Shown in pieces: positions 1-64,000 of a stretch of DNA of 64,000 nucleotides; positions within the stretch are counted from its first letter, which is position 1, and every line of letters starts with the position of its first letter. The DNA lies in NCBI GenBank assembly GCA_038380435.1, contig JAWZYU010000017.1, positions 26,284,483-26,348,482 of the forward strand, written 5' to 3'. Both the position numbers and the translations under genes were made by a program. The DNA is from Ryuthela nishihirai (taxonomy: Eukaryota > Arthropoda > Arachnida > Araneae > Heptathelidae). Below the pieces are notes generated by a model, which made no database searches, had not been told where the DNA came from, and worked only from the letters and a program-made list of their open reading frames with translations.

Positions 1-270
1 CTGTTGGGAGACAGATGGTAGCCTCCCGTCAAGGCCATCCAGCGTGTTCTTTAACGTGCACAGGGTATGGCTCTCCCGCACACGGGGCCACAGCTTAACG
101 TCCCATCCGACGGACGGAGGCCTTTCCAAGCCCATCGGTGTCCCCTACTGACCGTGGGCAGGGCAGGGAATTTTGCGGAGATAAATCTCAACGCTGACCC
201 AGCTGGGACTCGAACCTGGGAACTACTGATTACGAGCCTGGCGCGCTACCGACTGAGCCACCCCCGCCCC
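1..270 (-). repeat. SINE A, 3' part cut by window edge
   Basis: The tRNA-like head lies at the right (complement of box B and box A, about 205-265) and the body runs left to the window start. It is near the family consensus of about 385 bp. Confidence 0.92.
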
Positions 271-275
271 AAATC

Positions 276-678
276 TAATGGGCACAGAGGCGTACCTTTC
301 ATGGATGCTAAGCAAGAAGTGCATGCCATAATTGATGCCATTTCTAAGGAACAAAAATAATTCAATTGCGTAAAAATGATTCGGTTCAAAAGTTATGATC
401 ATGGACAAATCTAGAGAGAAGCCAAAAGAGGGTTTGGAGTTCTCATTCAACCTTGAAATGCGATTCTTCCAATAATGGGGGCAATAATTTAAATTAGAAG
501 AATAACGGAAACTTGGAGCTTTATATCCTAAAGAAATAACAAACGGATGTAATTAATATTATATGCGAAACGAAGGCGCATTTCATTGTAAATAATAAAA
601 TAACATAAATTCAATAAGAAAAAATGTCCGAAATGACGTGATTAAAAAAACGACGTTTCACGTTTCTGACACTTCAAG
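276..678. other. AT-rich stretch, nothing recognised
   Basis: No coding, RNA or repeat signal seen. The short open frames here begin in the neighbouring SINE. Confidence 0.5.
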
Positions 679-690
679 GGTTAAAAACTG

Positions 691-1071
691 GGTTGTTTTA
701 CCTCTGAGCAGCACTTTTTTGCACACCATGGGCTAAATGGCCAGGTCACATGGACCCCGAAGGCTCAGAGAAGGTTGGGGGAGGGGACCCACTGGAACAG
801 CTGTTGGGAGACAGATGGTAGCCTCCCGTCAAGGCCATCCAGCGTGTTCTTTAACGTGCACAGTGTATGGCTCTCCCGCACACGGGGCCACGGCTTAACG
901 TCCCATCCGACGGACGGCGGCCTTTCCAAGCCCATCGGTGTCCCCTACCGACCGTGGGCAGGGCGGGGAATTTTGCGGAGATAAATCTCAACGCTGACCC
1001 AGCTGGGACTCGAACCTGGGAACTACAGATTACGAGCCTGGCGCGCTACCGATTGAGCCACCTACGCCCCA
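691..1071 (-). repeat. SINE A, full length
   Basis: A 381-bp copy flanked by a 12-bp target duplication GGTTAAAAACTG at 679-690 and 1072-1083. The tail at left reads complement of GGTAAAACAACCC; the tRNA-like head is at right. Confidence 0.95.
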
Positions 1072-1197
1072 GGTTAAAAACTGAAAATAAAATATAAAAA
1101 AAGGAAGTTTTAGAAAAAAAAATAATAAGGTAGTGTAGTTTAACTATTTTTCATGCAGCAATATCTCATTTAAGCGGTTATACTTACTTATTATTAC

Positions 1198-1835
1198 CAG
1201 GCCCAGATTTCGAACACAAGTGTGTGTGTGTGTGGGGGGGGGGGAGATAATATCGACCTGTAATTCCTTTCCGCCTCTCCGTTTAGTGTATTTTTAAAAA
1301 TTTCTTAAAAAATATAGATAATTTACATATATTTAATATTTTTTCACTCTGTTGCGGTTACTAGCATTCTTAAAAGGAGAGGAGATGGCATGGCCCCCTT
1401 TCCACCCCCACCAACTCTCCCCCCTCTAGAGGGGCGGGGGTGGCTCAGTCGGTAGCGCGCCAGGCTCGTAATCTGTAGTTCCCAGGTTCGAGTCCCAGCT
1501 GGGTCAGCGTTTAGATTTATCTCCGCAAAATTTCCCCGCCCTGCCCACGGTCAGTAGGAGACACCGATGGGCTTGGAAAGGCCGCCGTCCGTCGGATGGA
1601 ACGTTAAGCCGTGGCTCCGTGTGCGGGAGAGCCATACCCTGGGCACGTTAAAGAACACGCTGGATGGCCTCGACGGGAGACTACCATCTGTCTCCCAAAA
1701 GCTGTTCCAGTGGGTCCCCTCCCCCAACCTTCTCTGAGCCTTCGGGGTCCATGTGACCTGGCCATTTAGCCCATGGTGTGTAAAAAAGGTGCCGCTCAGA
1801 GGTAAAACAACAACCCACCTCTAGATCCGGCCCAG
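1198..1835 (-). repeat. Dispersed repeat C, inverted copy split by SINE A
   Basis: The ends read CAGGCCCAGATTT at left and CTAGATCCGGCCCAG at right. The inner order (AATGCTAGTAAC, then GGGGTGG, when reversed) matches 48200-48412 and 53252-53480. A GT/G microsatellite at 1219-1245 is part of it. SINE A occupies 1431-1817. Confidence 0.7.
1431..1817 (+). repeat. SINE A, full length
   Basis: A 387-bp copy. The head has box A (TGGCTCAGTCGGTAGCG) and box B (GGTTCGAGTCC). It is flanked by CCTCTAGA at 1423-1430 and 1818-1825 and sits inside an inverted copy of dispersed repeat C. Confidence 0.95.
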
Positions 1836-1980
1836 AGTGCTACCTAAAAAAGAGAGAGAAAAATGCTACCGAGGAGTAGGGGAAAACTTTCTACCCTCCC
1901 CAAATCTCATACTTTTTTTTTACTTTAGACCTTCATGAAGATTTCAGGTTTCAGGCCCATGAATCGGTCCATTTCCAGTA

Positions 1981-2104
1981 TTCGTGTCACGTGGTACGAA
2001 AGTTGCCAGATCACTACTTTCTAAAAAAAATCGAGCCAGGTATTTTTTCTGAATTCTGTAATCAACCATAGTGTTCGGATATTTTTTTGAGTGACTGTAC
2101 ATTT
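1981..2104 (+). repeat. Dispersed repeat D, copy 1
   Basis: Shares about 110 bp with 6400-6500: GTTGCCAGATCACTA, GAATTCTGTAATCAACCATA, GTGTT.GGATATTTTTT and a terminus GACTGTAC. The right end resembles a Tc1/mariner terminus (complement of TACAGT..CTCAAAA). Confidence 0.8.
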
Positions 2105-2111
2105 AGCTTTA

Positions 2112-2304
2112 GTATCGTGGTCGAGTGGTTAGCGCGCTTGGTTATTAATCTAAGGAACCTGGGTTCGAGCCCCGGGCAAGGCATGGATGTGTTGTTTTTC
2201 TGCTGAGGTCCTGCTATCCTCTCAGACCTTCTACCATGGCATATAAACTTACAAGCTCCTGTCAGACTTTCTGTGGCAAGCAGCTGCTTGAGGGGGCATT
2301 TATT
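2112..2304 (+). repeat. SINE B, tRNA-derived, about 195 bp
   Basis: A second SINE family. The head has GTGGTCGAGTGGTTAGCGCG and box B GGGTTCGAGCCCC; the body contains TTTTTCTGCTGAGGTCC and ends AAGCAGCTGCTTGAGGGG followed by an ATTTATTTAT tail. A palindromic MITE is inserted in the tail at 2305. Confidence 0.9.
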
Positions 2305-2385
2305 TATACTGCTCACAAAAATTAGGGGATATTTCAAAATGAATATGAAGCTAAGAAATATCCCCTAATTTTTGTGAGCAGTATA
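2305..2385. mobile_element. 81-bp palindromic Tc1/mariner-type MITE
   Basis: Arms of about 30 bp (TATACTGCTCACAAAAATTA at left, its reverse complement at right) are separated by about 20 bp. The termini fit the TA target and TIR style of Tc1/mariner elements. It sits in the tail of a SINE B. Confidence 0.85.
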
Positions 2386-2810
2386 TTTTATTCCTAGTCG
2401 TAAGAGTTCACATCAAAAGTTATCCTATCTAAATAAAATTATATTTATATGAAATATAACCAGCAAGAGCTCCTTACAGTAAAATCCAAATATTTATTGT
2501 TATAGTCATTTAGTAAACAATTTTTTATAACAGCAATTATTTAAATTAACTTTTAATATCGCATTTACATTAGTAAACGATGTGTTAAAAGTTTCTGTAA
2601 TGAAATTGTTGTTTTCAAGACCTTTGCTGAAAGTATTTAGAACAATTTTAACAGCAATTTCTGTTGTTAAATATTCTGGCTTCAATAACCTTTTAAGTAT
2701 TAAAAGAATCTTGTTGAAAATCGAGTTTACAGAGATTTGGATATTTCCAAATTATCGCTAGTGACAATTTTCCGTAACGATCTTATTTTCAAGGTTCGAT
2801 TCATTTTCCT

Positions 2811-2933
2811 TTCACATGTTTCGATGCATTTCCATGGCATGTGTATTAAATGCCACATTTAAAGCTGATATGGAAAGGTAGTGAAATGTGGCATTTAATA
2901 TACATGCCATGGAAATGCATCGAAACATGTGAA
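2811..2933. repeat. Long near-perfect inverted repeat
   Basis: Two 50-bp arms (2811-2860 and 2884-2933), for example TTTCGATGCATTTCCATGG and its complement, differ at only one or two positions and are separated by a 23-bp loop. No TIR family is recognised. Confidence 0.9.
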
Positions 2934-3040
2934 GGGTAATATAGCTGGGAACCCCAAACCAACCTGCACTTCAAGATAAAGATATTTTTCTCTTATCAAT
3001 ATTATTCACGGTGTTTTTTCCTTTACATTATTTTTTTAAG

Positions 3041-3187
3041 GAGCTGTACAGCAAGAGCTACGAGGCTGTGGGAGTGTTGTTTGCAGCCATGCCCAACTTC
3101 TCCGACTTCTATACCGAAGACTCTGTCAACAACCAAGGACTAGAATGCCTACGCTTCCTGAACGAAGTTATCTCTGACTATGATGCG
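3041..3187 (+). CDS. ADCY3: Adenylyl cyclase C2 domain, first exon in window
   Basis: This exon encodes 49 residues from [10 protein letters not shown] to NEVISDYDA, the start of the second catalytic (C2) domain of a membrane adenylyl cyclase, which makes cAMP from ATP on the cytoplasmic face of the membrane. The motif series [24 protein letters not shown] and ISDYD is diagnostic of the family. The acceptor is a pyrimidine-rich tract ending in AAG at 3040. The donor is GCG then GTTAGT at 3188. The phase is 0 and joins cleanly to the next exon (LLEQPRFKD). Upstream exons (membrane spans, C1 domain) lie outside the window. The last part of the exon and its splice site are copied many times immediately downstream. 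By eye the best match is the type 3 group; the isoform is less certain than the family. Confidence 0.93.
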
Positions 3188-3887
3188 GTTAGTGAATATT
3201 GCTTCCTAAACGAAGTTATCTCTGACTATGATGCGATTAGTGAATACTGTTCGTAAACGAAGTTATCTCTGACTATGATGCGATTAGTGAATATTGTTTC
3301 GTAAACGAGGTTATCTCTGACTATGATGCGGTTAGTGAATATTGTTTCCTAAACGAAGTTATCTCTGACTATGATGCGATTAGTGAATATTGTTCGTAAA
3401 CGAAGTTATCTCTGACTATGATGCGATTAGTGAATACTGTTCGTAAACGAAGTTATCTCTGACTATGATGCGATTAGTGAATATTGTTTCGTAAACGAAG
3501 TTATCTCTGACTATGATGCGGTTGGTGAATATTGCTTCCTAAACGAAATAAACGAAACTATCTCTGACTATGATGCGATTAGTGAATATTGTTTCCTAGA
3601 CGAGGTTATCTCTGACTGTGATGCGGTTAGTGAATATTGCTTTTCCTAAACGAGGTTATCTCTGACTATGATGCGGTTAGTGAATATTGTTTCCTAAACG
3701 AAGTTATCTCTGACTATGATGCGATTAGTGAATATTGTTTCCTAAACGAAGTTATCTCTGACTATGATGCGATTAGTGAATATTGTTTCGTAAACGAAGT
3801 TATCTCTGACTATGATGCGGTTGGTGAATATTGCTTCCTAAACGAAATAAACGAAACTATCTCTGACTATGATGCGATTAGTGATTT
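3160..3887 (+). repeat. Tandem array of exon-end plus 5' splice site, left part
   Basis: Fifteen copies (the first is the exon itself) of a 47-48 bp unit, recognised by TCTCTGACTATGATGCG at about 3171, 3219, 3266, 3314, 3362, 3409, 3456, 3504, 3561, 3609, 3659, 3707, 3755, 3803 and 3860. The unit is the last 30 or so bases of the cyclase exon ([10 protein letters not shown]) plus the first 15-20 bases of the intron including the donor. Donor positions read GTTAG or GTTGG in some copies and ATTAG in the rest. Copies at 3561 and 3860 share a longer spacer (AACGAAATAAACGAAAC). A further copy lies beyond the R2-like insertion. Confidence 0.95.
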
Positions 3888-3962
3888 GAGGGGATAACCA
3901 CCATAACGGATACTTCCCCCCCCATTAGGGAAAATTTACGAAGATCTTCAAGGGAGGACCTA

Positions 3963-4337
3963 ATGAGAGCTCTGCAATTCCTAGAGGCTAAAGCGTTGAG
4001 TAATGAGGAGTGGGATGAGGGTTTATCCACGGTGGTCACTCATTTCGACGAGTCACGACTTATACGTGCTCCGAGTTTGGGAAGGAGAGCTGATGCCCCC
4101 CCACGGTTACAACAGACACCTATGAATTCTGAGATGACCTGCCTGGAAACGACCATTACTGATACTGAACTGGTCAATATTAGTTCCGATTCGAACTGGT
4201 CAGTAGTGGAAAGTGATATTGAGAAGATCATGAGGGATTTCTCTGCTAAGTGGATCACGCTTGACGAGTGGGAGGAGACAATGCTGGAGGAGGATGTTGA
4301 GATAGTGGCCCCCCCACAGAGAATGATGACCCCTTGA
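3963..4337 (+). pseudogene. R2-like element, N-terminal ORF segment
   Basis: The frame begins with MRALQFLEAKALSNEEWDEG and runs 124 residues. It is acidic and holds several DEWEE/EEWDE-type motifs, but no zinc finger is visible. It ends in a C-rich stretch (about 4311-4317), after which the same composition continues in another frame (4334-4630), suggesting one original N-terminal domain split by homopolymer frameshifts. No function is assigned beyond its place ahead of the reverse transcriptase. Confidence 0.6.
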
Positions 4338-4778
4338 TCGGTCCTGCGAGCCTGATGGAGGAAGTATCTGGCTCTTCCATTCCTGGAGTGGGAATGACCT
4401 CTGCCAATGGCCTGGTTAGTGTGGCCGATCCTGTAGAAATGGGGGGGGGTTGCTTATCTTTGGACCCCATGAGCGACGAGGAACATTCCTACGACTTCAG
4501 TGATCATGGTAGGAGTACTGTGTATACTAATTCTCGGGAGCAGAGTATTTTGGAACCGGAACCCCTGAGGGGTCCCCCCCCCTTCCCCTTCTCCTTCCTA
4601 TTCTGTGGATGTTGCTACGGATATTGCTAACGATTATGCTGCGGATGAATGGTTAGAAGTAATTGAGGATGACATGGATAGTGTGGAGGGAACAGTTCCC
4701 CCGAAGTTAACGGAAAAACAATCGTCATGGATTGACAGATTGCAACATCCCTGTGATTGGACGGACTTTGAGACCTCT

Positions 4779-4834
4779 GTGAATGCTTACGTCCAATCGC
4801 AACGCTGTGAATGCTTACGTCCAATCGCAACGCT
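4779..4834 (+). repeat. 28-bp direct tandem duplication in the R2-like ORF
   Basis: The 28-bp segment at 4779-4806 (starting GTGAATGCTTACG, ending CGCAACGCT) is repeated exactly at 4807-4834. Because 28 is not a multiple of three it breaks the reading frame. Confidence 0.95.
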
Positions 4835-5320
4835 ACAGAGAAACATCGTAGGCGACAGGGACCCGGTGTCCTATCTACGGACCGTCCCAATATCAGAAGA
4901 CCGACTCCTTATCTGAGACCAGCAATGGGCCCGATGAGGGCGAGTAACCCCCTAAGGGTGGGGGAGCCCTACTATCGGGGCAAGGAAGCGTCCCCGTTAC
5001 AAAGAGATTATAAAACAAACGCGAAGAAAACGTTCGAGCGGATTACTGAAAATCCTAAACCATTCTGCAATATCCCTCGCAACACCTTGGAGAATTACTT
5101 CACAAAAATCTATCGGTCGTCTAATACACCATGTGACAAAAGATTACTTTCTAACTTCGACCCTCCTTCTGTTGAAAGTACTGATCTCCTTAAGAACCCC
5201 ATTACTGGTAAGGAGATAATGGACAAACTATTGGAAATATCTAACACAGCTCCGGGTAGGGATGGGGTCCTCTACAAGGACTGGAGGGCGAGTGACCCGG
5301 ATGCCACACGTTGGCCGTAA
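4811..5320 (+). pseudogene. R2-like element, region before the reverse transcriptase
   Basis: This 169-residue frame ends with NTAPGRDGVLYKDWRASDPD. The APGxDG motif and the following KDWR..DP are typical of the segment just ahead of the RT core in R2/NeSL-type elements. The core continues in a different frame from about 5311, so at least one frameshift lies near 5300-5320. The first part overlaps the 28-bp direct duplication that shifted the upstream frame. Confidence 0.75.
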
Positions 5321-6333
5321 TCTTCAACCACTGTTTGAAGGCGGGTCGAGTTCCAGAAGAGTGGAAAAAGCCAAACGTGATACTCGCCTACAAAAAGGGG
5401 AATGACATGCTTCCGGAGAACTGGAGACCCATTGCGCTCCTAAACACGATTTCGAAGTTGTATACTGGGGTAATAAGTGCTAGAATGGGAAAATGGGCCG
5501 CCAGTAACAACCGTCTCTCTGACTGTCAACGTGGTTTCAGAGAAACTGAAGGTTGCTCTGATTCCATTTTTTTGCTGCAGCAGATGGTGGACGATACCAG
5601 AAGGAATAAAAGACAAAATTGTATGGCGTGGCTAAATATCGAAAATGCATTCGGTACGTTGAACCACTCCTACATCCTGAATGTACTGGAAGCGATGGGA
5701 CTACCTGGGACATACATCAGGGTAGTGGAGGACCTCTACAAGAACAGTTACAACAGTATAAGATCAAATGAGGGTTGGACCCGGGATCTGTTAATGGCGT
5801 CAGGGGTCAAACAAGGATGTCCGCTGAGCCCTTTATTATTCAATCTGGCACTAGAGCCTATTCTCAGAAGTTTAAGTAGCTCCATGGACAGGGCTTACCG
5901 TCTAATGGGACGGGAGATCCCAGTACTTGTATTCGCCGATGACATGGTGATAACGTCCTGCTCACCGACAGCTCTTCAGGCCCAGCTAAATCTATTGAGC
6001 AAGTGTTGCAACCCGACTGGGTTGAAGTTCAACCAAAGCAAATGCACCACCCTACACCTGGATTGCAGGAAAACGATCAGTGTACATAGTACGATGTTCT
6101 ATATTAATAGTAAACCCTGCAATACCCTCAAAGATCATGATTCGGTGAAATACTTAGGAGCCAGAACAGGGTTCAGGAATGAACCGACCCCACTGGAGCG
6201 AATCTCGAAAATCAAGAACGACTTACTGTTGATCAGTGCCGCTCCCTTGACCCCCTGGCAAAAAATCCATGCCGTTAAAACTTTCCTAATGACAAGACTC
6301 GACTACTTGTTTCCTAGACGAGGTTATCTCTGA
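5311..6333 (+). pseudogene. R2-like reverse transcriptase core
   Basis: A 340-residue frame covers the RT fingers, palm and thumb: NWRPIALLNT (about residues 38-46), CQRGF (72-76), WLNIENAFG (107-115), GVKQGCPLSPLLFN (165-178), FADDM (208-212) and a thumb ending LTPWQKIHAVKTFLMTRLDY. The first catalytic aspartate, normally in WLDxxNAFG, is asparagine here (residue 109), so this copy should be inactive. FADD keeps the other two. The last seven residues (FPRRGYL) are read from the host array. The R2/NeSL assignment rests on FADD, the NAFG and GVKQGxPLSP motifs, and the absence of an APE endonuclease upstream. Confidence 0.85.
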
Positions 6334-6369
6334 CTATGATGCGGTTAGTGAATATTGTTTCCTAAACGA
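6310..6369 (+). repeat. Exon-end tandem array, right remnant
   Basis: TTTCCTAGACGAGG then TTATCTCTGACTATGATGCG with GTTAGTG is one full unit and the start of another, continuing the array of 3160-3887 on the far side of the R2-like element. The element therefore sits inside the array. Confidence 0.9.
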
Positions 6370-6373
6370 TTAT

Positions 6374-6424
6374 TAGTGATCTGGCAACCTTCGTGTACAG
6401 TACACGAAGGTTGCCAGATCACTA
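6374..6424. repeat. Perfect 51-bp palindrome
   Basis: TAGTGATCTGGCAACC... at 6374-6398 is the exact reverse complement of 6400-6424 around a single central A at 6399. Its right arm is the start of dispersed repeat D, so it looks like an inverted duplication of that repeat's end. Confidence 0.93.
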
Positions 6425-6512
6425 ATTTCTAAAACAATCGTTGCCAGATATTTTTTTTGAATTCTGTAATCAACCATAGTGTTGGGATATTTTTTGAGCC
6501 ACTGTACGATAC
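6400..6512 (+). repeat. Dispersed repeat D, copy 2
   Basis: A second copy of the repeat at 1981-2104, with the same order of motifs and a terminus CCACTGTAC. It lies 45 bp before the second cyclase exon. Confidence 0.8.
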
Positions 6513-6557
6513 AATCAATTTCTCTTTAACTTCTGTTTTTTCCACATTTCTTTACAG

Positions 6558-6656
6558 CTTCTTGAGCAACCGAGGTTCAAAGATATAATCAAGATCAAAA
6601 CAATTGGGTCAACTTACATGGCAGCAAGCGGTCTCAATAACGATGAAACTTATCAG
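6558..6656 (+). CDS. ADCY3: Adenylyl cyclase C2 domain, second exon in window
   Basis: The exon has 33 codons (LLEQPRFKD to NNDETYQ). The acceptor is TTTACAG at 6551-6557 and the donor is GTAAGC at 6657; both ends are phase 0. It carries KIKTIGSTYMAASG, the most conserved C2 stretch. The lysine of IKTIG is the residue known in mammalian cyclases to contact the adenine ring and help give ATP specificity. The exon is too short to appear as an open frame of its own and was found from the motif plus matching splice phases. The preceding intron (about 3.4 kb) holds the exon-end tandem array and an R2-like element. Confidence 0.93.
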
Positions 6657-7368
6657 GTAAGCATCAACGCAAATCGAAAGTAATTTAGTGTTCTCTGTGT
6701 AACAGTTTCGTGTGAACAGATGTGCATATATGGACAACAAATTTCATCTCAATAAAATGCATGGGAAAAAAATTTGAAAACAAATCTATTTTTTCGTACC
6801 CAGTAAGAATGAAACCCGTTTTTTGGTTCTCCTACACTTGGAGTCCATAATCCTTTCAGTTTTCCTCTATCTGTAAGCAGAATCGTGTCTAGAGCACTTT
6901 CGTAGCCCTCCTACGAATGCTGTAAGTTTCAAAGAGACACAAGTCGAAGAAACTATTAAATCATTGTTCGTATTACTGAACTTACAGGCCCGGAGCTAGA
7001 AAAAAATAAGTGAGGAGGAGAAAAAAATCGAGCAAGAAAAATGTAGAAGGTGAGGACAATACTGGATTTACATTGCAGTATTGTTTGTTACGAAACGGAT
7101 ATTGTGTATATACAGGATACATGTGGTTAAGGGATATTACAAATTTTCTAGTGCTTGTCCTTGTCCTCAAACTCTAAATGAAAAATCCTCCTTTGAACCG
7201 ATTATTAAATTGCTACACTGAATGGGATTCTATATTTGATATACCCATGAAATTTTGTAGTCAGTCAGTATGCTCACTCACAGCCACTTTGAGGTATCGT
7301 GATGTGCGGGGAAGGTGAAAAGAGAAGTGAATATTTTTCTTTTTCCAAAAATCATTGATTTCCAAAGG
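6657..7368. other. Intron sequence, nothing recognised
   Basis: Cyclase intron between exons 2 and 3. AT-rich, with no repeat family or conserved frame seen. Confidence 0.5.
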
Positions 7369-7450
7369 ATACATGGACCCCGAAAGCTCAGAGAGGTCTT
7401 AAAATTTCAACCCGTTTTCTTTTGCTAATATAAATCGAAACGCAACGGAA

Positions 7451-7764
7451 AAGGGGCGAGGATTGCTCAGTAGGTTAAGCACCAGGTTCGTAATATGGAG
7501 TTTCCAGATCGGGTCCCAATTGTGCTTGCGTTGAGAATTTTCTCTACCAATCCTCATTCTTCTCTCGGTCAGAGAGGGGACACCGATGGGCTTAGAAAAT
7601 CCATTGTCCTTCAGGTGAGATGTTAAGCCGCGGTCCCATACCCTGTACATGCTAAGAACACGCTGAATGGTCTTGACGGGAGACGTCTGCCTGTTTCCTA
7701 TAAGTAGAAGTCTCCCGTCAGATGCGTCCGACTGACGGACGAATTCTATAATAGCTACCCACTA
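7451..7764 (+). repeat. SINE A, old copy, 5' portion
   Basis: A divergent head (GATTGCTCAGTAGG) and body. The copy is split by a younger SINE A at 7778-8072; its tail resumes at about 8086-8170 (CTTCCCCAACCTTCTTTGAGC... to AAACAACCC). A further fragment of family sequence lies at about 7370-7400. Confidence 0.85.
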
Positions 7765-7777
7765 CATCCTCTTCCCC

Positions 7778-8072
7778 TTCGCAAAATTCCCCGCCCTGCC
7801 CACGGTCAGTAGGGGACACCGATGGACTTGGAAAGGCCGCTGCCTGTCGGATGGGACGTTAAAGCCGTGGGGCAGTGTGCGGGAGAGCCATACCCTGTGC
7901 ACGTTAAAGAACACGCTGGATGGCCTTGACGGGAGGCTACCATCTGTCTCCCAACAGCTGTTCCAGTAGATCCCCTCCCCCAACCTTCTCTGAGCCTTCG
8001 GGGTCCATGTGATCTGGCCATTTAGCCCATGGTGTGCAAAAAAGTGCCGCTCAGAGGTAAAACAACCCAACC
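7778..8072 (+). repeat. SINE A, head-truncated, nested in an older SINE A
   Basis: A 295-bp copy lacking the tRNA-like head, flanked by the 13-bp duplication CATCCTCTTCCCC at 7765-7777 and 8073-8085. Truncation at the 5' end together with a target duplication fits target-primed reverse transcription. Confidence 0.93.
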
Positions 8073-8335
8073 CATCCTCTTCCCCAACCTTCTTTGAGCC
8101 CTTGTGATATGGCCAGTTAACCAGTTGTGTGTAAAGAATGTCTCTCGGAAATGAAACAACCCAAACCACAACAGAAAGATGTTGGAAACCTTAGTTACAC
8201 AAAATATGCAGTCCAGTTTTAGTATATTTTACAAAATGATTTTCTTTGAAGTTTTAATACAGGAGTATACAACCTTTTTCAGTGAGGAGCACTAAATCGT
8301 TCTTGAATGGACTTGGCGAGTGCTAAATATTTACG

Positions 8336-8722
8336 TGGGGCGGGGGTGCTCAGTCGGTAGCGTGCCAGGCTCGTAATCTGTAGTTTCCAGGTTCGAGTCC
8401 CAGCTGGGTCAGCGTTGAGATTTATCTCCGCAAAATTTCTCTGCCCTGCCCATGGTCAGTAGGGGACACCGATGGGCTTGAAAAGGCCGCCGTCCGTCGG
8501 ATGGGACGTTAAGCCGTGGCCCCGTGTGCGGGAGAGCCATACCCTGTGCACGTTAAAGAACACGCTGGATGGCCTTGACGGGAGGCTACCATCTGTCTCC
8601 CAACAGCTGCTCCAGTGGGTCCCCTCCCCCAACCTTCTCTGAGCCTTCGGGGTCCATGTGACCTGGCCATTTAGCCCATGGTGTGCAAAAAAAGTGCCGC
8701 TCAGAGGTAAAACAGCCCAACA
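8336..8722 (+). repeat. SINE A, full length
   Basis: A 387-bp copy with the 14-bp duplication GCTAAATATTTACG at 8322-8335 and 8723-8736. Confidence 0.95.
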
Positions 8723-8896
8723 GCTAAATATTTACGACCACCTTTCCGCTCTTCTACCCTTCTCCTTCAAGTAAAAATAATGAAACAGAAATTTTTTGCA
8801 GTTTAACGCCGAATCCTGAGGTAACAAACTTGGATTCTTATGATACACGAAGTAAAAAAAAATGGGTTTTAGTATGTTTTAAATCATTATTTTAGT

Positions 8897-9290
8897 TACG
8901 TTGTTTTACTCTGAGCGGCACTTTTTTGCACACAATGAACTAAATGGCCCGGTCACAAGGACCCCGAGATCTCAGAGTCTCTATGAGGGAGGGAACCTGC
9001 TAGACAGCTGTTATGAGACAGATGAAAGTTTTCCGTTAAGGCCATCCAGCATGTTCTTTAACGTGCACAGTGTATGACTCTCACTTACACGGAGCCATGG
9101 CTTTACGTTCCATCCGACAGACTGACGGCAGAGCCTTTCCAAGCCCATCGGTGTCCCGAACTGATCGAGGGCGGGGCGGAGAGTTTTGCGGAGATAAATT
9201 TAAACGCTGGCCCAGGCGAGATTCGAACCTGGGAACTGCAGATTACGAGCCTGAGCTCTACCGACTGAGATACACCTCCCCCCCCCCATA
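8897..9290 (-). repeat. SINE A, old divergent copy
   Basis: Recognised from the tail (complement of GAGTAAAACAAC at left), the body and the tRNA-like head at 9210-9285. It has many substitutions and small indels relative to the other copies. Confidence 0.88.
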
Positions 9291-9630
9291 ATTATCATAA
9301 TGTGAAATGTAAATACATTGTTTTAAAAACTAATGTAAAAATTATTACTTTTTTACTTGTTTTTCGAATACAATACTATCATATCAAAGGTGATATAAAC
9401 CCTAAGAGCTTATTTTAACTTTTAATGCACAATATCCGAAACAAAATGTAATCAAGCGGAAAAGGTTTTAGAAACCAGTGGTTTATTTTATTATTATACT
9501 CTTCCAAAGTGCTAAATTTCGGTGTTAAAATAATGCAAAAATGAAAGAGAAATTTCAGAAGTGTTTACTTAAAAAAATATATATAATACTCGTAATTATA
9601 ATTCGTCCGCTATTTTATAATGCCAAATAT
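9291..9630. other. Intron sequence, nothing recognised
   Basis: AT-rich, between two inverted SINE A copies. Confidence 0.5.
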
Positions 9631-9642
9631 AACATCATTGGT

Positions 9643-10022
9643 TGGGTTGTTTTACCTCTGAGCGGCACTTTTTTGCACACCATGGGCTAAATGGCCAGGT
9701 CACATGGACCCCGAAGGCTCAGAGAAGGTTGAGGAAGGGGACCCACTGGAACAGCTGTTGGGAAACAGATGGTAGCCTCCCGTCAAGGCCATCCAGCGTG
9801 TTCTTTAACGTGCACAGGGTATGGTTCTCCCGCCAGGGCCACAGCTTAACGTCCCATCCGACGGACGGCGGCCTTTCCAAGCCCATCGGTGTCCCCTACT
9901 GACCGTGGGCAGGGCGGGGGTATTTTGCGGACAAAAATCTCAACGCTGACCCAGCTGGGACTCGAACCTGGGAACTACAGATTACGAGCCTGGCGCGCTA
10001 CCGACTGAGCCACCCCCGCCCC
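9643..10022 (-). repeat. SINE A, full length
   Basis: A 380-bp copy with the 12-bp duplication AACATCATTGGT at 9631-9642 and 10023-10034. Confidence 0.95.
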
Positions 10023-10373
10023 AACATCATTGGTAACAGCAAACGAAATGATGTTGTATGATTATACTCGTCACCTATAAAAAAATGCATCGGTGAGCAC
10101 ATTTATTAGCTGGCGAATATCTCAGAATATACTGTGTCAGATGTCAAATTTCAGACATTAAATAAAAAAGAAATGTCAACTTTTTACAGAGCATCAGTAA
10201 CACTAAGTATAACTCATTGCAGATTTCTTGAACTGTTCAAAATGTCTGCCATGAAGCCGCTGTGACTACAATTTCCTCAATAATAGTTTTAACGGTGATT
10301 TCCTTATAAGGGAAAAATGTTTGGCATCTTAATTTTTTGGCATCTGGAAAAAGTTTAAGCCCTAATTTAGAGG

Positions 10374-10760
10374 TGGGGCGGGGTGGCTCAGTCGGAAGCG
10401 CGCCAGGCTCGTAATCTATAGTTCATAGGTTCGAGTCCCAACTGGGTCAGCGTTGAGATTTATCTCCGCAAAATTCTCCGCCCTGTCCACGGTCACTAGG
10501 GGACACTGATGGGCTTAGAAAGGCCGTCGTCCATCGGATGGGACGTTAAGCCGTGGCCCCGTGTGTGGGAGAGCCATATCCTGTGCACGTTAAAGAACAC
10601 TCTGGATGGCCTTGACGGGAGGCTACCATCTTTCTCCCAACAGCTGTTCCAGTCGGTCCCCTCCCCCAACCTTCTGAGCCTTTCGGGGTCCATGTCACCT
10701 GGCCATTTAGTCCATGGTGTGCCAAAAAGTGCCGCTCAGAGGTAACCCAAACAACCCAAC
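10374..10760 (+). repeat. SINE A, nearly full length
   Basis: Head at about 10375-10450 and tail TAAC..AACAACCC near 10755. No clear target duplication. It lies 180 bp upstream of the third cyclase exon. Confidence 0.92.
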
Positions 10761-10939
10761 CCTTTTTTTCTTACTGTCTGTGTCAGTGTTGTTTCATGTT
10801 ATTCTACGCCAAAGCTCCACCAAGTACTCCACAAAACAGTGAACACGTGGACATTATGTTCACAATACGTTCTGATTTGAAACTCCTAAGTTCGAAATTC
10901 ACAATTAATCCAACGCTTAATTTCAAATTTCCTTTTCAG

Positions 10940-11063
10940 CCCAATGCTCCCGTGAAAGAGAAATGGGGCCATCTCGCCCAACTGACAGAATTCGCCCTGG
11001 CACTGAAGGATACTTTGACCTACATTAACAAGGAGAGTTTCAACAACTTTGTGCTCCGCATGG
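10940..11063 (+). CDS. ADCY3: Adenylyl cyclase C2 domain, third exon in window
   Basis: This exon encodes PNAPVKEKWGHLAQ, then LTEFALALKDTLTYIN and ESFNNFVLRMG: the helix that in cyclases follows the variable loop, then the strand before the catalytic centre. The acceptor is CCTTTTCAG at 10931-10939 and the donor GTAAGA at 11064. Length is 124 nt, so it ends one base into a glycine codon that the next exon completes. The loop between IKTIGSTYMAASG and LTEFAL is short compared with many vertebrate isoforms. The flanking introns carry several SINE A copies. Confidence 0.93.
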
Positions 11064-11419
11064 GTAAGATTTTTTTTTTCTCAGATCAAAATATTTATGG
11101 ATTCAGGAGAGAATGAACTCCACTCTTCACACTTTTCAATCCAGCTTTTTTTTTTAAATCTTATTCAATTGCTAAATGAAAACGAACCAAAAAAACAATA
11201 ATACCAAAGGATTGAAAACTTAATATACAACTATTTAACGTAACAGCACGGGATTATTTTCTACAGCTCTGAATAATCAGTTTCGTTTTCCCTTCTAGAA
11301 ATTCCTCTCCATGCTTATTATGGCCAGAGCTCATTATTTCAAAGCCTGAGTTTGTTCGTGAAATTCGTTAACCTAACACCATGGCAGCCTTAAGTGACGT
11401 CATTTTCTCCTTCCGACTT
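11064..11419. other. Intron start after exon 3
   Basis: T-rich donor-side intron; no feature seen. Confidence 0.5.
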
Positions 11420-11808
11420 GGGGCGGGGGTGGCTCAGTCGGTAGCGCGCCAGGCTCGTAATCTGTAGTTCCCAGGTTCGAGTCCCAGCTGGGTCAGTGTT
11501 GAGATTAAAATTCAAAATTCCCCGCCCTGCCCACGGTCAGTAGGGGACACCGATGGGCTTGGAAAGGCCGCCGTCCGTCTGATGGGACGTTAAGCCGTGG
11601 CCCCGTGTGTGGGAGAGCCATACCCTGTGCACGTTAAAGAACACACTGGATGGCCTTGACGGGAGGCTACCATCTGTCTCCCAACAGCTGTTCCAGTGGG
11701 TCCCCTTCCCCAACCTTCTCTGAGACTTCGGGGTCCATGTGACCTGGCCATTTAGCCCATGGTGTGAAAAAAAGTGCCGCTCAGAGGTAAAACAACCCAA
11801 CAACCCAC
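11420..11808 (+). repeat. SINE A, full length
   Basis: Head at 11420-11495 with intact box A and box B, body near consensus, and a tail ending AAAACAACCCAACAACCC. Target duplication not clear. Confidence 0.93.
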
Positions 11809-12932
11809 AGGTCTTACTTGATAGGTTATGTGGAGGGAGAACTGTCACCACCTTCTTATCTGTCTTTACAAGGCCCGTTTTTTCCTCAATGTTGCTCTCT
11901 GTGCAACAGCATGCCTAATTAAGGGTTAATTGAAATTTAATGAATACGTTTTACATTTAATTAATGAATACATTTTAATTGAAATTTAAAGATTTTAATT
12001 AAATTACTTCATTAATTTAATTAAATTATTTAATCCTCGTGAGAAGACTACATTTAACAATCAAACGTCCTGTGAAAAAGTTCCAAAGTTTTATTCTAAT
12101 AATGTCTGTGACGTCATATCTTTAATCTTGAAAATAGGAATTACTTTCAGAAATATAAAGTTATATTATCCTACATAATATTAATATACATTCGCTTTCT
12201 TTAATTTTGATTTAACGAACTTAATTAGACTTTTAACAATTTATTTCCATATCAGCTATTTATTTATTTATTTATACTAAAATGAATATTCAAAGACTGT
12301 TAAAAGGTTCTAAAATTATCATCTCACTAATTGCTGATAATAATATCTTCAAACTTTCTTTCCTATTTTAACTTTTATCTCTAAAACTATACACATTTGA
12401 ATTTTTCTTTGAAAACAAAACTTACCTCATGTTATCTTTTAAAACTCTTACTCATCTTTCTTAATAGCAACTTCTCTAAGTTCTACTAAAAAATTTTACG
12501 CTGAGAATAGAAAAATGTTTTTAATGATTCAGGTTAAAGCAAGTTAATTAACCTGGAAATATTCATGCAAGGATGTGTTAAGAGAGAGATTAAATTACTT
12601 CTGGTTCTAACAAAATTTTGTTAAAAATGGGCTTTTTAAACAGTTTACTTTTTTAACTTTTTTAAAGTTTAATAATGGTCTCGCGAGAACTCACTGCAAC
12701 ACATTCCTCGTTCAATGAATGTTTCAGGCAAAAATATTCGCAAGTTTTCAATGCAATAATTGACGATAGTAATTTAACAATATTATGTCGCTAAAGCTGA
12801 ATGCTGCATGCTCAAATGTCACCTAAAAATGTGGCAAATAAAATATGTTTCATTTCGCGACAAAAATTTGTTTCATAGCATATAAGTGTTAACTCTATAC
12901 AGTCATAAAAGGATACCTATATTTTAAAATGC
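11809..12932. other. AT-rich intron, low complexity
   Basis: Contains repeated ATTTAATTAA-type runs at 11920-12040 and a TTTA run near 12250. No gene or known element. Confidence 0.5.
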
Positions 12933-13141
12933 TATTATGGCCGAGTGGTTAGCACGCTTGGCTACTGATCTAAGGGACCTGGGTTCGAGCCCCGGGTAAG
13001 GCATGGATGTGTGTGTCGTTTTTCTGCTGAGGTCCTGCCATCCTCTCAGACCTTCTACTATGGCATATAAACTGACAGGCTCCTGTCAGACCTCTGTGGC
13101 AAGCAGCTGCTTGAGGGGTTATTTATTTTTATTTTTTTTTA
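12933..13141 (+). repeat. SINE B
   Basis: Head ATGGCCGAGTGGTTAGCACG, box B GGGTTCGAGCCCC, and the same body and T/A-rich tail as the 2112 copy. Confidence 0.92.
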
Positions 13142-13170
13142 TATTTTACTAAATAACTAAGTAGCAAGGG

Positions 13171-13545
13171 TTGGTTGGTTTACCTCTGAGTGGCACTTCT
13201 TTGCACACAACGGGTTAAATGGCCAGGTCATAAAGGCCCTGAGAGCCCAAAGAAGGTTGGGGACCCACTGGTCAGCTGTTGGGAGGCAGATGGTAGCCTC
13301 CTGTCAAGGTCATCCAACGTGTTCTTTAACGTGCATAGGGTATGGCTCTCCGTCACACAAGCCCACGGCTTAACGTCCCATCTGAAGGTTAATGGCTTTT
13401 CCAGTCTCATCGATGTCCCCTACTGACCGAGGTTAGGTAAGGGAGTTTTGCGGAGATAAATTCTATCGCTGGTCCAGGCGGGACTCGAACCTGGGAATTG
13501 CAAATTACGAACCTGTCACGCTACCGAATGAGCCGCTCCCACCCC
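13171..13545 (-). repeat. SINE A, old copy
   Basis: A divergent copy with an imperfect target duplication: AAGTAGCAAGGG at 13159-13170 and AAGTAACAAAAG at 13546-13557. Confidence 0.88.
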
Positions 13546-13557
13546 AAGTAACAAAAG

Positions 13558-14130
13558 TAATTGTGTGTCGAGCACAATTACTGGTATTTTAAACTAATCT
13601 TTATCTTTCTGGTATTAAAAGTTTTCTTTATTTTATTGATATCGTGATGTAAATAAAAACTAATATTTGTCTTTCTGGTATTAATCAAAAGTTTGCTTTA
13701 TATTGCATTGATATTATGATGAAAATAAAAAAAACTCCTTTGACTTTGTCTTTCTCATACAGTGAAATGTCAGTGAAACGAAGTCGGGTTCGGTTACCAA
13801 TATATATTCTTTGCAATGATATTTCGTTAGAGGTAAACACAGTAAAGTCAGAACAATAGTGCATATTATAAAATAAACAGAATATATATTTGACCAGAAT
13901 TTAAATCATTGCAACATTGAGGGATGATAAAAAACAAAACTCAATAAAGATTTTTAAAAAGTATACGTCGTATTGTTGAACGATTTTCATTTTATAAATT
14001 TCATTCTAACGTTAACATAAGGATTCAGAGTAAATTGGTAGGAGATAAAAAAAATTCGTTTTACCGAATATTTAGTTATTCTGCCATTCGTTACACTGAC
14101 CTGTCATTGTATTAATCGAAGGTTTGCTTT
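13558..14130. other. Intron with degenerate relatives of the 94-bp satellite
   Basis: Two weak copies at about 13600-13760 (TTTCTGGTATTAATCAAAAG, ATTGATATTATGATG); the rest has no recognised feature. Confidence 0.6.
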
Positions 14131-14694
14131 CTATTGTGTTGGCATCATGATACGAACAAAAACTCTTCTGACTTTCTTGTATTCATCAAAAGTTATGTTT
14201 TAAATTGTGATGTGAACGAACATTCTATTGTGTTGGCATCATGATGCGAACAAAAACTCTTCTGACTTTCTTGTATTCATCAAAAGTTATGTTTTAAATT
14301 GTGTTGTGAACGAACATTCTATTGTGTTGGCATCATGATACGAACAAAAACTCTTCTGACTTTCTTGTATTCATCAAAAGTTATGTTTTAAATTGTGATG
14401 TGAACGAACATTCTATTGTGTTGGCATCATGATGCGAACAAAAACTCTTCTGACTTTCTTGTATTCATCAAAAGTTATGTTTTAAATTGTGTTGTGAACG
14501 AACATTCTATTGTGTTGGCATCATGATACGAACAAAAACTCTTCTGACTTTCTTGTATTCATCAAAAGTTACGTTTTAAATTGTGATGTGAACGAACATT
14601 CTATTGTGTTGGCATCATGATGCGAACAAAAACTCTTCTGACACTCTTGTATTCATCAAAAGTTATGTTTTAAATTGTGATGTGAACGAACATT
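14131..14694 (+). repeat. 94-bp satellite, six copies with a dimeric higher-order pattern
   Basis: Units start (CTATTGTGTTGGCATCATGA) at 14131, 14225, 14319, 14413, 14507 and 14601. They alternate GATACG/GATGCG and, with one exception in the last unit, GTGATGTG/GTGTTGTG, so the true repeating unit is about 188 bp. Degenerate relatives lie at about 13600-13760. The array ends about 20 bp before the fourth-exon acceptor. Confidence 0.96.
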
Positions 14695-14714
14695 CCTTCG
14701 GAATTGTTTTTCAG

Positions 14715-14839
14715 GTATTAATCAAGGCCCCATTACAGCTGGAGTAATAGGAGCTAGAAAGCCTCATTACGATATGTGGGGAAACACAGTTAATGTCGCC
14801 AGCAGGATGGAAAGCACGGGCAAAGCCGGTTGCATTCAG
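14715..14839 (+). CDS. ADCY3: Adenylyl cyclase C2 domain, fourth exon (catalytic core)
   Basis: The exon encodes [36 protein letters not shown] and KAGCIQ. In the known C1-C2 structures the aspartate of HYDMWGN recognises adenine, and the asparagine and arginine of NTVNVASRM bind and stabilise the triphosphate. All three are present, so this is a catalytically competent C2 half. The acceptor is TTTTTCAG at 14707-14714 and the donor GTAGG at 14840. Length is 125 nt: two bases complete the split glycine codon and the exon ends in phase 0. A 94-bp satellite ends only about 20 bp upstream of the acceptor. Confidence 0.95.
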
Positions 14840-15207
14840 GTAGGAACCTTCTCTTATTTTCATTCGCAATTGAGTTTCCTGATGAGACAGCAGCTTATTG
14901 CAAAACAAACAATTCGCGGTTCATAAAACAAATAATTAATGTATTTAATCTGGCTCATTTCGTCCAATATTTTGATCAAACGTTTTTATATGCATTGCTA
15001 AACGGTTTTGCCAATTCACAGTACTCGTTAAAATATTAAATCGTATTTACAATATGGAATTATTTCTTGGGGTGGCACATATTATACTAATATTAACAGA
15101 TTAATTGCAATTCAAAGAGAATTATAAAATGTATATTAAAGATAAGAAAATATGAATGTTTTAAAAAGTTATATAAAGATGTCGTTATTTTGTCAGTGAG
15201 AAAATTA
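14840..15207. other. Intron start after exon 4, nothing recognised
   Basis: AT-rich; short open frames only. Confidence 0.5.
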
Positions 15208-15410
15208 AATAAAAAAATAAATACCCCCTCAAGCAGCTGCTTGCCACAGAGGTCTGGCAGGAGCCTGTCAGTTTATATGCGATAGTAGAAGGTCTCTGAG
15301 GATGTCAGGACCTCAACAGAAAAACAACACAAACGTCCATGCCTTGATCCGGAGTTCGAACCCAGGTCCCTTAGATCAGTAGCCAAGTGCGCTAACCACT
15401 CGGCCTCGGG
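15208..15410 (-). repeat. SINE B
   Basis: Inverted copy: AATAAATACCCCCTCAAGC at left and the complement of the tRNA-like head (GCTAACCACTCGGCC) at right. Confidence 0.92.
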
Positions 15411-16361
15411 ACTTCATTCAATTTTAAAACATTTGTTTTAAAAATTGGTCGGACCAATATATAAAATTTGTTAATTATAAAACAAGAAACAGTAGTACCT
15501 CTGTTAATCTCGTTGAAGTCTTACCTAAAAAAACTGTGGTTAAAAAGCATTACCTTTACCTTGCGCCAAATTTATTTAATTTTTTGCCAAACAACATAAT
15601 AATGGAAAAAAATTACCTAACTTTATTTCAAATCTTTATAAATGGCTACTACACCATTGATAATATTCAGTTATTAATTTTGTAAAATAATTTTACATTT
15701 TTTGATTGTTGTCCGATCATTTTAAAAATGCATAATACGTTTATACTGTTTGTTGCCAAAAACGATTAATCAGAGATTGAGTTTTAATAAATTCCACAAG
15801 CGAGTTTTTAAACTCTTGTGGATTTTTGTAAACTTCCAATGGAAAATTTGTATCCACTGGGCTACAGCAAAATAAATCAAATGTATTATTTATTAAGGAA
15901 ATAAATATTTTGATGTATTTTTTAAAAAATGTATATTTTTTTTATTCAAGATTTTTTTTGATTCACTGAAAATGTATTTTTTTCTCCAATTCAAATATTT
16001 ATTAGAAATGCATATTTTGGTTTTTAACCCATTAATTCTGAAAGGCAGAAATTATAATATTTTTAAGGTAGTACTTTTATTATAGAACAAAAATACATGT
16101 AAATAGAGAATTGTGATAAAAAAAATTGTGACCACAGAAACCACAGAAAAATGTTGCGTATACGCAACTTTGGGATTATCAGAACATGAATACTTAAAGT
16201 TAAAACATATGGAATTGTCTGAAGTAGTCTGCATGAAGACGAACTTGACACTTTTTAGACATATATATATTGCATTGCTTTTGCACTGTCGACATCTTCT
16301 TCTTGCTTTATTCTCCTGTTCAACTATAACATGGCCAATATTGTCAAACCGTACTTCAGGG
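15411..16361. other. AT-rich intron, nothing recognised
   Basis: No repeat family, gene or continuation of the piggyBac transposase was found here, although it lies directly left of the array. Confidence 0.5.
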
Positions 16362-16492
16362 GTGGGGTGGGGGGGCCCAGCCGGTAGTGCTCCAGGCTCG
16401 TAATAGAAAAGATAGATTTAAAGTATCTACTCGAACTAAATAGTATTTAACTGAACTAAGTTTCTACTCGTAATCTGTAGTTCCTAGGTTCG
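16362..16492 (+). repeat. SINE A head fragment at the left edge of the purine array
   Basis: The head starts at about 16362, is interrupted after CTCGTAAT (16397-16404) by about 65 bp of unrelated DNA, then resumes with CTCGTAATCTGTAG to box B GGTTCGAG near 16493. The 75-bp purine-rich array begins directly after box B; the SINE body is missing. Confidence 0.8.
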
Positions 16493-19400
16493 AGTAGATA
16501 GGGAGAAGGAAGAAAGAGATAGGGAAGAAAGAAAATTCGAAAGGGAGTATAGAAGAGAGAAGGCAGAAAGGGATAGGGAGAATGAAGAGAGTGATAGGGA
16601 AGAAGGATCATTGGAAAGGGAGTATAGAAGAGAGAAGGCAGAAAGGGATAGGGAGAATGAAGAAGGTGATAGGGAAGAAAGAAGATTGGAAGTGCAGTAT
16701 AGAAGAGAGAAAGCAGAAAGGGATAGAGAGAATGAAGAAAGTGATAGGGAAGAAAGAAAATTGGAAAGGGAGTATAGAAGAGAGAAGGCAGAAAGGGATA
16801 GGGAGAATGAAGAGAGTGATAGGGAAGAAGGATGATTGGAAAGGTAGTATAGAAGAGAGAAGGCAGAAAGGGATAGGGAGAATGAAGAGAGTGATAGGGA
16901 AGAAGGATGATTGGAAAGGGAGTATAGAAGAGAGACTGCAGAAAGTGATAGGGAAGAAGGATGATTGGAAATGGAGTATAGAAGAGAGAAGGCAGAAAGG
17001 GATAGGGAGAATGAAGAAAGTGATAGGGAAGAAAGAAGATTGGAAGGGCAGTATAGAAGAGAGAAAGCAGAAAGGGATAGAGATAATGAAGAGAATGATA
17101 GGGAAGAAGGATGACTGGAAAGGGAGTATAGAAGAGAGAAGGCAGAAAGGGATAGGGAGAATGAAGAAAGTGATAGGGAAGAAAGAAGATTGGAAGGGCA
17201 GTATAGAAGAGAGAAAGCAGAAAGGGATAGAGATAATGAAGAAAGTGATAGGGAAGAAAGAAAATTGGAAAGGGAGTATAAGAGAGAAGGCAGAAAGGGA
17301 TAGGGAGAATGAAGAGAGTGATAGGGAAGAAGGATGGTTCGAAAGGGAGTATAGAAGGGAGAAGGCAGAAAGGGATAGGGAGAATGATGAAAGTGATGAA
17401 GAAGATTGGAAGGGCAGTATAGAAGAGAGAAGGCAGAAAGGGATAGAGAGAATGAAGAAAGTGATAGGGAAGAAAGAAAATTGGAAAGGGAGTATAGAAG
17501 AGAGAAGGCAGAAAGGGATAGGGAGAATGAAGAGAGTGATAGGGAAGAAGGATGATTGGAAAGGGAGTATAGAAGAGAGAAGGCAGAAAGGGATAGGGAG
17601 AATGAAGAAGGTGATAGGGAAGAAAGAAGATTGGAAGGGCAATATAGAAGAGAGAAAGCAGAAAGGGATAGAGAGAATGAAGAGAGTGATAGGGAAGAAG
17701 GATGATTGGAAAGGGAGTATAGAAGAGAGAATGAAGAAAGTGATAGGGAAGAAAGAAGATTGGAAGGGCAGTATAGAAGAGAGAAAGCAGAAAGGGATAG
17801 AGAGAATGAAGAGAGTGATAGGGAAGAAGGATGATTGGAAAGGGAGTATAGAAGAGAGAATGAAGAAAGTGATAGGGAAGAAAGAAGATTGGAAGGGCAG
17901 TATAGCAGAGAGAAAGCAGAAAGGGATAGACAGAATGAAGAAAGTGATTGGGAAGAAAGAAAATTGGAAAGGGAGTATAGAAGAGAGAAGGCAGAAAGGG
18001 ATAGGGAGAATGAAGAGAGTGATAGGGAAGAAGGATGATTGGAAAGGGAGTATAGAAGAGAGACTGCAGAAAGTGATAGGGAAGAAGGATGATTGGAAAT
18101 GGAGTATAGAAGAGAGAAGGCAGAAAGGGATAGGGAGAATGAAGAGAGTGATAGGGAAGAAGGATGATTGGAAAGGGAGTATAGAAGAGAGAAGGCAGAA
18201 AGGGATAGGGAGAATGAAGAAATTGACAGGGAAGAAAGAAGATTGGAAGGGCAGTATAGAAGAGAGAAAGCAGAAAGGGATAGAGAGAATGAAGAAAGTG
18301 ATAGGGAAGAAAGAAAATTGGAAAGGGAGTATAGAAGAGAGAAGGCAGAAAGGGATAGGGAGAATGAAGAGAGTGATAGGGAAGAAAGAAGATTGGAAGG
18401 GCAGTATAGAAGAGAGAAAGAAGAAAGGGATAGAGAGAATGAAGAAAGTGATAGGGAAGAAAGAAAATTGGAAAGGGAGTATAGAAGAGAGAAGGCAGAA
18501 AGGGATAGGGAGAATGAAGAGAGTGATAGGGAAGAAGGATGATTGGAAAGGGAGTATAGAAGAGAGAAGGCAGAAAGGGATGAGGAGAATGAAGAAAGTG
18601 ATAGGGAAGAAAGAAGATTGGAAGGGCAGTATAGAAGAGAGAAAGAAGAAAGGGATAGAGAGAATGAAGAAAGTGATAGGGAAGAAAGAAAATTGGAAAG
18701 GGAGTATAGAAGAGAGAAAGCAGAAAGGGATAGAGAGAATGAAGAGAGTGATAGGGAAGAAGGATGATTGGAAAGGGAGTATAGAAGAGAGAATGAAGAA
18801 AGTGATAGGGAAGAAAGAAGATTGGAAGGGCAGTATAGAAGAGAGAAAGCAGAAAAGGATAGAGAGAATGAAGAAAGTGATAGGGAAGAAAGAAAATTGG
18901 AAAGGGAGTATAGAAGAGAGAAGGCAGAAAGTGATAGAGAGAATGAAGAAAGTGATAGGGAAGAAAGAAAATTGGAAAGGGAGTATAGAAGAGAGAAGGC
19001 AGAAAGGGATAGGGAGAATGAAGAAGGTGATAGGGAAGAAAGAAGATTGGAAGGGCAGTATAGAAGAGAGAAAGCAGAAGGAATAGAGAGAATGAAGAAA
19101 GTGATAGGGAAGAAAGAAAATTGGAAAGGGAGTATAGAAGAGAGAAGGCAGGAAGGGATAGGGAGAATGAAGAAGGTGATAGGGAAGAAAGAAGATTGGA
19201 AGGGCAGTATAGAAGAGAGAAAGCAGAAGGAATAGAGAGAATGAAGAAAGTGATAGGGAAGAAAGAAAATTGGAAAGGGAGTATAGAAGAGAGAAGGCAG
19301 AAAGTGATAGAGAGAATGAAGAAAGTGATAGGGAAGAAAGAAAATTGGAAAGGGAGTATAGAAGAGAGAAGGCAGAAAGGGATAGGGAGAATGAAGAAGG

Positions 19401-22400
19401 TGATAGGGAAGAAAGAAGATTGGAAGGGCAGTATAGAAGAGAGAAAGCAGAAGGAATAGAGAGAATGAAGAAAGTGATAGGGAAGAAAGAAAATTGGAAA
19501 GGGAGTATAGAAGAGAGAAGGCAGGAAGGGATAGGGAGAATGAAGAGAGTGATAGGGAAGAAGGATGATTGGAAAGGGAGTATAGAAGAGAGAAGGCTGA
19601 AAGGGATAGGGAGAATGAAGATAGTGATAGGGAAGAAAGAGGATTGGAAGGGCAGTATAGAAGAGAGAAAGCAGAAAGGGATAGAGAGAATGAAGAGAGT
19701 GATAGGGAAGAAGGATGATTGGAAAGGGAGTATAGAAGAGAGAATGAAGAAAGTGATAGGGAAGAAAGAAGATTGGAAGGGCAGTATAGAAGAGAGAAAG
19801 AGAAAGGGATAGGGAGAATGAAGAGAGTGATAGGGAAGAAGGATGATTGGAAAGGGAGTATAGAAGAGAGAAGGCTGAAAGGGATAGGGAGAATGAAGAT
19901 AGTGATAGGGAAGAAAGAGGATTGGAAGGGCAGTATAGAAGAGAGAAAGCAGAAAGGGATAGAGAGAATGAAGAGAGTGATAGGGAAGAAGGATGATTGG
20001 AAAGGGAGTATAGAAGAGAGAATGAAGAAAGTGATAGGGAAGAAAGAAGATTGGAAGGGCAGTATAGAAGAGAGAAAGCAGAAAGGGATAGGGAGAATGA
20101 AGAGAGTGATAGGGAAGAAGGATGATTGGAAAGGGAGTATAGAAGAGAGAAGGCTGAAAGGGATAGGGAGAATGAAGATAGTGATAGGGAAGAAAGAAGA
20201 TTGGAAGGGCAGTATAGAAGAAAGAAAGCAGAAAGGGATAGAGAGAATGAAGAAAGTGATAGGGAAGAAAGAAAATTGGAAAGGGAGTACAGAAGAGAGA
20301 AGGCAGAAAGGGATAGGGAGAATGAAGAGAATGATAGGGAAGAAAGAAGATTGGAAGGGCAGTATAGAAGAGAGAAAGCAGAAAGGGATAGAGAGAATGA
20401 AGAAAGTGATAGGGAAGAAAGAAAATTGGAAAGGGAGTATAGAAGAGAGAAGGCAGAAAGGGATTGGGAGAATGAAGAGAGTGATAGGGAAGAAGGATGA
20501 TTGGAAAGGGAGTATAGAAGAGAGAAGGTAGAAAGGGATAGGGAGAATGAAGACAGTGATAGGAAAGAAAGAAAATTGGAAAGGTAGTATAGAAGAGAGA
20601 AGGCAGAAAGGGATAGGGAGAATGAAGAGAGTGATAGGGAAGAAGGATGATTGGAAAGGGAGTTTAGAAGAGAGAATGAAGAAAGTGATAGGGAAGAAAG
20701 AAGATTGGAAGGGCAGTATAGAAGAGAGAAAGCAGAAAGGGATAGAGAGAATGAAGAAAGTGATAGGGAAGAAAGAAAATTGGAAAGGGAGTATAGAAGA
20801 GAGAAGGCAGAAAGGGATTGGGAGAATGAAGAGAGTGATAGGGAAGAAGGATGATTGGAAAGGAAGTATAGAAGAGAGAAGGCAGAAAGGGATAGGGACA
20901 ATGAAGAAAGTGATAGGGAAGAAAGAAGATTGGAAGGGCAGTATAGAAGAGAGAAAGCAGAAAGGGATAGAGAGAATGAAGAAAGTGATAGGGAAGAAAG
21001 AAAATTGGAAAGGGAGTATAGAAGAGAGAAGGTAGAAAGGGATAGGGAGAATGAAGACAGTGATAGGAAAGAAAGAAAATTGGAAAGGGAGTATAGAAGA
21101 GAGAAAGCAGAAAGGGATAGGGAGAATGAAGAGAGTGATAGGGAAGAAGGATGATTGGAAAGGGAGTATAGAAGAGAGAAGGCAGAAAGGGATAGGGAGA
21201 ATGAAGAGAATGATAGGGAAGAAAGAAGATTGGAAGGGCAGTATAGAAGAGAGAAAGCAGAAAGGGATAGAGAGAATGAAGAAAGTGATAGGGAAGAAGG
21301 ATGATTGGAAAGGGAGTATAGGAGAGAGAAGGCAGAAAGGGATAGGGACAATGAAGAAAGTGATAGGGAAGAAAGAAGATTGGAAGGGCAGTATAGAAGA
21401 GAGAAAGCAGAAAGGGATAGAGAGAATGAAGAAAGTGATAGGGAAGAAAGAAAATTGGAAAGGGAGTATAGAAGAGAGAAGGTAGAAAGGGATAGGGAGA
21501 ATGAAGAGAGTGATAGGGAAGAAGGATGATTGGAAAGGGAGTATAGAAGAGAGAAAGCAGAAAGGGATAGGGAGAATGAAGAAAGTGATAGGGAAGAAAG
21601 AAGATTGGAAGGGCAGTATAGAAGAGAGAAAGCAGAAAGGGATAGAGAGAATGAAGAAAGTGATAGGGAAGAAAGAAAATTGGAAAGGGAGTATAGAAGA
21701 GAGAAGGCAGGAAGGGATAGGGAGAATGAAGAAGGTGATAGGGAAGAAAGAAGATTGGAAGGGCAGTATAGAAGAGAGAAAGCAGAAGGAATAGAGAGAA
21801 TGAAGAAAGTGATAGGGAAGAAAGAAAATTGGAAAGGGAGTATAGAAGAGAGAAGGCAGAAAGGGATAGGGAGAATGAAGAGAGTGATAGGGAAGAAGGA
21901 TGATTGGAAAGGGAGTATAGAAGAGAGAAGGCAGAAAGGGATAGAGAGAATGAAGAAAGTGATAGCGAAGGAGGATGATTGGAAGGGCAGTATAGAAGAG
22001 AGAAAGCAGAAAGGGATAGAGAGAATGAAGAAAATGATAGGGAAGAAAAGAAATTAAAAAGGGAGTATAGAAGAGAGAAGGCAGGAAGGGATAGGGAGAA
22101 TGAAGAGAGTGATAGGGAAGAAGGATGATTGGAAAGGGAGTATAGAAGAGAGAAGGCAGAAAGGGATAGGGAGAATGAAGAAGGTGATAGGGAAGAAAGA
22201 AGATTGGAAGGGCAGTATAGAAGAGAGAAAGCAGAAAGGGATAGAGAGAATGAAGAAAGTGATAGGGAAGAAAGAAAATTGTTAAGGGAGTATAGAAGAG
22301 AGAAGGCAGAAAGGGATAGGGAGAATGAAGAGAGTGATAGGGAAGAAGGATGATTGGAAAGGGAGTATAGAAGAGAGAAGGCAGAAAGGGATAGGGAGAA

Positions 22401-23865
22401 TGAAGAAAGTGATAGGGAAGAAAGAAGATTGGAAGGGCAGTATAGAAGAGAGAAAGCAGAAAGGGATAGAAAGAATGAAGAAAGTGATAGGGAAGAAAGA
22501 AAATTGGAAAGGGAGTATAGAAGAGAGAAGGCAGAAAGGGATAGGAAGAATGAAGAGAGTGATAGGGAAGAAGGATGATTGGAAAGGGAGTATAGAAGAG
22601 AGAAGGCAGAAAGGGATAGGGAGAATGAAGAAAGTGATAGGGAAGAAAGAAGATTGGAAGGGCAGTATAGAAGAGAGAAAGCAGAAAGGGATAGAAAGAA
22701 TGAAGAAAGTGATAGGGAAGAAAGAAAATTGGAAAGGGAGTATAGAAGAGAGAAGGCAGAAAGGGATAGGAAGAATGAAGAGAGTGATAGGGAAGAAGGA
22801 TGATTGGAAAGGGAGTATAGAAGAGAGAAGGCAGGAAGGGATAGGGAGAATGAAGAGAGTGATAGGGAAGAAGGATGATTGGAAAGGGAGTATAGAAGAG
22901 AGAAGGCAGAAAGGGATAGGGAGAATGAAGAAGGTGATAGGGAAGAAAGAAGATTGGAAGGGCAGTATAGAAGAGAGAAAGCAGAAAGGGATAGAGAGAA
23001 TGAAGAAAGTGATAGGGAAGAAAGAAAATTGTTAAGGGAGTATAGAAGAGAGAAGGCAGAAAGGGATAGGGAGAATGAAGAGAGTGATAGGGAAGAAGGA
23101 TGATTGGAAAGGGAGTATAGAAGAGAGAAGGCAGAAAGGGATAGGGAGAATGAAGAAAGTGATAGGGAAGAAAGAAGATTGGAAGGGCAGTATAGAAGAG
23201 AGAAAGCAGAAAGGGATAGAAAGAATGAAGAAAGTGATAGGGAAGAAAGAAAATTGGAAAGGGAGTATAGAAGAGAGAAGGCAGAAAGGGATAGGAAGAA
23301 TGAAGAGAGTGATAGGGAAGAAGGATGATTGGAAAGGGAGTATAGAAGAGAGAAGGCAGAAAGGGATAGGGAGAATGAAGAAAGTGATAGGGAAGAAAGA
23401 AGATTGGAAGGGCAGTATAGAAGAGAGAAAGCAGAAAGGGATAGAAAGAATGAAGAAAGTGATAGGGAAGAAAGAAAATTGGAAAGGGAGTATAGAAGAG
23501 AGAAGGCAGAAAGGGATAGGAAGAATGAAGAGAGTGATAGGGAAGAAGGATGATTGGAAAGGGAGTATAGAAGAGAGAAGGCAGAAAGGGATAGGGAGAA
23601 TGAAGAAAGTGATAGGGAAGAAAGGAGATTGGAAGGGCAGTATAGAAGAGAGAAGGCAGAAAGGGATAGAGAGAATGAAGAATGTGATAGGGAAGAAAGA
23701 AGATTGGAAAGGGAGTATAGAAGAGAGAAGGGAGAAAGGGATAGGGAGAATGAAGAAAGTGATAGGGAAGAAAGAAGTTTGGAAAGGGAGTATAGAAGGG
23801 AGAAGGGAGAAAGGGATAGGGAGAATGAAGAAAGTGATAGGGAAGAAATAAGATTGGAAAGGGAG
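16493..23865 (+). repeat. Purine-rich 75-bp tandem array, main block
   Basis: About 98 units of 75 bp, close to 87% purine on the + strand. Three unit subtypes recur: GGATGATTGGAAAGGGAG, AGAAGATTGGAAGGGCAG and AGAAAATTGGAAAGGGAG. From about 22100 they are ordered as 225-bp trimers, and a 750-bp block repeats. Shortened units lacking GGCAGAAAGGGATAGG-type segments occur (for example near 17725, 17855, 19735). The 75-bp period keeps frames open on both strands, giving spurious long ORFs: acidic/basic ERDRENEESDREE on +, and SLSLSAFSLL or PFLLSLFYT on -. Confidence 0.97.
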
Positions 23866-24506
23866 TGTCAGGCTAGAGGCCTTTTTAAATATTTTTTTTT
23901 GTTCGGGTTTTGTATGTTATTTCGGATTTCACCAAAAGGGCATATGCTACGTGGGAGGTCCTCAGTCCCAGCATCTGGAACGTTAATTGAAGTAGCAGTG
24001 TCCAGAGGAGGGAAGTCACCCATGGCTAGCGTCTGCTGATAGGTGACTCTGAAGCCGGAGGCTAGCGGCCTTGCCAGATGGCTGAAGCAGAGGGAGAAGG
24101 GAAAAAGAGCGTTGGCAACGACCAGGAAAAGAGAGCCAGTCGAAGAACGAACGCGTGAAGACGTAAAATTGTAAAGCTGGTAAATGCCGACTGGAAATAA
24201 CGGCATTGGGCTCTGTGAATACAGCTGAACAGGCATAGTAAGCTGTTGATGTAATGCTATGTAATTGAGCATATATCCTTGTCTATCAAGCATGTTTGGA
24301 AGGTTCAATAAATAATTGTTATATTTAAGTAAAGGCTGAAGTTGAACCAATTTATTGGGGAGGAGCCTCAGTATTGAGTCCCTGCAATCGTGATAAAACC
24401 TTTGATTTTATCCGAAAGACCCTTTCACTCGTCGCGTATTGCGATCAAACCGAGGGGACATTCCTAGGGGTCCCAATAGACAGACAAACGTAGAAGTAAC
24501 ATCACA
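23866..24506. mobile_element. Solo LTR, 641 bp, in the purine-rich array
   Basis: The element begins TGTCAGG and ends CATCACA (TG..CA termini) and is flanked by the 5-bp duplication GGGAG at 23861-23865 and 24507-24511; the unoccupied array unit reads GGAAAGGGAGTATAG. A poly(A) signal AATAAA lies at 24307-24312. No internal retrotransposon sequence is present, so it is a solo LTR left by LTR-LTR recombination. A 5-bp duplication fits Gypsy or BEL/Pao; the family is not assigned. Confidence 0.9.
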
Positions 24507-24511
24507 GGGAG

Positions 24512-24671
24512 TATAGAAGAGAGAAAGAAGATTGGAAAGGAAGTATAGAAGAGAGAAAGCAGAAAGGGATAGGGAGAATGAAGAAAGTGATAGGGAAGAA
24601 AGAAGATTGGAAGGGAAGTATAGAAGAGAGAAAGAAGATTGGAAAGGAAGAATAGAAGAGAGAGAGAGAGA
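24512..24671 (+). repeat. Purine-rich 75-bp array, right remnant
   Basis: The same unit continues beyond the solo LTR (TATAGAAGAGAGAAAG, GATTGGAAAGGAAG), with shorter units, ending in (GA)n at the junction with the piggyBac relic. Confidence 0.93.
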
Positions 24672-25378
24672 AAATTTATCATTTACATCTAATTGGTCAT
24701 TATCTGATAAGTGTATATTTTGTTTGATGGAATCAAATCTATACCTACTCATGCAATTTCTTACCAATGGTATAACTTTGTTCTCATCCTTCGACCAATA
24801 TATTTTTATAGTTGGTAAGGTATGGTAACCGGTAAAAATCAATATACCACAAAAGCGTTTCAGACCTGCCTTGCTTAGTTCAAAAGAATGTCGATTATGA
24901 TCATTCGCATATTTTTTTGAATAACCAGCAATATTTTCCCAGACATCATCACTAAAATAAAAAGAAAAAATATCGTATGGAGACTTGCCACTAATTTTGT
25001 TTTTAATTTCCTTTATCATAATATGTTCTTCTTTTGTGGTAAACTTTTGTAAGTCGGATTTTCTTTTTTCCACTTCGGAATAACTTTATTTGCCTTTGTT
25101 TTGACAGCTGTTCTAGTAGAAGTTTTCAGTTTCTTGGAACTTGATGCTCTAGGTTGGTCTTCTTCGAGATCTTGAGCTTCATCAGGAAAATTTGCATGGA
25201 CCTCATAGGTTTCAGCTACGTCTGGCAAAACGTTTTCACTCTCCCATATATCATCACTAATATCCTCCTCATCTGTAAGTTCGTCAACCGTTGGTGGTAT
25301 GTACACCGAGTCAATATTTTCAGTTTGTCGCAAATCGTCATCCTCTTCTAATATAGCCATTAGCTCTGCAGTTGACAA
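24672..25378 (-). pseudogene. piggyBac-type transposase, N-terminal part, frameshifted
   Basis: On the - strand, 25378 to 25016 encodes an acidic N-terminus (MSTAELMAILEEDDD, VDELTDEEDISDD). After one frameshift near 25020-25070 the frame continues with SGKSPYDIFSFYFSDDVWEN, LKRFCGILIFTGYHTLP and CMSRYRFDSIKQNIHLSDND, the recognisable start of the DDE_Tnp_1_7 (piggyBac) domain. It stops at 24672, where the purine-rich array begins, before any catalytic aspartate. I found no continuation at the left end of the array (about 16.4 kb). It is inactive. Confidence 0.85.
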
Positions 25379-25571
25379 AGGTTTTAAATTTAATATTTAA
25401 AAAGAAATATCCTAAGATAGCAAAACAACGATTTATTATTGAATGTATTTAGATCATAATAAATACTTGCTTGAACTATATATTTTTAGCTATACTGCCG
25501 AATTTACACTTCACTAATTATCTAACACCAATTATTGTTACACTAACAAGACGAAAAGCTTAGTTCAACTT

Positions 25572-25668
25572 AGGGCGGGGTGGCTCAGTCGGTAGCGCGC
25601 CAGGCTCGAAATCTGTAGTTCCCAGGTTCGAGTCCCAGCTAGGTCAGCGTTGAGATTTATCTCCACAA
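25572..25668 (+). repeat. SINE A, head-only fragment
   Basis: The tRNA-like head and the first part of the body (GTTGAGATTTATCTCC) are present; the sequence stops at ACAAAATGGGGG. The remaining 290 bp is absent. Confidence 0.9.
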
Positions 25669-25993
25669 AATGGGGGAAATGTACAGGTAAAATATTCCTG
25701 AAACCCCTGCTTCCTGAAACCCCACTATTATTTCTCGGACACATTGTTGTTTTTTTCGCTCTTCACTAAGTTTGGGTTGGACAGGCCTGTCTTAGTGCAA
25801 TATCTATCTTGTGAATGAATTTTGACTTTTTCGGTTAAACGCAGTGAAAAGCAACTAATTTCGTAAAAATGGTCGTTTTAAATTCAAAGCTAATTTTTAT
25901 GGAAACATATTTATTACTCTTTCTACTCAGGAGAAGCGATTTATGAGAGGGTGCAAATGTTCAACTTAAAATTTCTGATTTGCATTGTATCTG
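25669..25993. other. Intron, nothing recognised
   Basis: Between a SINE head fragment and the paired hairpins; no feature seen. Confidence 0.5.
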
Positions 25994-26057
25994 CTGGCTG
26001 GATGAGGTATCCAGCCAGTTGAATTGAAGAGTCTTAGTGTGAACTAAGACTCTTCAA
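25994..26057. repeat. Two adjacent hairpins
   Basis: CTGGCTGGAT/ATCCAGCCAG (25994-26003 and 26009-26018), then TTGAAGAGTCTTAGT and its complement (26024-26038 and 26043-26057). Both are exact inverted repeats just before a SINE A. Confidence 0.85.
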
Positions 26058-26064
26058 TAATTAT

Positions 26065-26401
26065 GAGTGGCTCAGTCGGTAGCGCGCCAGGCTCATAACC
26101 TGTAGTTTCCAGGTTCGAGTCGCAGCTGGGTCAGCGTTGAGATTTATCTCCGCAAAATTCCCCGACCTGCCACGGTCAGTAGGGGACACCGATGGGCTTG
26201 GAAAGGCCGCCGTCCGTCGGATGGGACGTTAAGCCGTGACCCCGTGTTTGGGAGAGCCATACTCTGTGCACGTTAAAGAACACACTGGATAGCCTTGACG
26301 GGAAGCTATCATCTGTCTCCAACAGCTGTTCCAGTGGGTCTCCTCCCCCAACTTTCTCTGAGCCTTCAGTGCCGCTCAGAGGTAAAACAACCCAACCCAA
26401 C
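26065..26401 (+). repeat. SINE A with shortened 3' body
   Basis: The head carries CTCATAACC at the anticodon position (CAT, as in a methionine tRNA). About 40 bp near the tail is missing between CTGAGCCTTC and AGTGCCGCTCAGAGG. It follows two short hairpins. Confidence 0.9.
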
Positions 26402-26644
26402 TTCAATAATTTCATGATTGCGTCCATGTTTGTTTCAGAACGAAAATTTGCTTTGAGGCTGTATCATTACTTCCATTCCAATTTTTTTTCAATAGGTTGA
26501 AAATACATTAGTTGCATAAATTCATTTCTGTTAAAACTACACTGTCTACATCACTACTTCTCAGTCTTTGGGAAGCTTTCTACATTTATGCATAGCGGTC
26601 AGTAGCCACCATCCTTGGTCGGCAGACCACTTGTGGTCCATGGT

Positions 26645-26760
26645 CACAGTGGTCTGGCACAAACCTTTCAGTTATATACAGTCAAGAGAAAATATGTGAG
26701 CAAGACAAAATCTCATCAGATGGATTGATCAGTAGCCAAGCACGCCAAACACTGTACGTT
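26645..26760 (-). repeat. SINE B, ancient remnant
   Basis: Weak but ordered similarity: GTCTGGCACAAACCTTTCAG, then GATCAGTAGCCAAGCACGC. The tail is absent. Confidence 0.5.
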
Positions 26761-26902
26761 GTTAAGACAATGTTATAAATTAGGTAAGCCTTGGAATGAG
26801 CTATCGTATAGCTTGAACTTGCAGTTAAAAGATTAATGTGAATAAATATTATCTATGTGATCCTTTAAGTGTGTCTGATAGCACTATTTGCTTCTCTTTC
26901 AG

Positions 26903-27109
26903 GTTGTGGAAGAGACTGCTCACATTCTAGAAGAGTTTGATTACGTCTTCGAGCAACGAGGCCTGGTGGCAGTTAAGGGAAAAGGCAATCTTATGACTTA
27001 CTATCTTCTAGGTCGAGCTTCAGAAATCAGTAAGCTGCCACGCAATGCCAATGCTACACCTCCTGGAAGTATAAACTCTGACCTTCCTCCCGCTTCCATC
27101 AGTGGGTAG
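26903..27109 (+). CDS. ADCY3: Adenylyl cyclase C2 domain, terminal exon
   Basis: This exon has 68 codons plus TAG, from VVEETAHILEEF to LPPASISG. It holds the final core strands, including GLVAVKGKGNLMTYYLLGR; the lysine of VKGKG is the phosphate-binding lysine of C2. The acceptor is CTTCTCTTTCAG at 26891-26902. After the domain come about 30 low-complexity residues (EISKLPRNANATPPGSINSD...) as a short C-terminal tail. The stop ends at 27109. The 12-kb intron before it contains the purine-rich array, a solo LTR and a piggyBac relic, so transcripts must splice across all of these. Confidence 0.93.
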   Translation, partial: VVEETAHILEEFDYVFEQRGLVAVKGKGNLMTYYLLGRASEISKLPRNANATPPGSINSDLPPASISG

Positions 27110-27404
27110 TGGACACTTCCAGTTCGATCTGGCAGAAACCGAATGCATGTGGAGACGCCCTGAATTCTATGGAGAAATCGAGGATCAAATGGACACTTTC
27201 TCGTGGATTACTAATGTAAAACTAATGATAGCATTAATAGTGAAACAACGGTGCAACATATTTTCTTCTTCTTGGAGGAGCTGCTGAGATGTAATGTTTG
27301 CCTTGTTTCATTATATCCGTGTGAACTTTATCAGCTGAAGAGACATATAGAGAAAGAAGTATTGACAAGGAGAAAAGAAAGCATTTGACTTGTAATTTGT
27401 GAAA

Positions 27405-27750
27405 GAACTCTTTTAAGTCGCAGCAGCAAAGTGGGAAAGCAGACAAGTAGGAAAAAAACTCTTAATTAGGCCGAAGAAGCAGAAAAATAAACAAAAACTT
27501 TTCTGCTCGGGTCAAAGAAACAATGTGAAGAAGTAGAGAAGTAGGCAAAAACTTTTCTGCTTAGGTAGAAGAGGCAATGTAAAGACTTAGAAAAAATAAG
27601 GCAAAAATCTTTGTGTTTAGGTCAAAGCAATGTGGAGAAATAGAAAAGTAGGCAAAAATCACTTCTATTAAGTCACAAAAATAACGTCGAGAAGAAACTG
27701 AAAACACTTATTAGGTCACAACAATAAAGTGTCGAAAGAGAAAAGTAGGC
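27405..27750 (+). repeat. Degenerate tandem repeat, about 60 bp
   Basis: Five or six imperfect units built on GTAGGCAAAAACTTTTCTGC, TTAGGTCAAAG and CAATGTGAAGAA. It lies in the probable 3' UTR. Confidence 0.7.
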
Positions 27751-30117
27751 TTAGTGAACGTTGGCGATCGAGAATGATTTAAAATAAGTTTGAAAACAGA
27801 GGAAGATTGGGAAAATTACTCTATTAAAAAAACTTGATGTTAACTTACAAAATTATCATCTTCCACGACAAAAGTCATATAGATAAGCATGAGAATTTTG
27901 TAAATATTTTGAGTAACTCTTATCACTAAATGACAAAATGAATTTCTCCAAATCGTCCAATTGGAAGTGAGATTAGTCTCATATGACCATCATATCATCT
28001 TTCCTTGCTTCGTATTATATATATATAAAAAACACAAGCATCTTTCTATCGATACACATTTGCTAGAATTTATTGCATGCTCAGGGATTGCAGGGATCGA
28101 CATTAATGTGTAGCACAATGAAGTACAACTGTATGTCGACTCATCAAATGAGGACTGCTGTGAAATTTCTAGTCGCCCTATGAGCTTAGGGACCAGTAGA
28201 CCTTAAATAACCCTCTAGACACAAAACAACGTTAAATAATGGCATCTATAGTAGCGTTAGAAATGAAATGAAATGAAATTTTGTCCTTTACCAGTTTCCT
28301 GAGCGGAAACAAGAGAATGGGAATTTCTTTATATCATCGTCTGTTTTGATTCATTTAAAGTATAAAGAGTGTAAGACACATAAAAAGCACATCATTAGAG
28401 AACATTGCAGCATATAATAATAACTTAAATGAATAAATGTTTAACTAAAACGTAGTCTTGTAAATATAGCTGAGTTGAAAACTTCCCATATTGGTCTTAT
28501 TACAATGGCAACTTCATCTACAACTGCAAAGACGATATGCAGAAGATGTGTAAGGTAAAAAGGGATATTAAAGCCTATTGGTGTCCTTAAGGATCTAATT
28601 TCATCACAGTTGAGTGGTTGAGCACATATTGTATATAAAATGATGCTCTTGAGTCATAAGGTCTCGCTTTCTGGTTCACTTTATGGACAGCAGTTCGTGC
28701 AATTTGTAAATATAAGTAGTTCATCTGCTTTGAACGGATTTTTATATCTTGAAGATGATTGCATCTCGTATCGCGATAAAATCCTATTAAGGGTAGTGAT
28801 TTAGCATTATCTAATGAGTTGGTAAAATGCTCTTCAAATAGTTTTCAAGTAACGAAATTCTAAAATTTTGGGATTGCTTTATAAGCACTGATTCATTGAA
28901 GCCTATAGATGAAGTGCCCTCTACCAGGAAACAGAAATTAAGTTTTCTGCAGTAAAGAAGCGTTCAACTGATACCAAGAAACTTAATGCCTTCAGGTTTA
29001 TATATTAAAGAATTAAGAAATCGATACCTTCATGTTTCTGCATTAAAGAAGTAGGCAACTGATGTCAGGAAAGCGATACTTTCATGTTTCTGCATTTAAG
29101 CAATTAGTCATGCAAAATAACTGAGTGACTTGCTTTAACTTTAGCAAATTGTAAGCGAATACTGGAATGGATTTCCTTATTTGAAAACAATACTGAGTAA
29201 TTCAGTAGAATATCTTTGTTTATGAAATATCTGAAACCAGACAGCTTAATTTTTTATTCCATATGAATTTCACTGTGAAATGCTTTTGTATGTTGGGTTA
29301 AGCAATTCATTTACGTTCGCTGTAATTCAATTCTTCAAAGCACAACAAATAGAGGTTCTTAGAAGTTAATATCGCTTGAAGAATCCTTACCAAAGAATTG
29401 AATCAAGAAATCTGAGAAGAACTCTGATCGCATTAAAGATGAACTAGTCAGACATTCTTGTGACAAGTTAAAGCTATTAAGGACTTCTCTTTCATGCAGA
29501 TATTTGAACTGGCTTCGCAGCAGCATTCTTTTCGCGCCTCCTAAACTATCTCTAGCATTTTTCATGAACAATCTGTACAAAGCATCCGTTAGGTGCAAAA
29601 CAACATAACCATGTAGTGCATAGAAAATACAAACTCCTTTTCATGTGATATAAAACTAGTAAAGCTAATCTCTCTACACTAGGTCAGATTACTAAGTGGA
29701 AAGTACAGTTTTCCGGAATTTACCTCCGGTTATCAGGCAGCAAATCACCTACGAGAAATAACCCTCACACACGTTAAAACTAATTGTGTAGTAAATTTTA
29801 GCTACAGCTATAGTGGGAAAAATAAGATTTCTAGCCCCATATCTCAATCTGTTTTCGGATATTCCACTCGTAGTAAAGCCGAGAAAGAAATAAAAGAAGT
29901 TCCAAGTGAAGCTTAAATGTTTCCAATGTAGTAAAGGAGAGAACTAATCATTGGAGAACGAGAATAAACATTTATTGAACGTCTCAACGCCAGTCAGATA
30001 ATCGACTTAAAAGGTTTGGAAAAGGAATGAAAACTGCAAAGATGAACGCAAGACATTAGATATGGACTTCTAAGATGCGAAGAGGAGAAAACGTATGATC
30101 GTGTTTTGAATATCTCA

Positions 30118-30321
30118 TAAATAAATAAATAAATACCCCCTCAAGCAGCTGCTTGCCACAGAGGTCTGACAACCGCCTGTCAGTTTATATGCCATAGTAG
30201 AAGATCTGAGAGGATGGCAGGACCTCAGCAGAAAACAACACGAACATCTATGCCTTACCCGGTAATCGAACCCAGGTCCCGTAGATCAGTAGCCAAGCGC
30301 GCTAACCACTCAGCCATGGGA
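30118..30321 (-). repeat. SINE B
   Basis: Inverted copy with an (AAAT)n-type tail at left and GCTAACCACTCAGCC at right. It is the only SINE seen in the 8-kb block after the cyclase stop. Confidence 0.92.
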
Positions 30322-30779
30322 CGGAGCCTGTTGCTTAATCCTTTGCCTTATAAGAGGAATTTTAAGTGTTCTCACATACCTTAAGAGAAAAATGAAGAAG
30401 AGAAAGGAAGTGTGTGGAATTAAGGATATTTTCCTGTATGGAAAAATATTGCACGTTACAGATTTTAAGGTATTAAATTTATTTTTTATTTCATAAGGGG
30501 GTGTTTCATTATGTCATTATTTAGTTTATATTATTCGAAATATCTGAAGACAATTATAACTTTATAGCTTATATCGTTCGATTCTATTTTTTACCAAAGA
30601 GAAACCTGTGAAGCATCCAGTTCTTAATTGTGTTCTATATTAAACATGCTTGGATAAGAAAAGGTTAAGGGCAAGTTGACGAAGAATATATTTTGAAGAT
30701 TTAGTTACCTGTTCGTTAAAAAAATGACCTAAATTGTAAGGAATGAAAGTGTCTTAGATCGATTTTTAAGGTAGGAGCA

Positions 30780-31030
30780 AAGAAATAGAAACTTGAATGA
30801 AACATAAAGAAACAGAAGATAGAAAGAAAATGTAAAGAATAGTTAGAATGGAAATGGAAAGAAACAAAAGTCATTATGAAAACGTATGATAACATAAATT
30901 AGAATGAAAACGTAAGGAAACAGAAGCTAGAATGACACTTAAAGAAACAGAGGTTAGAAACAAATAAAAAACAGAAACTAGAATGTTGAAAAAAATAGAA
31001 GTTTGAATGACAATGTAAAAAAACAAAAGC
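30780..31030 (+). repeat. Degenerate A-rich tandem repeat, 30-35 bp
   Basis: Units of the type GAAACAGAAGCTAGAATGA recur with drift across the interval. Confidence 0.65.
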
Positions 31031-33639
31031 TGCAAGAAGACAGGAGATATAGAGTGAATTGTATGAAAAGGAAAATTAAAGCACAATTTTAAATACGCAA
31101 GAAACAAAACGGAGGTTTTAATGAAATTCTACACTACAAGACTAAATCTAAAATGCAGTGTTAAGAATACAAAGATTGTTGTAGTTATACAGGAACTCGC
31201 TCTCCTTTTGCATCAGTGGAAGCTGGAAAACATCCAAAAACTTCAAGTTGACTTAAATTTCCTTTTATAATATATATCCAGAGATGCTTACGGTTTACTC
31301 TTAAGCTGATAATTTTTTTTAAGAAGACAAAAAAGCAAAAAGGTCCTTAATATATACAAAAGAATTTTCAGAAAGCAATGTAATATTTCTTTCATCATTA
31401 CTTTTTGATATAAATATATGTCTGAAAAGATCCGAATGATTTCTTCACAGTGATATAAACAATTTCAAGATGAAAAGAATCCCGAAATTACCGAGAACAA
31501 ATTTTTCTTTTTCGCTTTGTATCAAAACATCGGCTTCATTTTTTTTAATCCTTATCAACAGAACATCATCTCATTAGAATGCTTCAAACTTAAGAAATGA
31601 ATATTGTTATTCCTTAGGAAACATGACTAAAAAACAAAAGTACTGTGCATGATTTAGAGTCGTCTTGGTTGAGATTGAGATGTAATTGGGATTATTGTAT
31701 CCATGAGAAGCATTTTTTTTTACCGCACAACTAAAAAGTCCTCAAGGTCAGGACATATTTACAGTCAAGATAAGGAGACACTCATTTAATGATCATAAAT
31801 GAACATTACAAAAGAAAATCATTACGATGGTGAGGAGACACTTGATGTAATGATATCCCTGTTGTTACTATTTTGTCGTCATCATTCACTAGTGTACTAA
31901 GGCAATCCCCTTTTATTTTTGTGCATAATGACGTTGCACATCTTAATGTATCATAAGATCGAGGCTTATAATGGATTTCTAAAGATGTATTCATGAAGTA
32001 AACGTTTTTGCCCCTTATGATATTCAAATGGCTTCTGCTGTAAACAACGCACAGTGTGATGTACATAAATCACTACTTCGTTCGTAGCACAACCAAAGAA
32101 GATATTATAATCATCGTGGATAATATCTATAATACGTTCATAAGTAGCTACAATTGGAAAAAGGCAATTTTTTTTTACTTCAGACAGAACTTTGTTCTTT
32201 GTAAGCACTCGGCCGACAGAATGTGAAAGTTTTTTTTTTATCTCTACAAATGATCAGTTCGTCTCGTATACAAGAGAAAAACACTTTTCGCATTGCTGAT
32301 ATTGTAGTAGACCAAGTGATGAAATACGCACTGTCTATGGGAAAATGGTAATTTTTAAAACATGACTATTTGAATCTGCTTGCTCTTCAATGTCACAATA
32401 AAAAAGAGTGGTAACTAGAAAGCGCAGAGATCGAAAGTTTACGATTTCTTTGACGCTCTTTGCGAGAGAAAAGTCAACTCTCTGACCCAGAGAATAACCC
32501 TAGTAGATTTTTGATTACAGAGTTTTCCGATGCTTAATAGATTCCAGTTCACGTTGCAACATCAAGAACACCATGAACTGAGATTATAATGTGGAATTAC
32601 TGCTAAAGTTAATGAAAAGTCTAAAATCGGAGCGTTTATGAGATAAAGTTTATGACCCACGTAAAAGAAAAAAGAAGGGAAAATTGAAAACAAGTTTGAA
32701 CGAAGATTATATTGAAAAAGTTCAAGTTATAAATCCATACGTTCTTGGTGTTAGTATTCAACATTTTCATCTTTACCGGATTCACACTTCAACCGTAAAT
32801 TAAAGAGGTACTATCGTTGTCGTTATTACTCTAATTTCCACTGAGAATTAGGTTTCAGGCCATTAAGACTCTTCAAGAATGTGAAAGTTTAGGGTAGGTC
32901 AGTCCTTCTAAAATGATCAGATTTTGCCATCGATAACGATCTAATAAAAACTGATCAATGATCAGTGTTTAAAATTTTCGACTTTGAATCAATCAAATAA
33001 TGAGGAAAATTTTCGAAAACTTTTACTGTTAACTGGATGATAAACCGAATAATATTCAAAGACGAAATCGGTGGTAACTCTGGATCTAATTGATATCGTC
33101 ACTATTCAAAACATCTAAACAGTGGACTTGTATGTTTGTATTGTTCTACATAAAATAAAACAATTTATCTATGTTTAATGCTATAAGATTTTCTCTATAG
33201 AACACCGAGAAAAGACAAATTCAAAACACACATTACTCTTAACAGATAACAAAACCATCTATTCTGCAGGTAGTGGATGTTGTGGACTTACAAGCTGACG
33301 GTTGTAACGGCATCGTGTGTTGCTTTTCTAGTGATGTATTTATTTTGTAGAAGCAATCACATTTACCATTGGAGGCGTTGTATACAATGTGATGGACATC
33401 AGTTAGACGTTCATCTATTTCAGCAAGTCCGTTTACCGTCTATCTTCGTCAGGTTTCCTTCAGGTTTGATTTAATTGCTTTCAAAAATTTGATTTTATTT
33501 GCACCACTGAAGAGTCCTGAGCAAGCTAGAATTGCTTCCTGTGCTGAAGCAATTTGGCCCCTTCTTAAACGACAGCAACCAGATAGAAAACCGTTTCCAA
33601 GATGATAACTGCAGAAGGGAATAACTGACGGGAAGGTGA

Positions 33640-34140
33640 AGATGCTGACTACAAAAGTGAGCATGACACCAAAGAAGATGCTGCTATTTAGAAGATCTGT
33701 TTCGAAAAATTGCTAACTGCAAAAGTGAACGATGATATCAAAGAAGCTATGTGGAAAAGTGAAGAGTGGTATTCAAGAGGCTAACTTCAAAAGTGAACAA
33801 CACTATCGAAGAAACTAACTTGAAAAATGAAATTATCCAAGTGCTAACTGCAAAGGTGAGTAGTGATATGCAAGGAGACACTAACTGCATAAGTGAACAA
33901 GATATCCAGGAGTGTAACTGCAAAAGTGAACAGTGATCTCCAAGAGGCTAACCGCAAAAGTGAACAGTAATATCCAAGGGCTAACTCAAAAGTGAGCAGT
34001 GATATCCAAGAGGCTAACACCAAAATGGAAACTGATGTCAATTACGATGCTAGATGCAAAAGTGAACAATGATATCTACAAAGACACTAATTGCAAAAAT
34101 GAACAGTGATATCCAAGAAGAGGCAAACTGTAAAAAAGAA
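33640..34140 (+). repeat. Degenerate tandem repeat, about 35-40 bp
   Basis: About a dozen units of the form CTAACTGCAAAAGTGAACAG then TGATATCCAAGAGG, with substitutions and indels. No reading frame is conserved through them. Confidence 0.85.
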
Positions 34141-35542
34141 TATTTAAAAAGTCCAAAAGAGTAACATCACTCTTAGGTTTTCCAATTATAAATATTCGTG
34201 TTCAGAGCCCAGTTTTTGAGCAGATATTTATCATTGTTGGAATTAATTACATGGAACCTTTACTCCCATCAGCTATCCCAATGAAGACATTACTGTAGCT
34301 CGTTTGACAAAGGATGATTGGGAAATCAAGGAAGTGACGAGAAAATACCTCCTTACTTTCTCCTTGGCCAACGCCTCTAAGCTTCTAGGTTATTTCTAGT
34401 TCCAGGTGTCTCAACAACATTTAATCTCTCGTCTCACACATTCAGAAGAATTCAGTGGGGAAGAGTGTGATATTTTGCTACCTCTCCTTTGCATGGAATG
34501 CATGCCCAATGAACTTCGAGATAATGTAGCAAAAAGGATGCAACTACGTCTGTTTCGAAGGACGATATTAAAGCAGACACAGACACACATACAATGTTCC
34601 AAGAATCTATCGACGCATCGAAAGGAATGCTATATTTACGCTTTTATGGACGAAATGGAACTGGTGTAAAATAGAAAGTATTGTGTAATTGAAAGATTCA
34701 GAGCTGAACGTTGGCCAAACAATACTTCGGTAACTTTTTCCTTGTTTTACATATGCACAAAAAAAAGTAAGAAGTTTGCTGCACCGTCAGCTACAGACGC
34801 TGCTGATTCTTGGTGTTGCTTCAGAAGTGTCTGAAACGTGCCTACCAATTTGGTGATCATTTATTGTGATTGCCTAACAAAGTATAGACTTTCTAAGTGA
34901 ATGGAATGCATTTTGTTTTTCAAGAAACGCATAATTTCATGGAATTTTGTGTTTTGGAATTATGTCCGTGAACCGAAAGATAAAGCACCAAATATGTAAA
35001 AAATATAGGTTTGCCAATATCCGTAACCGTCTTGTTTGGTTGCATGCAATTTCGTGTACAACAAACTTGATTTTATAGAATTTTTATTTTGCCATAGAGA
35101 GGCCATTCACTTGGCAAATTTTTGTTGATGTATTATATTGTGTACAAAGAGAAACTGCACATATTTTATTTCTTGGTAGGCCCATATCTCAGTTACGAAT
35201 GTTCTATTTGTTGTAAGAAAATTCTCCCCACTCCTGGATTTTTTTATTTATTTTTATTTTTCATTGTACACTTTTCATTGTTCCTGAAATGTTCTGTGGA
35301 CAAATAAACTGGAAATTAAAATCTTGGATTGTTTCGTATAAGGTCTCCTGGTTTTATTTTCATATTTTTGACAAACTTTCTTCGAATGTTTCATAGTAGA
35401 TGCCACTTTTACTGAATATAATAAATTGTACATTATCTACTTTAAACAGTGCCAAGGCTACTTATTGACAACCATTTCGAAAAGAATAGTTACAATTTCC
35501 GAAATAGAGGCTCTGTCTTGCATTATCATTTTACTTCATTAA

Positions 35543-35791
35543 GAGGGGATGCGGATTAGCTCAACAGGTAGCATGCCACACTCGTAATCTGAAGCTTTCA
35601 GGTTCGAGTCCAAACTGTGGCAGCGTTGGGACTTATTTGCGCTAAACAAGGTTAAAGGTGTTGTAAGTTATGGTGAAATTAGAACTTAAAATTCCTTAAC
35701 ATTGACTACACAAACATTTTCGCTAAACCACCACCGTGCCATCGCTCGGAAAGCGTACAACGATGGGCATGGCAAGGACGCCGTCCATCGG
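35543..35791 (+). repeat. SINE A-related old copy, left part
   Basis: A divergent head (GATTAGCTCAACAGG, GGTTCGAGTCC) and body. It is split by a young SINE A at 35792-36178, resumes at 36191-36225, and after a MITE at 36226-36559 ends with a tail at about 36560-36655. Confidence 0.8.
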
Positions 35792-36178
35792 GGGGCGGGG
35801 GTGGCTCAGTCGGTAGCGCGCCAGGCTAGTAATCTGTAGTTCCCAGGTTCGAGTCCCAGCTGGGTCAGCGTTGAGATTTATCTCCGCAAAATTCCCCGCC
35901 TTGCCAACGGTCAGTAGGGGACATCGATGGGCTTGAAACGACCGCCGTCCGTCGGATGGGACGTTAAGCCGTGACCCCGTGTGCGGGAGAGCCATACCCT
36001 GTGCACGTTAAAGAACACGCTGGATGGCCTTGACGGGAGCTACCATCTGTCTCCCAATAGCTGTTCCAGTGGGTCCCCTCCCCCAACCTTCTCTGAGCCT
36101 TCGGGGTCCATGTGACCTGGCCATTTAGCCCATGGTGTGCAAAAAAGTGCCGCTCAGAGGTAAAACAACCCAACCCAA
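35792..36178 (+). repeat. SINE A, full length, nested
   Basis: A 387-bp copy inserted in an older relative, with the 12-bp duplication GCCGTCCATCGG at 35780-35791 and 36179-36190. Confidence 0.95.
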
Positions 36179-36225
36179 GCCGTCCATCGGATGGGACGTA
36201 AAGCTGTTGCCCGTGTGCAAGAGAG

Positions 36226-36559
36226 CAGGGCCGGATTTACGCATAATCTAACTAACCTACAGCTTAGAACCTCACGATTATAAGGGGCCTCAAAAATTTA
36301 AGTTTGACATTTACTGTCACATTTTTTTATATTCAAATTAATCTATTGCGCAAACACTGTTCATCTCGGTTTTACATAGTCATTATTTATATACCAATGC
36401 CAGTATAATATTTTCACCACATCAATATCATATTTATTTTTTTAACGTTCCCTTCAATCAGAATAATAACTATGTAACTTATTTCGACTTTCGAAATTTT
36501 TGGGACCTCAGACTTATTGAATGAAGCTTAGGGCCTCAGAAAGTCAAAATCTGGCCCTG
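36226..36559. mobile_element. hAT-like MITE, 334 bp
   Basis: Terminal inverted repeats CAGGGCCGGATTT and (complement) CAGGGCCAGATTT. It lies in an old SINE A relative, but about 100 bp of SINE is lost at the site, so no 8-bp duplication can be read. Confidence 0.75.
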
Positions 36560-36807
36560 CTGGATTCCCACAATCTTCTCTGAGTCTTTGTGACTTGGGC
36601 ATTCAGTCCATTTAGTGCGAAAAAAAGGCCGCTCAGAGATAAAACAACCCAACCCTGATGTAACAAAGTCAAAGATCCCACTTGCATTATTATTTGCATT
36701 AACCACTTCTATTCCCTCACTGAGAAATGGAGTTTCTGATGAGCTTCGTAAAAGTAGCCATACGTTCGATGAGTCATTAAGCAGACTTCCACGTACAAGA
36801 GAGCCAT

Positions 36808-36958
36808 AAAAATAAATACTTCCTCAAGCAGCTGCTTGCCACAGAGCTTTGACAAGAGCATATCAGTTTAATATACCGTAGTAGAGGGATCTGTAAAGAT
36901 GGCTGGTCCTTAGCAGAGAGCCACGTGTAACATTAAAAAATACAATAGATGCCTTAGC
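36808..36958 (-). repeat. SINE B, partial
   Basis: Tail and body (AATAAATACTTCCTCAAGC, CAGCTGCTTGCCACAGAGC) are present and divergent; the tRNA-like head is lost. Confidence 0.8.
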
Positions 36959-37123
36959 AGAAGGATTTCATCTGTCTTCTTACAGCTAACCTACAGCTGT
37001 CTAATGGATTTCCTGGAGGGTCCTCGTGATCTGGCTTTTTAGCTTATTCTCTGCAGAAAAAACGGTGAGTCGGTAGTAAGCCCATTTATACTCCTCTCTC
37101 CAAAAATAATGCTTAAATCGGTC

Positions 37124-38092
37124 TCAGTTTTGAATTATCTCCTTGCCTTGTGGATTTTCCTGCACCCTAACGTGAGAATTGAGAACATTAAACACACCCT
37201 CACGTGTGAAAGAGGCCTCATCTGAGAAGAGCACATGAACCAGAAAAACAGGCTGCACTGCGGTCTTGCTGCAGAAACCAGCACACGAATTCCATACAAA
37301 TAGGGTAATCCTGAGTTTGCAATGTCTGAACTCTCTGATGATGAAACGGATGTAACTGCTGCTCATTCAACACTCTCCACACGATGGCATGGTTCACACC
37401 GAGGCTATGTGCAACAGCTCGTGTGTTTGTGCCTGGATTGTCCTCAATCCACCGTAGGATCTCTTCTTCCATGTCAGGGTTGGGTTGTTTTACCTCTGAG
37501 CGGCACTTTTTTGCACACCATAGGCTAAATGGCCAGGTCACATGGACCTCGAAGGCTGTGAGAAGGTTGGAAGAGGGGACCCACTGGAACAGCTGTTGGG
37601 AGACAGATGGTAGCCTCCCGTCAAGGCCATCTAGCGTGTTACTTTAACGTGCACAGGGTATGGCTCTTCCACACACGGGGCCACGGCTTAACGTCCCATC
37701 CGACGGACGGCGGCCTTTCCAAGCCCATCAGTGTCCCCTACTGACCATGGGCAGGGCGGGGAATTTTGCGAGATAAATCTCAACGCTGACCCAGCTGGGA
37801 CTCGAACCTGGGAACTACAGATTACGAGCCTGGCATGCTACCGACTGAGCCACCCCCGCCCCTTCCATGTCAGGAGTGTGCATGGTTCTCTCCCAACCAG
37901 TGTCATGCATGTTTGCATGGAACGTTCGTTTCTCGCAGTTGCCGGTGAAAAACACGCAAATATTTGGTGGTTTGGCACACATCTGTTTGGGAAGCACTGT
38001 CGGTACAACCTCCCAGCAGCTCTTCCATTTCCATTGACAGCCCCATATGCCAGATGCATGTCAGCCATCTCAGCAGTCGTGAAACACTCCAT
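37124..38092 (-). pseudogene. Mariner/Tc-type transposase, split by a SINE
   Basis: Read from 38092: MECFTTAEMADMHLAYGAVN, then GRLYRQCFPNRCVPNH (helix-turn-helix region). After the SINE (37479-37861) comes MEEEILRWIEDNPGTNTRAV (second HTH), then QRVQTLQTQDYPICMEFVCW and, after a frameshift near 37290, VLFSDEASFTREGVFN, which holds the first DDE aspartate. The catalytic domain downstream of HVRVQENPQ is missing. This architecture is common in arthropod genomes. Inactive relic. Confidence 0.85.
37479..37861 (-). repeat. SINE A inserted in a mariner-like transposase
   Basis: A 383-bp copy with the 13-bp duplication CTTCCATGTCAGG at 37466-37478 and 37862-37874. Removing it rejoins the transposase frame around TPDMEEEILRW. 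Confidence 0.95.
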
Positions 38093-38299
38093 GTTACACA
38101 GGTGTCTGATTAATGAATGCTGATGGCAAACATAAATCCGTTCTCCATTCCCACTTCGCCCCTCTAGCCAATTGCAGCACAACTAAACAACGCCCTCCTG
38201 CACCGAAGGGTTAGGTCAGTGGACATATATTCATGGTGAAAACAGCTTGTCTCGGTGTTTCCTATCTCCCATTGAAATTTGTACAGTTTGAAACACCCA

Positions 38300-38875
38300 G
38301 TATATACGAAATCTTCATGCAGCCATGGACAACATAGATTCAACAAGACAGTTAAATTTTGTTCCAAATAAGTGTTCTGAGCTACAGACGTTGCATGGGG
38401 CCCTGTAGACCATTTATAACAAGATCTTGTTTGACATTATCTGCTTGCTCATTGCAACCTAGATCCTCTTTTTTCCTAAGGCCTTTAGACACACTATTCA
38501 TAACTCTATTGGCTAATTAATAATTATGCATTCGGGCAACATGGCCAAACCAACTCAGTCTCCCTCTGCATAGTATGCTGCTCAAAGAAAGTTACTGACT
38601 GTTTTTCCTAACCTCATTAATATTATTCTCATTACATTATTATTAATTAACTCATTATATTATTAATTAACAGATAATAAGTAATTATTATCTTGCTTAC
38701 AAAGAGTCCAAGTTTCACTACCATAACTAACCTTAACAAGAATGAAACTATTATACAACCTAATTTTAATCTTTAGGTGTATATGCTAATTTTTCCACAC
38801 TCTCGAATGATTTTCAAAGGTTCCAGCAGCAATTCTTATTTTTCTCTTTATCTCATGCCACATTTTATTGATTTT
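38300..38875 (-). mobile_element. RTE-type LINE, 3' fragment
   Basis: The reverse complement matches 57950-58820 in order: GGCATGAGAT, TGTATAATAGTTT, TTAGTTATGGTGGTGAAACT, TTTGGCCATGTTGCCCGAAT, AATGTCAAACAAGATCTTGT and CCATGGCTGC. The copy is 5'-truncated and older than the 54.6-kb copy. Confidence 0.85.
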
Positions 38876-39188
38876 TAAAATACTGCATGAAAAATACAAA
38901 TTCTAACCTATGGGAAAACACTGCCATCTTGCTGGATCATACAGGCAGTCAGATATCTACGCACTATACCTTTTTTTTATACACTAAAATATATAAATTG
39001 TGGTTAGATCGAAAAATGACTTCTATTTCACCTTGAACGTCATAATTACAAGGGGTGTTCAAAACATTCTTGACATGCATCTGTAGAACAAAAACCATTT
39101 CATTTACCTCAACAATACTTTTACTCTCCTTCAAAGTACTCGCTTCCAGCATTGCAAAGATGCAGACTTTTATATCTGCAGATATTCT
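38876..39188. other. Unassigned stretch before the hAT relic
   Basis: The - strand here reads SIVEVNEMVFVLQMHVKNVL, reminiscent of mariner 5' regions but too short to call. Confidence 0.4.
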
Positions 39189-40912
<1,724 letters not shown>

Positions 40913-41155
40913 TACCCAGTAAAATGTTTATAATTTCATAAGATTTGTTAATTTTTTATGCTTATCGATATATGTAATTTATGAATACAAAATTTAATGT
41001 GTATATATGTTTTTATTCCCATTGTTATACTATATTATAGTTTTATCCATCTATACACCCTTGTATAGATGGATAAAACTATAGTTATAGTATAACAACC
41101 AGTTACATACACATTTCCAGGGGGTACGTGAAGCATAAAAGGTTGAGAACCACTG
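40913..41155 (+). mobile_element. hAT element 3' region and terminal repeat
   Basis: Continues from the transposase relic to a terminus ending GGTTGAGAACCACTG (complement of a CAGTGGTTCTCAACC-type hAT TIR). It contains a 34-bp-arm hairpin at 41024-41096. The adjacent 8 bp ATCTAGAG (41156-41163) would be its target duplication. I did not find the 5' TIR. Confidence 0.8.
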
Positions 41156-41163
41156 ATCTAGAG

Positions 41164-41445
41164 CAGTGCTTCTCAAACTTTCTGAGTACGGACCAGAAAT
41201 TCTTGCATGTGGCCATGTGGGCAGCGGACCAGCAGAAAATTCTGCTTCTGAAATCCGTTGCCCATGCATACGCCTGAAACTTTTAGACACGTGTTGCCTC
41301 AAAACATAATACCATCATCATGTGTTGGAAAGTACGAACTATGGCCTACGACATATCAATGTTATACTTCTGAAAACGTATTTCTTTCCTGGCAGTTTAC
41401 CCCGGATCGGCAATGATCAGCGGACCACCACTTTGGGAAGCACTG
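41164..41445. mobile_element. hAT MITE, 282 bp
   Basis: Starts CAGTGCTTCTCAAACTT and ends complement-wise CAGTGCTTCCCAAAGT. Flanked by ATCTAGAG (41156-41163) and ATCTAAAG (41446-41453), an 8-bp duplication with one mismatch. It abuts the preceding hAT element. Confidence 0.9.
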
Positions 41446-44299
41446 ATCTAAAGTTTGCTACATTTTGACTGTGAAAGTGCTTAAAATGCCAACACTGCAT
41501 GTGAAATCCAGTATACCAATAGCAGGCACGTACCCAGGATTAAGTTCCGGTGGTGTGTGTGTGTGGGGGGGGGGTCCACCCCTCTGTATACATCCCTGAC
41601 AAATAGGTGATGGGTGTTGAGAATGCAGGGAAACCCTTGGGCATACATAAGTATCGATAACTTGCTAAGAATGGACTTTTGATGGTGAAAACACATCCCA
41701 ATGACACATGATGATTCGTACTTTACACAAAAATGATAAAATTCGATTTCAGAAACAGACAGTACAAGAAATTACAAAGTGAGATGAAATCATCGATTTA
41801 ATGCTTTTTAATACCGTACTCAACAGTTGTTAGATACATAATTTACAAACTGATAATCAGACCTGTGGCTTGCAAATTTACATAATCGTTTCAATTCTGC
41901 AAAACCTAATAAAGACATTATTTTCTTGGTGAATTGAATAAAAAAAAATATAGTAAAAGTTTCCAAATTTATAATTAGAAACAATCTACAGAGCATTTTA
42001 CTATAATTAGAGATAAACTAGATAAAATTTTAGGTTTGCTTCGTAGTGTTGAAAATTTGCAGAATTTCAAGGCAGTTTACAGAACGGTCATATGCAGTGC
42101 AGGAGACTAAATATTAAAGCAGTACCTTCACAAATTTTGGAGTCACTGCACCTAATAAACTGAATATATCATGTCTAATCGTTAGTAACAGTTGAAATTC
42201 TACAAAATTTTCATCATTTTCAGCTGCTTCTTAACAGGTCTGCTGTTGCATTATTTGTTGATGAATAATTTCTGCAGAGAAATCCACTGCAAAAGTGAAC
42301 CAAAAAGGGTTTAAGTACTTGGTAAAAATTCTCCATTCAGTAGTAAGAGAGAATAAAAAAACAACTGAAGTTCTGTACCATTCGTTAAAGATTCAGACTT
42401 TTTGGAGGAATAATTTTCGAGCATGATTAGCAATGACTTAATATATACTAGCTCCAAATAGGCACATGAACACTTCTAACACTAACTTTTATTGTAAGAT
42501 TTGAACTCCATCTTAATTAGAAGAGTCACATGGTTCTGAAATCTAGAATTTAATAACCTAAATGTTCATACGGTTACAGACAGCATTTATTTTATACATT
42601 TAATTTCGATACCACAGGAAAGTTTATATTTCTGGGCATTGGAATTTTTAATAACAATTTCCAATATTTATACTGCATGACGTCGAAGAAGTAATTACTT
42701 TCAATAATGCAGCAAAACTCTAATGACATGATTATGCTAAATAGAATTTTAATGGTTACATATTTATATATTGCACCGTCTCCAAAAAATACCTGAACAA
42801 AATTATGAATATTTCACTTTCATTGCTAAATATTATTAAATTTACAACAGCAAATACAATTCTAATTATCTTATACCCAAAGATAATTTTTACAAAAAAT
42901 ATAATTCGAAAACTTTGAAAGAATGTTGCAGAGAGAGCTCAGGTATACTTTGGAGATAGTGTATGGAGAAATGCGCAAAGAACTGTTAAATTAGAGTAGA
43001 TTATTCTTCTATATTTCACAAACCATGAAGCTGTGGTTCCATACGCCTGAGTACAATGTGTTGAAATATTCAATCTTTAACTATCTGATTGAGCAAAACA
43101 TTACAAATAATATAAATGACGTGAAAAGCAAATAAAAACTATTCTGATATTAGTACACAAAACAAATATGTAAATATTTCAACCTGAGTGATTCTATACA
43201 TGATTATTAGTGCTATTTATCATAAGCCTGGTATATTTCAAGATGCGCCACTAAATTTCTTCCATAATTACTACAAATATTAAATCAATGTTTCACAAAA
43301 GTTTTTACCTTAACGTATTTATAATTTGTATGTAATGTAGTAGCAGTTTATATTTCCATTTCCTCCCATTCATGTATGAGCAAAATAAGGATTTTGAAGC
43401 AGACATTATGAATAACAGTCACAAACATGTAATGTAAATGCCTCTTAAAGTACTGCAAGAGTGGCAACAAATATTTCAATCATCTAATAGAAAATGTTAA
43501 TGATTTCTTCCTAAACGATCCTTCAAAATCCATGATTGAAACAGCTCAGTGCAGCTAGGAAAATTTGGTTAATATTGTTCGCTTCACTGGGTTGCTTTTA
43601 AGGATTATTTCTCACTATATGTTTATATTGAGTGATAAGACAAATCACTATATACTTGTTTAATGGTGTATTGCTTAGACCACGCCAGGGACAGAAGGGG
43701 GCAGTGAGAATGCTAGTAAAGTTAACAGAGCAAAAAAACTTATGCATATTTCACAGATTGTGCAAGAATTTTTTTTTTCCAGACCTAAAATTTAGGGGAA
43801 ACATTATACGCAATAAAATCCAGTCTCTTGCCCAACTCTCTTCTTTTCGGCTCATCGAGTCACTTTTTTTTTTCTGGATCCGGGCCTGTCTTAGACGCGT
43901 TTTTCAATCGGTAGGCCTTGAATTGTCATATTAGTAGAATATAAAGTCCGAAAACAATTATTAAACGTTGAGAAAATGGCAGTATATTTTTTTTATTCAA
44001 ATTAGGAATTAAAATATATTTCTCAATTGCAGGTCTGTATTTTGCTTAAAAAATAATTTTTACACTTTTTTTTTTAACAAAGATACTAAGAAAATTTATT
44101 CTTTGCAAAATTAGTGCAGTATTTAGTGTCTTAAAATTTAGTAAAATACTAAAATGTATGTATTATGTAAAAAAAAAGATTTTTTTTTTGGAAAAAGTAA
44201 GGTTTATTATGATGGGGGCTGCTTTTTAAACTAAATAATTGATGGGACAATTTTTTTTGTCCAAATTGTTGAGGAATAGTCTAAGCGAAGATGATTAAG

Positions 44300-44560
44300 A
44301 GGAGTAGTTTGTGTGGTGGTGTTGGTAAGGGGAGGAGGAAGCAGGGAATCAATCAGCCCACTCCCTCGAATGCTAGCAAGGATAATAGAAGCTAAAAAAT
44401 TAAACTCACGCATTTTACACGAAACTTTTTAAAGACATCTGAAATGAACGGAGAAATGTTACACTGCAATGGGAATAATCTCTTCGCCCTCCTCCCTCCC
44501 TTTCATTTTTTCCTGCTAAACTGAGTCCCCCCCCCCCTTTTCATGATTACTATTTGCGCC
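44300..44560 (+). repeat. Dispersed repeat C
   Basis: Motifs in order: CTCGAATGCTAGCAAGG, TTTTTAAAGACATCTGAAA, TTACACTGCAATGGGAAT, CCTCCCTTTCATTTTTTCC. The same series occurs at 48200 and 53252. Confidence 0.7.
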
Positions 44561-47500
44561 AGAAAATAAAATCTATTTCCTTTCCTAATATCATTAATTC
44601 TTTGTAATATGTAGTATATAAAATGATACTTATGGAAGAAAGGCAGAGTTTCAGCTTACATACAATAATAATATACAGTATAAGATGCTACTGGCAATAT
44701 CACCAATATTAATCAGCTATGAATTATGTAACACTTAAGTGTGTTCTTGTATTTAGCCATTTACAAAATACAACTTAACCAGTGGGTTACAGAAAGAAAA
44801 TGGGAAAGATTCATATTTCTCTACAATGTATCCTGTTTTAAATGTTGCAGGGTTCCCTCACAAATTTATTGGAAGATAAAACAAGTATATTGAAGACTTA
44901 AAAAGGCTGCAGAACGCTGGCATACATTTTATGAAAACATAGTTTTCAGGGCAAGACAACTGTGAAAAATTCATCTAGCCATTTCCTTTATTCAAACATG
45001 GGATGTCATGGTTAGGTGTACACTTCTCTATTTAAGATTGTAAGATAGATAAGCTATTGCAGCCATTCACAACTGCTTTGGTTAGGGTATATATATATAG
45101 TTATAGAGAGTAATACACTATAAGCTTCATATCGAAGTACTATTTACTGTGCTCTTTAAATCAAAAGAATATATTTATAATACTCATGTAAGGGTTATTA
45201 TATGATGTCATTGACATCAATGTATAATGCTAATTATAAACTTGCTTCCAGGCAATGCTATGAATCATTGATGAGAACTGCTGTGCAACAACGACGGTCA
45301 ATCAAGACTAGGCAAGTATAAAAAATTCTTCCAGCTGTCTTTCAGACCTAAACACAGGTTCATGAGATTACACATCAGTTGAGCTGAGATGCCAGCAATT
45401 CCTACCTTCTTAGTTACAGGTTATATGCTTTTGACTTCATGTCAGTGAACCATTTATGATGCCGCTTAAACCGAAAGAGGTACATATTTGCAATATCAAA
45501 AGAGGGATTATTACATGATACCTACCTATGTTCAAATCTCGGAGATATCTGGATGAATTTTTTATAATCACCTACTCCTGACTGAAGCAAAGTACTCCAG
45601 TGAGTCTTTTCTGTGGTTCAGAGCTTTTTGAAACATTCCTTAACTGATACAATAGTATATGACATTAATAACTGATATTTATCCTTGCATATTGATAAAG
45701 AAATAGAGTGACTTCATGACCTTTCAACTCAATCAACATCGAGAAATTTACTTAGTGAACCATATTTATATTGAACTCAACATTAATCAATAACCTGTGT
45801 ACACATGCACAATGTTATATAAGAAGTAAAAAAACTTCACTAATCCAATAATGCTCATATTTTAAATACTGATTCCTGAGCATTACTTTCACAAAACTAT
45901 TTGGTATTAGGCAGGGGTTTTGAAAAACATCAGGTAATGGGATACAAAGGGCAATTTGCAGCTAATAAGTTGCAAGTTAAAGTATGAGGTAAAACTTCAA
46001 AACTACAAGCTTACTATTAAGAAACTTGAAATAAATACAAAGAGTATTTAAAAGTAATGAAATAATGGGTTGTTGTTTTTTTATTTTCAAGAATACAGTG
46101 AAGAATTTCTGAATCCTTCTCAAAATTTAATCTGTTGTTACAGTGCTTTCTGTGATTAATTGTGCTCAGAACTTTCTAGAACATATAGCAATTGCTGTGT
46201 ACCTCATCTGTAATGCAGAGAAGACATTTTGCACAATTCCATGTCTTTAAGTGACAATCTAGCTCTCCGAAAAATAAATCATCAGAAGAAAATCGAAGAA
46301 ATCTCAGAATCGTAGAATCTCAGTAAAATTTACGAGCAACAAGAAATTTGCAATATCATGTAAATGGAGCTTAAAAGTAAATATAATTCATTGGACAAAA
46401 AACTAAAATGTTATTTTATTTAATCAAGCATTCAAAGATTTTTACTTTTATTCTGATTCTTTAAATCATTTACTTGTGTTTCATAGCATGAATTTAATTT
46501 TATTGTTACAAGTTATTTATTATTGGCATTAGCAACTTATGGTTATCACCAATTCTTTCAAATTAAAATAAAGTACTCTGAATCCATGCTGGTTAATATT
46601 TATAATTAAAAAAAAACACTATTTAAAATTCAAAAACCTATGTACTATAATGAACTTTTTAAAAGCATTAAATGGCAGAGAAAAAAAAAACATGTCAGTA
46701 ATTTGCAACAGTTGCTATTTTAGAAAATCAGATGTTAGGAATTGTCATACCTGCTTTAATTTATAAGCTGGTGCTTTTTATATGAAGCCCATCTAGATAA
46801 AGGTTACAAGCAAAAATATCATTTTTACTGATATGTTTTAGTCAGGTAGTTAAATGAACAAGTATCACAGGTAGTGGTGTGCTGGTAAATTTTAAACATC
46901 TGGCTCGCTAAAAAAACAAGACCAAAAAGAATTTACAACAATTTTGAATATAAAAATTTCAAACAATAATAAAAAATTCATTTTTTTTCCCCAATTTCCA
47001 TATAGCCAATTGATTAACACAAAATGTTTTCGTTGACTTTTGCCGAGCTCTTGTATCGGTTGCATTTCAACCATGATTTGACAAATGGAGTTGCATCCCA
47101 ATCTGCTAATTCCTTTCCCAATAAATTTATCGTTATTAAATCCGATATGTTATCTATTGTTAAACTATTCCTCACCCTTGTACAAATTTTGTTCATTAAA
47201 CTGAAACCTCTTTTGGCTTCTGCACTATTAATTGCAATAGGGCTATCTTTTTAGCTTTTTGAATAATTGCAGTATTGAAACATATTTTGATTCTACATTA
47301 TCATCTACAAAATCCCAAAAATCATTCAAATCAATTTCATATTTTAAAATTTAGCCTAAATAGTGCAATGTTTTTCGCCAGCTACCCATGGTAAAACTAG
47401 TTTTTCATAAGGCCAAGATAGATGGTATCCAATAAATCAAAATAATTTAAAATGCTTTCATTACTTCTGTCTGATAAAAGATGTAAATTCATGTGTTGAA

Positions 47501-48199
47501 CTATATTTTCTAGTAACGTATTCCTAAGTCGAGTATTGAATTTATTATTTTTATCAAATGCAATATCATTAAACTTATCTGATTTAATCAAATAATGAAC
47601 TTCAGATTCATGTTTTCCAGAACCAACTTTTAAACTTCCCAAAGCTCTTATTGTGTGTTTGATTAATTTTTGCACTTTCTGAATGTTAGCTGATCTTGAC
47701 TGAAGTGTAGTTAAATGCAATGAAAATTCCATTATCAGAAAATATCCACTTAATTCTGCCTGGGCCGCTTCTTTTTAGATAATCCCTATAGAGGCTGCCA
47801 CATAGGGAAGGGAAGCAAAAAAGGGTGCCGAAACAAGAGTGTCACGACTGGGACTTTCCGTGTCACTATATACAAGCTTATCGCCAAAATGCCACTAGCC
47901 ATTGTGGATTGAAGTGGGCTCTACAGTTTATAGCTATTCTTGATTTAACAACAGCATGCAAAATTCTTTAAAATTTCACGCAAGCTGGCTCCAGCACACC
48001 ACTGGTCACAGGCAATCTTAAAATATAGCACATAAACAAAAAACAGCTTCTCTCTGATTAGTCTAAATTTTATGATAGCAAATTTACCAAAAAACAATTA
48101 TTGTTGAAAGTCTAATTTTCTTGTTGTATAAGGTATTTGAATCAATATTAAAATTTAAAACCAATACATATCAAATGGTCTGCAACAAAAAAATTATTA

Positions 48200-48412
48200 A
48201 ATAGCATGGGCAGATTGGCAGGGAGGGCAAGTCTCCCTTGAGAATGCTAGTAACTGGAACAGAGGAGGGGAAAAATAAACATATATATGTATGTATGTTT
48301 CAGAAATTTCTTTAAAAACCACTGATAAGAAAAAACGTTTTATACTGGAATGGGTTTCTAAGTCAGTCTTGCCCCCCCCCCCCCAATTATTTTTCTAGAT
48401 TTGGGCCTGTTT
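48200..48412 (+). repeat. Dispersed repeat C
   Basis: GGGCAGATTGGCAGGGAGG, GAGAATGCTAGTAACTGG, TTTTATACTGGAATGGG, a 14-C run and the terminus CTAGATTTGGGCCTG. Confidence 0.75.
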
Positions 48413-51400
48413 CAATAGTAATCATCTGCTAACTGTACAAAAACAAATAATTACCTATACCACCGTTGATTCTCCTATAAGAGTTATCTAATTTATGCAA
48501 AATGTTTGCAATTTTGCAAGTATATATTGTGCTACTGACAACATTATTACTCAACTACTAATCTTTCTTCAAGAAATGATGACTTAGGGCATTTATCAAA
48601 ATTCTTTAGATACTGTTATTAGTGTCTGCATGGAGAGTGTACAATACTGAATACCTGTCCTAGACAAATGCACTGTGTGGTATTGCTAAAATCCACAGAA
48701 TGGGATTTAGCAACAGTGGAATTTTTTAATAACATATATTATAAAAGGTCTGGTTAGTTAAGATATGCATAGTACTGTGTATAATCTAATATGATAAATA
48801 CAATCCAATAAAACAATAAGCAAGTGGTTTGTCACATGTCATTTACACTGACATGCAAATTTATCCTAAACAAGGAATAATGAATATTTATTTTTGAAGC
48901 AGTTGTTGAGTATGGCATTAGCATCAAACCTACTTGCACAGCAGTTTACTACATGAGTAATTAAAATACATAGGGAGCTCAGTACTGGATGATTTAAAAT
49001 GTAAATAACAGGCATTTTTGCAAACCTATGCTGTTTGGTGCTAGTGACCTCTTACAAGTACTTTAGGTATTCTTCTAGTGTATATATATATATGGTGGCA
49101 TTAAGCTGATGAAAGCAGTACTTGAATAAGTCACTGGTATCTAACAGCATCTGCATGTAAATTACCCCTATGTGTATTTTTCAATTATGTTAATATGATA
49201 CTTTATGTAGCTCTTTTAAATTTTAATATCTCTACATAAAAGTATCATCTAGGACTGACGTAGTCAATTATGACATGAAAAAATTAACAGCATAGTTTTA
49301 GTAATTTTAATAATTTAAATATTGAATTTTGGATGGAAAGAAAAAAAAGGCATATTTAAATAGGTGTACATTTATATATAGCACATGACCAATAAATATT
49401 TTACAAAGTAGAAACAAAATTATTAACTATGTTAGGCCAACTTTTTTTAGATTCCATAAAGTCTGCAGTAATTTGCTGTTTCATTGCAGAGATTGCAATT
49501 GCAGTAATGACTTTGTTGTCATTCATTACCCACAATTATGGCATATTCTCATCTACAGTAGACAATTACTTAAAATTTATTACTATGTTGAATTTTATTA
49601 CTATAAAATATATTGCCTAAATAAGATTATAATATTCCTTTTGCAAGTCATCAATTATTAAATTTATGGTTTCAAGAGCTGTTAGTCTTTTCATCAGTTA
49701 CAACTTACCTTAAAGTGATATTCTGCTATGGTCCACAATAAATTGAAGATTATCAATGACTAAGATTATTTAGCATACTGAAAAGGAATTGCTAAATTTG
49801 TGATAGAATTTCTAAAAACACTGCCTTCAGAGACACAATTAAATGTACAGATTTTGAACTGATATATAACAATTCACAAAGGTAAAAGTATAATTGCAAA
49901 TTGACAGCAAAAATACCATAAATCGATACTTTCATGAGTGATTGCAACTTGACTTTGGACCAACATTACATTTTTTTTAATTATTACTCCTTCATCATAT
50001 TTAACACACTTTCTGTTTCTTAATCCACAATACTCACAGTAACCTTAAAAAACACTCTATTCATACACTCACACAGACTGATTCTGGATTATACTTGATA
50101 AAAAAGAAATTAAACAATTGCAGAATTACCCTAAACACCACATCAGAAGTAAGGTAATTTCTAAGAGGAGAATTGATGGATGACAACAGTAAGGCAATTA
50201 ACATCAAAGATGAGCATGTTAAATGTGCAATACTAGTGCCAGAATGATTGACAAGGTGGGGGTAGTACCACAGATGAAGAAAAGGCAGGGTGCAAGGGGT
50301 ACTAAAAAATGCATTATATTCAGAGCATGCAAAAAGTTCACTTATGAGTCTAGTACAAATCCCACATTATCACTATGCTACACTGCTAGGTTGGTTCCCA
50401 AGACACAACAATGTACTGGAAGAAACGGTCCCAACATGCACCACAGAAAAAACAGCATAGTGCCAGCCTGCTGTGTGGTGGATACAGGATACAAGCAGCA
50501 CAGTATATGCTAACTACTGCATTTATAAAAGAGCCTGCAGACTGGACATCATATAGAAAAGTAGATCCATGCAACTGAATCAAAATGTGAGGAATCCATG
50601 CATTGATATTTATAAATGGCAATGATGAATGGAAAAAAACAAACAAACAACAGAACAATAAAAATAAATCTTATATTACTAATTGAAATTAGATTTAAAT
50701 ATTGCTAGTGCTACATCATTTTTTGAGGTTTAAAGCTGGAAAAACTCTTGACCATTAGCCTATATATATACAGTTCTTATGTCTGTGGGAAACCTAATTT
50801 TTAAACTTTAACATATTTAACTTCTTGAAAATGTTAACAATATCATTAAAAACATCAAAATAAATTGTTGAAAGATTCAAATAAAAAAAAAATTAGCAGC
50901 TAGCATCCAAAGATATGGAAATACTTTTCTTTATGACAATTTTATTCAAAAGTTGCTATAAATTGTATTAAAATTTAAACTTAGGCAATCAGCAGAACAT
51001 GATACTGCTGTTACAACTTGTTAGATAACAATACACAACAGTAAAAATGAGCAGAGAAATGGTAGTCCTTGAATGAAAACATCTAAACTGTCCAGCTTGC
51101 TCACAGCTAAAATTGTTAGAAAACCCCATTAAGCAAACAATGGTGGCAAGGTAACAGTTAATATGCATAAATAGTGGAAATATTAGCACAAAGTTTAACC
51201 AAGTTTTTTTGATACATCTATAAGAAAAAGAAGTACTTGACAGAAGAATGGAATGTAACCACTGAATTAATTACTCATATCTGCATAAATAAATTCCAGC
51301 AGATCATTGCAAAAAAAAAAATATGACACACACTACCATAAAATGTTGTACAATTATTTCCTATAAATAGCTTTGACTTCAAAAATTATTAATTCACTTA

Positions 51401-51853
51401 AATATGTTTTGCAAACTGAAAGGATGCGAGTATGTTAATGAATTTTACACTTAGCTCTCACATTTCTTCAGTACAATCAATGCTTGAATGGTACAATTTA
51501 TCTCCATAATTTAAAAATGGCAGGTTTCAAACGGTGGGCCAGGAACTATGGCATTCCGTTATCAGTGAAAAATGTGGCTGTGCATGCATCATCAAGCATT
51601 GAGGTACTGTAATTTTCAGTGCCTATAGTTTCATATACAATACTAGTGACCAAGAAGGTAGTTTAATACTTAACTCAGTCAGAAATGAAATGACAATGCT
51701 GCAATGGCTTGATGCTGGTTCAGTGCAGCTGAAACTTGTAAAAAAACGTCCATTCAGACTCTCAGCTGCTGTGTGAGAGGTTCACTCAACTCTCAGTTCA
51801 CATGTCTCTTGCTCTCTACTTAAACTTATACGACATGGAAGTTCATAACAAAT

Positions 51854-52023
51854 TTAGGCATAAAATTCTTTGTTGCTGCTACGTGTATAGGAGTTGACTG
51901 TTGGGGAGCGTTTTGGTTCATCTAAAGCATAACTACCTTCATCTTTCTTTCTCATACGGTAAACAATGAACATGACAAGCAAGATGGCACATAATAATCC
52001 TACCACAGCACCACCTATCACAG
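51854..52023 (-). CDS. Sdc: Syndecan, terminal exon (transmembrane end and cytoplasmic tail)
   Basis: Read on the - strand, the exon starts after CTTTTACAG (acceptor at 52024-52032) and runs 55 codons to TAA at 51856-51854. It encodes VIGGAVVGLLCAILLVMFIV (transmembrane segment), then YRMRKKDEGSYALDEPKR and SPTVNSYTRSSNKEFYA. YRMRKKDEGSY is the C1 region of syndecans, the middle part is a variable region, and EFYA is the invariant C-terminal PDZ-binding motif. Syndecans are single-pass heparan-sulphate proteoglycans that bridge matrix to the cytoskeleton. Two bases at the exon start complete a codon from the previous exon, which lies beyond the window or unrecognised in 52.1-64 kb. Family-wide the tail is about 30 residues, as seen here. 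Confidence 0.96.
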
Positions 52024-53251
52024 CTGTAAAAGAAAGTAACCCATAATACTTTCACATAATAACAATAATGTATTAAAGATAAAGCATATATATATATAAA
52101 AGGTAATAAATAGTTTGTAAACCAAAAATTAGGACAAAAAGTTATCATGGGCATCAAATTTTCAGTAGGGAGAGTTGTATTATATTGAGGAAATTAGCTC
52201 TTTTAGAAATGTTTCATATAGTTTCAAAGTAAGGAATCAAATTGATCAGTTATTAGCTCAACCAATAAAAACCATTCAGAATGTTTTTAAAGTACCTATA
52301 GTATAAGTGTCTTTTATATAAGGACATGTTTAACATCTCAGCTGGAGGATGGTGACCTTTGCAACAGGGGAATGAGTAAGGTGCAAAAAAAAAAAACTTG
52401 TTACTGTCAAATTTAGATATCAATCCTGCTATTCTTAAATTATAAGCAGTACACTATCAACTGGGTGGCTGAGAGTTGTGGAGGTATCACTGTAGTAGAT
52501 AAATGTACCACTAGACATTGGATTAAAACTTTTAGTCTGCTTATGGAAAACAAAAAAATAGGGCTACAATGGAAAAATAAGGAGGTACTGTAAGTACCAA
52601 ATAAAAAAGCTAACTTATTAAAACAATTTTAATAATAGAAATTTAAAACACTGTCTTAACAGATGCTATTGAAACTAAATGTCATTTCAAGAGTAGGGAT
52701 GGCAAATGTAAAGACAAAAAGTAAAAAATACTAATTAATCTGAAATTCTTATCAATACTGAATTCAAGACTCTAGTTCTGTTAAAACTGAATCCTACAAT
52801 AGTCTTGTTTTAATTATATATAGAATGTTTTGAACTTGCTTGTTAAAGGAAAAAAAATGTTTTGAACTTGTTTGTCCCCCCAAAAAAATTTAACAAAAGT
52901 TTTTCTCCTTGATTCAAAGGAACAGCTTGGAGTGAGCTTACAAATAATTGTCTACACATCCACATACTAGTCAAATATCTATATTGAAATGCAAAAACAT
53001 TAACAAATTGTGCAAAGACATGAACAACACACCATCATCAGGTATTGTTTCAATTGTTTAAGCTCATTTACTTCACTTTTGTCAGTCTTTATGCGTATAA
53101 AAGCCTATGAAACTTTTTGTTCGTGACATGTTGCTATATTTCTAAACTCTGTGATTTTCAGCTTTATTTAGTTCCTCAAAATATATAGGAAGACCTTTTT
53201 CTGCCACTACTAATCTATGCTGAATACTTGAAAACTACATGATACTAAGAG
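52024..53251 (-). other. Syndecan intron, nothing else recognised
   Basis: Intron upstream of the terminal exon on the - strand. Low-complexity AT with TA runs; no further exon found. Confidence 0.5.
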
Positions 53252-53480
53252 AACTGGGCCAGATCTATTCCTGGTGGGGGTGGATGGGGGATGCTGAAAT
53301 AATTTGATATAATCCTCCTAAGAATGTTAGTGAGGTCATGGAGGAATTTTTTTTTTTAATTTTACACTCATTTGTCAAGAAATTTCTCTAAAGACCTCTA
53401 AAACGAGGCAAAACATTTTATATTGCAATGGAAATCCAGACTCTACCTCCCATTTATTTTTTCCTATATCCAAATCTGCT
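53252..53480 (+). repeat. Dispersed repeat C
   Basis: CTGGGCCAGATCTATTCC at the left end, then AAGAATGTTAGTGAGG, AATTTCTCTAAAGACCTC, TTTTATATTGCAATGG and CCTCCCATTTATTTTTTCC. Confidence 0.75.
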
Positions 53481-54644
53481 AAGGGATTATTGTCTTTACT
53501 TGTGATGCCACTAGGCCAATTCTAAGGACCATTCCTGCTCATATTCACATTTTGCTTATTTATTGCAATTAAAAGCTGAAAAAAATCAATTGCTTTTTAT
53601 TTCTATAAATTTTGAAGGAGTTGTGAATTTGAAGGGAAAGGAATTTTCATTAGAAGCATGTCTTATTGTTCACATGTTGTGAAATATGTCTATTATAATT
53701 CTAAAGAATACCTTATTTACAAATAACAAAAAAAACAACAGAATTTAAGATGACTCCCTAAAAAACATATACAATTTTTTTTAATCTGTGCCCTTTTCCC
53801 AACTGAATCTAAATTCAGCAACTGTAATGCTTAAAAAAATTATATTTCAGAATATCTTTTGTTCTTTCGTACTTATTGATAAGCAGCACAGAAGTAATAT
53901 TTTATAACTATTATATAATTTGTAACTTACTATTATTTATATATTTTATTCTTAAAATATATACGATTTTTTGTATTATTAGAGAAATAAATGTACACTT
54001 TATGTTCACTCTGGCTTTATTAGTACTAACTTTCAGTATTTTACACTTCATATCTCATTTCCTTCACTTTTATTCTTTTTGTTATCTTCTTTATACTGTC
54101 TACACTATTCTGAACTTCAATTTAAATACAGCATTTCTCAAACCTTTTAAATACAACTTTGATTCTATAGACTCTTAATCAATGGCAAAAAATGTTGCAA
54201 TAGACTTCTTACGTTTTTCTGTTACTTTGCTGATGATCCCCTGCTAAAAGCCATTATTAGGATTATAAGGATTTCAAATGGCCTCAAGGGTTTTTTTCAT
54301 TATTACACCAAGCATTTGCATTGCGATACAAATAATCCTGACATGATCATAAGATTTTTGATATTTAGTATATCTTCCACTCCACAGTCAAGTTAATCAT
54401 TGCAAAATGCTTGTGTAGACTTGAAAGGAAATTTCAGGATCCATAATTAAGTATAAATTCCCAAATTTAAGACAAACCTTGATGTTTTTTTAGGTCAAAC
54501 TATTTGATAAAATTAATCTCACTTTTGGCTAAATAAGTTAATTCTTTCTTTCTTACTGTATGTATCATAATAATATGAAAAAAAATTATCACACATGGAA
54601 TAGCAATTTTTATTATATATATAAATATATTTTCAATTAGATGG
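53481..54644. other. AT-rich stretch, nothing recognised
   Basis: The frame at 53876-54178 is a T-rich run of hydrophobic residues without domain character. Confidence 0.5.
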
Positions 54645-55255
54645 TTTGTAAATGGTAGCTAGGTAGTCACTGGAACAAGAGCTATGCACCAATCCCCTGT
54701 GATGATACATAGAACAGGCCTAGCATCTATTGTGTGATCTCGCCTTCTCGTGGTGTAGGCCGTTAGTACCTTTCTAAAGAGATACTCTCATGTGGAAGTG
54801 AACGGAGAGGGAGGGCTGCAGATTAGTGTGGCCTACTGATCTGGACAATTATGGCTACTTTTCTTTTTTTCTACCCTGCTGAGGAGTGGCCAACCACACA
54901 GGGTCCTGGTGCTGACAATATATAGAAGCCTGAACGAATAATGGCTCTGAGCTTAATTATGGATCCTGAATTTGTTGCACTGGTGGGCTTCTGTGGAGGT
55001 AAAACCTTTCGTTGCATTTTTTGTTTGTTTGTGGATTGACAGCCGTAAAGTGAATAGATTCACAGGATATGTCAATACTGGCATCGTCAAATTCTACATT
55101 GGAAGAAGTCTTCCAGTGTAAATGGCTTCATCCTTTAGTGGTGGGGGAATAGGCCTTTGCCCCATGCTTGCGATTAGGGAGCTGTTTGATATTGTCGGCA
55201 TTCCCTCTCTCAATAAATATAGTTTCTTTTAACATCCCTAACCATTTTCTCTCCA

Positions 55256-55738
55256 TGGGTAGTTTGAATGTGACGACTCTGCACAGAGTTTATTCTCTTG
55301 ATGATCTCACACAAGAAATCCACCATTATAATTTAGATATTCTCGGCAGATAAAGGTCAGATTCTTAAAAATAATCTTAAATTTCTCTTTTCAGGGAGGG
55401 ACGATAATAAGCATCACTAAGGCATAGGTCTGCTTCTCAGCAGACATGCCAAGTGATGCTCTTCTAGGATATGAATCCATTAATAAAAAGTTCTAACGGC
55501 AAAATTTCACACAAGCATTAAAGATTTGAATGTTATCTGCTGTTATGACCCCACAGTGGATGCCGATGAAGATAGGTTTTACAGACAACTTCAGGATATT
55601 TTGAATTCTGTCAAGAAAGCAGATATTATCCTTGTTCTAGGTGACTTTAATGACAAAGTTGGTACTGACTCTGACCTTTGGGGAGGGGTGCTAAGCCCTT
55701 TTGGCATTGGTAGCTGCAATGGCAATGCCTACAGGTAA
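55256..55738 (+). pseudogene. RTE LINE endonuclease (APE-type), broken
   Basis: LNVTTLHRVYSLDDLTQE (start of EN), then a degraded middle (stop near 55351; the expected QETRW segment is lost), and from 55526 NVICCYDPTVDADEDRFYRQ and ILVLGDFNDKVG. The GDFN motif holds catalytic residues. Confidence 0.8.
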
Positions 55739-56488
55739 ATAAACTTTATTAATCCTACAGGTAAATAAACTTAATGGTTTGAGAATAACTAACACTTATT
55801 ACAAACACTGTGACATACACATGGATTTCACCTGATGGGCTGCATAAGAATATGATTGATTATATATTAATTAACAGCAAATGGGATAGTTCTGTTAGGA
55901 ATACCAGGTCATATAGGGGAGCTGAAATTGGATCTGACCATTACTTATTAAAAGTGTGTCATGCAACTTAAACTTAAAAAGTGGTGTGCTAGGGTTGAAA
56001 AATTTACCTTTAATTCTGAAGCTCTGAAAGACCCAGTTACAGCCAAAGCTTACCATGATAGGTTAATTAATCATTATGACCATCACGGTTTGCTTACTAC
56101 TAAAGTTGAGGAAGAATGGGACTGTTTTAAACTGGATTTTTTTTGTAAATTAACAGTACTCTTTAAGGGAAAAAAGGAGCAGAGGCAGCAAAATTATTTG
56201 AGTGATCAGGCACTTGAGCTTATTTCAGAAAGAAAGAACAGTGGAAATGTCCTTAATCAATACTACTAGTCATAATAGAAAGCATTACAGAGCTTAACAA
56301 ACGTGTAAAGGATCAGTTAGCTGCTGATAAGAATCTTTGGCTTGACTGACAAAGCTCAGGGAGCAGTTAGACAGCACAACAGCAGAGAACTGTACCAGAT
56401 AGTTAATGTTTTGTGTGGTAGAAAACAGACAGGTATATAGGGATTGAAGGATAAACAATGTGATAAATAAGCAGGTGAGGATTCTGTC

Positions 56489-58250
56489 ATGGCTAGGTGG
56501 GCTGAGCATTTCAGTGATGTTCTAAGCAATGTGGTTAGTTCTACTCTCATTGTTTGTAACGATGATAGGTGCATTACTGGCTTTAATGTTGGCCCTATAA
56601 CACAATCTGAAGTTATTTTGGTTCTTTCTAAACTTAAACTACATAAACCCCAGGGGTGGATGAAATTACTATGGAAATGCTTAGAGCTGGGAATGTTTCA
56701 GTTGCCACATGGATGATTGAAATTTTGAATATCTTTTATGATAAAGGCATGATTCCTAAGAATTTTACCAGAGCTATTATCCCTATTTTTAAAAAAGGTG
56801 ATCGCAGTTCTTGTGATAACTAAAGGGGTATCAGCCTACTCTCCGTTCCAGGTAAAGTTCTTTGCATGATTATGCTAAATAGAATTAAGAATCTGGTTTA
56901 CAGGCAATTGTGTGATGAGCAATGTGGATTCAGAAGTGGTAGAGGATGTGTGGATCAGATATTTTCACTTAGGCAGATTCTTGAGAAATTTAGAGTTTCA
57001 GAAATCTTTGGTTCCTACCTTTGTTGATTTCAAAAAGGCTTTTGACTTTGTTGATCGTCATAATTTGTGGTTGATTGTGAGATCATATGGTATACCAGAC
57101 AAGTTAGTTAACATAATGAAAGCTCTCTATAATAACACTGAGTCGTGTGTGAGAGTTGGTAAGGCTTGTAGCAATTGGTTTAGCATTACTTCTGGTGTTC
57201 GACAAGGGTGCATTTTGTCTCCTTTTCTCTTTAGTTTAGTTATTGATTATGTTATGTAAAATTCACTGCAAGGGAAAGATTTTAACCTTAAATGGTCTGG
57301 AGATACAAAAATTTCTGATTTAGATTATGCTGATGATTTAGCTCTTTTGGAAAATGATGTTGATGAGATGAACTCTTTCATTTGAGCTGTTGTTGAGACT
57401 GGTAGTAGGTAGGTTTGGTTATAAACAGAGAGAAAACTAAAGTGATAAAAATTGGTCAGGCAGTCTGTGATTTCGGTTGGGTTGTTTTACCTCTGAGCAG
57501 CACTTTTTTTCCACACCATGGGCTAAATGTCCAGGTCACATGGACTCCAAAGGCTCGGAGAAGGTTGGGGGAGGGGTTGATCGACTGGAACAGCTGTTGG
57601 GAGACAGATGGCAGCCTCCTGTCAAAGCCATCCAGTGTGTTCTTCAACGTGCACAGAGTATGATTTTCCCGCACACGGGGCCACGGCTTAACGTCCCATC
57701 CAGCGGACGGCGGCCTTTCCAAGCCCATCGCTGTCCCCTACTGACCGTGGACAGGGTGAGGAATTTTGCGGAGATAAATCTCAACGCTGACCCAGCTGGG
57801 ACTCAAACCTGGGAACTACAGATTACGAGCCTGGTGCGCTACCGACTGAGCCACCCCTACCCCAGTCTGTGATTCAGTTAATCTGAATGGTTGCAGTCTT
57901 GAGCAGGTCACAGTTTAATTATCTTGGGAGCTATATAACAGATACTGGTGATGTGCGGCATGAGATTAACAGATGAATAGGGATTGCTGCCGGGACTTTT
58001 AAGAATCTATAGAGTGTGTGGAAAAATAGGCATAATACATCTAAAGAGTAAAGTTAGACTGTATAATAGTTTGGTTCTTTCTAAAGTTAGTTATGGTGGT
58101 GAAACTTGGACGCTTTATACACAAGATAACAGGAAACTAGATGCTTTTGATTCTAGATGCTTATGCAATATCTTGGGCATTAGGTGGTTCAACTTTGCAA
58201 CTAATGATGAGGTTCGGCAAAGGAGTCGGGTTGGGTTGTTTTACCTCTGA
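56489..58250 (+). pseudogene. RTE LINE reverse transcriptase, broken
   Basis: ARWAEHFSDVLSN, GPITQSEVILVLSKLKLHKP, then VDFKKAFDFVDRHNLW (first catalytic Asp), GVRQGCILSPFLFSLVIDY and, after a stop at 57257-57259, YADDLALLEN at about 57324-57353. The distal part SKVRLYNSLVLSKVSYGGET follows the first SINE insertion. In-frame stops and frameshifts rule out function. Confidence 0.85.
57473..57862 (-). repeat. SINE A inserted in an RTE LINE
   Basis: A near-consensus copy with CAGTCTGTGATT at 57461-57472 and 57863-57874. It interrupts the LINE after its YADD motif. Confidence 0.95.
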
Positions 58251-58514
58251 GCAGCACTTTTTTGCACACCATGGGCTAAATCGCCAGGTCACATGGACCC
58301 CGAAGGCTCAGAGAAGGTTGGGGAGGGGACCCACTGGAACAGCTGATGGGAGACAGATGGTAGCCTCCCGTCAAGGCCATCCAGCGTGTTCTTTAACGTG
58401 CACAGGGTATGGCTCTCCCGCACACGGGGCCACGGCTTAACGTCCCATCCGACGGACGACGGCCTTTCAAAGCCCATCGGTGTCCCCTACTGACCGTGGG
58501 CAGGGTGGGGAATT
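58230..58514 (-). repeat. SINE A, head-truncated, in an RTE LINE
   Basis: A 285-bp copy without the tRNA-like head. Duplication GGCAAAGGAGTCGG at 58216-58229 versus GGCAGAGGAGTCGG at 58515-58528. Confidence 0.93.
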
Positions 58515-58829
58515 GGCAGAGGAGTCGGAAACCTCCTTTAAGCAGCATATTGTGCAGAGAGAGATTCTGTTGATTTGGCCATGTTGCCCGAATGGATAAT
58601 TATAGATTGGCGAATAGGGTTACGAACAGTGTGCCTAAAGGTTTCAGAAAAAGGGGGAGACTAGGATGTAGTGGGCAGACAATGTCAAACAGGACCTTGT
58701 TAGAATTGGTGTGCAGTGGCCAGATGCAACAAATATAGCTCAGAACAGATATGCTTGGAGAACTAAATTGCACAGTCTGGTTGGACCTCCATAGCCCATG
58801 GCTGCTTGAGGATGATGATGATGATGAGA

Positions 58830-59919
58830 TTTAGAACATTGCAAAATCTCTCTTACTTGAGTTCCCTACCTGTCATAGTTGCAGTATATTGTTTTGAGGG
58901 CTGACATAGAATTTCTTCAGTGTATGTGTGAGAGATGGAAGGATCCATCTAACTGAATGAACATATTGGGCAAATATTTTAAAAAGCAGAGTATCTCAAT
59001 GTTAGTTTTCCTTTTTTTCCAAACATCAAATTTTTGGCTTAAACAGTCATAACGGACAATATTTCTGTAAAGAAGCTTGTTAAATATGAAATCCCAACAT
59101 GTCAGGAAAATTTTTCAAGATCAAAATATCCAGTAGCACAACCAGGAATTGAATGGCGGGGGTGGGGGGTGGGTGGAGGGGGGGGGTGGAGAGTGGCTTA
59201 GAGCATTGTTTTTTGTAGTGATATAGCTAGTATCTGCAGGGTAGCAGTTGTAAGAACAAAGAAGGATTTAGGAAAAATCTAACATTTTTTTCATCCTTAA
59301 AATAACTTCAAGTTCTCTGTCAATGAGCAATAAAATTGTTTAGTTTATCCTTCAAACTATTTGCATATTAAAAGTTCAATTACTTGCACATTCAATCCAT
59401 TGCTGCATCCCATGGCTTCCACCAAACAATAGAAAAGTTAATCAATAAATATAAAAATGACAACAGAAGAGATTCAGTCCTCATCTCAATCACAGACTCT
59501 GAGCGGGCAACTTTTGTCAGATCTATATCCTATGTTTCTGTCCTGTACAAATCAGTCTGCAAATTACTCAGAGCCTAAAAAAAAATCACGATTGTTTTCA
59601 GCCCAGGTCAAATCTGAGGAAATTTTAAAAAAGGATAGAGACAAATTCAGCCTCCTTCAAAAAGTGGGCATATACAGATTTTCCCTCGATTTGCTGGATA
59701 ATTCAATAGTCTACTATATTGTAAAAACCATACATTCTCTACAGGAGAAGTTCACAGAGCATCACACAGATGCCAACCAAAAATAAAAGCTAACGAATGC
59801 TACTGCCAATACAAATGCAGCTATCATAGACTGGGAGTACACCACATTGCTAGCACATGTATCCACTTACTATGGAACCATCATCCACAAGGTTATTGAA
59901 ATAGTAGTATCTACATGAG
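58830..59919. other. Stretch between LINE and Tc1 relic
   Basis: A G-rich run (GGGGGTGG type) at 59157-59192 may be the end of a dispersed repeat C copy. The frame 59457-59786 (109 codons) has no recognisable domain. Confidence 0.45.
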
Positions 59920-60320
59920 CAAAATGTTCAGGTACTACTATGCACTCTACCAGCAAGCTCACTGAACCTTTCACCTATTGAAACGTCTGGGAAATGATGG
60001 GCTGACAGCTCCAACACCACCCAAGAAGAGCGCCAACCACTGTAGCAGAAATGGAACAGCGACTATGTGCTATTTGGTATTCTATTCCTCAGGAGGACAT
60101 TACAGAGCTATACGATAGCCTTCCTCACTGTGTTCATGAATGTATTGCTGCATGGGGAGGTTCAACATCATGCTAATTATACCACTTTACCGGGTAAATA
60201 AAATGGCAATTTTTTTTTGATAATGTAATTAATCACACATTTCAGTGTATGCTAACAGCTGTCTGTGTTTCAATAAAATGGTATTTATGCTTCCAGGTGT
60301 TGCAATTTTTTTTCCTGTAG
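59920..60320 (+). pseudogene. Tc1-like transposase C-terminus and element end
   Basis: LNLSPIETSGKMMG, then (one stop) TTVAEMEQRLCAIWYSIPQE and DSLPHCVHECIAAWGGSTSC match the C-terminal end of Tc1/Tc3-type transposases, where SPIE carries the last catalytic Glu. It is followed by a 3' region ending GTTGCAATTTTTTTTCC..TGTAGTGTA, fitting a Tc1 TIR and TA site. Upstream parts of the transposase were not recognised. Confidence 0.82.
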
Positions 60321-60751
60321 TGTATAAGTTTCAACTATTTGATGAAGTTAGGTTGTCAACCACTTAAGTCAAAATGAGGAATTACATGAGTAGTCAAAGC
60401 AAACAATAAATTGTTGGATATGAGCAATTACTTCTTTATATATGAAAATACACTAGGAATGGCTCAAATATCTTACAGGGGACAATACATGTTCTAGTGG
60501 GCTTTCAGCATAATTCCTTATTATGCAATGGTCAAAATATTCAGATCATTACAACAATACTCTTTATCAAGTTAAGTTCAGTTTAATGAAAAATCATCAT
60601 ACAATACAATTCGTGTTTGCGAGTATTTGAAATTTGAATTTACACTCTTGTGGTAGTTTATCAGCTTTTTGGAGGCCTAAAAACACTTTTTTCAGTGACA
60701 CAGATGTTATTTTGTGAAAATGATGAGGTAACTTAACACTAAACCCATTCT

Positions 60752-60978
60752 TGAGTGGTGGCTCAGTCGGTAGTGCACCAGGCTCATAATCTGCAGTTCC
60801 CAGGTTTGAGTCCTGCATGCTGGATGGCCTTAATGGGAGGTTATTATCTGTCTCCTAACAATTGCACAGTGGATCCACTTTCCCCAATCCTTGTCTGAGC
60901 CCTTGGGTCCTTGTGATCTGGCCATTAGCCCATTGTGAGCAAAAAAGTGCTGCTCACAAATAACACAACCCAACCCCC
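60752..60978 (+). repeat. SINE A with internal deletion
   Basis: The head (CTCATAATC, a CAT anticodon) jumps after GGTTTGAGTCCTGCA to the distal body (TGCTGGATGGCC) and tail (AACACAACCC). The first half of the body is missing. Confidence 0.88.
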
Positions 60979-62335
60979 TTTCTTGAATGGTAATTACTAA
61001 TTAATACTTGAATGGTATTTATTGAAATATGGTATCAATAGATGCACATGGTGAGTTAAAAGTTAAAATATGAAGTAGTAAAACAAAAAAGGTCAAGTTT
61101 AAACACAGGAAACAGATTTCCAAAGTATAAAGTACACAGCAATTGCTGTTACAGATTGAGTCATGGTGATGCTAAAAAATTAATTTCTCAGGCAGCCCAC
61201 ATGCCATAATTTTGATAGAGGTGTTTCCACAATATGCCATACTGAAGTCTTGTGAAGGAGGCAAAATTTCACACACATTCATGCCGTGTAAATACATTTC
61301 ACTGGAGTTGAACAAAGGTGACTATGCTTGGTAGTAAATACACTAATAAAATAAAAACTGCTAAATACTAAATCTGATGAATGCACGTTATTTCTTTCAG
61401 AACAATAAACTGCGATCATTGTGCTTTGATAACAATTAATAAATTTATCTTTCACCTATATATCTCTCCTTCAACAACAAATTATTTTGTTCTATACTTA
61501 CCATGTTGTATGGGTTGGAAATATATTTGTTGCCAGAATTAATTTCTTTGTTACTGAGTGGTATAATTTCCTCCATATGGAAGAAACTTGCTCTAATGAA
61601 GGTAAATAATACAGTAGTTTCACTACTCTTACAAACAGCAAATCAAAAAATATATTCCATATTTAGTTATCCTAAATTGCATTGATTTGCTGTGTAATGA
61701 TATCAGCATTGCTTTTAGAATATTTTATTGAATAATCATAATGTTTAGGTTTTGTGGTATTAGTTTTTCCTATATATATATAGTAATAAGTAAATGCTCA
61801 TAAAACTGTCCATTTTCATGTTATATGAATTAGCAGTTTTGAGCAATACACTGGGTAAAAACAACTATATTTATCAACTTCAGTTAAATAATATTTTGTT
61901 TCATGGGTAAATATGTGAAAATGAAGCTTACCCATGTAACTATCAATAAGTTATCGAATTTTATCTTTTATGATGAATAAAGAAAGCAAAATTTTATGCA
62001 TATTTTAGTACAATTTAAGTTTCAGAAACAGTTTTAAGAATCTACTGTAATTTCCATTGGATTCTACAGACATTTTCCTTGATGACTCGGCAATATTGAA
62101 ACCAAGATCATCATATTTCAACCATATTGGACCTTTATAGAATGAACTGAAATGTGGATTATGAGAGTAGTACATTACTTTATCAGAAAGAACTACAGAA
62201 CATGCAATAATTAATAGAAAAAATACAACAGTTATCTTTCAGATAATCATAATCATAGATTAAAACAACTAAACCAGAGGGAGAATGGAACCATTTTAAG
62301 AAGGCTATTTCTGAACCCAACTGTATTACATTGTG
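60979..62335. other. AT-rich stretch, nothing recognised
   Basis: No gene, RNA or known repeat seen. The frame 61503-61685 lacks domain features. Confidence 0.5.
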
Positions 62336-62615
62336 GCCAGCACTGAGATTTATCTCCACAAAATCTTCACCCTGCCTTCAGTCAGTAGGGGACACAGATG
62401 GGCCTGGAAAGGCCACTGTCCATCAGATGGAACATGTGTTTGGAGATCCATACACTGTGCAATGTTAAAGAACACACTGGATGGCCTTGAAAGGAGACTG
62501 CCACCTGTCTCCTAACAGCTGGGGATCCCTCTCCCCAACCTTCTCTGATCCCTCGGGATTATTATGGCCTGGCCATATAGCCCAAAAAAGTGTCCCTCTG
62601 AGGTAAAACAACACA
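62336..62615 (+). repeat. SINE A, old head-less copy
   Basis: The body starts at GAGATTTATCTCC and ends GAGGTAAAACAACAC. It abuts a fragment of RTE reverse transcriptase at 62616. Confidence 0.85.
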
Positions 62616-62754
62616 ACTTTCGACTTTGTTGATCATTATAATCCATGGTTCATTGTGAGATCATATGGCATACTTGTGCAGTTAGTTAATATTGTGATGG
62701 CTCTCTATAACAGCACATCATTTGTCAGAATTGGTAAGCATGTAACAATTGGGG
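62616..62754 (+). mobile_element. RTE LINE reverse transcriptase fragment
   Basis: About 139 bp matching 57045-57180 (FDFVDHYNPWFIVRSYGI-like translation) ends where a full LINE 5' end begins at 62755. It lies just after an old SINE A. Confidence 0.8.
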
Positions 62755-64000
62755 TCTGTAAATGGTAGTTAGGCATAAACTGGAAGGAGAGCTGTGTACC
62801 AATCCCTAGTGATGATGCACAGAACCGGCCAGGTCTAGCACCTAATGTCTGACCCTGCCTTCTTGTGGTGCAGGCCGTTAGTACCTTTCAAAAGAGATAT
62901 TCTCTTTTGGAAGGGGAGGGCTGCCAGTTCAGTATGGCCTACTGATCTGGTCATCTATGGCCACTTTTTTTTTTTTTAAACCCTGCTGAGGAGTGGTCAA
63001 CTTCACAGGGTCCTGGTGCTGACCATTTATACTTACTAGACTGGACTTTTTATGGATTTGAGCTTGATTATGGATCCTGGACTTGCTGAACTCATGGACC
63101 TCTGTTGAGGGAGAATCTGCTGCTGTGTTTTCTGTTTGCTTCTGGGTTGCAAGCTCTAAGTGAACAGAGGCATGGGATACCTTATATCAGCTGGTGGATA
63201 ATCCTAATCAGAGGCCATCGCAGGTACCTGAACCTTACTTAGCTAGTTGGGCATCGTCAAGCCTAAACTGGAGTAATGTGTCTCAGGCAGGCCATATGGC
63301 TCTTGAAAAAGTCCACTTGAAAAGGTGGTGCCTGAAGTTCCTACCAGCATCGGTGACTTCAGCCTTTAGCGGAGGAGGAACAGGTCTTTGCCCCATGCCT
63401 GCGATCAGGGGGCTGTTTGATATTGTTGGCCCTACCAATCTCAATAAACCTAGTTTCTTTAAAAATCCTACTAATCATTTTCTTTCTGCAGGAATGTGGA
63501 ACGTGAGGACATTATATAGAGATTATTCTCTTGATGTCCTCACGCAGGAATTCCAGCACTCTAACATAGATATTCTATTCCAGCACTCTAACATATTATT
63601 CTAGGCTTGCAAGAGACCAGATGGACAGGTAAAGGTGAGATGCTTAAAAATAACCTTAAATTTCTCTTTACAGGGAGGGAGGATGGAAAACATCACCAAG
63701 GCGTGGGTCTGCTGCTCAGCAGACATACTAGTGATGCTCTTCTAGGATACGAGTGCATTAATGAAAGGTTTCTTACAGCAAAATTTCAGACAAGCATTAA
63801 AGACTTGAATGTTATCTGCTGTTATGCCCCCACTGAGGATGCTGATGAGGATGAGAAGGATAGGTTTTACCGACAACTTCAGGATACTTTGAATTCTAAG
63901 GTGACTAGGTTCTAGGTGACTTTAATGCCAAAGTTTGTACTAACTCTGACCTTCTGGGAGGGGTGATAGGCCCTTTTGGTATTGGTAGCTGCAATGGCAA
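62755..64000 (+). mobile_element. RTE-type LINE, second copy, running off the window
   Basis: Same 5' leader as the copy at 54645. The endonuclease frames 63194-63604 and 63607-63915 encode MWNVRTLYRDYSLDVLTQEF, then a 15-17 bp local duplication (TTCCAGCACTCTAACATA at about 63551 and 63580) and a stop, then MQETRWTGKGEM with the catalytic Glu, and NVICCYAPTEDADEDEKDRF. It is better preserved than the first copy. The RT domain lies outside the window. Confidence 0.88.

What the first reader, a model, noticed from the sequence alone, without database searches (positions are those of the whole stretch)
3160..6369. Tandem amplification of a coding exon end together with its 5' splice site
About 16 copies of a 47-48 bp unit made of the last codons of the cyclase exon (NEVISDYDA) plus the first intron bases. 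Seven copies keep a GT at the donor (units at 3171, 3314, 3504, 3609, 3659, 3803, 6327) and nine read ATTAG instead. Skipping the first donor meets a stop at 3254-3256 before the next GT copy, so only the first donor preserves the protein. The rest are potential decoy splice sites, each with native exonic context. I know of no standard class for this.
Basis: partly seen in the sequence, partly recalled or inferred. Interest (0 to 1): 0.78.

Follow-up and report, generated by a model that had tools for sequence, protein, structure and literature searches.

The report
Repeated splice-site minisatellite in ADCY3
The end of an adenylate cyclase exon, together with its splice site, is repeated sixteen times in what is probably a spider gene; this is a real but already described kind of repeat (a "mirage" minisatellite), most likely harmless to the gene.

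Summary
Sixteen copies of a ~48-bp unit (33 bp of exon end plus 14-15 bp of intron) are present: 15 contiguous (3155-3884) and one at 6307-6369. Seven carry GT at the donor, nine AT. Read-through past the first donor meets a stop at 3254-3256. The gene is ADCY3 of a chelicerate, probably a spider.

"No standard class" is wrong. Minisatellites spanning exon-intron boundaries are called "mirages" in amphioxus (Adh3, globins, troponin C, PGBD5); many units keep splice signals, and splicing is reported as undisturbed. Human CBS (31-bp unit of exon end plus 7 intron bases, 16-21 copies) and ABCA7 (25-bp unit beginning with the exon-18 donor) are close parallels.

The unit history looks like ordinary repeat turnover. 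A 142-bp block is duplicated exactly, and one G>A event is enough to explain all nine AT donors. Exonic and intronic parts of the units vary about equally often.

Decoy function is untested, and nothing here favours it over neutrality. New member of a known kind; modest interest.

The parts
3041..3187 (+). ADCY3 exon A (147 nt, start of the C2 cyclase domain), ends NEVISDYDA, phase 0
   Evidence: translation, Pfam PF00211 E 6.6e-6, tblastn with spider proteins
3155..3884 (+). contiguous part of the array, units 1-15 (unit 1 overlaps the exon end); donor GT in units 1, 4, 8, 10, 11, 14 and AT in the other nine
3188..3189 (+). first donor (GCG|GTTAGT), the only GT donor of the seven that precedes the stop
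   Evidence: same junction in relatives
3254..3256 (+). first in-frame stop (TAA) if the first donor is not used
3444..3585 (+). block of units 7-9, identical at 142 of 142 positions to 3743-3884 (units 13-15)
3885..6306 (+). 2,422-bp piece of an R2-like retroelement inserted between units 15 and 16; ends inside the RT region; replaces 3 bp of the array
   Evidence: RVT_1 E 2.5e-37 in 5296-6330; R2 relatives; flank comparison
6307..6369 (+). unit 16 (GT at 6344) and the start of a further unit
6558..6656 (+). ADCY3 exon B ([33 protein letters not shown]), acceptor for the 3,370-bp intron that holds the array

Best explanation
This is a minisatellite of the mirage type. A tandem duplication of the last 33 bp of ADCY3 exon A plus 14-15 bp of intron was amplified by unequal exchange or slippage to at least 16 units inside the intron. 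Splicing most likely uses the first donor, and the array leaves with the intron. The other GT copies are potential cryptic donors; if used they would bring in a premature stop and probably mRNA decay, so they give at most some unproductive splicing. Later a piece of an R2-like retroelement landed in the array. Shown: array anatomy, gene identity, stop position, block duplication, insertion into an existing array. Inferred: the starting duplication, use of the first donor, neutrality, decay of the alternatives.
For: 16 units, none expected by chance. Intact reading frame over exons A-D with 91-93% identity to spider and horseshoe-crab ADCY3. Junction conserved: two leucines follow the motif in 197 of 225 cyclases with the motif, 240 listed rows examined. 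Exact 142-bp block duplicate. 53 of 55 pairs of variable unit characters are compatible with one tree. Similar rates of variable columns, 6 of 29 exonic and 3 of 14 intronic. Named precedents with undisturbed splicing (passages).
Against: No RNA was available, so use of the first donor is not shown. Four other copies have exactly the same donor hexamer and -3 to -1 context, and seven GTs inside the insert score higher than the true donor on a recalled human-like matrix, so some mis-splicing is likely. Diversity is lower in the exonic part (0.039 against 0.075), which could hint at weak constraint. In ABCA7 a similar array does alter splicing. Two of 55 character pairs conflict with a single tree.
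Confidence: 0.8

Rival explanations
1. The extra GT copies are functional decoy or poison donors that lower or tune ADCY3 output by unproductive splicing.
For: Six later GT donors keep the native exonic context, and each lies after the stop at 3254-3256. In human ABCA7 the next unit's donor is used and gives a premature stop.
Against: 9 of 16 units have lost the donor; one event suffices for this. No clear excess of conservation in the exonic part. Mirages in amphioxus are reported not to disturb splicing. Human VNTR effects there are reported for disease risk, not regulation.
Confidence: 0.08
2. Assembly artefact: fewer units, or one, exist in the animal.
For: An exact 142-bp block repeat can be mis-assembled; the amphioxus globin paper notes an aberrantly assembled mirage in a draft.
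Against: The units differ at 9 of 43 aligned columns plus spacers, and the retroelement insert separates units 15 and 16 in the right order; an artefact would not create these. It could still change the copy number.
Confidence: 0.07
3. The repeats belong to, or were made by, the R2-like retroelement.
For: Units flank the element on both sides.
Against: The two flanks match the uninterrupted neighbourhood of units 8-10 at 136 of 140 positions with 3 bp missing between; the next best placement gives 102. So the element entered an existing array. The unit is ADCY3 exon sequence.
Confidence: 0.03

Closest known systems
Mirages of amphioxus (Adh3, globins BflGb6 and BflGb9, troponin C, PGBD5)
   Same: Minisatellite-like tandem units spanning an exon-intron boundary; many but not all keep splice signals; block-wise turnover (passages of PMC3087553, and PMC3902484)
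   Different: Probable spider, ADCY3; 16 units with a retroelement inside; no RNA or second haplotype seen here
Human CBS 31-bp VNTR, c.1444_1467+7(16_21)
   Same: Unit is the exon end (24 bp) plus 7 intron bases, 16-21 copies, single-base differences between units (passages of PMC2630376; exon 13-intron 13 in PMC1395315)
   Different: Shown to be polymorphic in people; unit always 31 bp; unrelated gene
Human ABCA7 25-bp VNTR
   Same: First two bases of the unit are the exon 18 donor; use of the next unit's donor causes a frameshift and premature stop (passages of PMC5954066)
   Different: The unit lies in the intron, starting at the donor, without exon sequence; splicing effects were measured
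Human tandem repeats at exon-intron boundaries in segmental duplications
   Same: Minisatellites at boundaries that can activate cryptic splice sites (passages of PMC2812944)
   Different: There novel introns are proposed to arise; here an existing intron grew

Membership tests
Mirage minisatellite | Tandem units that each span an exon-intron boundary | tested here: met
   33 bp exonic plus 14-15 bp intronic per full unit
Mirage minisatellite | Many but not all units retain the splice signal | tested here: met
   GT in 7 of 16
Mirage minisatellite | Unit length in the published range (10 to about 160 bp) | tested here: met
   47-57 bp
Mirage minisatellite | Length instability between haplotypes or tissues | not testable with these tools
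   one sequence only; an exact block duplicate points to turnover
Mirage minisatellite | Regular splicing undisturbed | not testable with these tools
   no RNA; relatives' proteins join at the same place
R2-type non-LTR retroelement (the insert) | Reverse transcriptase of the R2 group | tested here: met
   best solved relatives are R2 proteins; best hit named R2 Pol, 35% identity
R2-type non-LTR retroelement (the insert) | Complete C-terminal part after the RT | tested here: not met
   similarity stops at residue 783 of 1169 of the R2 protein, where the array resumes
R2-type non-LTR retroelement (the insert) | Insertion in 28S rDNA (R2 proper; recalled) | tested here: not met
   it lies in the ADCY3 intron array

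The most novel reading that the evidence does not exclude
The array is a length-variable splicing rheostat: decoy donors with native exonic context misdirect or slow removal of this intron, so that copy number sets the ADCY3 level through unproductive splicing, and the spread of the donor-less A variant is a compensating change.
Probability: 0.06. Interest if true: 0.6.

Novelty: new member of a known kind. Interest (0 to 1): 0.25.

Why it matters
It adds what is probably a spider case to the mirage-type repeats described in lancelets and to the human CBS and ABCA7 repeats, with a readable unit history. The intron seems to have grown from roughly 200 bp to 3,370 bp by array growth plus a retroelement insertion (inference). 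It offers a natural test of how splicing picks one donor among near-identical neighbours, but it is not a new kind of thing.

Tried and rejected
Retroelement-borne repeats: rejected, because the flanks continue an older unit order. In-frame protein extension: each of the six later GT donors lies downstream of the stop, and 0 of the 295 proteins held (240 cyclase rows, 55 RT rows) contain an array peptide. Repeated selection against decoys: not needed, one G>A event suffices. Constraint on the exonic part: diversity is 0.039 exonic against 0.075 intronic with units 1 and 15 dropped, but 6 of 29 against 3 of 14 columns vary; no clear difference, no formal test run. Other mirages at the eight edges of exons A-D: only the exon A donor is repeated; the exon D acceptor query matches the 94-bp array only through its first 21 (intronic) bases. 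The edges of the last exon were not tested this way. Rfam on the window gave one weak tRNA match, of no use here. Papers: minisatellite with splice site, spider and intron gave 0; "mirage minisatellite" gave 0; "mirages" with "minisatellite" gave 5. Other precedent searches. The original Adh3 and CBS VNTR papers are not held and are known here only through papers that cite them.

Full report
What is there. The 24-bp core of the unit occurs 16 times in the window with up to 3 mismatches, all on the + strand between 3164 and 6343; 100 dinucleotide-preserving shuffles gave none. TRF reports period 48, 14.2 copies, 3155-3846, score 1082. Start-to-start steps are 47, 48 or 50, with two of 57, and a jump of 2467 to the last copy. 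A full unit is 33 bp of exon end followed by 14-15 bp that start with the donor. GT stands in 7 of 16 units and AT in 9 of 16.

The gene. Exon A (3041-3187), exon B (6558-6656), exon C (10940-11063) and exon D (14715-14839) join in frame to a cyclase domain; a further exon matches at about 26900-27103. The joined protein is 93% identical to adenylate cyclase type 3 of Trichonephila and Uloborus, 92% to Larinioides and 91% to one Tachypleus protein (7,983 candidates scored, the best 120 listed). The window is therefore a chelicerate's and probably a spider's; this rests on protein identity only. Of 240 cyclase rows examined (the 120 listed in each), 15 lacked the motif and 225 had it. In 197 of these 225 two leucines follow, as at the A|LL junction here. 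In 4 the motif is followed by VS, as expected if an intron starting GTNAGN were read through by a gene predictor (inference). This supports the first donor as the ancestral one. None of the 295 proteins held contains an array peptide.

Splicing consequences. With the first donor skipped, the frame runs through unit 2 and stops at 3254-3256, because unit 2 is 47 bp long. Each of the six later GT donors lies downstream of this stop, by 74 to 3087 nt. By general knowledge of nonsense-mediated decay such mRNAs would be targets. On a recalled, human-like matrix the true donor scores 6.1, equalled by four other copies, with 4.2 for the two GTTGGT copies; the donors of exons B, C and D score 11.7, 7.3 and 9.3; and 7 of the 193 GTs scored in 3041-6556, all inside the insert, score higher than the true donor. 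So the true donor is not privileged by its own sequence. Its position (a 147-nt exon) may decide, but this is inference.

History of the array. With the broken end of unit 15 left out, 9 of 43 aligned columns vary, each by a transition, and all 36 pairs of them pass the four-gamete test. Adding two spacer characters that the first test left out (one C/T, one C/G) gives 53 of 55 compatible pairs; the C/T spacer base conflicts with columns 3 and 8, which points to exchange between units or a repeated mutation. The donor column conflicts with none, so the nine AT donors need only one G>A event. Spacer lengths also vary (4, 5 or 7) and were not used. Positions 3444-3585 and 3743-3884 (units 7-9 and 13-15) are identical at 142 of 142. 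Exonic columns vary at 6 of 29 and intronic at 3 of 14, while mean pairwise diversity is 0.039 and 0.075 (units 1 and 15 dropped). This is what turnover of a neutral minisatellite would look like, though weak constraint is not excluded. The first duplication may have used CTTCCT, present at 3154-3159 in the exon and 3202-3207 in the intron (read; inference).

The insertion. Between units 15 and 16 lie 2,422 bp (3885-6306) with a reverse transcriptase frame (PF00078, E 2.5e-37; the two other frames tested, 3885-4334 and 4811-5317, gave no Pfam match). Its best solved relatives are R2 proteins, and its best database hit is a Trichonephila protein named R2 Pol (35% identity). The flanks match the undisturbed neighbourhood of units 8-10 at 136 of 140 positions with exactly 3 bp missing between them; the next best placement scores 102. 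The piece thus entered an existing array, replacing 3 bp. Similarity to R2 stops at residue 783 of 1169, so the C-terminal part is missing. No other DNA copy was found in the window (blastn, E 1e-4). Without array and insert the 3,370-bp intron would be about 200 bp (188 bp remain right of the array).

What is known. In amphioxus, minisatellites spanning exon-intron boundaries are called mirages. The globin paper (passages seen, PMC3087553) reports them in BflGb6 and BflGb9 and, citing earlier work, in Adh3; it says many but not all units contain splice signals, that lengths are unstable, and that regular splicing seems undisturbed. The PGBD5 paper (passage seen, PMC3902484) adds 60- and 108-bp repeats over splice sites and cites troponin C. 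In humans the CBS VNTR c.1444_1467+7(16_21) is, by its name, 24 exon bases plus 7 intron bases in 16-21 copies (passages, PMC2630376; exon 13-intron 13 in a table of PMC1395315). The ABCA7 VNTR begins with the exon 18 donor, and the next unit's donor is used in some transcripts, giving a premature stop (passages, PMC5954066). Human boundary repeats that activate cryptic splice sites are discussed in PMC2812944 (passages). The finding therefore has a named class and close human parallels.

Verdict. A real mirage-type minisatellite in an ADCY3 intron of what is probably a spider, interrupted by a piece of an R2-like element. Decoy function is possible but unsupported; RNA would decide. It is a new member of a known kind.

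Noticed in passing
14129-14695: A second array (94 bp, 6 copies, 97% matches) ends 20 bp upstream of exon D's acceptor without including exon sequence.
   Followed up: partly
16497-23866: A 7.4-kb array of a purine-rich 75-bp unit in the intron between exon D and the last matched exon; several frames stay open for hundreds to thousands of codons.
   Followed up: no
24408-25085 (-): A DDE_Tnp_1_7 (piggyBac-type, name recalled) transposase fragment (E 4.5e-20) whose open frame runs on into sequence like the 75-bp repeat.
   Followed up: no
6372-6426: Perfect palindrome (27-nt arms, 1 nt between) right after the last unit; it shares ATTAGTGA with the units, and the stretch after it is 89% alike to 1996-2100.
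   Followed up: partly
2805-2939 and 2305-2385: Two long inverted repeats (56-nt and 31-nt arms) upstream of exon A, resembling small foldback elements.
   Followed up: no
e.g. 1431-1810, 8338-8720, 11420-11810: A repeat with a tRNA-like head (GTGGCTCAGTCGGTAGCGCGCCAGGCTCGTAATC...) recurs on both strands, probably a SINE family; seen by eye.
   Followed up: no
56879-57259: A second reverse transcriptase fragment (PF00078, E 1.7e-10).
   Followed up: no
array units, 3155-6369: All nine variable columns of the aligned unit block are transitions; the one C/G difference lies in the spacer.
   Followed up: partly
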